From Methanobrevibacter sp. TLL-48-HuF1 (GTDB lineage: Archaea > Methanobacteriota > Methanobacteria > Methanobacteriales > Methanobacteriaceae), in NCBI RefSeq assembly GCF_023617305.1, contig NZ_CP081485.1, positions 1,354,501 through 1,418,500 of the forward strand: a stretch of 64,000 nucleotides of DNA. Direction: 5' to 3'. Every line of letters begins with the position of its first letter. The stretch's first letter is position 1. The position numbers and the translations under genes are program-made. Below are positions 1-64,000 of the stretch, piece after piece. A model generated the notes under the pieces. It saw nothing but the letters and a program-made list of their open reading frames with translations, ran no database searches and was not told where the DNA came from.

Positions 1-1
1 T

Positions 2-46
2 GCAAGACTTGAAAAAAGATATGAAATTTTGGAAAAGTTAATATAG
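2..46 (+). CDS. 3' end of a gene cut by the left window edge
   Basis: An open frame enters from the left edge and ends at a TAG at 44-46, leaving 14 residues (ARLEKRYEILEKLI). The charged, helical look is typical of a protein C-terminus. It runs in the same direction as mmp7, 50 bases upstream of it. Too little is visible to name the protein, and the fragment could be chance. Confidence 0.35.
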   Translation, partial: ARLEKRYEILEKLI

Positions 47-96
47 AAATAATGTAAAAAACTTACTTAATAAAATTATATGAGGGATTTTTTAGC

Positions 97-1017
97 ATGT
101 ATGAAACATTAACATATACTGGTGGAGTTCATAAAAGTGAAGAAGTCAAGGAGCTTATTGAAGATTTAGGTGGTTTCATTCTTCAAGAAAACATTTTACA
201 AATGGAATTGGTTTTAAATTTAGCTATTCCTTTGGAAGATGTGGATATTATTAAAAACAAGGCTAAAGAATTGTTGGCTAAGGTAACAGTAGCTCCAATG
301 GCAGGTTCTGAAATAGCTATTGTATCTCCAACACTTGCAAGGCATCATTTGCCTCATGCAGCATGTGATATTTCTGAATATTTGCGTGAATTCGGTGCTA
401 AAGACAATATGATTGGTCTGGCCAGAGGAGACGGAAAAGGAACTTCTGGAATTACTGAAGAAGAAAAAAGCTTAATTGAAGAACATGATGTGGCTGTTTT
501 CGCATTAGGCAGTTTTAAAAATTGTATTCAAGAAAAATCCTTTTTATATGATGATATTAATGTTCCAGTTATTGTAACTGGTGCTCCTGAAATCCCAATT
601 GAAGAACTTCCAGGTGCTGATGCATATGTTGGCGGACTTGGCAGGATTCCAAGAAGGCTTAAAAGAGGTCCTGATATAAGAGCTCTTAATGATTTAGTGG
701 ATACTATTGAAATAATTTTAAATAATAAAAAAAGAGAAATGGCATTGGATCCACCACTTGTTCCTTCTATTGTAGTTAAAAATGCTATTGAAAATCAGGT
801 TCCGGCTATTGAAGATGTTATATCTCCTGCACCGATTACTGTTCAACTTGACGGAGTTAGAGTAAAATTAAATTATGATAAATATCATGAATTAATTGAA
901 AATGTAGTTATAGAAGGTAAAAAATTATCTGATTTGGCTGAAATTAAAAAATCTTTCATGTATGATTATATTTTAGTAAAAATCCATACTGAAAGTTCTA
1001 TTATTGATGATTCTTAA
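97..1017 (+). CDS. mmp7: Methanogenesis marker protein 7 (Mmp7)
   Basis: A 306-residue soluble protein that I recognise as the methanogen-specific marker 7 family. Known work places Mmp7 in the ATP-dependent MCR activation complex with McrC and component A2, the machinery that reduces the F430 nickel to Ni(I). In this sequence the cysteines are few (CDI near residue 92, NCI near 143). No membrane segment or signal peptide is present. A GAGGG ribosome site at 82-86 lies 10 bases before the ATG. Its position next to mmp10 and the mcr operon, with mcrC and atwA also in the window, fits the assignment. Confidence 0.88.
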
Positions 1018-1031
1018 ATCATCTGCTTTTT

Positions 1032-2279
1032 TTATATTTTCATTCCAAAGAAGTTAATAGCATCTACCAAATCATTAAATTGAGTTAATTCTTCTTCAAT
1101 AACATTTTCATCGGTTTTATCAAAACTAAGCTCTCCATCTATTGTTAAAGTATCTGGTCCACGCCCAACAATACGTTCTATACCGTCAGCACTTAAAATT
1201 CTCTCAGCATCTAATTGATGAACAAAAGCACGTCCTGGAATGATAACTGCCTGTTTTACTTCACTTAAATCAATCTGTTCCAAATCTTCTTTTGTAATTA
1301 AACAGGCTATCTCTTTTGGAACAGCTATTACATTTACATCCTCTGCATCTATTTTATCAAATATTTTACTTATGAATGGTGCAGCTATTTTAGATGTAAT
1401 TATGGTAGCTTCTCCAGTTACTTTTTTAATAAACTGTAAAAATATTTCATTTTCATCTTTAGCTATTGCAAATGGCCCTCCTGTTTCAGGATCACATAAT
1501 GGTGTTCCTGTTACTCTGAAGTTATATTCTTTATTGATTTCTTCGACTAAATGCCCAAATTCTTCAACAGGTTGCGATTCAATTCCTTTAAGAATAGGTT
1601 CGTTTCCTAAAATCAGTCCTTCATTAAATGTATTTGCAAATCGCATTAGGATAAATCCTTTAGCTCCCCATTCTTCTAAGGTATTGCATGTTTGTCTAAG
1701 TACATCACCATCATTAACTCCGGGAATTATTACTCCTGCTCCTGTTAAATCAACATTTTCACAAAAAATTTTACATGCTTTCAGAGCTTCTTCAGGTTTT
1801 TGATCTTTTACCCATTCTTTTCTGAGTTTGGGGTCTGTTGAAAAAACAGTAAATGTAACTTCATCAACACCGTTATTAATCAATCTGGAAGCTATTGCGC
1901 TGTCAGTAATGCCTTTTCCACATGTATATCCTAAGTGGGAATTAAGTGAAAACTGATTTAAATTAGCAGTTAAATTTTCAAGATAAGGATAGCAGCTAAC
2001 ATCTCCTCCTCCGCTGATATTTGCTTTAATAGTTTTTTCTCTAAAATTAGGTTGCATCATCAAAGCATTTTGAACTTCTGTAATTACTTCAAAGGGAGAT
2101 TTAAATTCACTTTGTGAGTCGGTTATTCCTTTACTACATCTGTCACAGCCAATTTTATTAGGTAAACAGTGAGCACAGCCAAATGCTTTAACTTCTTTTA
2201 CCTTTCTAAAGTAACAATATTTACAAAAACCATTACAATCTTTTCCAGGAATTCCTCCAACATCTGCTACAACTTGCAT
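1032..2279 (-). CDS. mmp10: Methanogenesis marker protein 10 (Mmp10), radical SAM arginine C-methyltransferase of McrA
   Basis: A 415-residue radical SAM protein. The N-terminus carries C15-x3-C19-x2-C22 (CNGFCKYC), the site for the SAM-binding [4Fe-4S] cluster, followed by two CxxC pairs at 35/38 and 45/48 that could hold another metal site. Known function of the family: Mmp10 installs 5-C-(S)-methylarginine in the McrA active-site region; the target equivalent is Arg271 of the McrA encoded at 6066-7721. It ends 15 bases from the convergent mmp7 and is divergent from mcr. The start shows no ribosome site, and a TATA-like box lies only 25-33 bases upstream, so the mRNA is probably leaderless. 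Confidence 0.92.
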   Translation of the reverse strand: MQVVADVGGIPGKDCNGFCKYCYFRKVKEVKAFGCAHCLPNKIGCDRCSKGITDSQSEFKSPFEVITEVQNALMMQPNFREKTIKANISGGGDVSCYPYLENLTANLNQFSLNSHLGYTCGKGITDSAIASRLINNGVDEVTFTVFSTDPKLRKEWVKDQKPEEALKACKIFCENVDLTGAGVIIPGVNDGDVLRQTCNTLEEWGAKGFILMRFANTFNEGLILGNEPILKGIESQPVEEFGHLVEEINKEYNFRVTGTPLCDPETGGPFAIAKDENEIFLQFIKKVTGEATIITSKIAAPFISKIFDKIDAEDVNVIAVPKEIACLITKEDLEQIDLSEVKQAVIIPGRAFVHQLDAERILSADGIERIVGRGPDTLTIDGELSFDKTDENVIEEELTQFNDLVDAINFFGMKI

Positions 2280-2303
2280 AATATTTTTATTATGTTTTTA
2301 GTA

Positions 2304-2312
2304 TTATATAAA
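2304..2312 (-). promoter_or_regulatory. TATA-like box of mmp10, probable leaderless start
   Basis: On the minus strand this reads TTTATATAA. It ends 25 bases before the mmp10 ATG at 2279. Archaeal transcription starts about 22-27 bases after the TATA centre, which puts the start at or within a few bases of the ATG. No Shine-Dalgarno sequence is visible between them. Confidence 0.5.
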
Positions 2313-2715
2313 GTAATTTAGTATTACTTTGCCTATTTTTTATAATAATTTTGTTTTTCCTAAATCTTGATTATTTTACAGTATTTTTAATTAATAATAG
2401 TTTTTTGTTTAAAAAATTTATCATTTATTGTATTAATTTTATTCATTTTTGTATTATTGTAAATTTTGTTGGATATATTTTAGTAAATATTAATTTAACT
2501 GGTTTTTTAAAATAATAATTGTCTAATAATTGTTATATGATAATTTTAGATAGTAATTAATATCTTATTTTTCTAAATATTATTTTTAATTTTATTATCT
2601 CTGAAATAAATATGGGATATGTTATTTTTAAAGTATTACTTTTGACTTCATTTTTCCTAAGTTTTTAGGAACGCTTATTGTTAATAAAGTTTTCTAAATT
2701 ATCCCATTGGTAATG

Positions 2716-2724
2716 TTTATATTA
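2716..2724 (+). promoter_or_regulatory. TATA box of the mcr operon
   Basis: TTTATATTA lies 155 bases before mcrB. The same nine bases occur upstream of mtrE (7806), mmp14 (12945) and mvhD (17698). With an archaeal start about 25 bases downstream, the mcr leader would be roughly 125-130 nucleotides. Confidence 0.55.
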
Positions 2725-2802
2725 TATCTTAATTAAAATAAGACTTGTATACCATATGGTTAGCTATCTTACAATTAATTATTGTGTATAGCTTTATCCA
2801 AA

Positions 2803-2826
2803 TTTGTGTGAAAAATTTCACTCAAA
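2803..2826 (+). promoter_or_regulatory. Inverted repeat in the mcr leader
   Basis: The arms TTTG-T-GTGAAA and TTTCAC-T-CAAA surround AA. They are perfectly complementary except for one central T/T pair on each side. The element ends 44 bases before the mcrB ATG, inside the inferred transcript, so it could be an operator or an RNA hairpin. Confidence 0.45.
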
Positions 2827-2870
2827 TGCAGGTGGTATATTAAATACTCTATTTAATTAGGAGGGAAAAA

Positions 2871-4202
2871 ATGGCAAAGTTTGATGATAAAGTCGATTTA
2901 TACGACGATAGAGGCTCATTAGTTGTATCTGATGTCCCAATCGAAGCTTTAAGTCCACTCAGGAACACTGCTATTCAAAACATTGTTAAAGGTGTAAAAA
3001 GAACTGTTGCAGTAAACTTAGAAGGACTTGAAAAATCTGTCAAAACCGGTTCAGTCGGTGGAGACAAATCCAAAATATTAGGAAGGGAATTGGATATTGA
3101 TATTGTAGCAAATGCAGGTGCAATTGCAGAAAAAATGAAAGAAATGATACAAATTTCTGAAGATGATGATACTAAAGTTGAACCTATTTCCGGAGGTAAA
3201 AGATTATTAGTACAAGTTCCATCTAAAAGAATTGATGTTGCTGCAGAATACTCTGTTGCTCCATTATCTACTGCAACTTCATTAGTACAAGCTATTATTG
3301 ATGTATGTGACGTAAGTATCTATGATGCAAACTTCGTAAAAGCTGCAGTATTAGGTAGATACCCACAATCCGTAGATTACAAAGGATCCAACATTGCTAC
3401 TATGTTAGACATTCCACAAAAACTCGAAGGTGCAGGTTATGCATTAAGAGGTGTTAAAGCAAATGATTTTGCTGCTGCTACCTTAAAAAACACTTTCCAA
3501 GCTACTGCTTTAGCATCTATTTTCGAACAAACTGCTATGTTTGAAATGGGTGATGCTATTGGTGCATACGAAAGATTACACTTATTAGGTTTAGCTTACC
3601 AAGGTATGAATGCTGACAATATGGTTTTAGATTTAGTAAAAGATAATGCAAAAGAAGGTACTGTTGGTAGTGTTGTAAACGGAACTATCGCTAGAGCTGA
3701 AGCTGACGGAGTTATTGCTCCTCAAAAAGACTTAACCGATTTCTCAATTTATAACACTGATGACGCAGCTTTATGGAACGCATATGCTGCTGCTGGTGCT
3801 ACTGCTGCTGTTATGGTAAACATTGGTGCTGCTCGTGCTGCTCAAGGTATTCCATCCACTTTATTATACTTCAATGATAACATTGAATTTGCTACTGGTT
3901 TACCAAGTATTGACTACGGTAGAGCAGAAGGTGTAGCTGTAGGATTCTCTTTCTTCAGTCACTCTATCTACGGTGGAGGAGGCCCTGGTCTCTTTAACGG
4001 TAACCACGTTGTAACCAGACACAGTAAAGGATTCTGTATCCCTTGTGTAGCTGCTGCTATGTCCTTAGATGCAGGAACACAACTCTTTTCACCAGAAGCA
4101 ACTTCTGGTTTAATTAAAGAAGTATACAGTCAAGTTGATGAATTTAGAGAACCTCTCAAATATGTTGCTTTAGCAGCTGATGATATTAAAGGTGACATCT
4201 AA
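2871..4202 (+). CDS. mcrB: Methyl-coenzyme M reductase beta subunit
   Basis: The 443-residue beta subunit of the (alpha-beta-gamma)2 enzyme that reduces methyl-CoM with CoB to methane and the heterodisulfide. The N-terminus ([15 protein letters not shown]) and the glycine-rich [15 protein letters not shown] segment near residue 365 are typical of McrB. An AGGAGG site lies just before the ATG. It is the first gene of mcrBDCGA. Codon use is biased to C-ending forms, as expected for a very highly expressed gene. Presence of mcrC between D and G marks this as the mcr (type I) operon rather than mrt. Confidence 0.98.
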
Positions 4203-4230
4203 TTAATTTAATATTTAAATCTAATTTTTC

Positions 4231-4698
4231 ATGGACGGCAAAAAAATGGATATTGAAATATTCCCATATAGAGTGCTTGGAAGTGACACAACAGAAAAGT
4301 TGTTAAATGACATTGAATCACTTGAAGATGTTAAAAGGACTGTAATTCATGGTCCGAGATTTCCAAAAACTGAAGAAACTTTACCTCCACAATATAGGGA
4401 ACGTAGAGTGATTAACATTAATGGCGAAGATGTTGTTCTTAAAGTTAAAACTGGCAGAATTTTTGTTGAACTGACAATGGAGTCTACAGTTAAAAAAATT
4501 GAAGAAATCTGCAAAAAGCATATTCCTTTTGGATTTGATATCAATCAGGACAAAACAAATTACATCAGAAAGGAAAGAACAGTTTCTGATAGAATTAAAT
4601 ATGGGGATGCAGATTTACCTGATGAATTAATTGGAATGACTGATCAATATTCAAGTTTTGAAGATCACGTAAATATTGTTAGAAAGGATGACTTTTAA
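4231..4698 (+). CDS. mcrD: MCR operon protein D
   Basis: A 155-residue small acidic protein of the McrD family, found in mcr and mrt operons. It is not a subunit of the mature enzyme and is thought to assist apo-MCR assembly or F430 handling. The sequence shows the family hallmark near residues 40-60 ([19 protein letters not shown]). It sits 28 bases after mcrB, and mcrC starts one base after its stop, so the two are probably translationally coupled. Codons are less biased than in mcrB, consistent with lower expression. Confidence 0.93.
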
Positions 4699-4699
4699 A

Positions 4700-5299
4700 A
4701 TGATTGGAAGATGTACTCACGTAGTTGATTGCAGAGCAACAGGTGGTATGGGTAAAGGCGGAGGTCTTGCACAAAGAGGCACATTTGCTGAATGTGGAGC
4801 TGAAGTTTTAGCTGTTGCTATGTCTCCAGGACGTAGACATATTACTAAACCTGTTTGTGAAATCACTTTCGGATTACGTGAATCCAATGTTTTAACTAGT
4901 ACAATGGTATTAAATGCAGGTGCAGGTGTTCCTCATGATGCTCCGGCTTCTGGTGGTACCTTATTTGGTCTCACTGATAAGGAAGTGGAACAAATGAGTA
5001 ATTTTAAATTACTTGTTATTCATTTAGGCGGAGTCAAAAATCATTTAATCTACAAAGCTAGATTGATTTTAAGGAATGTAAACAAGCCTTGTATTATCAT
5101 TTGTGAATCTCCAGTTGACTGTGAAGATTTCGCCAAAATTGGTGTAAAAACTTCTAAAGTCATGCCATCTGAAGAGGATGTTAAAACAGAAGGACACATT
5201 GTTGATATTGTTAGTGGAGTTATTCGTGGAGAAACAATCTCACAGGAAAAATTAGATGAAATTATTAGAAAAGTTAAATTAGCATTAGGAGATGCATAA
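4700..5299 (+). CDS. mcrC: MCR operon protein C
   Basis: A 199-residue McrC starting [21 protein letters not shown] chose the ATG at 4700 because family members begin exactly there; an in-frame TTG at 4676 would add eight residues overlapping mcrD. McrC is a core part of the MCR activation complex with Mmp7 and component A2, and binds an Fe-S cluster. Conserved features visible include C5 and C11 and the segment [20 protein letters not shown] at about residues 43-62. The window also encodes Mmp7 and AtwA. Confidence 0.95.
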
Positions 5300-5301
5300 T
5301 T

Positions 5302-6063
5302 ATGGCACAAATTTATCCAGGTACTTCTCAGGTTGCTCAAAACAGAAGAAACTTTTGTAATCCAGATTACGAGTTAGAAAAGTTAAGAGAAATCTCTGAT
5401 GAAGACGTAGTAAAAATATTAGGTCACAGAGCTCCAGGTGAAGAATACAAAAGTGTTCACCCACCATTAGATGAAATGGATGAGCCTGATGACATTGTAA
5501 GAGAATTAGTTACCCCTATTGCAGGTGCAAAAGCAGGGGACAGGATTAGATACATCCAATTTGTAGACTCAATGTACTTCGCACCAGCTCAACCTTACTT
5601 AAGAGCAAGGTCTTATTTAAACAGATTCAGAGGAATTGATACTGGTACTTTATCCGGAAGACAAGTTATCGAAGCTAGGGAAAGAGATATTGAACGTATT
5701 TCCAAATACCTCTTAGAAACCGAATACTTCGATACTGCAAGAACTGGTATTAGAGGTGCAGGTGTACACGGTCACTCTTTAAGGTTAGACGAAAATGGTT
5801 TAATGTTTGATATGCTTAGAAGACAAGTATTCAACAAAGAAACTGGTAATGTTGAAATGGTAAGAGACCAAATCGGTGTAGACTTAGACGAACCAGTAGT
5901 ATTAGGTGAACCATTAGATGAAGAAACCTTAAAATCAAAAACCACAATTTACAGAATTGATGGTGAAGCATACAAAGATGATACTGAAGCTGTTGAAGTG
6001 TTAAAAAACATTCACGTATCCAGATCATTTGGTGCATTCAATCCAGTTGAAGGATGGGATTAA
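5302..6063 (+). CDS. mcrG: Methyl-coenzyme M reductase gamma subunit
   Basis: The 253-residue gamma subunit of MCR. The start [20 protein letters not shown] and segments such as [19 protein letters not shown] are characteristic. It contributes to the F430 and CoM pocket. It begins 2 bases after the mcrC stop and ends 2 bases before mcrA, so C, G and A are tightly coupled. Codon bias is strong, as in mcrB and mcrA. Confidence 0.98.
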
Positions 6064-6065
6064 GT

Positions 6066-7721
6066 ATGGCAGATAAAAAATTCTTAGATGCAATGAAAAA
6101 CAAATTCAGTGAAGATCCAACTGATAAAAGAACCACTTTCTATAACATGGGCGGTTGGAAACAATCTGAAAGAAAAAGCGCATTCGTAAAAGAAGGTAAA
6201 GAAATCGCTGAAAAAAGAGGAATTCCAATGTACAACCCAGACATTGGTACTCCTTTAGGTCAAAGGGCTTTAATGTCTTACCAATTATCTACTACTGATA
6301 CTTATGTAGAAGGTGATGATTTACACTTCATTAACAACGCAGCTATCCAACAAGCTTGGGACGATATTAGAAGAACTGTAATTGTAGGTTTAAACACTGC
6401 TCACAACGTTCTTGAAAAAAGGTTAGGTATTGAAGTAACTCCTGAAACTATTACTGAATACTTAGAAACTGTAAACCACGCAATGCCTGGTGCAGCAGTA
6501 GTTCAAGAACACATGGTAGAAACTGACCCATTAGTAGTACAAGACAGTTATGTTAAAGTATTTACTGGTGACGATGAATTAGCTGATGAAATTGATTCAG
6601 CATTCGTTTTAGACATCAACAAAGAGTTCAATGATGAACAAGCAGCAGCTTTAAAAGAAGAAGTTGGTGGAAGTGTATGGCAAGCTGTAAGAATTCCTGC
6701 TATCGTAGGAAGAGTTTGTGACGGAGGTACTACCTCAAGATGGTCTGCAATGCAAATTGGTATGTCAATGATTTCTGCATACAACCAATGTGCTGGTGAA
6801 GGAGCTACTGGTGACTTCGCATACGCATCCAAACACGCAGAAGTTATTCACATGGGTACTTACTTACCTGTAAGAAGAGCAAGAGCAGAAAACGAGTTAG
6901 GTGGAGTTCCATTTGGTTTCATGGCAGATATCTGTCAAGGTTCCAGAGTTTACCCTGATGACCCTGTACGTTCCACTTTAGAAGTAGTAGCATTAGGTGC
7001 TGCACTTTACGACCAAATCTGGTTAGGTTCTTACATGTCTGGTGGTGTAGGATTCACCCAATATGCTACTGCAGCATATACTGATGATGTATTAGATGAC
7101 TTTACTTACTATGGTAAAGACTATGTAGAAGACAAATATGGTGGATTAACTGAAGCACCTAACAACATGGACACTGTTCTTGATGTAGGTTCTGAAGTTG
7201 CATTCTACGCATTAGAACAATACGAAGAATACCCAGCATTACTTGAAACTCACTTCGGTGGATCTCAAAGAGCTTCCGTAATTTCCGCAGCAGCTGGTGC
7301 ATCTACTGCATTCGCTACTGGTAATGCTCAAACTGGTTTAAGCGCATGGTACTTAGCTATGTACTTACACAAAGAACAACATTCCAGATTAGGATTCTAC
7401 GGTTACGATTTACAAGATCAATGTGGTGCAGCTAACGTATTCTCCATCAGAAATGATGAAGGTTTACCACTCGAAATGAGAGGACCAAACTATCCTAACT
7501 ACGCAATGAACGTAGGTCACCAAGGTGAATACGCTGGTATCGCTCAAGCTCCTCACGCAGCTCGTGGAGATGCATGGGCTTTCAACCCATTAATTAAAAT
7601 CGCATTTGCTGATAAAAACTTAGTATTTGACTTCTCAAAAGTTCGTGAAGAATTTGCTAAAGGTGCATTAAGAGAGTTCGAACCATCTGGTGAAAGAACT
7701 GTCATCACCCCAGCAAAATAA
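6066..7721 (+). CDS. mcrA: Methyl-coenzyme M reductase alpha subunit
   Basis: The 551-residue catalytic alpha subunit. The start [10 protein letters not shown] at 6066 fits family length; an upstream in-frame codon at 6054 would overlap mcrG. All key positions are present: Gln147 (axial ligand of F430 nickel), His257 and Arg271 (methylation sites), Tyr333, Gln401, Tyr445, Gly446 (thioglycine site), Asp451 and Cys453, matching the M. marburgensis numbers exactly up to about 333 and with an offset of one after that. Mmp10, encoded at 1032-2279, is the expected methylase for Arg271. It is last in the operon and is followed by a hairpin at 7739-7762. Confidence 0.99.
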
Positions 7722-7738
7722 ATTTAAACAAATAGGTT

Positions 7739-7762
7739 AAATAGGTGATTTTTCACCTATTT
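7739..7762 (+). terminator. Hairpin after mcrA
   Basis: The ten-base stem AAATAGGTGA pairs with TCACCTATTT around a TTTT loop, 17 bases after the mcrA stop. What follows is only moderately T-rich, so it may be a partial terminator or a 3'-end stabiliser. The mtr TATA box follows at 7806. Confidence 0.6.
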
Positions 7763-7805
7763 ATTCCTTAAATTTAAGTATACCTTAAAATTTTTTAGTA
7801 AAACA

Positions 7806-7814
7806 TTTATATTA
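7806..7814 (+). promoter_or_regulatory. TATA box of the mtr operon
   Basis: TTTATATTA, identical to the mcr, mmp14 and mvh boxes, 172 bases before the mtrE ATG. The predicted leader is about 145 nucleotides and contains two inverted repeats. Confidence 0.5.
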
Positions 7815-7869
7815 ATATTGAAAGAAAGTTAAGTATCAATAGAAAAAAATTCTGTTGGTATCATTTAAT

Positions 7870-7957
7870 TGATTTTTATATGGAATAAAAATCATAATTT
7901 ACCACATATATTCATTATGGGATATATATCACGTTTATTAAATGATCAATTTAATAA
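7870..7957 (+). promoter_or_regulatory. Two inverted repeats in the mtr leader
   Basis: The first is TGATTTTTAT (7870-7879) and ATAAAAATCA (7885-7894), ten perfect pairs around a five-base loop. The second is TTATTAAAT (7935-7943) and ATTTAATAA (7949-7957) around GATCA, nine perfect pairs. The second ends seven bases before the GGAGGA ribosome site at 7965-7970. AT-rich sequence makes such repeats common, so function is not shown. Confidence 0.4.
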
Positions 7958-7977
7958 AAAATATGGAGGAAAAAATT

Positions 7978-8859
7978 ATGGACCCTATAACATTAGGTGT
8001 TGTCGCATTAATGGGTGCAGTTGCAACTATTGGTGGTGCTGCTGAGGATATTGAGTCTGATATTGGTTCTCAAAGTAACCCTAACTCTCAAGTTCAACTT
8101 GCTCCTCAAATGGGACATTTACATCGTATGATAAACAAAGCGGCTTCTGGTGAACCAGTCGCTTATGGTGTTTGGTGTGGTGTTGCTGGATCTATTGCAT
8201 ATGTATTAATGACTTTAGGAATTACTAATGATTTATTTGCTATTGCAGCAGGTTCTTGTGTCGCTGCTTTTGTTCACAGTATTTATACTATTACTGCTCA
8301 CATGGGTAGGATTGTTGGTCAATCTCAATTTGAACAACCATTATTTATGGATGTATTGACTCAATCTTTAGGACCTATTGCTGGACATGGATTTATAACT
8401 ACATTTTGTCTTGTTGGAGTTTCATATTTAATGACTATTCCATTAAATGGTACTCCGTTACACGCATTCCCATTACCACTTTTAGCAGTGCTTTGGGGTA
8501 TTACTCTTGGAGCTATCGGTTCTTCAACTGGGGATGTTCACTACGGTGCTGAAAGTGAATATCAAAAATTCGAATTTGGTGGAGGAACTCCTGTAGCTAT
8601 TCAAGGAGATATAGTTACTAAAGCACCAATGGGAGCAAAAAATTCCCTTGATGTAGGTAATTTCTGTGTTAAATTTGGTGGACCTTTAACAGGTTTATGT
8701 TTCGGTCTTGTAGTATTCTTTAGTTTCTGGAATTCAGTTGTATTTGGATTATACGGCGGATTAGTTGTTGGTTTCATTATTGTTCTTATTTTAATATTAA
8801 TGAACGACAAATTAGAAAGATTCGCAAGAAAACAATACGGACCATATGAGGAAGAATAA
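7978..8859 (+). CDS. mtrE: Tetrahydromethanopterin S-methyltransferase subunit E
   Basis: A 293-residue integral membrane subunit of Mtr, the sodium-pumping complex that moves the methyl group from methyl-H4MPT to CoM. I chose the ATG at 7978 because it lies 7 bases after GGAGGA and gives the family start [20 protein letters not shown]; an ATG at 7942 has no ribosome site. The conserved loop [20 protein letters not shown] follows the first helix, and several hydrophobic helices come after. MtrC, D and E form the membrane part that carries sodium translocation. First gene of mtrEDCBAFGH. Confidence 0.97.
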
Positions 8860-8872
8860 GGAGGTTTCGATT

Positions 8873-9574
8873 ATGGATCCAATTTCAATTATTTTATTTG
8901 TCGCTATAGGCGGTGTTATGATTGGTGCAGGTGTGCACTTTATTCCTGTAGGAGGAGCTCCTGCAGCTATGGCAACAGCTACTGGTGTAGGTACTGGTAC
9001 TGCTATGTTAGCTGCTGGTGCAGGTTTAACAGGTCTTATTGGTGCAGCTACTATGACAGGTCAACCTTGGATTATAGTTGGTATTGGTGGTGCAGTAGGT
9101 GCTATGATTATGTTAGCTATCACCATGCTTATTGCTAATTATATTTATGTATATGGTGTAGGTATTGTACCTGCAGCATCTAAAACCGTAGTTGACCCTA
9201 TTACTAAACGTAATCAAGAGAAATATAAAACTCCGGGTACTGAAGGACACGGTGTTCCATGTGTATGTTTCATTAGTGGTCTTATAGGTGCTGCTTTCGG
9301 TGGTTTTGGAGGAGGTTTAATCTACTATGCTATTTATGATGCTGTACAATCTGCTTCTTATTTCTCTAGTGCTGCTGTAAGTATTGGTTTAGCTGCTATG
9401 TTAGGTACTGGTGTTTTCTTTATTAACTCTGTTGTTGCTTCTTATAATATTGGTGGTACCATTGAAGGTATGCATGATCCTAAATTTAAAAGGATTGGTA
9501 CTGGAGCATTAGCTTGTGCTATAGCATCAGTTGTAGTCGGAATATTCTGTGTATTATTAACTGGAGGTATTTAA
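8873..9574 (+). CDS. mtrD: Tetrahydromethanopterin S-methyltransferase subunit D
   Basis: A 233-residue polytopic membrane subunit. The ATG at 8873 follows AAGGAGG at 8858-8864, which overlaps the end of mtrE, and gives the family start [14 protein letters not shown]; the ATG at 8846 lies inside mtrE. Glycine- and alanine-rich transmembrane helices alternate with a cytoplasmic loop around residues 95-125 ([20 protein letters not shown]). It works with MtrC and MtrE in sodium transport. Confidence 0.96.
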
Positions 9575-9575
9575 A

Positions 9576-10400
9576 ATGTCTGCTGGTGGAAGTGCTGATG
9601 GTGCACATAGTTCAATTAATGGTAATCATTTATTACTTTTAGGTATTATTGGTGGATTAGTAGGTATTTACTTATGTAATATTAATGGTATTATAGGCCC
9701 TGTTCTTGCAGGTCTTGGTACTGTATGTGCTACTGTATGGGGAGCAAATGCTATTCGTAGTGTAGCAAGTTATGGTTTAGGTACTGGTGTTCCTTCTATT
9801 GGTTACATGTGTTTATCCATTAGTATTATTGGTGTTTTAGCTGGTCTTGCTTTAGGTTTCATATTCCCAGATATCCCTATGATGAGTACTTTAGGACCTG
9901 TTATAGGTTTAATATTTGCTATGATTATTGCAACTATTGTAGGTTTAATTGCTACTAAAATTGTTGGAATGAAAATCCCAATTATGGTAAGATGTACTGC
10001 TGAAATTGCAGGTGCAGGTGCTTTAGCTGTTTTAGGTTTATCTGCTGCTGTAACTGGATCTTACGATGCTACTGATATTTTCAACCATGTTGTAGCTAAC
10101 GGGTTCATTGCATTATTCTTTATAATGTGTACTATGGCAATTCAACATCCTTTCAATGCATGTTTAGGTCCAAATGAAGATCAATCCAGGACTCTTAAAT
10201 GTGCTACTTCAACTGCATTTTTATCTATGATGATTACTGGTTTAGTATCATCTGTTGCAGGTGACGTATTCGGTTGGTTAGCTGTATTCATTGTTGGTTT
10301 AATAGGATGGATTATCTCTTTCAGAGCATTTGTTAAAGCTTCATATGATGCTGCAGCTTCAGTTAAATGGGCTGGTTTATGGCCAAAAGTAGAGGAATGA
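9576..10400 (+). CDS. mtrC: Tetrahydromethanopterin S-methyltransferase subunit C
   Basis: A 274-residue polytopic membrane subunit of Mtr with about seven to eight hydrophobic helices rich in Gly, Ile and Leu. It starts one base after the mtrD stop. Its GGAGG ribosome site (9563-9567) lies within the last codons of mtrD, so translation is probably coupled. The conserved loop QHPFNACLGPNEDQSRTLK is near residues 189-207. Confidence 0.96.
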   Translation: MSAGGSADGAHSSINGNHLLLLGIIGGLVGIYLCNINGIIGPVLAGLGTVCATVWGANAIRSVASYGLGTGVPSIGYMCLSISIIGVLAGLALGFIFPDIPMMSTLGPVIGLIFAMIIATIVGLIATKIVGMKIPIMVRCTAEIAGAGALAVLGLSAAVTGSYDATDIFNHVVANGFIALFFIMCTMAIQHPFNACLGPNEDQSRTLKCATSTAFLSMMITGLVSSVAGDVFGWLAVFIVGLIGWIISFRAFVKASYDAAASVKWAGLWPKVEE

Positions 10401-10415
10401 TAGGAGGTTTTATAT

Positions 10416-10745
10416 ATGGCTCAAATGTTACCTATGATTCAAATTGTACCTGATATGAATCTTGCTTTAGATCCAGTTTCAGGTGTTATTGGTGCATCTT
10501 TAGGTGGGGGAGTTATCCTTTTATCTATGGATGAAGTAAACGAAGAAGTAGCAAAAATTCAAGGTGCTGCTGATGAGTTAGTAAGCTCTTTAGATCCTCA
10601 TACTAGTCCTGTTGGTGCTTATCCTGGAAGGGATGGTTCTTATCTTACTGCTGGTATGTTAACTAATGTTGTTTATGGATTTTTATTAGCATCATTTATT
10701 ATATTTGCTGCATTACCACTTTTAATGAGATGGGGGGTTTTATAG
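10416..10745 (+). CDS. mtrB: Tetrahydromethanopterin S-methyltransferase subunit B
   Basis: A 109-residue subunit with a soluble N-terminal part and one C-terminal membrane helix (about residues 83-104). The family pattern MLPMIQIVPDMNLALDPVSG is present at the start. An AGGAGG at 10402-10407 precedes the ATG. The mtrA ATG follows its stop without a gap. Confidence 0.96.
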   Translation: MAQMLPMIQIVPDMNLALDPVSGVIGASLGGGVILLSMDEVNEEVAKIQGAADELVSSLDPHTSPVGAYPGRDGSYLTAGMLTNVVYGFLLASFIIFAALPLLMRWGVL

Positions 10746-11465
10746 ATGGCTGATAAAAAAGAACCAGCAGCTGGCTGGCCGGTTATTAGTGGGGACTACA
10801 TTGTAGGAGATCCTGAAAGTCCTGTTGCAGTAACAACATTAGCTTCACATATTGAAGCAGAACTTTCTGGAGCAGCAATCGCAGGTCCATGTAAAACAGA
10901 AAATTTAGGTGTAGAAAAAGTTGTTGCAAACATTATATCTAATCCTAATATCCGTTTTTTAATTTTAGCTGGTGCTGAAGTACAAGGTCATATTACAGGT
11001 CAATCTTTCAAAGCATTACATGAAAATGGTGCAGACCCTGATAAAAAGAAAATTATTGGAGCAACTGGTGCAATTCCTTTTGTTGAAAATGTTCCTTTAG
11101 ATGGTGTTGAAAGATTCCAACAACAATTAGAAATTGTTGATTTAATTGACACTGAAGATGTTGGAGCAATCCAAGCTAAAATTAATGAATGTGTTGAAAA
11201 AGACCCTGGTGCTTTTGAAGAAGAAGCAATGGTTATTTCTGTCGAAGGTGACGATGGAGATGAAGATGAAGGAGAAGAAATTAAAGTTGTTTCAGCTGAA
11301 ACTGCTCTCATTGAAGCAAGAATGAGAAATATCAATACTAAAATAGATATGGTAGGATCAATTCAAAGAAACCTTGCAGGTAATTATGCTGGTAAAGTTC
11401 AAGGTATTATGATTGGTTTAGCATTCTCTTTAGTAATTGGAGCTTTATTCTTAGGTCTAATTTAA
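10746..11465 (+). CDS. mtrA: Tetrahydromethanopterin S-methyltransferase subunit A, corrinoid protein
   Basis: A 239-residue corrinoid-binding subunit that carries the methyl group on cobalt. His82 in [11 protein letters not shown] corresponds to the lower axial cobalt ligand (His84 in M. marburgensis). A soluble domain (about 1-170) is followed by an acidic linker rich in Glu, Asp and Gly and a single C-terminal helix (about 216-239) that anchors it in the membrane. The corrinoid supply links it to cobY at 14499; Mmp14 at 13008 may act on it. Confidence 0.98.
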
Positions 11466-11478
11466 GGAGGCATGAAAT

Positions 11479-11685
11479 ATGGTACAAATTTCTAATAAAC
11501 CTAATATAAACGGCATTAAAAATGCTTCTGAAGATGCTGATTACAGTTCAAAACTCATTGCAAGGGAAGGAAAACTTTTCGCAGGGTTATTAGCAACTAG
11601 GACTCAAGGTTTCGCTATTGGTATTCTTTTAGCTGTTATTTTACTAGTTCTTATTCCTGCTATTGTAAAATTATGTGGAATGTAG
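11479..11685 (+). CDS. mtrF: Tetrahydromethanopterin S-methyltransferase subunit F
   Basis: A 68-residue subunit with a short cytoplasmic N-terminus and one membrane helix (about residues 47-66). Its N-terminal part (YSSKLIAREGKLFAGLLATR, about 22-41) resembles the region just before the MtrA membrane anchor. An AGGAGG site lies between mtrA and this ATG. Confidence 0.95.
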   Translation: MVQISNKPNINGIKNASEDADYSSKLIAREGKLFAGLLATRTQGFAIGILLAVILLVLIPAIVKLCGM

Positions 11686-11697
11686 AGGTGTTTATAT

Positions 11698-11940
11698 ATG
11701 AGTGATGAAGAAAAATCAATACCTCAAGTAATGGTTTCATCAGATGATTTAAAAGATATCATCGCTAAATTAGATGATGCTGAAGAAAAAGTGGATTTTA
11801 CTGTGGGGGAATATTATCAACGTTTAGGTCAACAAACAGGTAGAGATGTTGGTATTTTATACGGTTTAATAATCGGTTTATTAATTTTAGTAGTAGTTAT
11901 GAAATTCAATTTACTTACATTAATAGCTGCTATATTATAG
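11698..11940 (+). CDS. mtrG: Tetrahydromethanopterin S-methyltransferase subunit G
   Basis: An 80-residue subunit with an acidic helical N-terminal part (ASP/GLU/LYS rich, about 1-40) and a C-terminal membrane helix (about 54-79). The motif [19 protein letters not shown] precedes the helix. It lies 12 bases after mtrF and 12 before mtrH. Confidence 0.95.
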
Positions 11941-11952
11941 GAGGATTGCGTA

Positions 11953-12891
11953 ATGTTTAGATTTGATAAAGAGCAAGTTGTATTTGACTTTGCTGGTGTA
12001 AAAATGGGAGGTCAACCAGGGGAATATCCTACTGTATTAGCAGGTACTATTTTCTACGGTGGACACAATATTATTAGTGATGAATTAACAGGTGATTTTG
12101 ATAAAAGTAGAGCAGAATCTTTAGTTAATGACATGGTTGAAATGTCTGATGTAACAGGTAACCCATGTATTGTACAAGTTTTCGGTCAAACTGAAGAAGC
12201 TATTGTAAAATACATTGAGTATATTGGTGATATCTGTGATAAACCATTCCTTATAGATTCTACTTCCGGTGATGCTAGAGTTGCTGGTGCACAATATGCT
12301 GATGAAGTTGGTTTAACTGAAAGAGCTATTTACAACTCCATCAACATGGCTGCAGATAAATCAGAATTGGATGCTCTTGCAGAAACTGATATCTCTGCTT
12401 CCATTATCTTAGGTTTCAACCCAATGAATGCTACCGTTGACGGTAAAATGGCAATGTGGGAAAACGGAGATGATGGAGCTTACGAAAAAGGTTTACTTGA
12501 AGTAGCTGCTGATTGTGGTATCGACAAGTTCATGATGGATACTGCAGTTACTCCATTAGGACAAGGTGCAGGTATTGCTGCAAAAACTACTTTTGCAGAA
12601 AAAGCTAAATGGGGATATCCAGTAGGTTCTGGTATTCACAATGTACCTTCTGCTTGGGATTGGTTAAGAGACTACAAAAAAGCTGGAAACAAAACTGCTT
12701 ACACTGTTTGTGATATTGGTGCAAACATTGTTCAAGTTATGACTGGTGGAGACTTCGTTCTCTTTGGACCTATCGATAACGCTAAAATAGCATTCCCTGC
12801 TGTAGCACAAACTGATATGTTCATTGCAGAAGCAGCTGCTGACTTCGGTACTGAAGCTGTTGAAGATCACCCAATCAACAAATTAGTATAG
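11953..12891 (+). CDS. mtrH: Tetrahydromethanopterin S-methyltransferase subunit H
   Basis: A 312-residue soluble TIM-barrel subunit that transfers the methyl group from methyl-H4MPT to the cobalt of MtrA. The sequence begins MFRFDKEQVVFDFAGVKMGG and includes FLIDSTSGDARVAGAQYADE (about 95-114), both characteristic. Last gene of the operon; its stop codon is part of a terminator hairpin at 12889-12910. Strong codon bias agrees with high expression. Confidence 0.97.
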   Translation: MFRFDKEQVVFDFAGVKMGGQPGEYPTVLAGTIFYGGHNIISDELTGDFDKSRAESLVNDMVEMSDVTGNPCIVQVFGQTEEAIVKYIEYIGDICDKPFLIDSTSGDARVAGAQYADEVGLTERAIYNSINMAADKSELDALAETDISASIILGFNPMNATVDGKMAMWENGDDGAYEKGLLEVAADCGIDKFMMDTAVTPLGQGAGIAAKTTFAEKAKWGYPVGSGIHNVPSAWDWLRDYKKAGNKTAYTVCDIGANIVQVMTGGDFVLFGPIDNAKIAFPAVAQTDMFIAEAAADFGTEAVEDHPINKLV

Positions 12892-12910
12892 ATTAGTTTA
12901 TTCTAATCTA
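12889..12910 (+). terminator. Terminator hairpin after mtrH
   Basis: An eight-pair stem, TAGATTAG and CTAATCTA, encloses TTTATT and starts on the mtrH stop codon. It is followed by a pyrimidine tract with seven consecutive T at about 12921. This separates the mtr operon from mmp14. Confidence 0.65.
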
Positions 12911-12944
12911 TTCTCTTACTTTTTTTCAAATTCATTTAATAAGA

Positions 12945-12953
12945 TTTATATTA
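12945..12953 (+). promoter_or_regulatory. TATA box of mmp14
   Basis: TTTATATTA, 63 bases upstream of the mmp14 ATG and identical to the mcr, mtr and mvh boxes. The leader would be about 35 nucleotides, much shorter than for those three operons. Confidence 0.5.
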
Positions 12954-13007
12954 TTATAAAAAGATATTATTAACTAACTTTTAATACAGTTTATTGAGGT
13001 TTGAATA

Positions 13008-14477
13008 ATGTCTTTTTTAGGTAAAATTTTTAATAAAGGTCCTAAACCTATAATAGCTAAGTCTCATGAAGGAAATTTAGATTCTTTAAGGGCTAATAGG
13101 GCTGGACCGCAAAGTCCTGGTGCTGTTAAAAAACCAGATGTTTTTTATGTAACTGCTTCTGTAGAGTTAGGTAACACTACAACCAAATGTATTGTTATGG
13201 CTACTAATTTAAACACTAGTGAATGTTATCTGCTCAATAAAACAGTGAAAATGACTAGAGATATTCGTCCGCCTAAACCTAATGAAGAAGTTTTTGGTAA
13301 AACTGTTTGGGGTATTGAACTTTCAAAAGAAGCTGTTGCTGATTTAATTAAGGATACGGTTTTGGAATCTTTAAAAAAAGCTCATGTTGATAAAGATAAT
13401 GATTTGGATTTTGTAGTTAGATCTACTGGTGTAACTGCAGGTTTTGCTACTGCTGAAGAAGCAGGCCAATTAGTTATTGCATTAGCTGACGGCTGTTTAG
13501 ATGCAGGCATCCCACCAAGAAAAATGTCTCCTGCTATGAGTGTTTCCCAACTTCCTGAAAGATTGCAAAAACATTCTCTTTTAAATAATGTAATGTTTGA
13601 TGGTGCTGTAGTTAGTGTTGTTCCTCCTAAAGGTAAGGAAACTGTTGCAAATGAGATGGAAGGTGAACTTGTTACTGCAGGTATTAAATTAGGAGCTAAA
13701 TGGACTGATGTTGATTATAGAAATCCATGTATTTCTTTAGATTTCGGATCCACATTAGCTGGCCGTATTGTTAATGATAATCAGCCTTATGCAAATACTG
13801 TAGGTAATTTTTTAGGTTTGGCTGGTGTAGTTAGTGATTCTTTAGCTAGAGGTTCCGGTGAAATTGATAAGAATAATGGAGCTGCTTTAGATTTGTATTC
13901 TGATAAATTGATTAAGAAAGCCAATACTAAAAAAGCTCAAGCTAATGCTGAAGAAGCTCATAAATTAATTGATATTCGTAAAGTTCCTATGGATGTAGAT
14001 AGATTCGGTACTGTTCCATTAGATCCTGTTGCTTCTGAAAATGCAGGTACAACTTTAATTGGTTGTGATGTAGGTGTTAATGGTGATAAATTAGAAGATT
14101 TAATGGATCTTGGAGCTAAATTCTATGACAGAGATGGTCTTCCAACATTATTGTCTACTATGGATTATGTAAGTACTAAAATTGTTACACGTGTTTTGGA
14201 TGTTGCATTTGAGGAAAATGTTGTTACTCCCGGTTCTGCATTAGGTATTACTGGAAGAGCAGGTATTACTGGACGTAAACCACAGCTTATTTTAGAAGCG
14301 GTTCAGGATAAGTTTGATAAAGTTGTATTTGTTGAAGACGGTTTGGCTTTAGGTTCAGCTATTATGGCTCGCTGTATGAATTCTATGGGAACTCAAAAAT
14401 CACCTATTGGGGGCTGCCAAGGTCAAAAATGTATTCTCGGTAAGAGGATGAAATTACAGGGCAGCAAATATGCATAA
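13008..14477 (+). CDS. mmp14: Methanogenesis marker protein 14 (Mmp14), ASKHA-like ATPase fold
   Basis: A 489-residue protein of the methanogen-specific marker 14 family, function unknown. I see ATPase-like motifs of the actin/Hsp70/sugar-kinase type: SVELGNTTTKCIV (about 51-63), CISLDFGSTLAG (about 243-254) and EDGLALGSAIMA near 450-461. Two cysteines close to the C-terminus (CQGQKC) could bind metal. It follows mtrH directly. Corrinoid-protein reductive activators use a similar fold to re-reduce cobalt, so I infer, without proof, a role in reactivating the MtrA corrinoid. It has its own promoter and terminates just before cobY. Confidence 0.85.
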   Translation: MSFLGKIFNKGPKPIIAKSHEGNLDSLRANRAGPQSPGAVKKPDVFYVTASVELGNTTTKCIVMATNLNTSECYLLNKTVKMTRDIRPPKPNEEVFGKTVWGIELSKEAVADLIKDTVLESLKKAHVDKDNDLDFVVRSTGVTAGFATAEEAGQLVIALADGCLDAGIPPRKMSPAMSVSQLPERLQKHSLLNNVMFDGAVVSVVPPKGKETVANEMEGELVTAGIKLGAKWTDVDYRNPCISLDFGSTLAGRIVNDNQPYANTVGNFLGLAGVVSDSLARGSGEIDKNNGAALDLYSDKLIKKANTKKAQANAEEAHKLIDIRKVPMDVDRFGTVPLDPVASENAGTTLIGCDVGVNGDKLEDLMDLGAKFYDRDGLPTLLSTMDYVSTKIVTRVLDVAFEENVVTPGSALGITGRAGITGRKPQLILEAVQDKFDKVVFVEDGLALGSAIMARCMNSMGTQKSPIGGCQGQKCILGKRMKLQGSKYA

Positions 14478-14498
14478 TTGATTCTAAAGGTTTTTGTC

Positions 14499-15116
14499 AT
14501 GATTTATGCTATTGTTATGGCTGGAGGTAGGGGAACTCGTCTGAAAGTTGATGTTGAAAAACCTCTATTTAAATTACATGGCAAACCTTTAATTAAATAT
14601 GTTCTTGATAATATTTCTTCATCTAAATTAGTTGAAGATGTTGTTATTGCTGTAAGTTCCCATACTCAAGAAACAACCAAATATTTGGAATCATTAAATG
14701 GAAATTTTCAAATTTTAGACACTAGTGGAATTGATTATTTAAATGATTTGTCTTATATTCTAACTCTTTTTGAGTCTGAATCAAAAAATGATATCTTATT
14801 ATTTATTAATGCAGATTTACCGTTTATTAGTGGTGAAACTATTGATTTTGTATTGACTAAATATTTGGAATCTGCTAAAGATTCTTTGTCTACTCAGGTT
14901 CCTGTTGAAATTTTTAAAAAATTAGATTTGGAATATTCCTATGAATTTAATGGCAGTGTACCTTCTGGTTTGAATGTTTTAAGAAGTGTTAATGAAATTC
15001 AGGAGGAGGAGCAACTTATTTTGCCTAAAATTGAATTGGCATTAAATATTAATACCCTTAAAGACAGTATTGTTGCTGAAAAATTTTATCAGGCTTTCAT
15101 TAATAAAACTATTTAA
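14499..15116 (+). CDS. cobY: Adenosylcobinamide-phosphate guanylyltransferase
   Basis: A 205-residue nucleotidyltransferase starting MIYAIVMAGGRGTRL, the GTP-binding signature. The middle and C-terminal segments (EFNGSVPSGLNVLR and IELALNINTLKD) match archaeal CobY, which activates adenosylcobinamide phosphate with GTP in the final stage of cobamide synthesis. The ATG at 14499 is chosen over a TTG at 14478 that abuts the mmp14 stop. It lies 21 bases after mmp14, probably in one transcript, which links cobamide supply to the Mtr corrinoid protein. Confidence 0.85.
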   Translation: MIYAIVMAGGRGTRLKVDVEKPLFKLHGKPLIKYVLDNISSSKLVEDVVIAVSSHTQETTKYLESLNGNFQILDTSGIDYLNDLSYILTLFESESKNDILLFINADLPFISGETIDFVLTKYLESAKDSLSTQVPVEIFKKLDLEYSYEFNGSVPSGLNVLRSVNEIQEEEQLILPKIELALNINTLKDSIVAEKFYQAFINKTI

Positions 15117-15177
15117 ATTTAAATATGATGAAATTAAAATATTTTATATAATTAATGAAAATTTGTCAGGTGATGTG

Positions 15178-15444
15178 ATGGAAAATAAACAAATTCCCAA
15201 AAGAGAAGAAAAGTTATGGAGCGAAATTAAAAATTATCAGGTAGCTACTAATAATGCTCGTATTCTTGGTGTCTTAGATGAATTAATTATCAACGAAAAA
15301 ACTGGAAAAATTGTTGATATAGCTATTAGGGTAGAAAGCGGTCGCAATATTCATGTTAAAGGTGCTAAAAGAAATGGAGATATATTATTAGTTCCTTTTG
15401 CTAAAGTAGAAAAAGTCGGTGAATTCATTATTGTAACTGAATAA
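15178..15444 (+). CDS. PRC-barrel domain protein
   Basis: An 88-residue small protein with a PRC-barrel pattern (NARILGVLDELIINEKTGKI, then a strand-rich second half ending VPFAKVEKVGEFIIVTE). PRC-barrel proteins in methanogens occur near RNA-processing or cell-division genes; no specific function can be given here. The ATG at 15178 follows a CAGG stretch; in-frame upstream codons back to 15070 would overlap cobY and are unlikely. Confidence 0.75.
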   Translation: MENKQIPKREEKLWSEIKNYQVATNNARILGVLDELIINEKTGKIVDIAIRVESGRNIHVKGAKRNGDILLVPFAKVEKVGEFIIVTE

Positions 15445-15553
15445 TATTATTTTTCAGTTACCATGTCTATTTTTTTTATTTAAATTGCTTCTTTTTGGTT
15501 GAGCATTAACTTTTTTTAAAACATTTGTATGTAAGATTTATAATTATAACATA

Positions 15554-15562
15554 TTTATATAT
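15554..15562 (+). promoter_or_regulatory. TATA-like box of sufCB
   Basis: TTTATATAT, 66 bases before the sufC ATG in a 175-base AT-rich gap. The spacing suits a leader of about 40 nucleotides. Confidence 0.4.
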
Positions 15563-15619
15563 CTTAATTTAAATGTAATAGTGTTGTATAATTTATGTCT
15601 TTTTAAATAAGGTGATAAG

Positions 15620-16378
15620 ATGTTACTCGAAATTGAAAATTTGGCTGTGGAAGTGGCCGGCAAAAGAGTTTTGAAGGATATTAATCTTTCAATTGATGAG
15701 GGGGAGACTCATGTTCTTTTAGGCCCGAATGGTGCTGGTAAAAGTACATTGTTTTTAACAATTCTTGGTTTTCCACAATATAATGTAGTTAATGGAACAA
15801 TTAAATTCAAAGGTAAAGATATTACTAATTTAACTACAGCTGAACGTGTCCAATTAGGAATTGGAGTAAGTTTCCAATCTCCACCATCTATTCGTGGAGT
15901 GTCAGTTCGTGATTTGCTTAAAATTGAATCTCATCAAGAAATTAATGAACCGTTAAATGCCAGAATGTTGGAATTGGCTCAAAAACTTAAATTTAATGAT
16001 GAATTTTTAGACAGGGATGTTAATTTCGGATTTTCCGGAGGGGAAGTTAAACGTTCTGAAATTTTACAGTTACTTGCTCAAATGCCTGATTTCACTATGT
16101 TTGATGAGCCGGATTCCGGTGTGGATATTGAAAATGTTGAATTGATAGCTAGTGAAATTGGTACTTTACTTGATAAGGATTTAAAACATGATTCTAGAAA
16201 AAGAAGCGGTCTTTTAATTACTCATTTAGGTTATATTTTGAATTTTGTAAGTGCTGATAAAGCTCATGTTTTAATGGATGGTAAAATAGCTTGTTCAGGT
16301 AATCCTGCTGAGATTATTGAGGATATTAGGAAAGAAGGTTTCAATGGATGTGTTGAATGTGCGCAATGTATTAAATGA
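15620..16378 (+). CDS. sufC: Fe-S cluster assembly ATPase SufC
   Basis: A 252-residue ABC-type ATPase with Walker A GPNGAGKS (35-42), signature FSGGEVKRSE (about 142-151) and Walker B followed by DEPDSGVD, the form typical of SufC. It pairs with SufB to build and transfer Fe-S clusters, the minimal system of archaea. Unusual is the C-terminal tail GCVECAQCIK with three closely spaced cysteines (C-x2-C-x2-C), which could bind metal. The bases for this tail overlap the start of sufB. Confidence 0.92.
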   Translation: MLLEIENLAVEVAGKRVLKDINLSIDEGETHVLLGPNGAGKSTLFLTILGFPQYNVVNGTIKFKGKDITNLTTAERVQLGIGVSFQSPPSIRGVSVRDLLKIESHQEINEPLNARMLELAQKLKFNDEFLDRDVNFGFSGGEVKRSEILQLLAQMPDFTMFDEPDSGVDIENVELIASEIGTLLDKDLKHDSRKRSGLLITHLGYILNFVSADKAHVLMDGKIACSGNPAEIIEDIRKEGFNGCVECAQCIK

Positions 16379-17594
16379 TGCTGAAAGAGCTAAAGATAAA
16401 AAAGCTCCACTTGGTGTAGATGTTACAATTGAAAATTTTTCAGATGAAATTATAGATGGAATTGATCTTTTAGATGATTTGGATGATGTATCTAAAAAGA
16501 CTAAGAATACTCTTTTAAAAGTTGGAGTAGATACAGAAGAAAAGGGAAGGTCAGGTTCATTTTTACAAGTTGATCAGTCTAATGTATTTACAAATAATTC
16601 AATGTCTGATTCAGTTGAAGTCATGAATATTGGTGTTGCTTTAGATAAATATCATTGGGTTAAAGATTATATGTGGAATGTTGTAAAACCTGATGCAGAT
16701 AAATATACTGCTAAAACAGCTTTACGTGAAGAAAAAGACGGAATTAAAAGCGGATATTTTGTAAGGTCATTACCTGGAACTAAAGAGGTTTTCCCTGTAC
16801 AGGCATGTATGTTTATTAGTGATGAAGATATTATGCAAACTGCCCATAATGTTATTATCGCTGAAGAAAACTCTGAACTGCATTTAATTACAGGATGTGC
16901 AACTGGTGAGGATATTTCATCTGCAATGCATGTTGGAGTATCTGAACTCTATGTAAAACCCGGTGCTAAAATAACTTTTACCATGGTTCATAATTGGGCA
17001 GAACAGGTGGAAGTACGTCCAAGAACAGGAATTAAGGTTGAAGAAAACGGTACATACTTAAATAATTATATTTTAACCAGTCCGGTCAATACTTTACAGT
17101 CTTATCCTACTGCTTATTGTGATGGTGCAAATTCCAGAGCAATTTTCCAAAGTATTCAGGGAGGTAAAAAAGATTCTGTTATTGATGTAGGTTCAAGAGC
17201 TTATCTTAACGCTCCCGGTGCAAGAGGAGAAGTTATTTCTCGTGCAGTATCTCAGGATGAATCTCAAATATTTGCTAGAGGACATTTAGCTGGAACTGTT
17301 CCTGAAGTTAAAGGTCATTTGGAATGTCATGGGTTGGTATTGTCTGATGACAGTATGATTTATGCTGTTCCTGAACTTGAGGCAAGTTCTGCAAATCTTG
17401 AAATGTCTCACGAAGCAGCAGTTGGAAAAATTGATGAAGACGAAATCAATTATCTGACTTCAAGAGGAATAACTGAAGAAGAAGCAGCTTCCATGATTGT
17501 AAGAGGTTTCTTAAGTATGGATATTACAGGACTTCCTGATGAATTAGCTGCCGATACTCAAAAAATGATTGATATGAGTGTAGATGGGATGTAA
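16344..17594 (+). CDS. sufB: Fe-S cluster scaffold SufB/SufD family
   Basis: A 416-residue member of the SufBD beta-helix family, the scaffold partner of SufC. Supporting segments are CATGEDISSAMHVGVSELYV and EVISRAVSQDESQIFARGHL, and the glutamate/cysteine-containing C-terminal part. I chose the ATG at 16344, which overlaps sufC by 35 bases and follows GAAGG. Only one SufBD protein is present, so it probably forms a homodimer. Confidence 0.9.
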   Translation: MDVLNVRNVLNDAERAKDKKAPLGVDVTIENFSDEIIDGIDLLDDLDDVSKKTKNTLLKVGVDTEEKGRSGSFLQVDQSNVFTNNSMSDSVEVMNIGVALDKYHWVKDYMWNVVKPDADKYTAKTALREEKDGIKSGYFVRSLPGTKEVFPVQACMFISDEDIMQTAHNVIIAEENSELHLITGCATGEDISSAMHVGVSELYVKPGAKITFTMVHNWAEQVEVRPRTGIKVEENGTYLNNYILTSPVNTLQSYPTAYCDGANSRAIFQSIQGGKKDSVIDVGSRAYLNAPGARGEVISRAVSQDESQIFARGHLAGTVPEVKGHLECHGLVLSDDSMIYAVPELEASSANLEMSHEAAVGKIDEDEINYLTSRGITEEEAASMIVRGFLSMDITGLPDELAADTQKMIDMSVDGM

Positions 17595-17697
17595 TTCATC
17601 TTATTTTTCTTTTTTTTAAATTTTAACTTTTTTTATTAGCTTCTTAAAATCTTGTTTTATACTATATAAACTTTTTGGCTTTAAGTTCTAAGTAACC

Positions 17698-17706
17698 TTT
17701 ATATTA
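17698..17706 (+). promoter_or_regulatory. TATA box of the mvh operon
   Basis: TTTATATTA, 215 bases upstream of mvhD and identical to those of mcr, mtr and mmp14. The predicted leader is about 190 nucleotides, the longest of the four. Confidence 0.5.
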
Positions 17707-17747
17707 ATTATTATAGTAATATATTAATCAGTACGTTAATGTTATGC

Positions 17748-17759
17748 TGAGCTAGCTCA
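17748..17759 (+). promoter_or_regulatory. Palindrome in the mvh leader, candidate operator
   Basis: TGAGCTAGCTCA is a perfect 12-base palindrome that is GC-richer than its surroundings, about 20-25 bases after the inferred transcription start. It could bind a dimeric regulator. Confidence 0.35.
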
Positions 17760-17912
17760 TTAAGTACATAAAATTGTGAATTAAGGTAAAAAATTAAGGT
17801 ATGACTAAATTTTTTGTCTTAAAGAAGAATTTAAAAAATTTTTTAAATTTGAATAATCTGGTTTGAAAATAATTTCAAATTAGTAAAAATATGATAGAGG
17901 AGGATAAACTCT

Positions 17913-18338
17913 ATGGCTGATGATGTAAAAATTGTAATGTTTTGTTGCAACTGGTGTTCCTATGGAGGAGCAGACACAGCAGGTACTGCAAGGATGCAAT
18001 ACCCACCGAATATTAGAGTTATTCGTGTAATGTGTTCTGGAAGAATTGACCCACAATTTGTGTTAAAAGCATTTAAAGAAGGGGCAGATGGTGTATTTGT
18101 AGCTGGATGTCACATGGGTGACTGCCACTATGATGCTGGAAATTATAAGTTAGATCGTAGAATGAGATTAATCTACAAACTTGTTGAAGATATGGGAATT
18201 GGAAAAGAAAGAGTTCACCACGATTGGATTTCCGCATCCGAAGGTGAAAAATTCTCTGAAGCTGTTAAAATGATGGTTAACAGAATCAAAGAATTAGGTC
18301 CTGCACCATTAAAAGAACAATTAGATGCTGAAAACTAG
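17913..18338 (+). CDS. mvhD: F420-non-reducing hydrogenase iron-sulfur subunit D
   Basis: The 141-residue MvhD subunit, which passes electrons from the hydrogenase to heterodisulfide reductase HdrA. Its cysteines ([10 protein letters not shown] at 10-19, [17 protein letters not shown]) form the [2Fe-2S] site. An AGGAGG site precedes the ATG. First gene of mvhDGAB. No hdr genes lie in the window, so the partner is encoded elsewhere. Confidence 0.96.
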
Positions 18339-18353
18339 ATTGGAGGAGTTATT

Positions 18354-19280
<927 letters not shown>

Positions 19281-19281
19281 T

Positions 19282-20706
19282 ATGGTAAAACTTACTATGG
19301 AGCCTGTAACACGTATTGAAGGTCACGCTAAAATTACTGTACAGCTCGATGATGATGGAAATGTAGTCGATACAAGATTACATGTTATGGAATTCAGAGG
19401 TTTCGAAAAATTCTTACAAGGTCGTCCAGTTGAAGAATTAGCTAGGATTGTACCAAGAATCTGTGGTATTTGTGATGTTCAACACCACTTAGCAGCTGCA
19501 AAAGCAGTTGACCAAATTTTCGGTTTCGAAGATGAAAAAATCTTACCAACAGCATATAAAATGAGAGAAATTATGAACTGGGGTTCATTTATGCACTCCC
19601 ACGCACTTCATTTCTACTTCTTAGCTGCTCCTGATTTAATCATCCCTGATGGAACCAGAAAAACCAGAAATGTTTTCCAAATTATTAAAGATCAACCTGA
19701 AATTGCACTTCAAGCAATTGAACTTAGGAGAAATGGTTTAGAAATTGTAAGAAAAATCGGTGGTCGTCCAATTCACCCAACTTCCTCTACTCCTGGAGGT
19801 ATTTCTACTGAATTAGATGATGAAACTCAAAAAGATTTATTACAAAGAGCTCAAAGGAACGTAGAATTAGCACAAGCTACTCTCGACTTAGCTAAACCTA
19901 TTTTTGAAGAAAAAATGGATTTAGTCAAATCTTTAGGTTACTTTGGTGACACCAGACACTGTGGTCTTGTAAATGATGGTGTATGGGATGTTTACAATGG
20001 TGATGTAAGAATAAAAGATGTTGATGGTAGTATCTACACTGAATACAAAAACTTAGAATACAAAGATGTTGTTGCTGAACATGTAAAACCTTACTCTTGG
20101 TTAAAATTCCCTTACATTAAAGAATTAGGATATCCTGAAGGTATTTACAGAGTAGCACCATTATCCAGGATTAACGTTGCTGATAAAATGCCAGATGCAG
20201 CACCTCTTGCACAAGCTGCATTTGAAGAATTCCATGACAAATTTGGATATGCACAAGCACCATTATTATTCCACTGGGCAAGACTTATTGAATTATTAGC
20301 ATCTGCTGAATGTGCTGCTGATGCATTAGATCAAGATTTATCTGGTCCAAAATTCCCAGAAGAATTAGAAAGAACTGCTGGTGAAGGTGCAGGTATTGTA
20401 GAAGCTGCTCGTGGTACTTTAATACACAACTATGCATGTGATGACAATGGTTTAGTAACTGAAGCTAACATTGTTGTAGCTACTATCCAAAACAACCCAG
20501 CTATGGAAATGGGTATTCAACAAGTAGCTAAAGATTACATCAAACCTGGTGTAGAAGTAGACGATAAAATATTCAACTTAATGGAAATGGTTATCAGAGC
20601 ATACGACCCATGTTTATCCTGTGCAACTCACACTATGGATAGCCAAATGAGATTAGCTGAAGTAGATATTGTAGACAGTGAAGGAAACATCATTAAAAAA
20701 TTCTAA
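19282..20706 (+). CDS. mvhA: F420-non-reducing hydrogenase large subunit
   Basis: A 474-residue catalytic subunit with the two NiFe-ligating motifs [11 protein letters not shown] (about 60-70) and DPCLSCATH near residue 441. The sequence ends about 20 residues after the second motif with the tail beyond the CxxCxxH site where the maturation protease cuts ([10 protein letters not shown]). It activates H2 for CoM-S-S-CoB reduction. Confidence 0.97.
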
Positions 20707-20722
20707 TTGAGGGGTTTTAATA

Positions 20723-21964
20723 ATGATAGTATTTAATGAAGATGGCTGTATCAGGTGTGGTGCTTGTGAAGGTACCTGCCCAACCTCAGCTATTGATGTA
20801 ACACCTACTTCCATTATTCACTGTGATACTTGTGGAGGAGAACCAAAATGTGCTGATGTTTGTCCTGAAGGCGCATTAAAAGTAGAAACATATTCTATTG
20901 CAGAAGGGGCTGAAGATCAAGTAAGATTAGTATTTAACTCTACTTTATGTAATTCCTGTGGTAAATGTGCCGAAGCTTGTCCGCAAGACACTATTAAACT
21001 TACTGGAAACGATTTAATGGAAGTTGAAGGTTTCTGTGTAATGTGTCAAAAATGTGTAAACATCTGTCCTGTTGATGTAATTGGTATTCCTGGTATTGTA
21101 GAACCTAAAGGCGAAGTTATTGACCTTGAAGGTAAAGGACCTATTTACATTAATGATTGTGTAGGTTGTGGAACCTGTGTAGATCCATGTCCTGTTAGTG
21201 CAATTACTCTTGATGAAATTGGTGGAACCATTTCAATAGCTGATGATGTTTGTATTAAATGTGGTTTATGTTCACAAACCTGTCCTTGGAATGCAGTATT
21301 TATTTCTGAGAAAAAACCTGCAAAACGTGCTAAAACCATTAATTCCTTCGATTTAGAATTATCTAAATGTATTGGATGTAATACTTGTGTTGAAGCATGT
21401 CCTGGTGACTTTATTAAAGCTAATGCTGCAAACTTGTCTGTATTAATTCCAGATGCATGTGCTGCATGCCAATTATGTATAAAACTCTGTCCTACTGATG
21501 CATTAAGTATGGATGTTGAATGGGCTGACGGAGTTCCTGCAGATACTGAAGGATTAGGTTATGATGCTGAAAAATGTGACTTTGTTGGTGCATGTGCTAA
21601 TAAATGTCCTACTGAAGCAATTCGTGTAGTAACTAAAACTGGTATGTTATGTCCTGCATTAGAAGAAACAGATGCTGAACCATCTTTTGCAAGTTGTATT
21701 AGATGTGGAGCATGTGCTGCAGTCTGTTCCAATAATGCTTTATCTGTTGGTTCAATAGAAAAAGTTATTGATGGTGAAACTGTAACTAGAGACAGGATAG
21801 AATTTAACCCATATAAATGTGACGAATGTGGTGACTGTATCGAAGCATGTCCATACAATATGCTCCATGCAACAGGTAATGAAAAATTCCCAATTATGGG
21901 ATTCTGTACCTTATGTGGTCAATGTATCGAAGCATGTCCTAAAAACGCATTATATGATGCATAG
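20723..21964 (+). CDS. mvhB: Polyferredoxin MvhB
   Basis: A 413-residue protein built from tandem bacterial-type ferredoxin repeats. I count twelve [4Fe-4S] motifs, mostly CxxCxxCxxxCP. The ninth (CDFVGACANKCP, near residue 290) lacks the normal second cysteine, and the tenth ends CS instead of CP. It is thought to act as an electron reservoir or wire for Mvh/Hdr. Last gene of the operon; its stop is at the foot of a terminator hairpin. Confidence 0.95.
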   Translation: MIVFNEDGCIRCGACEGTCPTSAIDVTPTSIIHCDTCGGEPKCADVCPEGALKVETYSIAEGAEDQVRLVFNSTLCNSCGKCAEACPQDTIKLTGNDLMEVEGFCVMCQKCVNICPVDVIGIPGIVEPKGEVIDLEGKGPIYINDCVGCGTCVDPCPVSAITLDEIGGTISIADDVCIKCGLCSQTCPWNAVFISEKKPAKRAKTINSFDLELSKCIGCNTCVEACPGDFIKANAANLSVLIPDACAACQLCIKLCPTDALSMDVEWADGVPADTEGLGYDAEKCDFVGACANKCPTEAIRVVTKTGMLCPALEETDAEPSFASCIRCGACAAVCSNNALSVGSIEKVIDGETVTRDRIEFNPYKCDECGDCIEACPYNMLHATGNEKFPIMGFCTLCGQCIEACPKNALYDA

Positions 21965-21978
21965 GTGTATCAACACCT
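21963..21978 (+). terminator. Terminator hairpin between mvhB and pyrC
   Basis: AGGTGT and ACACCT form a six-pair stem around ATCA, overlapping the mvhB stop codon. It is followed by T-rich sequence with a run of eight T (about 21993-22000). It ends the mvh operon. Confidence 0.65.
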
Positions 21979-22002
21979 TTTCATCATTTTTCTTTTTTTT
22001 AA

Positions 22003-23247
22003 TTATAACTTATTCATTATTGTTTTACCGTTTTTTATGGTCATTACTGCTTCGCCAGTATATTCCTGACCGTCAAATGGTGAATATTTGGCTTTTGTTT
22101 TGAAATTTTCAATATTGAATTTGCCTTCTTTTTTCAAATCGATAACTGTAAAATCAGCATCTTTCCCGATTGATATTGATCCTTTATTTTTTAAATTGTA
22201 AACTTTAGCTGCATTTTTGGATAATATTTTTGGAATTAATTTTAAATCAAGATTTCCTTTGTTTACCTGTGTTAACAAAAGAGATACTACAGTTTCTAAT
22301 CCGGGAATTCCTGGTGAAGAACTCCAAACTCCCTGATTTTTATCTTCAAGTGTATGTGGAGCATGGTCTGTTCCAATAATTGTGTTTTCATCAATGTCAC
22401 TTATGTTTATTTTATCTTTTGCCTCTCTTAATGGGGGGTTTGTTTTTATCATTGTGCCGTAAGTATTGTATGTACTGTTGTCTAATAATAAATGATGTGG
22501 TGTAAATTCATAGCTTACATTATTGGATTTAGCTAAATTTAGTGATTTTTTAGAGCTTAAATGACAAATATGTAAATTTAAATTATTTGCACTAGCTAGT
22601 TCAATAGCCTGTTTTACAGATTCATCTTCTGCTTTAGCAGGTCTGGCATAACTGTAATCAATTGGAATATTTTCTTCTTTTTGTTTTAATCTACTGATTT
22701 CCTTTTTTATAATAGCTTTATTTTCACAATGCACTGCTACAAGGCCGTTATATGAAGTAGTTTTTTTTAAAGTTCCCAAATCTTCAAATATCCCTTCTAA
22801 AGTTTCATCATTTTCCAAATCCATAAATATTTTAAAGGATATTGGATTTAAGCTAATCATTTTTTCCATTTCTTCTAAAGTATTCCAACCTGCCTGAAGC
22901 TCATAATTTACAATGCTTTTTTTATCAGCAATGGCTATTTTTTCTTTTAGGGCTTTGTATGTGTTTGTTTTAGGGATAGTATTTGGCATATCTATAACTG
23001 TTGTAAATCCTCCATTAGCTGCACTTTCACTGCCTGTTTTGAAATCTTCTTTTTGTGTTAATCCGGGATCTCTAAAATGAACATGGGGGTCAATAAATCC
23101 CGGGAGAAGTAGTTTTCCATTAATATCAATTTTTTTACCACCTTCAAATGGAATTTTGGATATTTTAGCTATTTTTCCATTTTTAATTCCAACATAAAAA
23201 TTTCCAATTTTATTTATTAATTTACAGTTTTCAATTATTGTATCCAT
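22003..23247 (-). CDS. pyrC: Dihydroorotase
   Basis: A 414-residue amidohydrolase of pyrimidine synthesis, closing carbamoyl-aspartate to dihydroorotate. The zinc motif DPHVHFRDPGL (about 53-63) and the later DHAPHT (near 296) identify a type I dihydroorotase of the class long enough to be monofunctional. AAGGAGGG at 23253-23260 is a strong ribosome site. It is convergent with mvhB and divergent from the adhesin island. Confidence 0.93.
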   Translation of the reverse strand: MDTIIENCKLINKIGNFYVGIKNGKIAKISKIPFEGGKKIDINGKLLLPGFIDPHVHFRDPGLTQKEDFKTGSESAANGGFTTVIDMPNTIPKTNTYKALKEKIAIADKKSIVNYELQAGWNTLEEMEKMISLNPISFKIFMDLENDETLEGIFEDLGTLKKTTSYNGLVAVHCENKAIIKKEISRLKQKEENIPIDYSYARPAKAEDESVKQAIELASANNLNLHICHLSSKKSLNLAKSNNVSYEFTPHHLLLDNSTYNTYGTMIKTNPPLREAKDKINISDIDENTIIGTDHAPHTLEDKNQGVWSSSPGIPGLETVVSLLLTQVNKGNLDLKLIPKILSKNAAKVYNLKNKGSISIGKDADFTVIDLKKEGKFNIENFKTKAKYSPFDGQEYTGEAVMTIKNGKTIMNKL

Positions 23248-23314
23248 TTTATCCCTCCTTTAGTTTAGTTTGGTGTTTTAAGTTAATATTTGTTTAGTTG
23301 TTTATATTTTATTA

Positions 23315-23386
23315 AAAAGTTTTAAATATATTACATTTTAATAATTTAATTAATAGTCAATTTTTCTTTAATTTTTCATTGACTAT
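23315..23386 (+). promoter_or_regulatory. Promoter and inverted repeat of the first adhesin cassette
   Basis: AAAAGTTTTAAATAT (23315-23329) contains a TATA-like core. Exactly 38 bases after its first base comes ATAGTCAAT (23353-23361), whose perfect complement ATTGACTAT lies at 23378-23386. The 15-mer and the ATAGTC...GACTAT pair recur with the same 38-base offset before the paralogue at 31176. The repeat sits at the inferred transcription start, so operator and RNA stem are both possible. Confidence 0.5.
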
Positions 23387-23413
23387 CATGGAATTAAATG
23401 GAGGTGAAAAAAG

Positions 23414-26044
23414 ATGAACTTTAAATTAAAGATTTTGCTTTTAGGATTGTTATTTGTTTTATGTGTTAATTCAGTTTCTGCAGTTGATTCTTTGAATAAT
23501 ATGACTTTAGATGATAATGTTATCTTGGAGGATTCTGATTATGTTGTTGATGAAACCATTTTAATTGATGGGGATGTTTCAATCAGTTCTGAAAATGGTG
23601 CTGTTATTTCAGCTAATAATGAAAATAGTATTTTTAATGTTTCGGGTAATTCTAAGTTAACTTTATCTAACTTGAATTTAACTGATGCTAAAGGAGTAAA
23701 TGGTGGTGCTATTTACAATGAAGGTACTTTAATATTAAATAATTGTAGTTTTATAAATAATAAAGCAACTTTTGGTGGCGCTATTTACAATAATGGAACG
23801 ATTATTTTAAATAACTGTACTTTTAAAGCCAATGTTGCTTCAGTCAGTGGTGGGGCTGTATATAATCTTCAGGATGATTTAACTATTCAAGATTCCACTT
23901 TCATTGGAAATTATGCAAAAATTAAAAATGGTATTTTACAGGGAGGAGCAATAGCTAATTATGCCAATAATTTAACTGTTGACAACTGTTCTTTTGTAAA
24001 AAATCATCTATTTAATACTAACTGGTATAAAAACGGAAAAATGTATGGTGGAGCTATTTATAACTGTGGAGATAATTTATTAGTTAGAAATTCTAAATTT
24101 ATTAAAAACTATATTTATGGGTACACAGACAATATGAATAAAAATGTGGATTTATCTGATAAATATGGAGGTGCTGTTTACTCAAATGCAACTGTTTCAA
24201 CTTTTATAAATAATGAATTTGATTCAAATGAAATATATGCTATGTTATCTTCTTATGTTACTAAAAAAATAAATTTAAGTAATAAAGGTATAGCTAGTGC
24301 TATTTCAGCATATAATAAAGTATTCATAATTAATAATACATTTTCAAATAACTCTGCTGCTGTTGCTCCTATAGATATTGATGATGGTGAAGGTTGTCTT
24401 ATTTTAAATAATACTTTTATTAATAATAATGCACGTTCCCTTGCACAATCCATGTGGCTTAGTGGAAATAATATGATTATTAGTGGAAATACTTTTTATA
24501 GAGATGGGAATGCTACTGATAAAGGTTATTTTGAAGATCCTAATTATTGGGAAGTTTATGAGATTTTAATTCTTGATGGAGTAAATAATACAATTGCCTT
24601 TAATTATTTCGAAAATTCTAATGGTATTCATTATCTTAATCCTACTGGTGAAGACAAAACTGCGAATTTAACTATTAGTAATAATATATTTAATAATTCC
24701 AGGAAATCTATTTCTGTAGAACATGGAAATAATGTGGATATAACTTCAAATATATTTATAAATTCAAATTATGCAATTGATACTTACACTGGAAGATATG
24801 TTAATATTAAAAATAACTATTTCTATGGTGGAGGTCCTGATGGTAATTCTCATAAGGGGTATGTTGATATAAATTCTCATTTCACTGTTATTTCAGGAAA
24901 TGTCTTTAGAAAAGTAGGTAATAATGATAGTTTAGGTCCTATAATTTCTATTAAAGTAAGGGATAATATTACAATTACTGGTAATGCTTTCATTGAAAAT
25001 ACTGTTGCACATGGTAATGGAATTATTCATTCATTATTCGGTGGATTTTATTATATTGATGGTATAACTGATGTTGATGGTCCTTTAGGTAATGTTGAAG
25101 TTAATAATAATTATTTTGCAAATAATTCTCTTAATGATGGAGCGTTATTTGATTCTGTAGCTTCAAAAATTAACATTGTCCGAAATATTATTGAAAATAA
25201 TGATGGTTTAATAATTTTAGCTAATGACACATATTACCAAATTCAATATATGAATTTCACGGATAATGAAATTAAAGATTTCACTGGAAATATTGGGGAT
25301 TATATTTATCTTTATAATTCCAAAAATTTCAACGGATCTGATAATAAAAAATACACAGGAGAAAGTAGCTCCTTTATAGATAAAATATTTGATTTTATTA
25401 AAGATTTATGGGATGACTTTTTCAAAGGTAAAGATTCTATTAAAGATCCAACTAAAGTTGATGATAATAAGAATATAAGTAATTCTACATCTGAAATTAC
25501 TAATAATACTGATGTTGATAATTCTACAACTAACATTACGAATAATACTGAAATTAATAATACAAATGTAAGTAATTCTACATCTAACAACACAGAAATT
25601 ATTGATAATACTACAAATACAGATAATTCCACATCTGATGTCAATAATAACACAACCATTCCAGATAATAATACTTCTGAAGATAATACTAAAAAAGATG
25701 ATTCTACATCTGAAGATAATAGTAAAAATACGGAATTTGATAATAATGCTACAGACTCAGATAGTGATTCTGATGTTGGTGATAGTTTAAATATGTTGCC
25801 TTCATATAGTCACAGTGATAAAACTAATGATGAAAATCCTAGCGAATCCAAATCTGCAAAATCAAATGTTGGTGCAGGTCAATCTAGTCCACGTTCACCT
25901 GGTGCTTCTTCTTCACCAGAAGCTCATGAAATTGTAAAATCCAATGTTTCTAAAAATATTAATGATAATAATTATTTGATATTTTTTATCGTGGTTATTG
26001 TGGTTATATTTGCATTGTTAGTTGTTGGATATAAGAAAAAATAA
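23414..26044 (+). CDS. Adhesin-like surface protein, beta-helix type, membrane anchored (cassette 1, gene A)
   Basis: An 876-residue protein. The signal peptide ends near VNSVSA (residue 23). Residues about 60-640 are a right-handed parallel beta-helix of the polymorphic-outer-membrane-protein/pectate-lyase style, with repeated GGAIYN and NN-F-NN units. A low-complexity Asn/Ser/Thr/Asp stalk follows (about 680-800, many N-glycosylation sequons). A C-terminal membrane helix (about 853-873) ends in KKK. There is no LPXTG-like sorting signal. The N- and C-terminal parts are close to the protein at 31176; the middle differs. Probably a cell-surface protein binding host, microbial or plant polymers; target unknown. 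Confidence 0.85.
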   Translation: MNFKLKILLLGLLFVLCVNSVSAVDSLNNMTLDDNVILEDSDYVVDETILIDGDVSISSENGAVISANNENSIFNVSGNSKLTLSNLNLTDAKGVNGGAIYNEGTLILNNCSFINNKATFGGAIYNNGTIILNNCTFKANVASVSGGAVYNLQDDLTIQDSTFIGNYAKIKNGILQGGAIANYANNLTVDNCSFVKNHLFNTNWYKNGKMYGGAIYNCGDNLLVRNSKFIKNYIYGYTDNMNKNVDLSDKYGGAVYSNATVSTFINNEFDSNEIYAMLSSYVTKKINLSNKGIASAISAYNKVFIINNTFSNNSAAVAPIDIDDGEGCLILNNTFINNNARSLAQSMWLSGNNMIISGNTFYRDGNATDKGYFEDPNYWEVYEILILDGVNNTIAFNYFENSNGIHYLNPTGEDKTANLTISNNIFNNSRKSISVEHGNNVDITSNIFINSNYAIDTYTGRYVNIKNNYFYGGGPDGNSHKGYVDINSHFTVISGNVFRKVGNNDSLGPIISIKVRDNITITGNAFIENTVAHGNGIIHSLFGGFYYIDGITDVDGPLGNVEVNNNYFANNSLNDGALFDSVASKINIVRNIIENNDGLIILANDTYYQIQYMNFTDNEIKDFTGNIGDYIYLYNSKNFNGSDNKKYTGESSSFIDKIFDFIKDLWDDFFKGKDSIKDPTKVDDNKNISNSTSEITNNTDVDNSTTNITNNTEINNTNVSNSTSNNTEIIDNTTNTDNSTSDVNNNTTIPDNNTSEDNTKKDDSTSEDNSKNTEFDNNATDSDSDSDVGDSLNMLPSYSHSDKTNDENPSESKSAKSNVGAGQSSPRSPGASSSPEAHEIVKSNVSKNINDNNYLIFFIVVIVVIFALLVVGYKKK

Positions 26045-26276
26045 TTTTTAAAATTTTTCAATGAGGTTTTTATTTCCTCTTTTTTTTAAATAGTTTGTTT
26101 TTTTATAATACAATTTAAGTATATCTGTTGTAAATAACTTATTTTTGTTTAATTTTACTTCTCTTTTTTTGAAAATATATATTTAAATAATTTAATAACT
26201 ATATTGAAATATGTCAAAATTATTTTATTTTTCTACAAATATTTTTGATTATATATAAAATGGAGGATTTGTATTA

Positions 26277-29200
26277 ATGAATTTTAAATATTTAATATTC
26301 TTATGTTTAATGTTCATTGTTTCAATTGGTGCTGTAAGTGCTGCAGATGATGTAAATAATACTGTAGATAATACAGTTGATGCAGATACAGCAATAAATA
26401 GTGTATCAGTTGATTCAGTTATTATGGATAGTCCTATTTATGCAAATAATGCTAAGGAATATACAATAACAAATGATAATTATGAAAACTATTTTGATAA
26501 TGAAACTGGTGATATATTAGATACTGCTCCTTTTAATAATGGGGATGTTTTAAAAATTGATAATGTATCAGATAAATGTTTCGTAATAAGTAAAAATTTA
26601 ACTATTTTGCCTGCTGGGGCTAATACTACTTTTACAAATGTAGGATTTAATTTTGTTCCTGGAAGTGAAGGTTCTATTGTAAATGGAGTAACTATTAATA
26701 ATACTGTTGGTAAATGGAGTAATAATGATGCTGTATTTTTAATACCTATTTTAATTCAGCATACTAAAAATATCACAGTTATTAATTCCAATCTTTATTC
26801 ATCAGCAAGTACTGTACCAGCTCCAAATAATGTTGTTTATATGGTAAATGCATCTTATTGTAATATTAGAAATAATACTATTTCTCAATCTTCAGGTAAA
26901 GTGCCTGTGAATATTGTTTCATCAAGCTATAATAATATAACTGATAATAAGATGTATTCTAAATCTGCAAATGTTATTTTTGTTGGATTAGGTTTTTCAT
27001 CTCTTGCTGTAGCTGGTATTAGTGAAGGTAACTTATTTAAAAATAATATTCTTGATGGAAATGGTATAAGTAGTGCAATGTGTTATGCTATTAAATTACA
27101 AGGTAATTCAAATGTTGGTAAAACTATTGGTCAAAATACATTTATAGGAAATACTATATCTAATGCATATGATGGTATTTATATTCAAGATGATGTAAAT
27201 GGTACAACTATAATAAACAATACTTTTATTAATGTAAGAACAGGTATAGAAATGGTTCATCAAAGAGCAGTTGTTGAAAAAGCATATATTTACGGTAATA
27301 ATATAACTGCAACTACTGATGCTATTGTAATTACAAGAGGATCTGCAACAATTGAAGATAATGTAATTAATGCTGGAAATAGGGGAATATTTTTAAAACC
27401 ATTTTCTTCTGATTTATTAATTTTAAATAATCATGTTGTTGCTAGAGGACAATATGCTGTATGGTCTGATAGTAGGAGTAATAATGTAACTGTTATGGGT
27501 AATTATCTTGTTTCTAGTTCATTTAAAGGAGATAATGCTGTTAAAGCTAAAGATAAAAGTAAAGTATCTGGCAATGGACCTTTGGATATTAATGTTGCTA
27601 TAGATGCAGACATAACTAAAAATGCTACAGCTACTATTAAACTTTCACCTATGGTTAATGGTACTATAACTATTAGCTTCAATGGAAAAATAGAAACTAT
27701 TGATTTTAATGGTTCAGGATCTCTTGTTTATGATTTAGGATTATTAGAATTTGGAGAACATAATATTACTGTAACTTATAATGGTAATAATAATTTTAAT
27801 GGCACTACTGTTACTAAAACTTTCTTTGTTGATAAAATCAATACTGGAATTAAACTTGTTGTAGGTAATATTAATGTTGATGAAACTGCAGTAATTAATG
27901 TAACACTTACTCCTGGAATAAATGGAACAGTAAAAGTTGTTGTAAATGGTCAAACTTATAATGTAGCTATTAAAAATGGTATAGGAACTTTAGAAGTAAA
28001 ATGGTTAAAAGCAGGTAAATATGATGTGTCTGCTTACTTCACAGGTCAAAATTATTATAAAGACTCATTTGCTTCAGCATCATTTAGTGTGAATAAATTA
28101 AACCCAGTCCTTAGTATTAATGCTAGTTCTATTAACTGTGGCGAAGATGTTATTATTAATGTGTCTTCATCTGTATATTCTATAGAAGTTGAATTAGTTA
28201 TTCGTTTAGACAATTCAAATTATTATAGATATGATTCTTTCTATATATATGGTCAAGAATCAAGAAAAATATCTGATTTGCCTGCAGGAAGTTATTTGGT
28301 TCAATTTATTGCACCGGAAGACACTAAAAATAATAGAGCACAAACTACAGTTCGTTTCACAGTATCCAAATTAGCTTCTTCTGTTGCAGTTGATGTTAAA
28401 GATATTGTTGTTGGTGAGGATGCTGTTATTGGTGTGTCTGTTCCAGGTATTGTTTCTGGTGTAGTTAATGTTACTGTTAATGATGAATCTTATGATGTAG
28501 CTATTGTTGATGGTAAAGGAACTTTAACTATTTCTAATTTAGTTGCTGGTGACTATAATATTAGTGCAAGCTACTTAGGAGATGACAAATATTTATCAAG
28601 CAGTAATTCTACTAAATTTACCATATCTAAATTAGCTTCTTCTGTTGCAGTTGATGTTGATGATATTGTTGTTGGTGAGGATGCTGTTATTGGTGTGTCT
28701 GTTCCAGGTATTGTTTCTGGTGTAGTTAATGTTACTGTTAATGGTAGGTCTTATAATGTTGCTATTGTTGATGGTAAAGGTGTTTTAATTATTTCTAATT
28801 TGGCTGCTGGTGATTATGCAGTTGATGTGAATTATGCGGGAGATAATAAATATTTACCAAGTAGTAATTCTACTAAATTCAGTATATCTAAATTACCTTC
28901 ATCTGTTCTTGTTAATGTTAAAGATATTGTTGTTGGTGAAGATGCAGTTGTTAATGTGGTTTTACCTGATGATGCTACTGGTAGTGTTACTATAACTGTT
29001 AATGGTAAAGATTATGTAGTTGATGTTAAATATGGTGTTGCTAATATTGCTATTTCTGATTTAGCTAAAGGAAACTACAATGTTTCTGTAAAATACTCTG
29101 GTGATGGCAAATATTTACCTAGTGAAAATGCTACTCACTTTGATGTTGTAAAAGCATCTGAATATAATGTGACTATTATTATTGATGTTGGTGATATTGT

Positions 29201-30991
29201 TGTTGGTGAGGATGCTGTTATTGGTGTGTCTGTTCCGGATATTGTTTCTGGTGTAGTTAATGTTACTGTTAATGGTAGGTCTTATAATGTTGCTATTGTT
29301 GATGGTAAAGGTGTTTTAATTATTTCTAATTTGCTGCTGGAAATTATAATGTTAATGTAAATTATGCTGGTGATAATAAATATTTACCAAGTAGTAATTC
29401 TGCTAATTTCACAGTATCAAAAGTTTCATCTAGTGTGATTGTTGATGTTGGTGATATTGTTGTTGGTGAGGATGCTGTTATTGGTGTGTCTGTTCCGGAT
29501 ATTGTTTCTGGTGTAGTTAATGTTACTGTTAATGGTAGGTCTTATAATGTTGCTATTGTTGATGGTAAAGGTGTTTTAATTATTTCTAATTTGGCTGCTG
29601 GTGATTATGATGTTAATGTGAATTATGCGGGAGATAATAAATATGTAGCAAGCAGTAATTCTACTAAATTTACCATATCTAAATTACCTTCTTCTGTTCT
29701 TGTTAATGTTGATGATATTGTTGTTGGTGAAGATGCAGTTGTTAATGTGGTTTTACCTGATGATGCTAATGGTAATGTTACTATAACGGTTAATGGTAAA
29801 AATTATGTGGCTGTTGTTAAATATGGTGTTGCTAGTGTTACTATTTCTGATTTAGCTAAAGGAAACTACAATGTTTCTGTAAAATACTCTGGTGATAACA
29901 AATATTTACCTGGTGAAAATACTACTCAGTTCAGTGTTGCAAAAGTATCTGATTATAATGTGACTGTTGATATTGTGGATATTATTGAGGGTGAGAATGC
30001 TACTGTGACTGTGGTTGTTCCTGATGATGGAACTGGTGAAGTTATAATTACTATTGATGGTAAAGAGTATAAAGGTAGTGTTGATAATGGTGTTGCTAAA
30101 GTTGTTATCCCTGATTTAAAAGAAGGAACATATAAAGTTGTCACATTCTACACTGGAGACAATAAATATGATTCTATGATTGTTAATGGAACTATAACAG
30201 TTAATAAAAACACTAAAACCACCTTAACAATGGACGATGTTGTAAAATACTTCAAAGGTGCTCAAAATCTCACAGCTAAACTAGTTGACGCATTTGGAAA
30301 CCCAATAGCTAACGCAACTATTTACTTCACAGTAAACGGCAAAGTTTATGCTAAAACAACTGATAAAAACGGTACAGCTTCCATGGGTATCGGATTAGTT
30401 CCTAACGAATACAAAGTAAATGCTGTATTTAACGGAACCAAAGATTATGATAAAGCAACAGCTAATGCAACAGTAACAGTTAAAAACACTGTATTAGGAA
30501 ATGACACTACATTATACTTCTGCAACGGAACAAAATATGTAGCTAAATTCTTAGACAGCAACGGAAAAGCATTAGCAAACACGACTGTAAAATTCAACAT
30601 TAACGGTGTGTTCTACACCCGTGTAACTGATGAAAACGGTACAGCTAGTTTAACTATCAAATTAGATCCAAAATCATATGTTATAACAGCTTACAACCCA
30701 GCAACCGGTGAAGAAAGAGCTAACAACATAACTGTCATGCCAACTTTAATAACTAAAGATCTCTCTATGAAGTTCCAAGATGGTTCTAAATTTAATGTAA
30801 CTATTCTTGATGGTCAAGGTAAACCTTTAGCTAATCAAAATGTAACATTCAATGTAAATGGTGTATTCTACAACAAAGTTTCAGGTGCTGATGGTGTTGC
30901 AAGTTTAAATATAAATTTAAATGCAGGTAAATACATTATTACTTCAATGTGGAATGGTTATCAAGTTGGAAACAATATTACAATTGCTTAA
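26277..30991 (+). pseudogene. Adhesin-like protein with Ig-like repeats, broken by a frameshift (cassette 1, gene B)
   Basis: One gene split in two frames: 26277-29360 gives 1027 residues ending in an aberrant tail, and the original reading resumes from about 29334 to 30991. Repeat units elsewhere read AATTTGGCTGCTGG; here (29328-29340) one G is missing, and the unit is 260 instead of 261 bases. Order: signal peptide (to VSA, residue 22), NosD/beta-helix domain (about 60-430), ten Ig-like units of about 87 residues, then three C-terminal repeats of about 85 residues (DGQGKPLANQNVTFNVNGVFY type). No C-terminal membrane helix. Paralogue at 33782 is intact with two Ig-like units. It may be a true mutation, a phase-variable state or a sequencing error. 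Confidence 0.8.
28376..30205 (+). repeat. Tandem 261-base Ig-like repeats
   Basis: The phrase GATATTGTTGTTGGTGA recurs at 28401, 28662, 28923, 29193, 29453 and 29714, with a diverged GATATTATTGAGGGTGA at 29978, giving spacings of 261, 261, 270, 260, 261 and 264 bases. The copies starting at 29193 and 29453 are identical over about 140 bases, a sign of recent duplication or gene conversion. Each encodes an Ig-like beta domain (VGEDAV ... NVTVNGRSYNVAI ... GDNKYLPSSNST). Confidence 0.85.
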
Positions 30992-31012
30992 GGGAATTTA
31001 ATATTCTCTTAA
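30988..31012 (+). terminator. Terminator after adhesin cassette 1
   Basis: TTAAGGGAAT pairs with ATTCTCTTAA (one G-T pair) around TTTAA-type loop bases, starting on the stop codon region and followed by TTTTCTTTTTTT. The equivalent position after cassette 2 has a related hairpin. Confidence 0.65.
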
Positions 31013-31086
31013 TTTTCTTTTTTTATATTATTTATTTGGTCTTTTTATCTTCTTTTTTTTAAATATGATATTTTTATTATTCATAT

Positions 31087-31146
31087 AAAAGTTTTAAATA
31101 TGGTGTAGTTTAATAGATTAATTGATAGTCCTATTTATTTGACTAT
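31087..31146 (+). promoter_or_regulatory. Promoter and inverted repeat of the second adhesin cassette
   Basis: AAAAGTTTTAAATAT at 31087-31101 is identical to the element at 23315. ATAGTC follows at 31125-31130, again 38 bases after the start of the 15-mer, with its complement GACTAT at 31141-31146. The intervening sequence differs from that of cassette 1. Confidence 0.5.
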
Positions 31147-31175
31147 TTATGAATTTAAATGGAGGTGAAAAGTAA

Positions 31176-33596
31176 ATGGATTGTAAATTAAAATTTTTAT
31201 TTTTAGGATTGTTGTTTGTTTTGTGTATTAATTCAGTTTCTGCAGTTGATTCTTTGAATAATATGACTTTGGACAGTAATGTTGTCTTAGATGATTCTAA
31301 TTATATTGTTGATAATACTATTTTAATTGATGATGATGTTTCAATTAGTTCTGAAAATGGTGCTACTATTTCAGCCAATAATAAAAATACTATTTTTAAT
31401 ATTTCTAGTAATGGTAAGTTAACTTTATCTAACTTGAATTTAACAAATGCTAAAGGAATCAATGGTGGTGCTATTTACAATGAAGGTACTTTAATATTAA
31501 ATAATTGTACTTTTGTAAATAATAAAGCAACTTTTGGTGGTGCTATTTACAATAATGGGACCATGATTTTAAATAATTGTACATTTGAATCTAACACGGT
31601 TTCAGTTAGTGGTGGAGCCATATATAATCTTCAAGATAATTTAATTATTCAAAATTCCTATTTTGCTAATAATTTGGGAACTATCAGAAACGGTGAATTA
31701 AAAGGTGGAGCAGTTTTTAATAGTGGATTTAATTTAAAAGTTATTAATTCTAAGTTTGTTCATAATGGATTGTATAATAAAGATTGGTATGAAAATGGAA
31801 TTCAATATGGCGGAGCTATTTATGATTGTGGTGGAAATTTAACTGTTGGAAATTCTGTTTTTGGTAAAAATTTTATTTATGGTTATACTAAAAATCAGGG
31901 TACGCAATTAAATTGGAAATATGCATCTGCAATTTACACAATATCTCCAGAATCTACACTTATAAATAACTTATTTGATTCTAATGAGATATACTCAATG
32001 GCATCTTCTTATTTGAAACTTAAAATATCAAATGAGGGTCTTTCTTCTGTTTATACCTTAAAAGTAACAGCTATTAATAATACTTTTTTAAATAATAGTG
32101 CTTATAATCCTGTATTATATATTGTAGGTAATAATAGTTATATTGCAAATAATTATTTCTTAAATAACAGTGCATCAAAACATAGTTTAGGTATATCTAT
32201 TTATGTTCGTGGTCATAGTACAGTATTTTTCAATAATACTTTTATTAATAATACTGGTGGAAATAAAATGTTGGATGGTGCTAATATTTTCATTTCTAAA
32301 GGAGGGCATGAAGTTATTGAATATAATTATTTTGAAAATGGTAATGGAATTGCTTATGAAGGATTTTTAGAGGCATTCCCAGAAAACTATGTTACTGAGG
32401 AGTCTAATGTAACTATTAGGAATAATATATTTAACAATTCTTTCATAGGAATATATTTACATAATGCTAGTATGGTGAATATAGACAGTAATATATTTAT
32501 TAATAATAGTATGGGTATTCATACATATATTGGAAATGATCTTAATATTACAAATAATTATTTTAAAGGTGGAAATTCAGTTAATTTTGGAACTGGAATT
32601 GATTTAAATACAAATAGGACTTTAATTAAAGGAAACATATTTGATGGTTTGAAGTCTAATATGGGTGATATTAAAGGATCATGTGGCGGAATAATTTTCA
32701 TCAAATCTCATTATGATGATGAGGTTGTAATTGAAGGAAATTTCTTTATAAATAATGAAATTTTTAATAGATCAGGATTGATATCTGCATCAATGCCTAC
32801 AGTTAAAGTTTCAAATAACTATTTTGGTAATAATACTCTTAATGGAGGCAGTGTCTTTGATTTAGATAATTCTAAGTTTGAAATTATTGGAAATATTATT
32901 GAAAATACTATGGGATTATTATTTAAAACAGACAGTGATTTCTATTACTTTAATGATGTTATATTTGGTGAAAATCAAATTACAGATTACACTGGAAATA
33001 TCCAAGATTATACTCAATTTAAAAATAATGCTTCTACTTTAAAAGATTATGCAAATGAAAAATATGGAGATGATAGTAATCCTATTTTTGATATGATTCA
33101 AGAGATTATTAAAAATATTTTCGATTCTTTTAATAAAAAATATCAACCTCCTGTGGAAGATAAACCATCTAATAGTACTGATGTTCCTGATAATTCTACT
33201 GTTGTAGATAATAGTACTTCTAATGGTACTGATATCTCAGATAATTCTACTTCTGAAAACAATAATAAAAATCACAATGAGGATAATATTGAAAGTAATT
33301 CTACTGATTCAAGTATTAATTCTGATGTTGATGATATTTTAGACAAATTAACTTCATCTAAAGAAACTCCTGGGTGTGATAGTGGAAATCCTATTGAATC
33401 TAAATCTACAAAATCAAATGTTGGCGCTGGTCAATCTATTCCAATTTCAAATAGTCATTCTTCTTCACCAAAAGCTCATGAAATTGAAAAAAGCAATGTT
33501 TCTAAAAATATTGAAAATAATAATTATTTAATTCTTATTATTGTAGTTATTATAGCTATATTTGCATTACTTGCTATTGGATATAAGAAAAAATAA
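31176..33596 (+). CDS. Adhesin-like surface protein, beta-helix type, membrane anchored (cassette 2, gene A)
   Basis: An 806-residue paralogue of the protein at 23414. It has the same signal peptide (to VSA), the same first 150 residues with GGAIYN repeats, a beta-helix body to about residue 640, a shorter Asn/Ser/Thr/Asp stalk (about 690-740), and the same C-terminal end (SNVGAGQS, then KAHEIEKSNVSKNIENNN and a membrane helix ending YKKK). The central part has diverged more than the ends, as expected if the exposed binding face changes while export and anchoring stay fixed. Ribosome site GGAGG at 31160. Confidence 0.85.
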   Translation: MDCKLKFLFLGLLFVLCINSVSAVDSLNNMTLDSNVVLDDSNYIVDNTILIDDDVSISSENGATISANNKNTIFNISSNGKLTLSNLNLTNAKGINGGAIYNEGTLILNNCTFVNNKATFGGAIYNNGTMILNNCTFESNTVSVSGGAIYNLQDNLIIQNSYFANNLGTIRNGELKGGAVFNSGFNLKVINSKFVHNGLYNKDWYENGIQYGGAIYDCGGNLTVGNSVFGKNFIYGYTKNQGTQLNWKYASAIYTISPESTLINNLFDSNEIYSMASSYLKLKISNEGLSSVYTLKVTAINNTFLNNSAYNPVLYIVGNNSYIANNYFLNNSASKHSLGISIYVRGHSTVFFNNTFINNTGGNKMLDGANIFISKGGHEVIEYNYFENGNGIAYEGFLEAFPENYVTEESNVTIRNNIFNNSFIGIYLHNASMVNIDSNIFINNSMGIHTYIGNDLNITNNYFKGGNSVNFGTGIDLNTNRTLIKGNIFDGLKSNMGDIKGSCGGIIFIKSHYDDEVVIEGNFFINNEIFNRSGLISASMPTVKVSNNYFGNNTLNGGSVFDLDNSKFEIIGNIIENTMGLLFKTDSDFYYFNDVIFGENQITDYTGNIQDYTQFKNNASTLKDYANEKYGDDSNPIFDMIQEIIKNIFDSFNKKYQPPVEDKPSNSTDVPDNSTVVDNSTSNGTDISDNSTSENNNKNHNEDNIESNSTDSSINSDVDDILDKLTSSKETPGCDSGNPIESKSTKSNVGAGQSIPISNSHSSSPKAHEIEKSNVSKNIENNNYLILIIVVIIAIFALLAIGYKKK

Positions 33597-33781
33597 TTTT
33601 TAAACCTTTTTTTATTTTTTTTTAGTCACATTAACTAATATGTTTAACATGGCAATATATCTGTTTTTTTATTGTTTTATCAGTGAGTTTAAATATATTA
33701 AGTTCAATATATTAAATTGTCAAAAATAGTTGATATTTTTACTAATATTTTTGATTAAATTAAAATGGAGGAAATTCATTA

Positions 33782-36628
33782 ATGAATTTTAAATATTTAA
33801 TGATATTGTCTTTAATGTTTATCATTTCAATTGGTGCTGTAAGTGCTGCTGAAGATGTAAACAGCACTGTTGAATCAATTAATATTGATGATATTCCTGT
33901 AGATTCAATTATTATGGATGGTCAAATTGGTACTAATGATAATAATGAATATACAATAACAAATGACAATTATGAAACATATTTTAATAATATGACTGGT
34001 GATATATTAGAAGATGCTCCTTTCAGTGAAGGGGATGTTTTAAAATTTGATAATGTATCTGATAAATATTTTGTAATAAATAAAAACTTAACTATCTTGC
34101 CTGCTGGTTCAAATATTACTTTAACTAATGTTGGTTTTAATTTTGTTCCAGGAAGTGAAGGTGCAACTGTTGATGGTATTACTATTGAAAATAATGTTAC
34201 ACAATGGGTGAATAATAATAAGATTCAGTTAATACCAATTTTAATTCAACATACTAAAAGTATAAATGTTATTAATTCTTATGTTCACTCATCAGCAAAC
34301 TTTGCTATTGCTTTAGCAAATGCAACATATTGTAATATTAGAAATAATACTTTAAGTACAATAAAAGAAAATCCTGGTATGTTTGGAGGTAAATCTACTT
34401 TTTTAGTAGTTGCATCAAGTTATAATAATGTATCTAATAATAATATACTTTCTGCTTCTGCTAATCTTATTTATTTCTTATACTCAGTTCCAGGTGTTAC
34501 ATTAACTTCTGGTATCAGTGAGTTTAATGTATTTGAAAATAATTATTTAAATGGAACTTCTGGTATGAGTAGTGCAATGTGCTGGGGTATTAGAATAATG
34601 GCTAATGATAAATATGCTGTTGGTCAAAACACATTTACTGGTAATTTAGTATCTGATGCAATGAAATGTGTCAGTATTCAAGGTAATGTGGAAAAAATAA
34701 TTTTAACTGGCAACACTTTTGTTAATACAAAAACTGCAATTGAGGTAGGATCTACTAGGAGTAATGCTACATTTATCATTGAAGGTAATACTATAAACTC
34801 AGATTATATTGGAATTTTGCTTGGAAAAGAAACTGCAGTAATTGAAAAGAATATGATTAATGCTACTGGTTATGGAATTCAAATTAATGGAGCAAACAAT
34901 GCTACTGTTTTCGATAATTTAGTTATTTCTGATAAAGATTATGGTATATATGTTTCTGCAGGTACCAATAATTCTATAACTAACAATTATATTATTTCTA
35001 AAACTTATTATGGAAATAATGCAGTTACTACAAAAATCAATGATACTATAATAGAAAACAACACTCCTACCGGAGCTTCTATTGATGTAGATGTAATTGC
35101 TAATATAAATGAAAATGCTACAATTAAAATTAATGTTTTACCATTTGATGCTTATGGTAATGTAACTATTAAGTTTAATGGAAAATCTGAAACTATTAAT
35201 TTCAATGCTTCACAAACTATTGTTCATGATTTGGGAGTTTTAGGTGCTGGAGATTATAATGTTACTGTAATTTATAATGGTAATGCTAAATATAACTCAA
35301 CCAACATTACTAAAACTTTTTCAATCGGTAAAATTTCTGATTATAATATAACTTTAAACAACACTGAAATCATTGCTGGTGAGAATTCAACTCTTGTTAT
35401 AATTTTACCTGAAGATGCAACTGGTGTTGTCAATGTTACTATTGGAAAAGATTCATACAAAGTAAATGTAACTGGTGGAGTAGCTACTGTAAAAATCAAC
35501 TCTTTAATTGCTGGTGATTACAAAGTAAATGTTACCTATTCAGGAGATAAAACTTATGAGGTTTCTAATAATGTATTTAATTTAACTGTTACTCCAATGA
35601 AAGTTGATTTAAACATTTCAGATATTGTGATGATTTATCATGATGGTACTAAAATGGTTGCTGTTTTAACTGATATTAAAGGCAATCCTATAGCTAATGC
35701 TACTGTATACTTTACTATTAATGGTAAAACTTATGCTAAATCTACTGATGCTAACGGTACTGCTTCTATGGGACTTAATTTAGTGTCTGGTGTATATGGA
35801 ACTACTGTTTCATATAATGGTTCAGAAGTGTATAATAATGTATCTAAAAACATTACTGTAACTATTAATCCGACAATTGTAGCTGATGATTTGGTTAAAA
35901 TGTATCAAAATGATACCAGATTCCATGCTAAATTCACTGACAGCACTGGAAAAGCACTGGCTAACACAGAAATCAGATTTAATATTAATGGTGTTTTCTA
36001 TACCAAAAAGACTGATAAAGATGGTATGGCTGATTTAGGCATTATGTTAAGACCTGGATCTTACATTTTAACTGCTTACAACCCTGTAACAGGTGAAGAA
36101 AAAGGATTTAACATAACTGTAAAATCATTAATCATGCAAAACGATTTAACCAAATATTACTTAAATGCTTCCAGATTTGAAGCAACTGTCTACAACAAAG
36201 ACGGATCTTTAGCAGTAAACAAGAATGTAACCTTTAACATCAACGGTGTGTTCTATCACAAAAAAACAGATGAAAATGGTGTTGCAAGCTTAGGAATCAG
36301 TTTAAGACCAGGAAACTATACCATTACAACAATGTATGACGGATTGGATATTGGAAACAAAGTCACTGTCTTACCAACTTTAGTAACAAAAGATCTCTCC
36401 ATGAAGTACCTTGACGGCAGCAATTTCACTGCTTTAACTTTAGATGGTCAAGGTAAACCATTAGCTAACCAAAATGTATCATTTAACGTAAATGGTGTAT
36501 TCTATCACAAAGTTACTAATAAAGATGGTATTGCAAGCTTAGGAATCAGATTAATGAGCGGCGAATACATCATAACTTCCTACTGGAATGACTTCCAAAC
36601 AGGAAACACAATAAAAATCAGTTCTTAA
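33782..36628 (+). CDS. Adhesin-like protein with Ig-like and C-terminal repeats (cassette 2, gene B)
   Basis: A 948-residue intact paralogue of the broken gene at 26277. The signal peptide ends at VSA (residue 22). A NosD-like beta-helix domain spans about 60-420, followed by two Ig-like units (about 430-600) and four C-terminal repeats of about 85 residues (about 605-948) with the core GKPLANQNVSFNVNGVFYHK. No membrane helix at the C-terminus, so it is secreted or held by its repeats or by a partner. The leader (ATATTTTTGATT then AAAATGGAGGA) matches that of the gene at 26277. Confidence 0.85.
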   Translation: MNFKYLMILSLMFIISIGAVSAAEDVNSTVESINIDDIPVDSIIMDGQIGTNDNNEYTITNDNYETYFNNMTGDILEDAPFSEGDVLKFDNVSDKYFVINKNLTILPAGSNITLTNVGFNFVPGSEGATVDGITIENNVTQWVNNNKIQLIPILIQHTKSINVINSYVHSSANFAIALANATYCNIRNNTLSTIKENPGMFGGKSTFLVVASSYNNVSNNNILSASANLIYFLYSVPGVTLTSGISEFNVFENNYLNGTSGMSSAMCWGIRIMANDKYAVGQNTFTGNLVSDAMKCVSIQGNVEKIILTGNTFVNTKTAIEVGSTRSNATFIIEGNTINSDYIGILLGKETAVIEKNMINATGYGIQINGANNATVFDNLVISDKDYGIYVSAGTNNSITNNYIISKTYYGNNAVTTKINDTIIENNTPTGASIDVDVIANINENATIKINVLPFDAYGNVTIKFNGKSETINFNASQTIVHDLGVLGAGDYNVTVIYNGNAKYNSTNITKTFSIGKISDYNITLNNTEIIAGENSTLVIILPEDATGVVNVTIGKDSYKVNVTGGVATVKINSLIAGDYKVNVTYSGDKTYEVSNNVFNLTVTPMKVDLNISDIVMIYHDGTKMVAVLTDIKGNPIANATVYFTINGKTYAKSTDANGTASMGLNLVSGVYGTTVSYNGSEVYNNVSKNITVTINPTIVADDLVKMYQNDTRFHAKFTDSTGKALANTEIRFNINGVFYTKKTDKDGMADLGIMLRPGSYILTAYNPVTGEEKGFNITVKSLIMQNDLTKYYLNASRFEATVYNKDGSLAVNKNVTFNINGVFYHKKTDENGVASLGISLRPGNYTITTMYDGLDIGNKVTVLPTLVTKDLSMKYLDGSNFTALTLDGQGKPLANQNVSFNVNGVFYHKVTNKDGIASLGIRLMSGEYIITSYWNDFQTGNTIKISS

Positions 36629-36648
36629 AGAGAATTCACAATTCTCTT
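36628..36648 (+). terminator. Terminator after adhesin cassette 2
   Basis: AAGAGAATT and AATTCTCTT form nine perfect pairs around CAC, starting on the stop codon of the gene at 33782 and followed by CTTTTTCTTTTTTT. Confidence 0.7.
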
Positions 36649-36704
36649 AACTTTTTCTTTTTTTACATATATCCTTATTTAGTTTAAATTTCATATTATA
36701 ATTC

Positions 36705-37787
36705 ATGTCATTAACTGAAGATATTCTTAGGCGTGATGAGGAATTGTTTTTCAGTGATTTGGATATAACTTCTAAAAGTTCAGATAATAATTCTGAAACG
36801 AAATTAATCGCCGACTTTACTGAGTATAATCCTTTACATAATGGTCATTTTCATTGCATGAAAGTTGCAAAGTCACAAGTTCCAGATGCATTATTTGTAG
36901 CTATTGTTCCAGGACTATTTGAGCGGAGTGGACGAGGTATTCCATATATATTGCCACGTGAAATTAGAGCAAAAATAGCTATTTCAGTAGGTGCAGATGT
37001 TGTTGTTGAAGGTCCGCCTATGGGAATTATGGGTTCCGGCCAGTATTCTCTGTCATTGGCTAAAATGTTTAAAGCTTTAAACACAGATTATATTCCAAGA
37101 GGTTATAAGGAAGTTCCAAATTTTGATTTAATAATGGACAGAATATCTGAAGGTCATTGGATAGCTCCAAAACCTTATAAAATAATTGATAAAACAGTTA
37201 ACGAAGTTCTCCTAAGAGATAAGCTTGAAGAGGATAATTATGTCATAGCTTCCTTTTCAAATTCTTTAAGTAAAATCAACTTTGATTATGAAAATAAGTT
37301 TATTTTTGTAAAACGGATTGGAGGCGTAAGCGGAACTTTAATCAGGCGCTCTATTGCTGAAAATAATTTTGATAAGGTTAAGGACATGATGCCTGATAAA
37401 ACAATTGAAGTTTTAAAACATGAAATAGCTAATGATAATCTGATTTATAATGTTAGGGATGAAGAAGCTATTTTAAATACTGTAAATACTTTTGATTTTG
37501 ATGATTTGGCTGGTTTAAACATGTTTAATGAAAGATTGGCTAATACTATTTTTAATAATTCTCCTTTTGATAATGTTGAAGAGGTTCAAAAAGTTATTGG
37601 AAGAGGTTTTTCAACACATTTTAGTGAAAGAATACTCAGTATTCTGGAAATTCCCATTTCCAAAAAAGTAATTTCAGAATATATTGAAAATTATCCTGCA
37701 AAAATTAGGGTGCTGGATTATAAGAATGGTGAAGTTTTAGAAAAATTTAGAAAAAAAGTAAATAATGAAATTGAATTATTTCATTAA
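36705..37787 (+). CDS. Nucleotidyltransferase related to tRNA(Met) cytidine acetate ligase (TmcAL)
   Basis: A 360-residue protein. Residues about 33-60 carry the nucleotidyltransferase signature EYNPLHNGHFHCM (H-x-GH), followed by a domain with the pattern of the COG1323 family to which bacterial TmcAL belongs (SRGIPYILPREIRAKIA-like, and ISGTLIRRSI near 210). TmcAL acetylates the wobble cytidine of elongator tRNA(Met) using acetate and ATP. Whether the archaeal member does the same is unknown. The last 12 bases overlap the end of the convergent gene at 37776. Confidence 0.65.
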   Translation: MSLTEDILRRDEELFFSDLDITSKSSDNNSETKLIADFTEYNPLHNGHFHCMKVAKSQVPDALFVAIVPGLFERSGRGIPYILPREIRAKIAISVGADVVVEGPPMGIMGSGQYSLSLAKMFKALNTDYIPRGYKEVPNFDLIMDRISEGHWIAPKPYKIIDKTVNEVLLRDKLEEDNYVIASFSNSLSKINFDYENKFIFVKRIGGVSGTLIRRSIAENNFDKVKDMMPDKTIEVLKHEIANDNLIYNVRDEEAILNTVNTFDFDDLAGLNMFNERLANTIFNNSPFDNVEEVQKVIGRGFSTHFSERILSILEIPISKKVISEYIENYPAKIRVLDYKNGEVLEKFRKKVNNEIELFH

Positions 37788-39110
37788 ATTACCTATTAAT
37801 TCTCCAGGGTCTTGAAGACCAAATACAGCATCTAAAAATGTAGGATAGCTATTAGTTAAGAAGAATAAGTATACAATGTAGAATAATACAATTATAATAG
37901 CTATTATTAATATGATAGTTAATATAATATCTACAATTCCGAAAGGTTCTTTTTCATCTTCATATCTGATGTTATGAATAGGTTTTTTGGATTTTTTAGG
38001 TTGTTCTCTGCGGATGTTTAATTGATCACGTATTTGTCTGTCTAATTCTTGTTCTTCTTCATAACTTCTATGTGGTTGTCTTATTTGAGGTTCTTGTTGG
38101 TAGTAATTTTGTTGTTGTGCATACATTTGGTTTTCATTAGCTTGCGGATTGTATGCTTGTCTTTCCATTTGTTGAGGAACATAAGCAGGTTCTTCAATTA
38201 TTTGCTGATTATATTCTTTTTCTGTTGGTTGTGGTGTTTGTGGAACATATGGTTTTTTAGTTAATGAACCGTATTCTTCTTCATCTTTAGCTAATTGTTC
38301 TTCTAAAGGAACTTCTGTTTCATCAAAGTACAAGTCATCCAAATATCTTTCGTATTTTTCCTCTAAAGCTTGTCTTGCGCTTGTTTCTTCAGGCTCGTAA
38401 GTATGGTCCGGATAAATGTAATCTTGAGGTGCTTGTTGTTGTGGTGCTATTTGTTCTTGCGGATAGTAATCAAATTCGTTTTGAGCACTTTGTGGTTGTT
38501 GTCTTAATGTTTGTTGTTGATTTTCAATAATGTTTTGACCCATACTTTGATCTTGATTTATATTATTAGATGGTTCTAAGTAAGGTGCGCTTTCTTTTCT
38601 AAAGTATGATTCTGGTGTTTCATTAACTTCTTTAGAATAGCTCATTCCTTTTATATTATATGGGGAATCATCTGCAATAGGTTTATTAAATACTTCTTCT
38701 TTAGGATAATAATCTTGTTGCGGTGAAGTATTATAAACAGAAGATTCTTCTTGCAAATCTCCTGCATAAATATTTTCATTACTTTGATCTAAATTACTGC
38801 TTAAATCACTGGCAAAAATAGCTTTTTCTTCTTTTGGAGGCTGGTAAATAGATTCATCATAAACTTGAGGTTCTTCTTTTTTACCAAGCCTTACAGGTTC
38901 TGATTTTTTTTCAACATTTTGGCTAGCTATATTTTGTGTTTCTTTTTGTTCATTAGTTTTATTATTTAATCCAATTCCTACAATTTTTTCCAAACATTCT
39001 TTACAATACATTTTGCCGGCAATTTCTAAACTGCATTCTTCACATACAGATTTTCCACAGATGGCACAAGTATTAACACCTTCTTTGTTTGGATGATAGT
39101 AACATTCCAT
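37776..39110 (-). CDS. Zinc-finger protein with Gln/Glu/Tyr-rich linker and C-terminal membrane helix
   Basis: A 444-residue protein. The N-terminus (residues 1-42) is a B-box-like zinc-binding region: CYYHPNKEGVNTCAICGKSVC, then CSLEIAGKMYCKEC. Residues about 50-375 are low complexity, rich in Gln, Glu, Pro and Tyr, and are predicted to be disordered. A membrane helix (about 394-418) lies near the C-terminus, followed by about 26 residues. The layout suggests a tail-anchored protein with a long cytoplasmic arm and a zinc-binding head. No function can be assigned. Confidence 0.7.
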   Translation of the reverse strand: MECYYHPNKEGVNTCAICGKSVCEECSLEIAGKMYCKECLEKIVGIGLNNKTNEQKETQNIASQNVEKKSEPVRLGKKEEPQVYDESIYQPPKEEKAIFASDLSSNLDQSNENIYAGDLQEESSVYNTSPQQDYYPKEEVFNKPIADDSPYNIKGMSYSKEVNETPESYFRKESAPYLEPSNNINQDQSMGQNIIENQQQTLRQQPQSAQNEFDYYPQEQIAPQQQAPQDYIYPDHTYEPEETSARQALEEKYERYLDDLYFDETEVPLEEQLAKDEEEYGSLTKKPYVPQTPQPTEKEYNQQIIEEPAYVPQQMERQAYNPQANENQMYAQQQNYYQQEPQIRQPHRSYEEEQELDRQIRDQLNIRREQPKKSKKPIHNIRYEDEKEPFGIVDIILTIILIIAIIIVLFYIVYLFFLTNSYPTFLDAVFGLQDPGELIGNLMK

Positions 39111-39262
39111 AAATATACACTCTCTAATTTTGTATTTAATAAATCAAGAAATTATTTATAAAATATATTTATATTTTTTGTTTATATAAAAGTTCCTATT
39201 ATATAGTTAAAATGTTTAATAGGCCATTATAAATTGAGTTTTTAAATAAGTGAATGGTTTTT

Positions 39263-39496
39263 TTATTCTTTTTTTGTTGTTTCAAGAATTTTTTCTACAA
39301 CAATTTCAGATGCTATTAAATCATCAGCTGTTGATAAAAAACTTTCAAGTGAATTATTGTCTAAGTTGTATTCAATTGTGTCATTTTTCAACTTTGAATC
39401 TAAAAATCCAATATTGTCAACTTCTAAAGATTCATAAACAGTTTCAGCAATCTTTGAATTTTTGTATTTAAGTTGCAGTTTTCCTTTTATTTTCAT
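39263..39496 (-). CDS. pcc1: KEOPS complex subunit Pcc1
   Basis: A 77-residue protein with the Pcc1/CTAG pattern: KGKLQLKYKNSKIAETVYESLEVDN, then NSLESFLSTADDLIASEIVVEKIL. Pcc1 is the dimerising subunit of KEOPS, which makes the t6A modification of tRNA. The frame overlaps an antisense open frame at 39250-39471 that has no protein-like composition. A 246-base AT-rich gap separates it from the transporter at 39743. Confidence 0.75.
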   Translation of the reverse strand: MKIKGKLQLKYKNSKIAETVYESLEVDNIGFLDSKLKNDTIEYNLDNNSLESFLSTADDLIASEIVVEKILETTKKE

Positions 39497-39742
39497 CTCT
39501 AAAATTTATGTTTTTTAAACTATTTAATATTTTTAAGTATTTTTTACTTAATCGTAACATTTATCTACTTTGCTATTATAAATAATTATATTTAATTTAT
39601 TAATTTCTATAATTACTGTATTATTTTAATACTTTTTGTTGAATATTATTTAATGTTTAATATTTCTTTTGTAATAGTTTGGATTATATAACGAAATAAA
39701 TTGCTTTTTATTCAACAGTGGTTATATTGGCAGGTGAAATAA

Positions 39743-41287
39743 ATGTTGTCTGAAACATGGTCATTGATTGTTAATCAAAGTGATTTTTTTACTAATTTAA
39801 TGATTCAGCATTTGGAAATTTCTTTAATTTCGGTTATTTTAGCAATAATACTTGGATTGGGTTTGGGTATTTTTATAAGTGAGTATCCGAAAAATAAATG
39901 GATTTTAGCAATTGTTAATCTTATTTATACAATTCCGTCAATAGCATTATTCGGATTTTTAATTCCAGTTTCAGGAGTAGGTAATACCAGTGCAGTTATA
40001 GCTTTAACTATTTATGGATTATTGCCTATGGTTAGAAATACATATACTGGGATTCGAACTATTGATGGTAAGATTATTGAAGCTGCAAAAGGAATGGGCA
40101 GTACTGATCTTCAAATCTTATTAAAAATTAAATTGCCATTGGCTTTGCCACATATTATGTCTGCAATTCGTAACATGTCTGTTATGACAATTGCTTTAGC
40201 AGGTATTGCATCATTTATTGGTGCCGGAGGTTTGGGGGTAGCTATTTACAGAGGTATCACTACAAATAACATGCCTTTGATTGTTGCAGGAAGTGTACTG
40301 ATTTCTGTTTTAGCAATAGGTATTGATTTGATATTGGGATACTTTGAAAAAATATCTGCACCTGGTGCAAAAAGACCTAAATTCTTCAAATATTTCAAAA
40401 ATAAAAAAGTGCTTGCTTGCATAGTTATTATTTGCATTCTTCTTGGAGGATATATTGCACATGAGGAAAATCCTGCAAACACAATTCATATTGCAAGTAA
40501 GGCATATACTGAAGAATACATTACTGGAGAGCTTTTAAAACAAGTTATTGAAGCACACACGGATTTAAATGTAGAACTTACTTCTGGAGTAGCTGGAGGA
40601 TCAGGTACAATTCATAGTGGTATGGAATCAGGGGATTTTGATTTATATCCTGAATATACTGGAGTAGCTTGGTTAAGTATTTTACATAAAAACAGCACAT
40701 ATAATGAAACTCAATTTAATGAGTTGAATTCATATTATGAAGATAATTATAATATGACGTGGTATAATAAGTACGGTTTTGAAGATACTTATGGAATAGG
40801 AGTTACAAAAGAAGTTGCAGATAAATATAACTTAACAACTTACTCTGATTTGGCTAAAGTTTCTAATCAATTATCTTTCGGAGCGGAATCTGATTTTTAT
40901 GCACGTGAAGACGGTTATGATGCAATCTGTGATGCTTATGGGTTGAACTTTAAAGATACAATGGATTTGGATGTAAGTCTTAAATATGATGCAGTTAAAC
41001 AGGGTCAGGTTGATGTAATTGACATTTATACAACTGACGGGCGTTTGGAAAACTCCAATATTGTAGTTTTGGAAGATGATAAGAATTTCTATCCTTCATA
41101 CTATGGAGGAACAGTAATAAATCAACAAACTTTAATAGATCATCCGGAAGTAGCTGATGCACTTGATTATTTAACTGGTAATGTTTCAACAGAGGACATG
41201 AAACATATGAATTATGAAGTTGATGTTGAAGGAAAAGACCCTTCAGATGTAGCTCATGACTTTTTAGTAAGTAAACATTTGATATGA
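39743..41287 (+). CDS. OpuC-type osmolyte ABC transporter, permease fused to substrate-binding domain
   Basis: A 514-residue fusion. Residues about 1-215 form the permease with several hydrophobic helices and the coupling-loop pattern EAAKGMGSTDLQILLKIKLPLALP. After a further helix (about 225-243) comes an OpuAC/OsmF-type binding domain (ASKAYTEEYITGELLKQVIE onward, about 250-514) outside the membrane. Substrates in this family are glycine betaine, choline or related compounds; which one is used here is unknown. The ATPase gene follows 9 bases downstream. Confidence 0.88.
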   Translation: MLSETWSLIVNQSDFFTNLMIQHLEISLISVILAIILGLGLGIFISEYPKNKWILAIVNLIYTIPSIALFGFLIPVSGVGNTSAVIALTIYGLLPMVRNTYTGIRTIDGKIIEAAKGMGSTDLQILLKIKLPLALPHIMSAIRNMSVMTIALAGIASFIGAGGLGVAIYRGITTNNMPLIVAGSVLISVLAIGIDLILGYFEKISAPGAKRPKFFKYFKNKKVLACIVIICILLGGYIAHEENPANTIHIASKAYTEEYITGELLKQVIEAHTDLNVELTSGVAGGSGTIHSGMESGDFDLYPEYTGVAWLSILHKNSTYNETQFNELNSYYEDNYNMTWYNKYGFEDTYGIGVTKEVADKYNLTTYSDLAKVSNQLSFGAESDFYAREDGYDAICDAYGLNFKDTMDLDVSLKYDAVKQGQVDVIDIYTTDGRLENSNIVVLEDDKNFYPSYYGGTVINQQTLIDHPEVADALDYLTGNVSTEDMKHMNYEVDVEGKDPSDVAHDFLVSKHLI

Positions 41288-41296
41288 GGTGATTAT

Positions 41297-42046
41297 ATGA
41301 GTTCAATCATTGAATTTAAAAATATAGGTAAACATTATCGCGATAGTGATTTTTCAATAGACAATTTCAATTTAAATGTTGAAAAAGGGGATTTTGTTAC
41401 AATGATTGGTAGTTCAGGATGTGGAAAGACTACAGTTTTAAAAATGATTAATGGATTAATCACCCCTGATGAAGGCAGTATCATTGTAAATGGAATGGAT
41501 GTTTCTAAATCAGACCGTGTTAAGTTAAGGAGAAAAATTGGATATGCAATTCAGGGAACAATGCTGTTTCCCCATTTAAATGTTAAGGAAAACATTGCTT
41601 ATGTTCCTAATTTGATTCATGAAAAAGATAGTGAAAAAATCGACGAAGCCATTTATAAATGGTTGAATATTGTTGGACTGGATTCATCTATTTTAAACAG
41701 ATATCCTCATGAACTCTCTGGAGGTCAGCAGCAAAGAGTAGGTATTGCAAGAGCACTTGCAGCATCACCAGCTATTTTATTGATGGATGAGCCATTTAGT
41801 GCTGTTGATGAGATAACAAGAACACAATTACAAAAGGAAATGAAAGAAATCCATGAAAAAACCAAAATTACAGTAATGTTTGTTACTCATGATATTCGGG
41901 AAGCATTATATTTGGCAGATAAAGTGTTGGTTATGCAGGATGGAATTATTCATCAGTTTGATACTCCAGATGAGGTGTTAAATCATCCTGCAACTCCTTT
42001 TGTTGAAAAATTATTGGAAAGAACAAAATTTATTTTAAATAAATAA
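41297..42046 (+). CDS. OpuC-type osmolyte ABC transporter, ATPase
   Basis: A 249-residue ABC ATPase with Walker A GSSGCGKT (about 36-43), signature LSGGQQQR (near 138) and Walker B LLMDEPFSAVD. It matches the OpuCA/ProV family but lacks the C-terminal CBS domains that sense ionic strength in bacterial members. Together with the fusion protein at 39743 it makes a two-gene transporter. Confidence 0.9.
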   Translation: MSSIIEFKNIGKHYRDSDFSIDNFNLNVEKGDFVTMIGSSGCGKTTVLKMINGLITPDEGSIIVNGMDVSKSDRVKLRRKIGYAIQGTMLFPHLNVKENIAYVPNLIHEKDSEKIDEAIYKWLNIVGLDSSILNRYPHELSGGQQQRVGIARALAASPAILLMDEPFSAVDEITRTQLQKEMKEIHEKTKITVMFVTHDIREALYLADKVLVMQDGIIHQFDTPDEVLNHPATPFVEKLLERTKFILNK

Positions 42047-42136
42047 TTTTTCTAATTTTTCAAATAGGATAACATTTATTAATAACTAAGTTTAAATATT
42101 TAAGTATTCTATATATTTATTATATATAATTTTTAC

Positions 42137-42181
42137 ATAGCTATTTAGAGATACACTATAAATTTTATTATAGATAGCTAT
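42137..42181 (+). promoter_or_regulatory. Repeated ATAGCTAT palindromes in the L10e leader
   Basis: The eight-base palindrome ATAGCTAT occurs at 42137-42144 and 42174-42181, the second followed by TTTTTT. They lie 53-97 bases before the L10e start. They can pair with each other as a hairpin ending in a T-run. An attenuator-like element is possible but not shown. Confidence 0.3.
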
Positions 42182-42233
42182 TTTTTAATCAAACATATTT
42201 TCAGATGTTTGTATTATTTTCGGAGGAATTATA

Positions 42234-42716
42234 ATGGTTCGTGCTTATACAAGAAGAGATTATATTAGAAAAACCCCAAATTCAAGAATTGTTCAATATG
42301 ATATGGGTAATTTAACTGACGAGTTTCCAGTTTCAGTAAGTTTAGCTGTAAAAAAACCTGCTCAAATTAGACACAACTCTTTAGAAGCAGCAAGGATTGC
42401 TTCTAACAGACTTATGCAAAGAAAAGCCGGAAGATTAGGTTACCACTTAAAATTAAGAACTTACCCTCACCAAATTGTAAGGGAAAATCCTATGGCTACT
42501 GGTGCAGGAGCAGATAGGGTTCAAAGTGGTATGAGAAATGCATTTGGTAAACCAATCAGTGTTGAAGCTATTGTTAAAGCGGGTCAAAGAATTATTACTA
42601 TTGACACCAACAAGAAAAACTTTGAAGATGCTAAATTAGCATTAAAAAGAGCAGGAATGAAATTGCCAGTTTCCTGCAGAATTGTTGTTGACAAAGGCGA
42701 AGAATTAGTTTTATAA
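42234..42716 (+). CDS. rpl10e: Ribosomal protein L10e (uL16)
   Basis: A 160-residue protein starting [20 protein letters not shown], with the archaeal/eukaryal L10e motif [22 protein letters not shown] (about 62-83, shown here in part). It binds near the tRNA passage region of the large subunit. A CGGAGGA site lies before the ATG. It is a single-gene unit here. Confidence 0.96.
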
Positions 42717-42906
42717 ATTTAACTAATTTTTACTTACTCTTTTTTTTAATTTTTTTCAATCATTTTTTTACAGTTTCTTTTGATTAAATATTTAAGTGTT
42801 GAAATTTATACATTAAATATAATATTGGATATGTTTTTTATTTATTGAGAACATATTGTCAATGTATTGATATTAATTCATTTTAAAACCAAAGAGGTTA
42901 TAATTC

Positions 42907-45186
42907 ATGTATGTTGTAAAATTTGAGGATTTAGGCAAATCTGATATTGGAATTGCAGGGGGAAAAGGAGCTAACTTGGGAGAATTGACTCAAGCAGGTA
43001 TTCCTGTTCCACCTGGTTTTGTAGTAACTGCCGAAACTTATGGAAAATTCATGGAAGATGCTGGAATTAACGGTAAAGTATTGGATATTCTTGCTAAAAC
43101 AGATATAAACAATACTAAAGAACTTCAAGCTGCTGCTGAAGAGATTAAATCTATTATCATTGAAACTCCGGTTCCAGAAGACATGTCTACTTTAATTATT
43201 GAAGCTTATAATCAACTTTGTCAGAGAGTTGGTGAAGAAGATACTGATGTAGCTATTCGTTCTTCAGCTACTGCAGAAGATTTACCTGATGCTTCATTTG
43301 CAGGTCAGCAAGATACTTTTTTACATGTTTCTGGTAGTGAGGATGTAATTGATTACATAAGGAAATGTTGGGCATCTTTATTTGAAGCAAGAGCTATTTT
43401 TTACAGGGAAGAAAACGGTTTTGATCACTCAAAAGTGTACATTGCTGTTGTTGTTCAAAAAATGGCTATTGCAGATAAGGCAGGCGTAATGTTTACTGTA
43501 AACCCATCTACCGGTGAAGAAATAGCTTTAATTGAAGGATCATGGGGTCTTGGTGAAGCTGTTGTATCCGGCGATGTAACTCCTGATAATTATGTTGTAG
43601 ACAAAAGCAATGACGAAGTTATTGGTGTTACTATAAGTGATAAAAAATTAATGTATGTAAAAGACGAAGACGGAACTAGTGTAAGGGTAGATGTTCCAGA
43701 GGATAAAAGAAACGAAAGAGTTTTATCTGATGAAGAGCTTGTTGAGTTAACTGAAATGGGTAAAAGGATTCAGGCTCATTATGGTGAACCAATGGATACT
43801 GAATGGGCTTTTGAAAAAGGTAATTTATTCTTATTACAGGCAAGACCAATTACTACTTTAGGTGATGACAATGGTGCAGCTAGTGAAGATTCTGCTGTTG
43901 GTGATAAAAATGTCATTGTTAAAGGTCTTGGAGCAAGTCCAGGTACAGCTTCCGGTAAAGTCAAAATCATTTTAGACATTGATGAACTGGATAAAATTAA
44001 AGACGGCGACATTATGGTTACAACTATGACCACTCCTGATATGGTTCCGGCTATGAGAAGAGCTAGCGGAATTATTACTGATGAAGGTGGAGTAACCTGC
44101 CATGCATCTATTATTTCCCGTGAACTTGGAATTCCTTGTGTTGTAGGAACAGGTTCAGCTACAACTACTTTAGAAGAAAATGTTGGAGTTACTTTAGATG
44201 GTAAAAAAGGTTTAGTTTATGAAGGAATCCATGAAAGTAAAGAAGAAGCAGCTCCAACAGCAGCTAATGTTGAAGCAGCTCCAATTATAACGGTTACTGA
44301 AGTAAAAGCTAATGTAAGTATGCCTGAAGCAGCTCAAAGAGCAGCAGCTACTGGTGCAGATGGTGTAGGATTACTTAGAACTGAACATTTAATGTTAACT
44401 GCAGGTATTCATCCTGGAAAATTCATTGCTGATGGAAGGGAAAATGAATTAATTGACACTATTGCAGAAAATGTAATGGTTGTAGCAGATGCATTTTATC
44501 CAAAACCAGTATGGTACAGAACTTTAGATGCACCAACTGATGAATTCATCACTTTAAAAGGTGGAGAAAACGAACCTGAAGAACACAATCCGATGTTAGG
44601 TTGGAGGGGAATCAGAAGGGAACTTGACCAACCTGAAATTCTTAAATGCGAATTCAAAGCTATTAAAAAACTTTATGATAAAGGTTATACTAATTTAGGA
44701 ATTATGATTCCATTATCACAAAGTCCTGCTGAACTTAAACAGGCAAAAGAACTTTGTGCTAGTGTAGGTTTAATCCCTCATAAAGACATTGACTTTGGTA
44801 TGATGGTGGAAATACCTGCAGCAGCTTTAACTATTGAAGATTACCTTGAAATTGGTGTTGATTTCGTAAGTTTAGGAACTAATGATTTAACACAATATAC
44901 TCTTGCAGTAGACCGAAACAATGAATTTGTTGCAAAACATTATACTGAAGAACACCCTGCTGTAATGAAATTAATTGAAAGAACAATTAAAAAATGTGTT
45001 GAAGCGGGTGTTACTTGCAGTATCTGTGGTCAGGCAGGCAGTGTACCTCATATTGTTGAAAAACTTGTAGGATATGGAATTACCAGTGTATCCTCAAATG
45101 CAGATGCTGTAGCTGAAGTTAGAAAAACTGTAGCTAGGGCTGAGAAAAAAATTATTCTTGATGCTGCCCGTAAATCTCAAGAATAA
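42907..45186 (+). CDS. ppsA: Phosphoenolpyruvate synthase
   Basis: A 759-residue enzyme making PEP from pyruvate with ATP (AMP and phosphate released). The ATP-binding domain fills about 1-320 (start MYVVKFEDLGKSDIGIAGGK), the swivelling domain holds the catalytic His in GGVTCHASIISRELGIP (near 399), and the PEP/pyruvate domain carries GTNDLTQYTLAVDRN and CSICGQAG. In methanogens it takes the pyruvate formed from acetyl-CoA into gluconeogenesis. A T-rich terminator follows. Confidence 0.96.
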   Translation: MYVVKFEDLGKSDIGIAGGKGANLGELTQAGIPVPPGFVVTAETYGKFMEDAGINGKVLDILAKTDINNTKELQAAAEEIKSIIIETPVPEDMSTLIIEAYNQLCQRVGEEDTDVAIRSSATAEDLPDASFAGQQDTFLHVSGSEDVIDYIRKCWASLFEARAIFYREENGFDHSKVYIAVVVQKMAIADKAGVMFTVNPSTGEEIALIEGSWGLGEAVVSGDVTPDNYVVDKSNDEVIGVTISDKKLMYVKDEDGTSVRVDVPEDKRNERVLSDEELVELTEMGKRIQAHYGEPMDTEWAFEKGNLFLLQARPITTLGDDNGAASEDSAVGDKNVIVKGLGASPGTASGKVKIILDIDELDKIKDGDIMVTTMTTPDMVPAMRRASGIITDEGGVTCHASIISRELGIPCVVGTGSATTTLEENVGVTLDGKKGLVYEGIHESKEEAAPTAANVEAAPIITVTEVKANVSMPEAAQRAAATGADGVGLLRTEHLMLTAGIHPGKFIADGRENELIDTIAENVMVVADAFYPKPVWYRTLDAPTDEFITLKGGENEPEEHNPMLGWRGIRRELDQPEILKCEFKAIKKLYDKGYTNLGIMIPLSQSPAELKQAKELCASVGLIPHKDIDFGMMVEIPAAALTIEDYLEIGVDFVSLGTNDLTQYTLAVDRNNEFVAKHYTEEHPAVMKLIERTIKKCVEAGVTCSICGQAGSVPHIVEKLVGYGITSVSSNADAVAEVRKTVARAEKKIILDAARKSQE

Positions 45187-45239
45187 ATTTTATTTCTTTT
45201 TTTATTTTTTTTTAAAATATCACCTTATAAGGTTGTACT

Positions 45240-46397
45240 ATGGAAGATAAACCAATATCCAAAAAAGACATACTTGAAGGATTGGATGAAATTCAATCAA
45301 AAGACCATAAATATAGTGACGGTAGAATATTAGGTTCTATGTGCACAGAAGCACATCCATTTGCTAAAGAAGTTTATTGTAAATTTTTAGACTCTAATTT
45401 GGGAGATCCGGGTCTTTTCAAAGGAACAAAATACATTGAAGATGAAGTTATAAACTCTATTGGTGAATTGTTGTCGATTAGTAAACCTTATGGTAATATT
45501 GTAACTGGTGGAACTGAAGCTAATATAATGGCTATGAGAGCAGCAAGAAATCATGCTAGAAAATATAAAGGAATTAAAAATGGAGAAATTATAATTCCGG
45601 ATTCTGCTCATTTTTCATTTAAAAAAGCTGCCGATATGATGAATTTAAAAATTATTGAAGCTAAATTAGATGAAAACTACAAGATAGATGTTGAATCAGT
45701 TAAGGAAAATATTTCTGATAAAACTGTAGCTATTGTAGCTATTGCAGGAACAACCGAATTAGGTTTGGTTGATCCTATTGAGGAATTGTCTAAAATAGCT
45801 TATGAAAATAATATTTATTTCCATGTTGATGCTGCATTTGGAGGTTTTTCAATACCTTTTTTAAAAAAAATAGGTTATGAATTTCCGCCTTTTGATTTTT
45901 CATTACCTGGGGTCTGTTCTATTACTGTTGATCCTCATAAAATGGGTTTAGCACCAATTCCTGCAGGCGGAATTTTATTTAGAAAAAAAGAGTATTTGGA
46001 AGTAATGGCTGTTGATTCCCCATATCTGACTGTTAAAACACAATCAACAATTGTCGGAACTCGTTCTGGAGCAGCTTCTGCAGCTACTTATGCTATTATG
46101 AAATATCTTGGAAATGAAGGCTATGAAAAACTGGCCGGAAACCTGATGGATAATACTCATTATTTTAAAGAAGGATTGGAAAAGATAGGTTATGATGTTG
46201 TTGTAGAACCTGAATTAAATATTGTAGCATTTAACCATCCGAATATGGAAGCGCATGATTTGGCAGATAAATTGGAAAATTTAGGATGGAGAGTTTCAGT
46301 AGCTAAATGTCCTGTAGCTATTCGTGTGGTTTTAATGAATCATATTACTAAGCAGCATTTAACTGATTTATTAAATGATTTGGCAGAAATTTATTAA
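45240..46397 (+). CDS. mfnA: Tyrosine/aspartate decarboxylase
   Basis: A 385-residue group II PLP decarboxylase of the MfnA family. The PLP lysine lies in [16 protein letters not shown] (near residue 235). MfnA decarboxylates tyrosine to tyramine for methanofuran, and in some archaea aspartate to beta-alanine for CoA; sequence alone does not separate these. It starts 53 bases after ppsA. Confidence 0.9.
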
Positions 46398-46430
46398 TTA
46401 TTTTATTTTCACTCTTTTTTTACAATTCAA

Positions 46431-46466
46431 TTAACTATAAATATATATTATGCATAATTAGTTAAC
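46431..46466 (+). promoter_or_regulatory. Promoter of the bile salt hydrolase gene with nested palindromes
   Basis: CTATAAATATATATTA (46435-46450) holds the TATA box. The palindrome TTATGCATAA lies at 46448-46457. The outer repeats TTAACTA (46431-46437) and TAGTTAA (46459-46465) are complementary and bracket the box. GGAGG at 46470-46474 precedes the ATG at 46485. These are candidate operator sites. Confidence 0.4.
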
Positions 46467-46484
46467 AACGGAGGTTTGTTAATT

Positions 46485-47435
46485 ATGTGTACTGCTGCAA
46501 ATTATTTAACAAAATGCCATTATTTTGGCCGTAATTTTGACTATGAAATTTCATATAATGAAAGAGTAACTATAACTCCAAGAAACTATCCTTTAATATT
46601 TCGGGATACTGAAGACATTGAAAATCATTATGGGATTATTGGCATAGCTGCAGGTATTGATGAATATCCTTTGTATTATGATGCATGTAATGAGAAAGGA
46701 TTAGCTATGGGTGGATTAAACTTTCCAGATTATTGTGACTACAAGCCATTAAATGAGTCTAAAGTTAACATAGCTTCTTTTGAAATTATTCCATATATAT
46801 TATCCCAATCAAAAACAATAAATGATGCCAAAAGATTATTGGTTGATTTAAATATTTCAAATGAGAAATTTTCAACTCAATTGCCTCCATCTCCACTTCA
46901 TTGGATTATTTCAGATAGAAATGCTTCAATTGTTGTAGAGGTTGTAAAGGAAGGATTGAATGTTTATGATAATCCTGTAGGGGTTTTAACAAACAATCCT
47001 CCTTTTGATAAACAGCTGTTTAATTTAAATAATTATATGGCATTATCCAATAAGGCACCTGAAAATACATTTGGAGGAAATTTGGATTTGGCTATTTATA
47101 GTAGGGGAATGGGTTCAATTGGTCTTCCGGGTGATGTTTCTTCACAGTCCCGTTTTGTAAAAGCTTCTTTTGTTAAGGAGAATTCTGTTTCAGGAGACTC
47201 TGAAAAAGAAAGTGTGTCTCAGTTTTTCCATATCCTTGCATCTGTAGAACAGCAGAAAGGATGCACATTGGTGGAAGAACCTGATAAATTTGAATATACT
47301 ATTTATTCAGATTGTTATAATACAGATAAAGGAATATTGTATTATAAAACATATGATGGTCCTCAGACATCTGTTAATATGTATGATGAGAATTTAGAAA
47401 CTGATCAATTGATTAATTTTGAGTTAATTGATTAA
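46485..47435 (+). CDS. bsh: Bile salt hydrolase (choloylglycine hydrolase)
   Basis: A 316-residue Ntn-hydrolase. The ATG at 46485 gives MCTAANY, placing the nucleophile Cys2 directly after the start, as the family requires; an ATG at 46476 would bury it. Arg16 and Asp19 in FGRNFDY correspond to the BSH substrate-binding residues, and VLTNNPPF near residue 170 supplies the conserved Asn. It releases glycine or taurine from conjugated bile salts in the gut. Gut methanogens are known to carry this enzyme, probably gained from gut bacteria. It could also be the related penicillin V acylase, though the residues favour BSH. Confidence 0.9.
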   Translation: MCTAANYLTKCHYFGRNFDYEISYNERVTITPRNYPLIFRDTEDIENHYGIIGIAAGIDEYPLYYDACNEKGLAMGGLNFPDYCDYKPLNESKVNIASFEIIPYILSQSKTINDAKRLLVDLNISNEKFSTQLPPSPLHWIISDRNASIVVEVVKEGLNVYDNPVGVLTNNPPFDKQLFNLNNYMALSNKAPENTFGGNLDLAIYSRGMGSIGLPGDVSSQSRFVKASFVKENSVSGDSEKESVSQFFHILASVEQQKGCTLVEEPDKFEYTIYSDCYNTDKGILYYKTYDGPQTSVNMYDENLETDQLINFELID

Positions 47436-47450
47436 AAAAAATAGTTTGTG

Positions 47451-47470
47451 GGTGTTGTAGATACAACACC
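47451..47470 (-). terminator. Terminator hairpin between bsh and mptD
   Basis: GGTGTTGT and ACAACACC form eight perfect pairs around AGAT. On the left side lies a run of eight A (47434-47441 region), which reads as T on the minus strand after the hairpin, so it mainly ends the mptD transcript. Confidence 0.65.
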
Positions 47471-47479
47471 TGCAATAAT

Positions 47480-47848
47480 TTAATGGATGTCCTCTACATA
47501 CATTAAAGGATAATTCAACTCCTCAATAAACTCTATTCTTATTGTAGCCTGTACATCCTTTACTTTTGTATATATTTTAACATCAAGCATATCTCCAGTT
47601 AAAGAGGTGTAGTCAAAATCGCTCATTGATTCTTCCAGTTTGTCAAATCTAATTTTAACATCAACATCTTCAATAGCTGGCTGTAATTTTAATGATTCTT
47701 CCATACTTGTTTCTAAACTTTTTTTAGAACTTTTATTTACAGGAGTTCCAACAAATTGGTGAAATAATGCTCCCATACTTATTGCACCTTCAAATATTGC
47801 TCTTTCTCTTGAGGTTATATTTGAAAAGTATTTTTCATCAACATCCAT
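47480..47848 (-). CDS. mptD: Archaeal dihydroneopterin aldolase MptD
   Basis: A 122-residue protein starting MDVDEKYFSNITSRERAIFE with HQFVGTPV (near 31) and LQPAIEDVDVKIRFDKLEE, the pattern of the archaeal MptD family. MptD cleaves 7,8-dihydroneopterin to 6-hydroxymethyldihydropterin in methanopterin synthesis. It is the last gene of a minus-strand run that starts upstream with the sortase, 3 bases away. Confidence 0.82.
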   Translation of the reverse strand: MDVDEKYFSNITSRERAIFEGAISMGALFHQFVGTPVNKSSKKSLETSMEESLKLQPAIEDVDVKIRFDKLEESMSDFDYTSLTGDMLDVKIYTKVKDVQATIRIEFIEELNYPLMYVEDIH

Positions 47849-47851
47849 CTT

Positions 47852-48574
47852 TTACATTCCTCCGTTTAGCCATAATATTTTTTCATAAATTATATTGGAA
47901 TCTATTGGGAAAACATAGAAATAGAATAATATTGCTGATATAATTAACACTGCAGCTAATATGTAAATTCTATTGTCTTTAGGATAGAAATAACTAAATA
48001 TTAATCCTATAACTAAAAATGCAGTAGCTATTATTAATGCATATGATTCATGAGGATTGTTTTGAATTATTTCATCATTTATCGGACCGACTTTGCTTAA
48101 CTCACCTTCAATAATTAATCTGTGGGCAGTAGATCCAATTGGGTCACAGGTAATCAGATATATGTGAGTTCCATTACTTTGAGCATTGATGCGTGCAGTT
48201 GGTTCAACTATAGTCTTGTTTATGACGGTATAGTTTACTTCCCCTATTCTCGGCCATTCTAAGGTAATTATGTCTCCGTTATTTAATTCATTAAGTCTTA
48301 AGAATGGTGATCCCTGAAGAGTTCTGTGCCCAGATAGTATAACATCTCCATATGTTGGCGTAAATGATTTTGTATCGTGCATAACACCTTGTGAAAGAGA
48401 TACATTATTTATTTTCTCTTCAATTCCAATAGTTGGTATATTTATAACAGGTGAATCTATATTTTTCTCAACAGCTATTTTTGATGAGAAATAGTTAACT
48501 TCTCCCGCAGCATATAATCCTAATATGATTATACAAATTATAACAACTAAAGTTGTAATTTTTGGTTTATTCAT
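47852..48574 (-). CDS. Sortase
   Basis: A 240-residue membrane-bound sortase. One N-terminal helix (about 7-24), an outside catalytic domain, then two C-terminal helices (about 178-197 and 200-220). The catalytic residues are His83 (SGHRTL), Cys143 (LITCDPIG) and Arg152 (HRLIIEG). The pattern is closest to archaeal sortases of the class C/E-like type. Sortases cut sorting signals to attach proteins to cell-wall or pilus partners. The adhesins in this window show no LPXTG signal, so its substrates are unknown. Confidence 0.88.
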   Translation of the reverse strand: MNKPKITTLVVIICIIILGLYAAGEVNYFSSKIAVEKNIDSPVINIPTIGIEEKINNVSLSQGVMHDTKSFTPTYGDVILSGHRTLQGSPFLRLNELNNGDIITLEWPRIGEVNYTVINKTIVEPTARINAQSNGTHIYLITCDPIGSTAHRLIIEGELSKVGPINDEIIQNNPHESYALIIATAFLVIGLIFSYFYPKDNRIYILAAVLIISAILFYFYVFPIDSNIIYEKILWLNGGM

Positions 48575-48613
48575 GTTATCAACTTTTTATTTTTTTAGTT
48601 TAAAATATTTTAC

Positions 48614-49786
48614 CTATTTTTTATAAGTTGAATTTATTTCATTAACCATCCATGCAGGAGCACTTGTTGTTGGAATTGTTAATATGATTTGATCCATATT
48701 ATCTAATAAGAAATTAACTTTGTCTTGTGGTGTTTCAACAAGCAGCATATATTGGGCATCTAAATCTCCAAGATTAATTTGTCTTTCATAATTAGATAAT
48801 TTTATACCATAATTCTGCAATAGCTCTGCAGTCTGTTTTTCATTGTATCCGTTTATTATTGAACCTTTTAAAAGTTCCAAAACATTTGATTTAAAAGTTT
48901 GTGTGTTTTCATTTGGATTTGTGTTATTTCCTTGGACAATTGTATCTGCTTTTGAGTATTCGCTGTCAATCTCTCCATTTTCTTCACATCTCATTATTGA
49001 AATCACAGTACATCCTTTTATATCTGGACTGGTTTGGTTATTTGGTGTTCCATTGTCTGTATAGTTTGAACTAGTATAAATATCAACAATACTTCCTACA
49101 TTTACAAGCCCTGCTCCTGCCTGAAGTCTTGAAACTAAAATAGGTACTGATACCGTATTCGGTTTTTTAAATTTAATTTTAGAGAGAACTTCTGCATTAT
49201 TCTCATCAACAATAGTTAAAGCTTCACTGGCAGGTATTATGGCATTTTTGGTATTGTTGTCAGTATAGGTCACCATAGTTCTATTATATGGGTCTAAATT
49301 TGCATTTATGGACTTTTTATGAAATGCTTTCCAGTCTTTAGTAGCAGGTAACAATATATTTATGGATTCTACCTCATTTTTGCTTTTTGCATTGTTAATT
49401 TCATTTTCCAATATCATAGCTTCACTTGAACTTGTTAGAGCACCAGTATACAGATTATGAAGTTCATTAAGCTTTGTTGTTTTTGCTAAATTCAGTTCTT
49501 CTTGGGAGGGTTCATAAATTAAGAAATAATAAGCAGATATTACCAAAGTTAAGATAATTAAAGTTGTAATTATCATACCTATTTTTTTCTTTTCTTCATT
49601 TTCAATTATATTTTCCGGTTTTGGACCAATATATTTTCCTAATTTCTGATTAAATGATTTTAATATTTTTAAATCATTGTCTTCTGTTTTTTTGGGTTTT
49701 AGTCGTGGAATCTGACGGTTTTTAAGGTTATCTATATCCTCAAATCCTTGGGGATATAATGGATCTCTTGGTTTTTGGTCAATCAT
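48614..49786 (-). CDS. Single-pass membrane protein with CpaB/SAF-like domain (DUF515-like)
   Basis: A 390-residue protein with a basic cytoplasmic N-terminus (about 1-65), one membrane helix (about 70-90) and a large outside domain. The stretch VSVPILVSRLQAGAGLVNVG followed by SIVDIY resembles the SAF/RcpC domain of CpaB, the pilus-assembly protein. I think it belongs to the methanogen DUF515 family but cannot confirm that. It lies 39 bases upstream of the sortase in the same direction. Role unknown; envelope or appendage assembly is an inference. Confidence 0.6.
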   Translation of the reverse strand: MIDQKPRDPLYPQGFEDIDNLKNRQIPRLKPKKTEDNDLKILKSFNQKLGKYIGPKPENIIENEEKKKIGMIITTLIILTLVISAYYFLIYEPSQEELNLAKTTKLNELHNLYTGALTSSSEAMILENEINNAKSKNEVESINILLPATKDWKAFHKKSINANLDPYNRTMVTYTDNNTKNAIIPASEALTIVDENNAEVLSKIKFKKPNTVSVPILVSRLQAGAGLVNVGSIVDIYTSSNYTDNGTPNNQTSPDIKGCTVISIMRCEENGEIDSEYSKADTIVQGNNTNPNENTQTFKSNVLELLKGSIINGYNEKQTAELLQNYGIKLSNYERQINLGDLDAQYMLLVETPQDKVNFLLDNMDQIILTIPTTSAPAWMVNEINSTYKK

Positions 49787-49829
49787 TAATTTATACCTCT
49801 ACTTTTATTTAAAAAAGTAGATGGGTAAT

Positions 49830-50528
49830 TTAATTAATTTTAATTAAATTAATTAACAGGTAATATAAGGAAAATATCAATAGTATTAATGCAGGTATGT
49901 TTATGCCAAAGAGTGTTAGACTTATTGGAAGTATAATTAACACAATTAACACTACAGAAACTCCAATAATAATTAAATTATCAAATTTGGGATATGTAAC
50001 ATTACTAATCATCAATAAAGACACTATAATCATTAATATTAAAGCAAGATAAATATTGAATAATCCGCTTAAATAGAATGTAGCTAATATAATGGCTATT
50101 CCGGGGATTGGAAATCCTATAAAGTCATGTGTTTGAATGTGGTCTGCTATTGCATTGTATCTGGTTAATCTTAAGATACCACAAGCTACAATTAATAAGC
50201 TAATGATTGTTGGAATTATTGAAAGATTATGGGGTATTGTGCTGCTAATTGTATAGAGAAATACTGCAGGTGCTGCACCAAATGATATGGCGTCTGAAAG
50301 GGAGTCTATATTTTGTCCAAATTTTAATGCATCATTTCTATTAATTTTCCTAGCTACCCAGCCATCTACAGAGTCAAACATGATGGCTATTATCATTAAA
50401 ATAGCTGATGACTCAAAATTATGATTTATCGCAAAAAGGATTGAGATAAATCCACATATCATGTTCATTAGTGATATTCCATCGGATATTGCAAAAAAAC
50501 TTTGAATCTTTGTACTTTCTAATTTCAT
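49830..50528 (-). CDS. pssA: Archaetidylserine synthase (CDP-alcohol transferase)
   Basis: A 232-residue membrane enzyme with the CDP-alcohol phosphatidyltransferase motif DGWVARKINRNDALKFG then NIDSLSD (D-x2-DG-x2-AR-x8-G-x3-D-x3-D). It attaches serine to CDP-archaeol. About seven hydrophobic helices follow. The ATG at 50528 (MKLESTKIQ) is chosen because GGAG lies six bases upstream; an ATG at 50540 is alternative. It lies 43 bases upstream of the CpaB-like gene. Confidence 0.88.
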   Translation of the reverse strand: MKLESTKIQSFFAISDGISLMNMICGFISILFAINHNFESSAILMIIAIMFDSVDGWVARKINRNDALKFGQNIDSLSDAISFGAAPAVFLYTISSTIPHNLSIIPTIISLLIVACGILRLTRYNAIADHIQTHDFIGFPIPGIAIILATFYLSGLFNIYLALILMIIVSLLMISNVTYPKFDNLIIIGVSVVLIVLIILPISLTLFGINIPALILLIFSLYYLLINLIKIN

Positions 50529-50871
50529 GTAAAACTCCATTGATACTTTTTAACTCATTTATTATTAATTTTTTCTTGTTTTACTCATTATTTTTTCTTG
50601 TATCTTTATTTAATGATTGAATAATGGTATTTTTAGTGAAATAAACTAATTTATATGAGTTTTAAAAATTTATTTATTTCTTGAATTAATTTTTGATTTT
50701 AATTATTGTTATGCTTTATGCTAATTGTTGTGGTTAAAGTTATATTTTTAAAGATAAAATATATATAATAATAATGGGTAATTATTAATTGTTAAACTTT
50801 AATAAATTCAATTACTTTGTTGTAATTTATTTAAAGTTGAAGTAAAATATTAATATAATGCGAGTAGTTAA
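50529..50871. other. 343-base divergent intergenic region
   Basis: AT-rich, with no credible gene. It holds promoters for pssA (leftward) and the gene at 50872 (rightward), the latter probably AATATATATAAT at 50758-50769, which implies a leader of about 80 nucleotides. No RNA gene or marked repeat is seen. Confidence 0.5.
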
Positions 50872-51507
50872 ATGATAGAAGATATACAAGCACTTAGACA
50901 AGCTGCACGGTTAACACCGGATAATGAAAACCAAGATGAAAAAGTTTGGTGTATAGCTGCAGGAAATGTTAATTTGATAGATGACATAGCCTATAAAGCG
51001 ATTGCTTCTAAGCATTCTGTAAAAATTCTATTTAGAGAACATGTTATATTAACAGATAAAAGATTAAATAAAAAATTTGATTTTATCATGTTGTATGGTA
51101 ATTCAGGCAAAATTAATCAATTTAAAAGACTTTGTAATCAGAAGGGTGGGGCTTTTATACAAGTAACTCGCCATTATTTAACTGAAGAACCTAACTTGAT
51201 GGTTTTAGTCGCTCCTGATGATATGATTAAAAATCTTGTTTATGTTCTTGAGAAATCAAAGGTTTCATTTGCGATTTTACAGGAATCTCAAACTACAGGT
51301 TTCATTGATGTTGATATAAATTCCAATGTTAAACTACCAAATTTTATTAAATCTGCTTTAAAGCCATTATATAATATAAGCGATGTTGTATTATCAACAG
51401 TTTTGATTTCAGTTGAAAAAGATGAAGATGTTGAAAAAGTCCAGAGTATAGCTACATCTAATAGGATATTTGTCATTGATTTTAAAGATATTGTAACGGA
51501 GGATTAG
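50872..51507 (+). CDS. Unrecognised 211-residue protein upstream of MreB-like gene
   Basis: I do not recognise this family. It is soluble, with alternating strand and helix patterns, no signal peptide or membrane segment, and few cysteines (VWCIAAG, RLCNQKGG). Residues about 22-65 and 85-130 look Rossmann-like (VWCIAAGNVNLIDDIAYKA; NLMVLVAPDDMIKNLVYVLE). Its stop and the start of the MreB-like gene are two bases apart, and the ribosome site of the latter lies in its last codons. The coupling suggests a joint function in cell shape or regulation. Confidence 0.6.
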   Translation: MIEDIQALRQAARLTPDNENQDEKVWCIAAGNVNLIDDIAYKAIASKHSVKILFREHVILTDKRLNKKFDFIMLYGNSGKINQFKRLCNQKGGAFIQVTRHYLTEEPNLMVLVAPDDMIKNLVYVLEKSKVSFAILQESQTTGFIDVDINSNVKLPNFIKSALKPLYNISDVVLSTVLISVEKDEDVEKVQSIATSNRIFVIDFKDIVTED

Positions 51508-51509
51508 TC

Positions 51510-52583
51510 ATGAATATTTTTGGAAATGAAGAAGAGGAACCACAAGCTAATGATACCAGAATCATTAGTAACAGTTTGGGAATAGATTTAGGAACTTTAA
51601 ACACGGTAATTGCAAAACCATCTGGAGACAAATTTGATTTATATCAAATTCCATCAGTTGTCGCTGTTAAAAAGGATGATCCGTCTGAAGTTTTAGCAGT
51701 TGGGGAAGAAGCTAAAAAAATGCTTGGTAGGACTCCTGAAGATATTCTTGCTGTAAGGCCTTTGAAAAAAGGAGTTATTGAAAACGTAGCTCAAGCACAA
51801 GCTTTACTTATTAAAGCTATGCAAATTGGTATAGAAGAAGGAGAAAGTGTTGGAAGAATTGTTATAGGTATTCCAGGAGATTCTTCTGAAGTGGAAAAAA
51901 ATGCAGCTGAAGAAATTGGTAGAAAAGCTGGAGCAGAAAACATTCTTGTAATTAGTGAAGGATTGGCAGCAGCTATTGGTGCTGGTTTACCTATTGCAGA
52001 ACCAAATGGAACTATGGTTATTGATATTGGTGCAGGTTCAACTGATATTGTTATTATTTCTCTCGGTGGTATTAACGATATTGAAACAGTTAGGTGTGGT
52101 GGAGATGATGTTGATAACAGAATCGTTGAATTAGTTGCAGAAAAATACGATGTAGCTATTGGTATTCATGATGCAGAAGCTGCAAAAATAGAAGTTGGTA
52201 TGATTCATTGCAGTGAACAACTTGAAAATTTAAGTGTTGAAGTTATTGGTAAATCATTAGAAACCAACAGGCCTAAAAAAGTTGTTATTGATTCAATGTT
52301 AGTTGCTGATGCTGTAGAACCATTTATGCAAGAAATTGTAGATGGTTTAAATGTGATTTTAGAAAGATTATCTCCTGAATTAATGATGGGAGTTTATAAT
52401 AATGCAGTAGCAGTTGGAGGAAGTTCAAGACTTCGTGGATTAAAAGAAAGAGTTTTCGATGAAATATCTATTCCTATTGAAGTTTCTGATGATCCTATGA
52501 CTGTTGTAGCAAAAGGTACAGCTATTGTTGCTGCAGAACCTCTTGCATTAGAACCTGAAGTTCGTCTTAGAGCTATGAAATAA
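51510..52583 (+). CDS. MreB-like actin homologue
   Basis: A 357-residue member of the actin/Hsp70 ATPase superfamily, closest in length and motifs to MreB. Motifs: GIDLGTLNTVI (about 23-33), MVIDIGAGSTDIVI (about 170-183) and AVGGSSRLRGLKER near 316. The first 20 residues are acidic and not part of the usual fold. MreB-like proteins occur in pseudomurein-walled methanogens, where a role in cell shape is suspected. No MreC or MreD is seen next to it. Its partner at 50872 is probably co-translated. Confidence 0.8.
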   Translation: MNIFGNEEEEPQANDTRIISNSLGIDLGTLNTVIAKPSGDKFDLYQIPSVVAVKKDDPSEVLAVGEEAKKMLGRTPEDILAVRPLKKGVIENVAQAQALLIKAMQIGIEEGESVGRIVIGIPGDSSEVEKNAAEEIGRKAGAENILVISEGLAAAIGAGLPIAEPNGTMVIDIGAGSTDIVIISLGGINDIETVRCGGDDVDNRIVELVAEKYDVAIGIHDAEAAKIEVGMIHCSEQLENLSVEVIGKSLETNRPKKVVIDSMLVADAVEPFMQEIVDGLNVILERLSPELMMGVYNNAVAVGGSSRLRGLKERVFDEISIPIEVSDDPMTVVAKGTAIVAAEPLALEPEVRLRAMK

Positions 52584-52628
52584 TTTTTTTAATTATTTCT
52601 TTTTTTTAAACTTTTTTTGCTGATTTTT

Positions 52629-53252
52629 ATGGATGTATTAGGAATTGATGAAGCTGGTAGGGGATCTGTTTTAGGGCCATTAGTTATTGCAGGAGTTATT
52701 GTCCCTGAAAAAATGGATAAAGTTTTAGAAAGAATGGGTGTAAAGGACTCTAAGCGATTGACTCCTAATAGAAGAACAATTCTGTCTCGTAAATTAAAAA
52801 AAATGTTCGAATATGATTTGGTAGTAATTTCTGCTCAAGACATTGATAATATGAGGGCAGAGGGAATTAATCTTAATGAAATTGAAAGAATTGGGATGGA
52901 GAAAATTCTTTCTAATTTAAATTCTGAAAAAGCTATTGTTGATGCAGTTGATATTAAAGCAGAACGTTTTCAAAACAAGCTTGCAAATGACACAGGAGTG
53001 AATGTTGTAGCTGAACATAAAGCGGATGATAATTATATTGAAGTTAGTGCTGCTTCTATCATAGCTAAACAAGAAAGGGATTCACATATAAATGAAATCA
53101 ATAAAGATTATATTAAAATAGGTGGAATTGGTTCGGGCTATCCTTCTGATCCCACCACTAAAAAATTTTTAACTAATTTTACATATGATGAAATGCCTGA
53201 TTTTGTTAGGAAATCATGGGCAACTGTTGAGAAAATGAAAAATTCTCAATAG
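52629..53252 (+). CDS. rnhB: Ribonuclease HII
   Basis: A 207-residue RNase HII starting MDVLGIDEAGRGSVLGP; Asp7 and Glu8 are the first catalytic acids, with further acids in VDAVDIK (near 105) and AEHKADDNY. It removes RNA from RNA-DNA hybrids. The ATG at 52629 is chosen over a TTG at 52617 that would add four residues in a T-rich tract. Confidence 0.95.
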   Translation: MDVLGIDEAGRGSVLGPLVIAGVIVPEKMDKVLERMGVKDSKRLTPNRRTILSRKLKKMFEYDLVVISAQDIDNMRAEGINLNEIERIGMEKILSNLNSEKAIVDAVDIKAERFQNKLANDTGVNVVAEHKADDNYIEVSAASIIAKQERDSHINEINKDYIKIGGIGSGYPSDPTTKKFLTNFTYDEMPDFVRKSWATVEKMKNSQ

Positions 53253-53325
53253 CTATTTTTTTAAAAACTATTAAGTATATGGTTAAATAAATTATTTTTA
53301 TAAAAATATTATATTGAGGATAAAA

Positions 53326-54165
53326 ATGATAGTTGAATATCTGACTCAATTTTTCGAAAATATCATGGAGATACTTACTCAGGGGGGAATTATTACTTAT
53401 ATAATTCTTTTTATTGGTATTTATGGTCTTCTTGTTTCATTAAGAAAAATTGTGTATCTTAAGAAAATTAGTAAGGTAGATACAACTGAAATTTTAGGTA
53501 TTGTTTCTGCTTCTATGGAAAGAGGAGGAGCAGTTGAAGCATTAAAACAAATTAATTCTTTTAAAAATCCTATTTCTAAAATTATTTCTGAAACTTTAAA
53601 AATCGGTTATAAAAACAAAATTGAAGTTGAAGAAAGTATGGAACAAATTTTCATTGTTGAAGTAAGTAAAATGACTAAAGGATTAAATTCAATTAAAACA
53701 ATTATTGAATTGGCTCCATTTTTAGGTTTAATCGGTACTGTAATTGGTATCTGGATGACCTTTAAAGCATTAGGAGTTAATCCTAATTCTGCAGCTATGG
53801 CAGAAGGTATTTATATAGCTTTAACAACAACTATTGTAGGTTTGCTTGTAGCTATTATTATGTTACCGATTCATACTTATATTCAAGGTTTAGTTGAAAA
53901 TGAAATGGATAAAATTGAATTGGCTACTAAAATGACTAATTGGGGTTATGCAGTAGTTAAAATAAGAGTTGAAGCTAATGTTGAATGTGCATTAGAAGCT
54001 CTTCAAGAAGCCGAAGGTGTTGTTAATACTAGACTAATTTCTGATCCTTATGCAAACATTAAGGTTTCATTTAAACCTAGTATGTTAGATAAAAGTATTT
54101 CAAATATTATATTGGAAAAGTGCAATGTTAATGCTGAAATAATTGAAAGTAAATTGAGACAATAA
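53326..54165 (+). CDS. MotA/TolQ/ExbB-family proton channel protein
   Basis: A 279-residue membrane protein with three helices (about 16-38, 120-145, 160-185) and the family pattern APFLGLIGTVIGIWMTFKAL. ExbB-type proteins use the proton gradient to drive a partner. GAGGA at 53316-53320 supports the ATG at 53326. The C-terminal 70 residues are soluble with an unusual ACT/HMA-like strand pattern (VKIRVEANVECALEALQEAEGV). ExbD follows after 8 bases. Which process the pair drives in a cell without an outer membrane is unknown. Confidence 0.8.
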   Translation: MIVEYLTQFFENIMEILTQGGIITYIILFIGIYGLLVSLRKIVYLKKISKVDTTEILGIVSASMERGGAVEALKQINSFKNPISKIISETLKIGYKNKIEVEESMEQIFIVEVSKMTKGLNSIKTIIELAPFLGLIGTVIGIWMTFKALGVNPNSAAMAEGIYIALTTTIVGLLVAIIMLPIHTYIQGLVENEMDKIELATKMTNWGYAVVKIRVEANVECALEALQEAEGVVNTRLISDPYANIKVSFKPSMLDKSISNIILEKCNVNAEIIESKLRQ

Positions 54166-54173
54166 GTGATTTT

Positions 54174-54590
54174 ATGAGAATTGATGTTAAATCATATAAA
54201 GAGAAGGTTCTTAACAGGAAACCGTCTATTAACTTAGTTCCACTTATAGATATTTTATTTACAATTATGATTTTCTTGGTTGTGACAAGTAATTTCTCAG
54301 CATCAGATATGTCTGCTGATGATGCATCTTCTACTGACTCAGGAACAGGCAAACCAAATGTAACTGATGTTTCTGGAGATGCTGAATATTATGTTGTGCC
54401 TGTAGCTAATTTGCATAAAGTTGTTGTTGATGGTAAAGACATGTCTGATTTAATATCGCAAAATGCTATTGGTGTTAAAGCTAATGTTATCGATGAGGGA
54501 CAAATACAAATAAAACCTGGAGAGATTATTATAACTACTCCGGCAGGTGTGTCTCCTGAAGATGCTGTTAGAAGTCCAAATACTACTTAA
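54174..54590 (+). CDS. ExbD/TolR-family protein
   Basis: A 138-residue protein with a short cytoplasmic N-terminus, one helix (about 20-42) containing LVPLIDILFTIMIFLVV, where the aspartate is the expected proton carrier, and an outside domain (about 45-138). It pairs with the ExbB-like protein at 53326. A Ser/Asp-rich stretch (SADDASSTDSGTG) follows the helix. purO starts 11 bases downstream. Confidence 0.8.
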   Translation: MRIDVKSYKEKVLNRKPSINLVPLIDILFTIMIFLVVTSNFSASDMSADDASSTDSGTGKPNVTDVSGDAEYYVVPVANLHKVVVDGKDMSDLISQNAIGVKANVIDEGQIQIKPGEIIITTPAGVSPEDAVRSPNTT

Positions 54591-54601
54591 GAGGTTGAAA
54601 A

Positions 54602-55228
54602 ATGTATACGGGGAGAATTTTATCTATTGGTATGAATTGTGATGGTAAACCTTTTGTGGCATATAGAGTATCTAGTAGGTCATTTCCTAATAGGCAATGT
54701 TTAAAATTTGATAATAGAGCATCTATCGTGCCAAAGGAAGGTTTTGAAAAAGATATTTTTGAAAATACTTACATTACATATAATTGTATACGCATTGTAA
54801 AAGATATGGCTATTGTATCTAATGGTTCACATACAGATGTAATAGCTGATAAAATAGCTTTGGGGATGAATATTAAAGATGCAATAGCTTATTCATTGCT
54901 TACTTTGGATTATGAGAAAGATGATTATCATACTCCACGTATTGCAGGAGTTGTTACATCTACAAATAAAAAGGATGATTATGTCTGCTATGTGGGAATA
55001 GCTAATGATGAAAAATTATTGGTTGACAAAATCCCATATGGCGAAGCTGTATTTATTTCCACATATGGAAGTCAGTTCTATGATTCAGTAGATTTTGATG
55101 CAAAAACAGCTGAAGATGCTGCAAAATTTATTTTTGACGGAGGTATTTTTGTCAATTATAAAAAAGCAGTAACTGCAGGTGCAGCTGTTTTTGATGGGGA
55201 ATGGAATATAGGCAATTTCAATCCTTAA
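54602..55228 (+). CDS. purO: Archaeal IMP cyclohydrolase
   Basis: A 208-residue protein starting [20 protein letters not shown] with the PurO pattern [12 protein letters not shown] and [10 protein letters not shown]. PurO closes FAICAR to IMP in the archaeal purine pathway. It lies 11 bases after the exbD-like gene and 18 before cofE, so this is likely one transcript. Confidence 0.93.
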
Positions 55229-55246
55229 TTTTTTATTTTTTTTAAG

Positions 55247-56020
55247 ATGATTAATATGTCAATAGAATTAATTGGTTTAGACAATATTCCATTAGTTGAA
55301 CCTAATGATGATATTTGTCAAATAATTAAAGATGCAATTGAAAAACAGGGTTGTTTATTAAAACATGGGGATATTATTTTAATAGCTGAAACTTTAATTT
55401 CAAAAGCAGAAGGAAATGTTATCAAGTTAGGAGATATAATTCCATCTGAAGAATCCATAATTATTGCTAAACAGTCTAAAAAAGATTCTAAATTGGTTGA
55501 AGCCATTATAAATGAATCCCGGGAAGTGGTTGCTGTTGGTCCTGATTTCATTATTACTGAAACTAAACAGGGTTTTGTCTGTGCAAATTCAGGTATTGAT
55601 GAGTCTAATGTTGATAAAGGGCTAGCTACTCCCATGCCTGAAGATGCTGATAAGTCTGCAAGACAAATCAGAGAATTTTTGGAAAATGAATTTGATGAGG
55701 AAATTGCAGTTTTAATTACTGATACTCAGGGAAGAGCATTTAGAAATGGTGCTGTTGGTGTGGCTATTGGATGCTCTGGAATTAATCCGTTATGGAAACG
55801 GGCTGGTGAAAAGGATTTATATGGTCGTGAACTTCAGACTAGTGAAGTAGCTACTGGTGATGAACTTGCTGCAGCAGCATCTCTTGTTATGGGTCAGGCT
55901 GATGAAGGTCTTCCTGTTGTTATTATTCGCGGATTTGATAATTTTGATAAGCTAAGAGATACTGATACTGGAATCAATCCGTTGCTCAGACCAAAAGAAT
56001 TTGATGTATTTAGAAATTAA
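55247..56020 (+). CDS. cofE: Coenzyme F420-0:L-glutamate ligase
   Basis: A 257-residue CofE, which adds glutamates to F420-0 with GTP. It contains [34 protein letters not shown] (near 92) and [20 protein letters not shown], all diagnostic. The first ATG (55247) or the third-codon ATG (55256, giving [12 protein letters not shown]) could be the start; the second fits homologues better. Followed by cofD 18 bases downstream. Confidence 0.95.
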
Positions 56021-56038
56021 TCTGGAGACTAACTTAAA

Positions 56039-56944
56039 ATGATTACTGTATTATCTGGGGGAACTGGCACTCCAAAATTGTTGCAAGGTTTAAAAGAAGT
56101 TATTAATCCTAAAGACATGACTATTATTGTCAATACTTTAGAAAATGAATACTTTTCAGGTGTTTATGTATCAGCAGACATTGACACTGTGTTATACACT
56201 ATGGCAGACATGATTAATGAAGAGTTCTGGTATGGTGTTAAAAATGATACATTTATCACTCATGAAAGGCTTGATGAATTAGGCACTCCAGAGTTGCTTA
56301 GAATAGGGGATATTGATAGAGCTACTAAAATACAAAAGACTCTGTTGATGGAAAATCATTCACTTGCTGAAGCTGTTGATATTCAGGCAAGCAATATGCA
56401 TATAAGTTCTAAAATTTTGCCTATGAGTAATGAAAATTCAGATATTAAAATCATTACAGATATGGGGGAACTGGAATTTCATGACTTTTTAATAAAACAT
56501 CAGAGCAAACCTGAAGTTTTGGATGTCAGATTTTCCAAAGTAACTCCTGCAAAAGGAATTATTGAAGTTATTAATAATTCAGATGCAGTTATTATTGGCC
56601 CGTCTAATCCGATAACTTCAATATCTCCAATATTATCTTTAGATGGAGTTAAGGAAGCTTTAAAAAATACCCATGTAATAGCAGTTTCTCCAATTATAGG
56701 TACTGATTCTGTAAGCGGTCCCGCCAGTAAATTTATGAATGCGCTTGGAATTGAAGTTTCATCAGTAGGTGTAGCTTCTTTATATGAAAGTTTTTTAGAT
56801 ACAATAGTTATTGATAAAAAAGATAATAATTTAAAGGATGATTTAGAAAAAATTGTTAGTGAAGTAATTGTTACAAATACAATTATGAAAACTTTAGATG
56901 ATAAGAAAAAATTAGCTAAAATAATATTAAATGATATTTCTTAG
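56039..56944 (+). CDS. cofD: 2-phospho-L-lactate transferase
   Basis: A 301-residue CofD, which joins the lactyl-phosphate side chain to Fo to give F420-0. The N-terminus [18 protein letters not shown] is the nucleotide-binding loop, and [19 protein letters not shown] (about 32-50) and [13 protein letters not shown] (near 190) are conserved. It lies between cofE and GTP cyclohydrolase III, the usual kind of F420 cluster. Confidence 0.96.
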
Positions 56945-56960
56945 AGAAATGGTGGCTTAA

Positions 56961-57725
56961 ATGATACAAATGACTTTAATACAAATTGATAATTATGGTC
57001 CATGGACTGTGACTCCAAGACCACGTAATGAATCAGATTTACAAATTTTACAAGCAGAATTATATGCAGATTTGGAAAGACAATTTGCAAATAAAAAAGG
57101 TTTGGTTTTCTTTACCCGATTTGATAATTTGCTTGCTGTTACAAATGGTATTGATGAGGAAGACCACTTGAGAATTCAGAGATCCATTAGAAATAGGTAT
57201 CCAATCACTATCAGTATGGGTGTTGGAGCAGCTGAAACTCCTCATGAAGCTCAAAAATTAGCTACTATTGCCTTACAAAAAGAAGGTGGGGCTCAATCTT
57301 CAAAAAGAAAAGAAATTTTAGCTATTGATAGTTTAGCTCCTGCAGATGAAGATAATTTAGTTCAGGCAGCTCATATTGATATTAATAGTGTTACAGAAAC
57401 ATTAACCGATATTGAATCTGCATTTGATACTAATTTCATGGTTAATAAAGCACAGCATTATTTAATGACTAAATTAATTAAAAAAGGAGCATTACTCTTT
57501 TTCATTGGTGGAGATAACTTTATGGCTCCATGTAACGGATTGTCTGAAAAGGACATTGAAGATATTTTAGTTGAAATTAATGATGAAATTGGAATTGGTC
57601 TTAAAGCGGGTATCGGTATTGGCCGTAATATGGAAGATGCTGCATATATGGCAGATTTAGGACTTGAAGAAATCCGTGAACATGACAACGGAATGTGGAC
57701 ATGGGTTATTGAAAAAGAATATTAA
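56961..57725 (+). CDS. gch3: GTP cyclohydrolase III
   Basis: A 254-residue enzyme of the archaeal GTP cyclohydrolase III (ArfA) family, which opens GTP to a formylaminopyrimidine, the first step toward the deazaflavin of F420 and riboflavin. [20 protein letters not shown] at the N-terminus is diagnostic, and a duplicated ferredoxin-like fold is visible ([15 protein letters not shown] and [15 protein letters not shown]). The start may be 56961 or the ATG at 56970. It sits 16 bases after cofD. Confidence 0.93.
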
Positions 57726-57737
57726 GGGGGCTTCTAA

Positions 57738-58466
57738 ATTAAAGTCATAGCTCCAATGGCAGGAATAACAGATGCTGAATTTTTAAATAAAGTTATTCCA
57801 TTTGGATTTGACACGGCCACATTAGGCGGTTACAGTTTAGATGCTGAAACAATAGAAGCCAGTGAAAAAATAATCAAAAGAGGAAGAAATGAGTTTCATT
57901 TTCTTCAGGATGAAATTATAGACCATATTAAAAAAGAAGTTAATTTAATTAAAAAACAGCATCCTGATGTTAAAGTCTCAGTTAATGTCAGGTCAACTAC
58001 TCCACAGCCCATTATTGAAGTAAGTAAAATAGACAATTTGGATATTGTTGAAATTAATTGTCATTGTCGCCAGGAAGAAATTTTAGCTATTGGCTGTGGT
58101 CAAAATATGTTAAAAAGAGGAGATTTGGCTGATTATATTAAGGATGTTGTTGACAATGCTTCTTGTGAGGTTTCAGTTAAGATTCGAGCTAATGTTGAAG
58201 GTAGTGGCACTTTAAAAATAGCTAAACTGATTGAAAACGCAGGAGCTGACTATTTGCATATTGATGCAATGAAAGCAGGAATTTTTGATGCTGATTATGA
58301 TTTGTTAACTGAAATTTGTTCTAATACTAATATTAAAGTTATCGGAAATAATTCTATAGACAGCGAACAAAAAATTGAAAAGATGCTTAAAACAGGAGTT
58401 TATGGCTTTTCAATAGCTAGGGCACTTATTTCTGGCAAATTGAACTTTAATATATCTAATTTTTAA
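57738..58466 (+). CDS. Dihydrouridine-synthase-like TIM-barrel protein, probable ATT start
   Basis: A TIM-barrel protein of the Dus-like type (MJ0144-related family in archaea). The first ATG in frame (57756) would cut the conserved N-terminal strand IKVIAPMAGITDAEF. The frame is open from 57738, where an ATT lies seven bases after AAGGGGG (57724-57730) and three bases after an in-frame TAA. I therefore propose initiation at ATT. Further features: NCHCRQEEILAIGCGQ (about 111-126), HIDAMKAGIFD and a C-terminal barrel end. Function in tRNA modification is not certain. Confidence 0.72.
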   Translation: MKVIAPMAGITDAEFLNKVIPFGFDTATLGGYSLDAETIEASEKIIKRGRNEFHFLQDEIIDHIKKEVNLIKKQHPDVKVSVNVRSTTPQPIIEVSKIDNLDIVEINCHCRQEEILAIGCGQNMLKRGDLADYIKDVVDNASCEVSVKIRANVEGSGTLKIAKLIENAGADYLHIDAMKAGIFDADYDLLTEICSNTNIKVIGNNSIDSEQKIEKMLKTGVYGFSIARALISGKLNFNISNF

Positions 58467-58558
58467 ATATATAACACCATTATATAACAATAATTATTAG
58501 AAAATATTATAAATGGTTTAAAAGATAAATAAATACTGATTTTATAAAAGGTGATTTC

Positions 58559-60154
58559 ATGGATTTTATTACTCTTAAGAATATTACAAAAACATTTAAT
58601 GGTGTTGATGTTCTTAAAAATATTAATTTGAAAATCAAAGAAGGGGAAACTTTAGGTATTTTAGGACGTAGTGGTAGTGGAAAATCTGTATTAATTAACA
58701 TGCTTAGAGGTACATTGGATTACAAACCTGATAACGGTCAGGTTATCTTTAATCTTGCTATTTGTCCAGATTGTTTGGCTGTTGAATCTCCATCTCATGC
58801 AGGGGAAAAATGCTCCTGTGGTGGAACTTACGAAGCAAAAGAAGTTGATTTCTTCAATGCTGAAAGAAAAGAATTTGCAAGTATTAAAAGAAGAATAGCT
58901 ATCATGTTGCAACGTAACTTTGCATTATACGATGAAGAAACTGTAATTGAAAATGTTATGAGGGCAATGAGTGATGAAAATGATTATGAAGACAATCTTT
59001 ATGATGCTTTAGACTTGTTGGAAATGGTTCAGATGAACCACAGAATTACTCATGTTGCACGTGACTTAAGTGGTGGAGAAAAACAAAGAGTTGTACTTGC
59101 AAGACAATTAGCAAAACAGCCTATGATGTTTTTAGCTGATGAACCAACAGGTACGCTTGATCCTCAAACTGCTGAAAAACTTCACAATACATTAATTGAA
59201 GGTGTAAAAGATAAAGGAATCACTATGCTAATCACCTCTCACTGGCCTGAAATCATGAATGATCTGGCAGATCATGTTATCTGGTTGGAACATGGAGAAA
59301 TTAAAGAGGAAGGAGAACCTGAAAATGTTGTGAATCATTTCCTTGATACTGTTCCAGTACCTGAAAAAGTAGAAAATCCGGAAATTGGAGCTCCTGAAGT
59401 TAGAATGGATGATGTTAAAAAACATTACTATTCAATTGAAAGGGGAGTAGTTAAAGCTGTTGATGGAATTGATTTAGCCATAAACAAGGAAGAAATCTTT
59501 GGTATTGTAGGTTTAAGTGGTGCTGGAAAAACAACACTTACTAAAATGTTAATAGGACTGACTGAACCAAGTAGCGGTAAAATTGAAGTAAAACTTGGTG
59601 ATGAATGGGTTGACATGAGTAAAAGCGGTCCTCTTAATAGGGGTCGTGTAATTCCATATATGGGATTATTACATCAGGAATATTCATTATATCCTCACAG
59701 AACTATTTTAGGAAACTTGACTGATGCTATTAGTTTGGAATTGCCTGCAGAATTTGCAAAAATCAAAGCTATTCATGTATTGACTACTGTCGGTTTTGAT
59801 GAAAATGTAGCTGAATGCTTACTTGATAAATATCCTGATGAATTAAGTGTTGGGGAAAAACACAGAGTAGCTCTTGCACAAGTTCTTATTAAAGAACCTA
59901 AAATAATTATTTTAGATGAACCGACAGGTACAATGGATCCAATCACTCGTGTAATTGTAACTGATTCTATTTTAAAAGCTAGAAAAGAATTGGAGCAAAC
60001 CTTTATTATCATTTCTCACGATATGGACTTTGTATTGGATGTCTGTGACAGGTCTGCTTTAATGAGAGGTGGAAAAATCCTTGATGTAGGAACTCCTGAT
60101 GAAATAGTTAAACAGTTAACTGCCGATGAAAAAGAAGGAATGTTTAAAAATTAA
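58559..60154 (+). CDS. atwA: Methyl-coenzyme M reductase component A2
   Basis: A 531-residue protein with two ABC ATPase domains. The first has Walker A GRSGSGKS (36-43) and LSGGEKQR; the second has GLSGAGKTT (near 321) and a variant signature LSVGEKHR. Between Walker A and Q-loop of the first domain lies a zinc-like insertion (CPDCL near 68, KCSCGG near 83). AtwA powers the activation of MCR with ATP, in complex with McrC and Mmp7. A GGTG site precedes the ATG. T-rich terminator follows. Confidence 0.94.
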
Positions 60155-60313
60155 TTCCTTTTTTTATTTTTTATTTTATTAAATACTTTTTTGTTAGTTT
60201 AAAGCTAGCTGGGTTTACATTTGATGTTGCTAAAGAATTGATATGAGCAGTTTTAAGTAACATTAAATTATATTTTTTCTATTCTTTTTTTTAATTAGAT
60301 TTAGGTGATTTGA
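60155..60313. other. Intergenic region after atwA
   Basis: A 159-base AT-rich gap with a T-run after atwA and a possible promoter near 60265-60290. No gene or repeat is seen. Confidence 0.4.
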
Positions 60314-60619
60314 TTGGAGATTATTGAAAAAACAGAGGAATCAAAAGGAAAAATTAAACAACTTTATGATTCAAATGCAGTTTTATTTGAAGAAACTGTA
60401 CTTCTTTCTGATAATATTAAATACAGTATTTGTTTTGTTCCTAAAGCAGGAGTATATGATGTAGTTATTGAGGATTTTAAAAATAATCTGGCTAAATATC
60501 AGGTATTTCATAAATTATCTCCTTTAACATTAAAATATTTCAATTTACTTAAGGATGAAACTTATTTAGATGATTTTGGCAATGTATTTAAATGTATCAG
60601 TCATACAATAGAATATTAA
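60314..60619 (+). CDS. Unrecognised 101-residue protein
   Basis: The best start is a TTG at 60314, five bases after AGGTGA (60303-60308), because no ATG gives a full-length product. The protein is acidic, with an N-terminal charged helix, a beta-rich middle (TVLLSDNIKYSICFVP) and a helical C-terminus (LTLKYFNLLKDETYLDD). It has no membrane segment and no known motif. It stands alone between atwA and the marker 9 gene. I cannot assign a function. Confidence 0.6.
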   Translation: MEIIEKTEESKGKIKQLYDSNAVLFEETVLLSDNIKYSICFVPKAGVYDVVIEDFKNNLAKYQVFHKLSPLTLKYFNLLKDETYLDDFGNVFKCISHTIEY

Positions 60620-60719
60620 TCAGATTATTTTTTCATAAAAAAGATTATATATAAACTAAAATAAATTATATCTGTATAAATTATTTCATGAGAAATGATT
60701 ATTAATTTGGAGGTTAATT

Positions 60720-61202
60720 ATGACTTGGGAAGATGCGCCATCTCATATCTGTAGAGGTGGAGATAAAAGGGGATTGGCTTTTTGTTGCCCTCCAGTTAAA
60801 CCTTGTCCAATATTAAATGCTTTGGATGAAGTTAACTTAACTCCTCAAGAATATATTGATATTAAAACGGAATTCGCAAAAGAAACTAAATTAGGTGAAG
60901 GAACTGGAACTTGTTTCGGATCATTAGTATGGTGTTGTAAACCATCTAAACCATGTCCATTACGTGATATTACTTTAAAAAATATTGGAATGGCTCATGA
61001 TGAATATCTGGACTTGAAAAAGGAATTGTCCGAAAGATTGGTTGGTGCTGATAAACCGGATCCTGATGAAAGTGTAAAAGTATTGGCTGAAACTTTCAAT
61101 ATTGGTGAAAGGGAAGCTATGAATGTTTTAAATGATTGTAATAATGATTTAAGAATGGCTGTAAAATTATTGCGTGTTAAATCCTTAGGAAATGCTGATT
61201 AA
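60720..61202 (+). CDS. Methanogenesis marker domain 9 protein (Mmp9)
   Basis: A 160-residue protein. Residues about 10-85 hold eight cysteines in the marker 9 pattern, with two copies of a [FW]CCxxxKPC motif ([18 protein letters not shown]) plus HICRGG and GTCFGS. The arrangement suggests metal or Fe-S binding. The C-terminal 50 residues ([21 protein letters not shown] onward) resemble a small UBA-like helical domain. The domain is known only from methanogens; its role is unknown. GGAGG precedes the ATG, and the Met8-like gene follows one base later. Confidence 0.85.
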
Positions 61203-61203
61203 T

Positions 61204-61830
61204 ATGGATTGGACTTCCCTATATCTTAAAACAGCCAATTTAAATGTATTTATATTGGGCACTGGTGAAGTAGCTACAAGAAGAGCAAATAAATTTCTTG
61301 ACCATGGAGCTAATGTTAAATTAGCAGGAGATGTTTTAGATAAGGAATTAATTAATAAAGGGGCGGTTTTAGCTTCAGTTGATGATGTAGATAAATTAGT
61401 TCAATGGTCTGAGTTAGTTGTAATAGCTAGCGGTGATAGGGAACTGTCTGATTATGTTGGTAAAATAGCTGGGGATAAATTATTAAATAGGGCTGATTTT
61501 CCAGATAATGGAAATATTATTGTTCCTACAAGTTTTAATATTGGTGATGTCGAAATATCTATTTTTACAAATGGAAAAAGTCCATTGATGGCTCGCCAAT
61601 TAAGAAAAAAAATTCAATCTATCATTACGAAGGAAGATATCTTAAAAATCGAACTTCAGGATTATAGTCGTAAATTGCTTAAATCCAAGATATCTGACCA
61701 GAAAAAAAGAAGGCAGTATCTTTATGAAATTTTCAGTAATGAAAATATTAAGGATTTGCTTGATAACAATGAAATAGATGAAGCTAAAAAGTATATCGAT
61801 GATTTAATAAGGGGATTTGATGATACTTAA
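61204..61830 (+). CDS. Precorrin-2 dehydrogenase, Met8-like
   Basis: A 208-residue protein with an NAD-binding Rossmann fold (NVFILGTGEVATRRANKFLD, about 14-33) and the family motifs NRADFPDNGNIIVPTSFNIG (about 97-116) and TNGKSPLMARQLRKKI (about 123-138). It oxidises precorrin-2 to sirohydrochlorin, the branch point to siroheme, cobamides and F430. I chose the ATG at 61204 because homologues begin MxWTxLYL; an ATG at 61192 overlaps the previous gene. It overlaps hemA by 11 bases. Confidence 0.88.
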   Translation: MDWTSLYLKTANLNVFILGTGEVATRRANKFLDHGANVKLAGDVLDKELINKGAVLASVDDVDKLVQWSELVVIASGDRELSDYVGKIAGDKLLNRADFPDNGNIIVPTSFNIGDVEISIFTNGKSPLMARQLRKKIQSIITKEDILKIELQDYSRKLLKSKISDQKKRRQYLYEIFSNENIKDLLDNNEIDEAKKYIDDLIRGFDDT

Positions 61831-63016
61831 TTTAAGGGTTGACCATAAAATTGCAAATATTGATGCTATGGAAAATATTGCAAAAGAAATGGATCAGCTG
61901 TTTTTGGAACTGCAGGAAAAGTACTCAATTGTGGAATATGTGGAAATATCTACTTGTAATCGTAAGGAATATTATATTCATAATGATAATATAGATGCTT
62001 CAGATTCTCTTTTATCTCATGAAAATAAAAGCATTATTATTGATTATGGGGATAATGTCATTAAGCATCTTTTTCGTATGACTTCTGGTTTGGAGTCTAT
62101 GATTGTAGGTGAAGACCAAATTTTAGGCCAGGTTAGTGATGCTAAGCAAAAGGCATTTAAAGAACGTCATTGCGGCAAGATTTTAGATTCTATTTTTACT
62201 AAAGCTATCCACGTAGGTCGTGTAGTAAGAAACAAAACTAATATTAACAAAGGTTCAATTTCTATCGGCTCGGCAGCTGTTGATCTGGCTGAAAAGCATT
62301 TGGGAAATCTTGAAAATAAGTCTGTTTTAGTTATTGGTGCTGGAAAGATGGGTAAACTGGTGGCTAAAGCTTTGGCTGAAAAAAATTTAAATGCAATTTT
62401 TGTTGCAAACAGAACTTATTATGTTGCTGTTGAACTGGCTAATGATTTAAACGGTCAGGCTGTTCTTTTCAGTGAATTGGGCAAGTATGTTCAAACAGCA
62501 GATTTAATAATAAGTGCAACTGGTGCTCCGCATTATATTTTAAATAAAGAACGTTTGGAAAAGACTGATGGAGATTTTAAAGACTTGCTTATGATTGATA
62601 TAGCTAATCCGAGAGATATCTGTCAGGATGTCTGTGAATTGGGAGTTAAATTATTCAATATTGATGACTTACGTGAGATTGCAGATGAAAATACTAAACT
62701 CAGAAAAAAGGAATCTGCAGAAGCTGAAAATATCATCGATGAGGAGTTCACTTTACTTAAAGAATCCTTTAAGCTAATTGGTGTTGAAGATATTATTGCT
62801 AATTTAAGAGTATCTATGGAAAAGATAAGAGAAAGAGAAACTAAGAAAGCAATTGCTAAACTTTCTGATGTAGATGCAAATGCTAAAATAGTAGATAATT
62901 TAACAAATTCTATTGTTAATAAAATATTTTTTGATATTTCTAAAAAAATCAAACAGGCAGCTCATGAAAATGATGAAGAATTAATTAGAGCTATTGAATT
63001 CATGTTTGAAGAATAA
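61820..63016 (+). CDS. hemA: Glutamyl-tRNA reductase
   Basis: A 398-residue enzyme making glutamate-1-semialdehyde from Glu-tRNA, the first committed step of tetrapyrrole synthesis. The catalytic Cys46 lies in STCNRKEYY. The NADPH fold is marked by VLVIGAGKMGKLVAKAL (about 170-186). The ATG at 61820 is preferred over TTG at 61817. Together with the Met8-like gene it feeds the F430 pathway required by MCR. Confidence 0.96.
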   Translation: MILNLRVDHKIANIDAMENIAKEMDQLFLELQEKYSIVEYVEISTCNRKEYYIHNDNIDASDSLLSHENKSIIIDYGDNVIKHLFRMTSGLESMIVGEDQILGQVSDAKQKAFKERHCGKILDSIFTKAIHVGRVVRNKTNINKGSISIGSAAVDLAEKHLGNLENKSVLVIGAGKMGKLVAKALAEKNLNAIFVANRTYYVAVELANDLNGQAVLFSELGKYVQTADLIISATGAPHYILNKERLEKTDGDFKDLLMIDIANPRDICQDVCELGVKLFNIDDLREIADENTKLRKKESAEAENIIDEEFTLLKESFKLIGVEDIIANLRVSMEKIRERETKKAIAKLSDVDANAKIVDNLTNSIVNKIFFDISKKIKQAAHENDEELIRAIEFMFEE

Positions 63017-63021
63017 TTAAA

Positions 63022-63044
63022 GAATGTTTTTTATTCAAACATTC
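63022..63044. terminator. Shared hairpin between hemA and the AAA ATPase gene
   Basis: GAATGTTT and AAACATTC form eight perfect pairs around TTTATTC. It begins 6 bases after the hemA stop and includes the stop and last codons of the convergent AAA gene, so it can end transcripts from both sides. T-rich sequence flanks it on the right. Confidence 0.55.
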
Positions 63045-64000
63045 CTTTTACTTCACTATTTTTAATTTTACTTGCTTTTAAAGCATATTCCACATCTTTT
63101 TTATCTACAATTTCTTTGTCATGTGAAATTGCATGGTGAAGTGCTGTTTTTAGAATTTTTTCTTTAATGTCTCTTCCAGACATATTTTTACTAATTTTAA
63201 CTAACTTTTCAATATTCAATTCATATTCAAGTGGAAATGTTTTAAGATTATTTTCAAAGATAGTTTTTCTCTCATTGTCATCAGGTAAAACAAATTCAAT
63301 TTCTTCTTCAAATCTGCTTCTTACAGCATAGTCAATTGAATTTGGAGTGTTGGTGGCTCCTATTGTTATCACTGCTTTATTTTCATTAATTCCATCCATT
63401 TCAGTTAAAAGGGAATTTACAATTTCAGCAACATCTCCTCTAAGTGACTGGAAACTTCTGTGAAGTGCAATTGCATCAATTTCATCAATAAATATTATAG
63501 ATGGTGCTGTTTTTTGAGCTTTTTCAAATAATTCCTGTATTTTAGATGCACTGTCACCAACATGTTCTCCAATCAATGAAGTGGCTTTTATTAAATACAA
63601 TGGAACATCAAGTTCATTAGCCAGTGCTTTTACAAGCATTGTTTTACCAGTACATGGAAATCCATAAAATAAAATGTTTTTTGGAGCCCATGGACCAAAT
63701 TTATCCGGATTTTCAAGATATTTGATTAAAACTTTAGTTTTATTTTTAGCATTTTCCTGTCCTACAACATCTGAAAGTTTGACATCTGTTTTAACACGTT
63801 TAACAGTATCCAAAGTATTTTCTCCAATATCTAAAAGTTTAATTTTAGTGTTTTCAGAGATTATTGAGTTATTGGGGTTGAGAGATACTATTTGAAAACC
63901 GTAATCAGGAATTATTTTCTGATCGAAAAGATAGGAATTTTCTTTTACAACTAACCCTAACCATTGTTCACGAGCATACTCTTCGAATAATGCTTTATCA
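63031..64000 (-). CDS. AAA-family ATPase, 5' end beyond the window
   Basis: The frame is open from 63031 to the right edge, so the true start is outside. At least 323 residues are present. An N-terminal domain (about 1-70 of the visible part) precedes an AAA module: Walker A GFPCTGKT, Walker B IIFIDEIDA, sensor 1 TIGATNTPNSID, arginine finger region VRSRFEEE. A TTG at 63813 is an in-frame start only by chance. The family resembles archaeal Cdc48/proteasome-activator-like AAA proteins of unknown substrate. Confidence 0.85.
   Translation of the reverse strand, partial: DKALFEEYAREQWLGLVVKENSYLFDQKIIPDYGFQIVSLNPNNSIISENTKIKLLDIGENTLDTVKRVKTDVKLSDVVGQENAKNKTKVLIKYLENPDKFGPWAPKNILFYGFPCTGKTMLVKALANELDVPLYLIKATSLIGEHVGDSASKIQELFEKAQKTAPSIIFIDEIDAIALHRSFQSLRGDVAEIVNSLLTEMDGINENKAVITIGATNTPNSIDYAVRSRFEEEIEFVLPDDNERKTIFENNLKTFPLEYELNIEKLVKISKNMSGRDIKEKILKTALHHAISHDKEIVDKKDVEYALKASKIKNSEVKGMFE

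Follow-up and report, generated by a model that had tools for sequence, protein, structure and literature searches.

A Methanobrevibacter sortase locus, its candidate clients and a variant C-terminal sorting signal

What does a sortase do in an archaeon with a pseudomurein wall, encoded beside a CpaB-like membrane protein and an archaetidylserine synthase, and which proteins does it serve? The locus that raises this question lies in the one-contig genome (1,951,395 bp) of Methanobrevibacter sp. TLL-48-HuF1, within a window (the whole stretch of DNA analysed) of 64,000 nucleotides. From the window alone, the original prediction had read pssA, a CpaB-like gene, a sortase gene and mptD, in this order on one strand, as an envelope or pilus-like assembly unit, and had proposed that the sortase sees a different motif or substrates elsewhere. 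Open reading frames (ORFs) and profile searches confirmed the order and identified the following features:

49830..50540, minus strand: pssA, archaetidylserine synthase (NF038087, 299.9 bits against a cut-off of 240)
48614..49786, minus strand: DUF515 protein, RcpC/CpaB-like, with a single N-terminal membrane helix (PF04415, 41.8 bits against 29)
48647..49159, minus strand: RcpC-like domain, residues 210-380 of the DUF515/CpaB-like protein (VIA-align to 9gzr)
47852..48574, minus strand: sortase, with an N-terminal helix and three C-terminal helices (PF04203, 60 bits against 26.6)
48326..48328, minus strand: His83 codon of the sortase, predicted catalytic residue (invariant in 22/22)
48146..48148, minus strand: Cys143 codon of the sortase, predicted nucleophile (invariant in 22/22)
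48119..48121, minus strand: Arg152 codon of the sortase, predicted catalytic residue (invariant in 22/22)
47480..47848, minus strand: mptD, dihydroneopterin aldolase family, metabolic neighbour (PF04038, 144.4 bits against 25)

The gaps between the four genes are 43, 39 and 3 bp, so they are probably carried on one transcript. The pssA start given earlier (50528) is the second ATG of an ORF that runs to 50540; its product scored above the archaetidylserine synthase cut-off and is 43% identical over 183 aa to the PssA of genome G148. Activity of MTH_1027 of M. thermautotrophicus deltaH was assayed in vitro (PMC7157517). The product of mptD is a pterin enzyme, with a metabolic function. A further ORF (50872-51507) had no Pfam or NCBIfam matches, and the ORFs surrounding the locus share 90-100% identity with their counterparts in a relative (G041, locus L036).

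Conservation and separability of the gene order

We read 43 loci, comprising 40 stretches chosen for spread around sortase matches, two relatives and one spurious match, with all comparison genomes lying within the class Methanobacteria. A related-locus search with the CpaB-like protein had returned two relatives and a Lachnospiraceae match that proved spurious. An orthologous sortase was present in 31 of the 43 loci (Methanobacteriaceae), and the complete order pssA-cpaB-(substrate)-sortase-mptD in 24 of these 31. The cpaB gene was adjacent to the sortase gene, or separated from it by a substrate ORF alone, in 26/31, and the sortase gene adjoined mptD in 30/31. The incomplete loci comprised two without a recognisable pssA (L035 and L043), one at a contig end (L044) and four without cpaB (L054, L070, L072 and L074). 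In two neighbouring families (G138; G140, G143 and G148), all four loci read ORF-pssA-cpaB-substrate-sortase-mptD, and the leading ORF was a PF02666 decarboxylase in the three tested. The gene order is thus conserved within the family and beyond it, and is old.

The genes can nevertheless part company. In Methanosphaera (genus g12), all 20 genomes lacked a sortase match and all 20 carried the CpaB-like gene, and an earlier survey lists 0 sortases for M. stadtmanae (PMC2812497). In the six Methanosphaera loci read, pssA-cpaB-mptD persisted without the sortase gene, and mreB and its 211-aa partner were missing alongside. One genome of genus g6 (G007) kept pssA-cpaB-mptD and mreB, having lost the sortase alone. 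Among four g13 contigs read for cpaB, the genes after pssA-cpaB in G127 and G128 were not a sortase (L219 and L222), the sortases of these genomes lying on other contigs; the remaining two contigs (L220 and L221) end 0.3-0.5 kb past cpaB and are uninformative on a following sortase. Since Methanosphaera retains pssA-cpaB-mptD without the sortase, the CpaB-like protein and the sortase are separable. Of the assembly unit originally proposed, a conserved envelope gene neighbourhood therefore stands; a single working unit is not supported, given Methanosphaera, G007, G127/G128 and the pterin enzyme MptD. Two or more functions that can be separated share this neighbourhood.

The same genes, matched by description and order, have been published as 'cluster C', a group from pseudomurein archaea whose members include RcpC/CpaB-like OG0001177, 'Sortase E' OG0001178, coiled-coil OG0001176 and MreB-like OG0000094 (PMC11915815). 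That account notes cluster C as specific to pseudomurein archaea and ties it to pilus or surface proteins; its section 6 names neither substrates, a sorting signal, the decarboxylase nor the Methanosphaera loss (PMC11915815). What is already in print is the gene cluster, and what is added here is the substrate side.

The sortase and a variant sorting signal

A PF04203 search of the whole genome gave a single match, even at E up to 10, and 106 of 138 family genomes had a match at E 0.001. His83, Cys143 and Arg152, which we take to be the catalytic residues known from sortases, were invariant in all 22 aligned sequences. The AlphaFold2 model (pLDDT 87) shows a helix at residues 6-36, the sortase domain, and then helices at 167-171, 178-196, 202-221 and 226-239. 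Its best matches among solved structures were sortases (E 3.3e-11), the first ones being of classes C, A and E. The protein passed the general sortase model TIGR01076 (44.8 against 39.35) and missed the NCBIfam cut-offs of classes C, D and E (48.2 against 160, 41.3 against 165 and 38.7 against 160, respectively), and it is therefore left unclassed. By profile, triad and fold, the locus enzyme is a true member of the sortase superfamily, with predicted transpeptidase activity. Methanogen sortases had been counted before (PMC2812497 and PMC3087415), and in M. thermautotrophicus sortase abundance is reported to shift with temperature (PMC6528648).

As originally stated, the window offers no LPXTG-type adhesin: among its ORFs of 80 aa or more, none contains LPxTG. 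A single ORF, at 16317, has TGxP less than or equal to 60 residues from its end, and there the motif precedes a hydrophilic tail instead of a membrane helix. C-terminal helices lacking a TG occur in two adhesins of the window.

Relatives supplied candidates for the missing substrates. Seven family genomes (G001, G004, G132, G133, G134, G135 and G137) encode a secreted protein between cpaB and the sortase gene (that of G004 judged from coordinates, that of G134 split into two ORFs), and a signal-bearing gene occupied this place in all four loci of the neighbouring families. This operon substrate is about 300-360 aa long, with a tail such as VPSKTTGVPYGLFVVGTLVAVAGVAYARFMR; five aligned copies share VP..TG, and it lacks LPxTG although its gene abuts the sortase gene. 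We built a profile of the operon substrate (A1), a ten-row tail profile (A2) and a 25-row profile (A3), the last searched over the 138 genomes; A2 and A3 were grown iteratively from their own matches. A2 found further tails in the operon-substrate genomes and then in Methanobrevibacter-like genomes. Across the family, the signal was mostly [M/L][K/Q/P/A]xTG-x-P followed by a hydrophobic helix and a basic tail. Of 35 picked family A3 matches, 33 were C-terminal signals; the other two (L280 and L282) were N-terminal signal peptides and were rejected. Among 80 distinct C-termini gathered by script with TG required, position -3 was M in 56, position -2 was K or Q in 62, position TG+2 was P in 76, and two had LP before xTG; these counts include three spurious entries (minus strands of L132, L055 and L057) and the misregistered L149, which was read one TG too early. 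Because TG was required and many of the 80 are A2 or A3 rows, the counts serve as a description of the motif and not as a test. As read from these tails, the variant register equals that of LPxTG, M replacing L and K or Q replacing P.

In this genome, A1 had no matches at E 0.01. A DNA pattern for P[TS]xxTG occurred 40 times and its reverse 26 times, and none of the 30 loci inspected resembled a C-terminal signal; the search was fruitless because the genome's own signals lack that spelling. A3, by comparison, matched seven ORFs, of which six are secreted proteins that terminate in the signal. The seventh (1253743, E 0.058) is not a sorting signal. The six candidate clients, by position, are:

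1306537: 197 aa, SIPLESTGIP, itself an A3 profile row
148510: 251 aa, DLAKTGIP
111952: 354 aa, DASTGLP
525433: 1,414 aa, VLPKTGLP, a literal LPxTG
272066: 3,951 aa, SLPNTGNP, a literal LPxTG
1815218: 5,592 aa, MAKTGNP

The five outside the profile scored E 2.4e-5 to 0.0027. All six combine an LPxTG-type tail (signal, hydrophobic helix, basic tail) with a signal-peptide-like N-terminus, as judged by eye and hydropathy, and have no internal stops. Three carry DUF11 repeats, one Big_3_5 repeats and two no Pfam match, the 5,592-aa protein having been scanned in its C-terminal half alone. None of the curated anchor models passed its cut-off on nine tails (the last 200 aa for long proteins), the best being TIGR01167 with 13.7 against 15.9. 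The expectation of substrates elsewhere, a different motif or both was thus borne out by a search for C-terminal motifs before hydrophobic tails: all six candidates lie outside the window, and four lack the textbook LPxTG.

The likeness to Gram-positive sortases with LPxTG covers the triad, the fold, the C-terminal signal-helix-basic tail arrangement and the LPxTG register, with two of the six clients literal LPxTG; the variant signals differ in having mostly M for L, K or Q for P, and a near-constant P two residues past G. An earlier survey names LPxTG proteins msm0173, msm0411 and mru2147 and the sortase mru1832 (PMC2812497). The two LPxTG clients probably correspond to msm0173 and msm0411, going by position only, and the present genome adds four further candidates to that set. 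The table of the same survey gives 0 LPxTG proteins for M. thermautotrophicus (PMC2812497), and G148 carries variant signals. In 40 kb of G148 (964-1004 kb), the lone ORF of more than 900 codons encodes, from its ATG, 1,474 aa with a DUF11 repeat and ends VPMQPTGAPVAALMAGLLLLAAGSAIARRR, including VPMQPTGAP; no ORF of this kind was present in a comparable 40 kb of G143. A length of 1,474 aa is also given for MTH_1074, a DUF11 protein related to MTCT_1020, the aggregation protein of Methanothermobacter (PMC6759345), and from this matching length we infer that the two are the same protein.

Signals and sortase tended to occur together. At E 0.05, A3 matched in 91 of the 106 genomes with a sortase and in 13 of the 32 lacking one (Fisher 1.1e-6), and among high-quality genomes (at least 90% complete, at most 5% contaminated) in 60/62 with and 5/16 without sortase (Fisher 3.8e-8), both values being uncorrected for relatedness and resting on hand-tallied counts in which 14 no-match genomes were assigned by elimination. 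Within the sortase-less set, Methanosphaera forms one clade, with matches in 2 of 20 genomes where about one is expected by chance at E 0.05. Of the other 12 sortase-less genomes, 11 do have A3 matches (22 in G014 and 20 in G015); nine of the 12 are less than 90% complete, the exceptions being G007, G021 and G062. No A3 match was found in 15 of the sortase-bearing genomes.

The CpaB-like protein and the pilus genes

The CpaB-like gene was present in 127 of 138 family genomes, and all 18 relatives examined also matched DUF515. Similarity to CpaB, which the original prediction had proposed, held up with reservations. The RcpC/CpaB profile PF16976 matched 15 of the 18 relatives at E up to 0.1 (best 2e-6), whereas the protein itself stayed below the cut-off (20.5 against 28.8). 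In a moderate AlphaFold2 model (pLDDT 68), residues 210-380 ranked the solved RcpC structure 9gzr first in Foldseek, at an E of only 0.12, and first in VIA-align (Z 8.7, rmsd 4.3, 91 residues, 22% identity; runner-up Z 4.1). By the tool's own warning, a best Z of 7-8 is common, so a value scarcely above it makes the fold match support rather than proof. When the CpaB alignment was searched as a sequence profile against solved structures, no credible match emerged.

A single T2SSE motor gene, of a kind present in 126 of 138 family genomes, adjoins a T2SSF platform gene in this genome, which also encodes three class III prepilins above cut-off. In G146, the CpaB-like gene adjoins two class III prepilins, and BLASTP of the 20-kb stretch around it found no sortase, pssA or mptD. 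In the present genome, the CpaB-like gene (1.40 Mb) is not within a tad pilus operon, T2SSE and T2SSF lying at 718-720 kb. The likeness to RcpC/CpaB of Tad pili (9gzr) comprises the apparent fold of residues 210-380 and the presence of motor, platform and prepilin genes in the genome; the protein differs in its extra long helix and DUF515 parts, and its gene stands apart from the motor genes. A pilus role is plausible, because of profile and fold, the T2SSE-T2SSF pair, the three prepilins and the neighbours in G146; the sub-threshold PF16976 score, the Foldseek E, the Z value and the distance from the motor genes count against it.

Possible destinations of the candidate clients

Sequence and models show a sortase-fold enzyme with a His/Cys/Arg triad and membrane helices, and secreted proteins elsewhere in the genome whose ends carry a sorting signal. 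We consider it reasonably probable that this sortase anchors adhesins, most likely to pseudomurein, and that the CpaB-like protein is an RcpC-like part of a separate pilus system. The sortase would cut its clients between T and G, hold the cleaved client on Cys143 as a thioester, and pass it to a cell-wall amine, most likely in the pseudomurein peptide; the adhesins with DUF11 and Big_3_5 repeats would end up covalently wall-bound. Pseudomurein peptides offer free amines, and the acceptor cannot be bacterial lipid II, a difference from Gram-positive sortases. The DUF515/CpaB-like protein would be a separate device, an outward-facing, RcpC-like component of a type IV/Tad-like pilus system for which the genome has motor, platform and class III prepilin genes away from the locus. 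PssA would make archaetidylserine, and MptD would be metabolic. The triad and fold, the operon substrates, the clients of this genome and the co-occurrence of signal and sortase argue for client anchoring by the sortase. Counting against it are the uncorrected relatedness behind that co-occurrence, A3 matches in sortase-less genomes, the 15 sortase-bearing genomes with none, the two signal peptides among the 35 matches and the iterative growth of the profiles. Methanosphaera has pseudomurein and yet lacks the sortase, which also counts against a wall acceptor.

Alternatively, the operon partners of the sortase might make an aminophospholipid (archaetidylserine or, in genomes with the decarboxylase, archaetidylethanolamine) whose amine receives the clients, a reading that we regard as unlikely. 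It draws on pssA, which belongs to the operon at 24 of 31 loci, and on the order decarboxylase-pssA-cpaB-substrate-sortase-mptD in the neighbouring families (PF02666 in the three tested). PF02666 was found in nine of 138 family genomes, namely all seven with an operon substrate, G136 and G026; the G026 match may be contamination, which is a guess. There is also a striking parallel in the archaeosortase ArtA, for which lipid anchoring has been proposed: in Haloferax, PssA and PssD are required for ArtA processing, and Methanosarcina has artA, pssA and pssD as neighbours (PMC7157517). The two systems share archaeal C-terminal sorting beside pssA and, in relatives, a decarboxylase; ArtA is called non-homologous to sortases in that source (PMC7157517), whereas the locus enzyme is a true sortase. 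Should adhesins sit on aminophospholipid rather than the wall, which we doubt, the ancestral operon with decarboxylase, synthase, substrate and sortase would represent a second lipid-anchoring route in archaea, one that evolved independently and in parallel to ArtA-PssA-PssD. Against lipid as the acceptor, PssA missed the cut-off of the 'protein sorting system' synthase model NF038086 (91 against 200), pssA remains with cpaB where the sortase is gone (all six Methanosphaera loci and G007), and PF02666 had no matches in this genome or in most sortase-bearing genomes. Because of these last two observations, we rank the wall first and keep lipid as the alternative.

Less likely still, the sortase joins its clients to each other, like class C pilin sortases. 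The helices after the sortase domain, the lead of class C in both subfamily scores (48.2 bits) and the fold list, the dedicated substrate gene adjoining the sortase gene in relatives, and a low-scoring match between the tail of a G148 protein and an isopeptide-forming fimbrial domain (18.6 against 30 bits) are in keeping with polymerisation, but the class C cut-off of 160 was missed, this genome has no substrate gene beside its sortase gene, and its clients range from 197 to 5592 aa. Least probable of all is that the C-terminal helices are plain membrane anchors, TG-x-P reflects common ancestry and the sortase serves only the few LPxTG proteins: earlier counts covered LPxTG proteins only (2 in M. 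smithii PS; PMC2812497), a related Methanothermobacter DUF11 protein was read as membrane-anchored (PMC6759345) and the two TG-less window adhesins also have C-terminal helices, but the signals occur on unrelated proteins (DUF11, Big_3_5, no known domain), and track sortase presence across genomes, and the operon substrate, encoded beside the sortase, has no LPxTG.

Among the open-licence papers found, no title or abstract opening concerned the variant signal or a sortase-lipid link in Methanobacteriales. An earlier table allowed at most two LPxTG clients per methanogen genome (PMC2812497); the variant signal lifts the candidates to six here and to as many as 37 candidate matches in one relative (G010). 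It points to the 1,474-aa DUF11 protein of G148, which has the length of MTH_1074, a relative of an aggregation protein. The linkage of the sortase to pssA and the decarboxylase poses a clean question, wall or lipid, and archaeal sortase anchoring becomes testable with defined peptides. The candidates named here include adhesins by which methanogens of gut and rumen may attach to partner organisms.

Adhesin genes of the window

Two beta-helix adhesins (window 23414-26044 and 31176-33596) have a common C-terminal helix that ends in YKKK and contains no TG, so that, judged by these C termini, they look membrane-anchored rather than sorted. Two adjacent ORFs with Big_3_5 repeats were found at window 26277-30991, with one repeat common to both at their junction; from this arrangement, they may represent a single adhesin gene broken by a frameshift.

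Genes flanking pssA, mptD and rnhB

Beside pssA and divergent from it, window 50872-52583 encodes a 211-aa protein, which had no match in Pfam or NCBIfam, and an MreB-like protein; both genes were absent beside pssA in all six Methanosphaera loci read. Between mptD and mfnA lies a gene of the choloylglycine (bile salt) hydrolase family (window 46476-47435; PF02275, 328.7 bits), which was found in that position only in the related genome G041 among the 43 loci compared. An ExbB/ExbD-like pair was located at window 53314-54590 and also adjoins rnhB in most of the relatives read. Its presence is odd, as such a pair is unexpected where cells have no outer membrane.

Sortase, operon substrate and CpaB-like gene in relatives

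Loci L056, L058, L060 and L062 of related genomes encode an additional, shorter sortase of about 200 aa, which shares 29-30% identity with the window sortase and differs from it in gene surroundings. The operon substrate, a secreted protein encoded between cpaB and the sortase gene in some relatives, is represented in genome G134 by two overlapping ORFs (L059:7743-8661), reflecting either a frameshift or an assembly error. In G146 (1,243,342 bp), another related genome, two class III prepilin genes adjoin the CpaB-like gene, and this neighbourhood (L255:9525-11300) is a possible direct link between DUF515 and pili.
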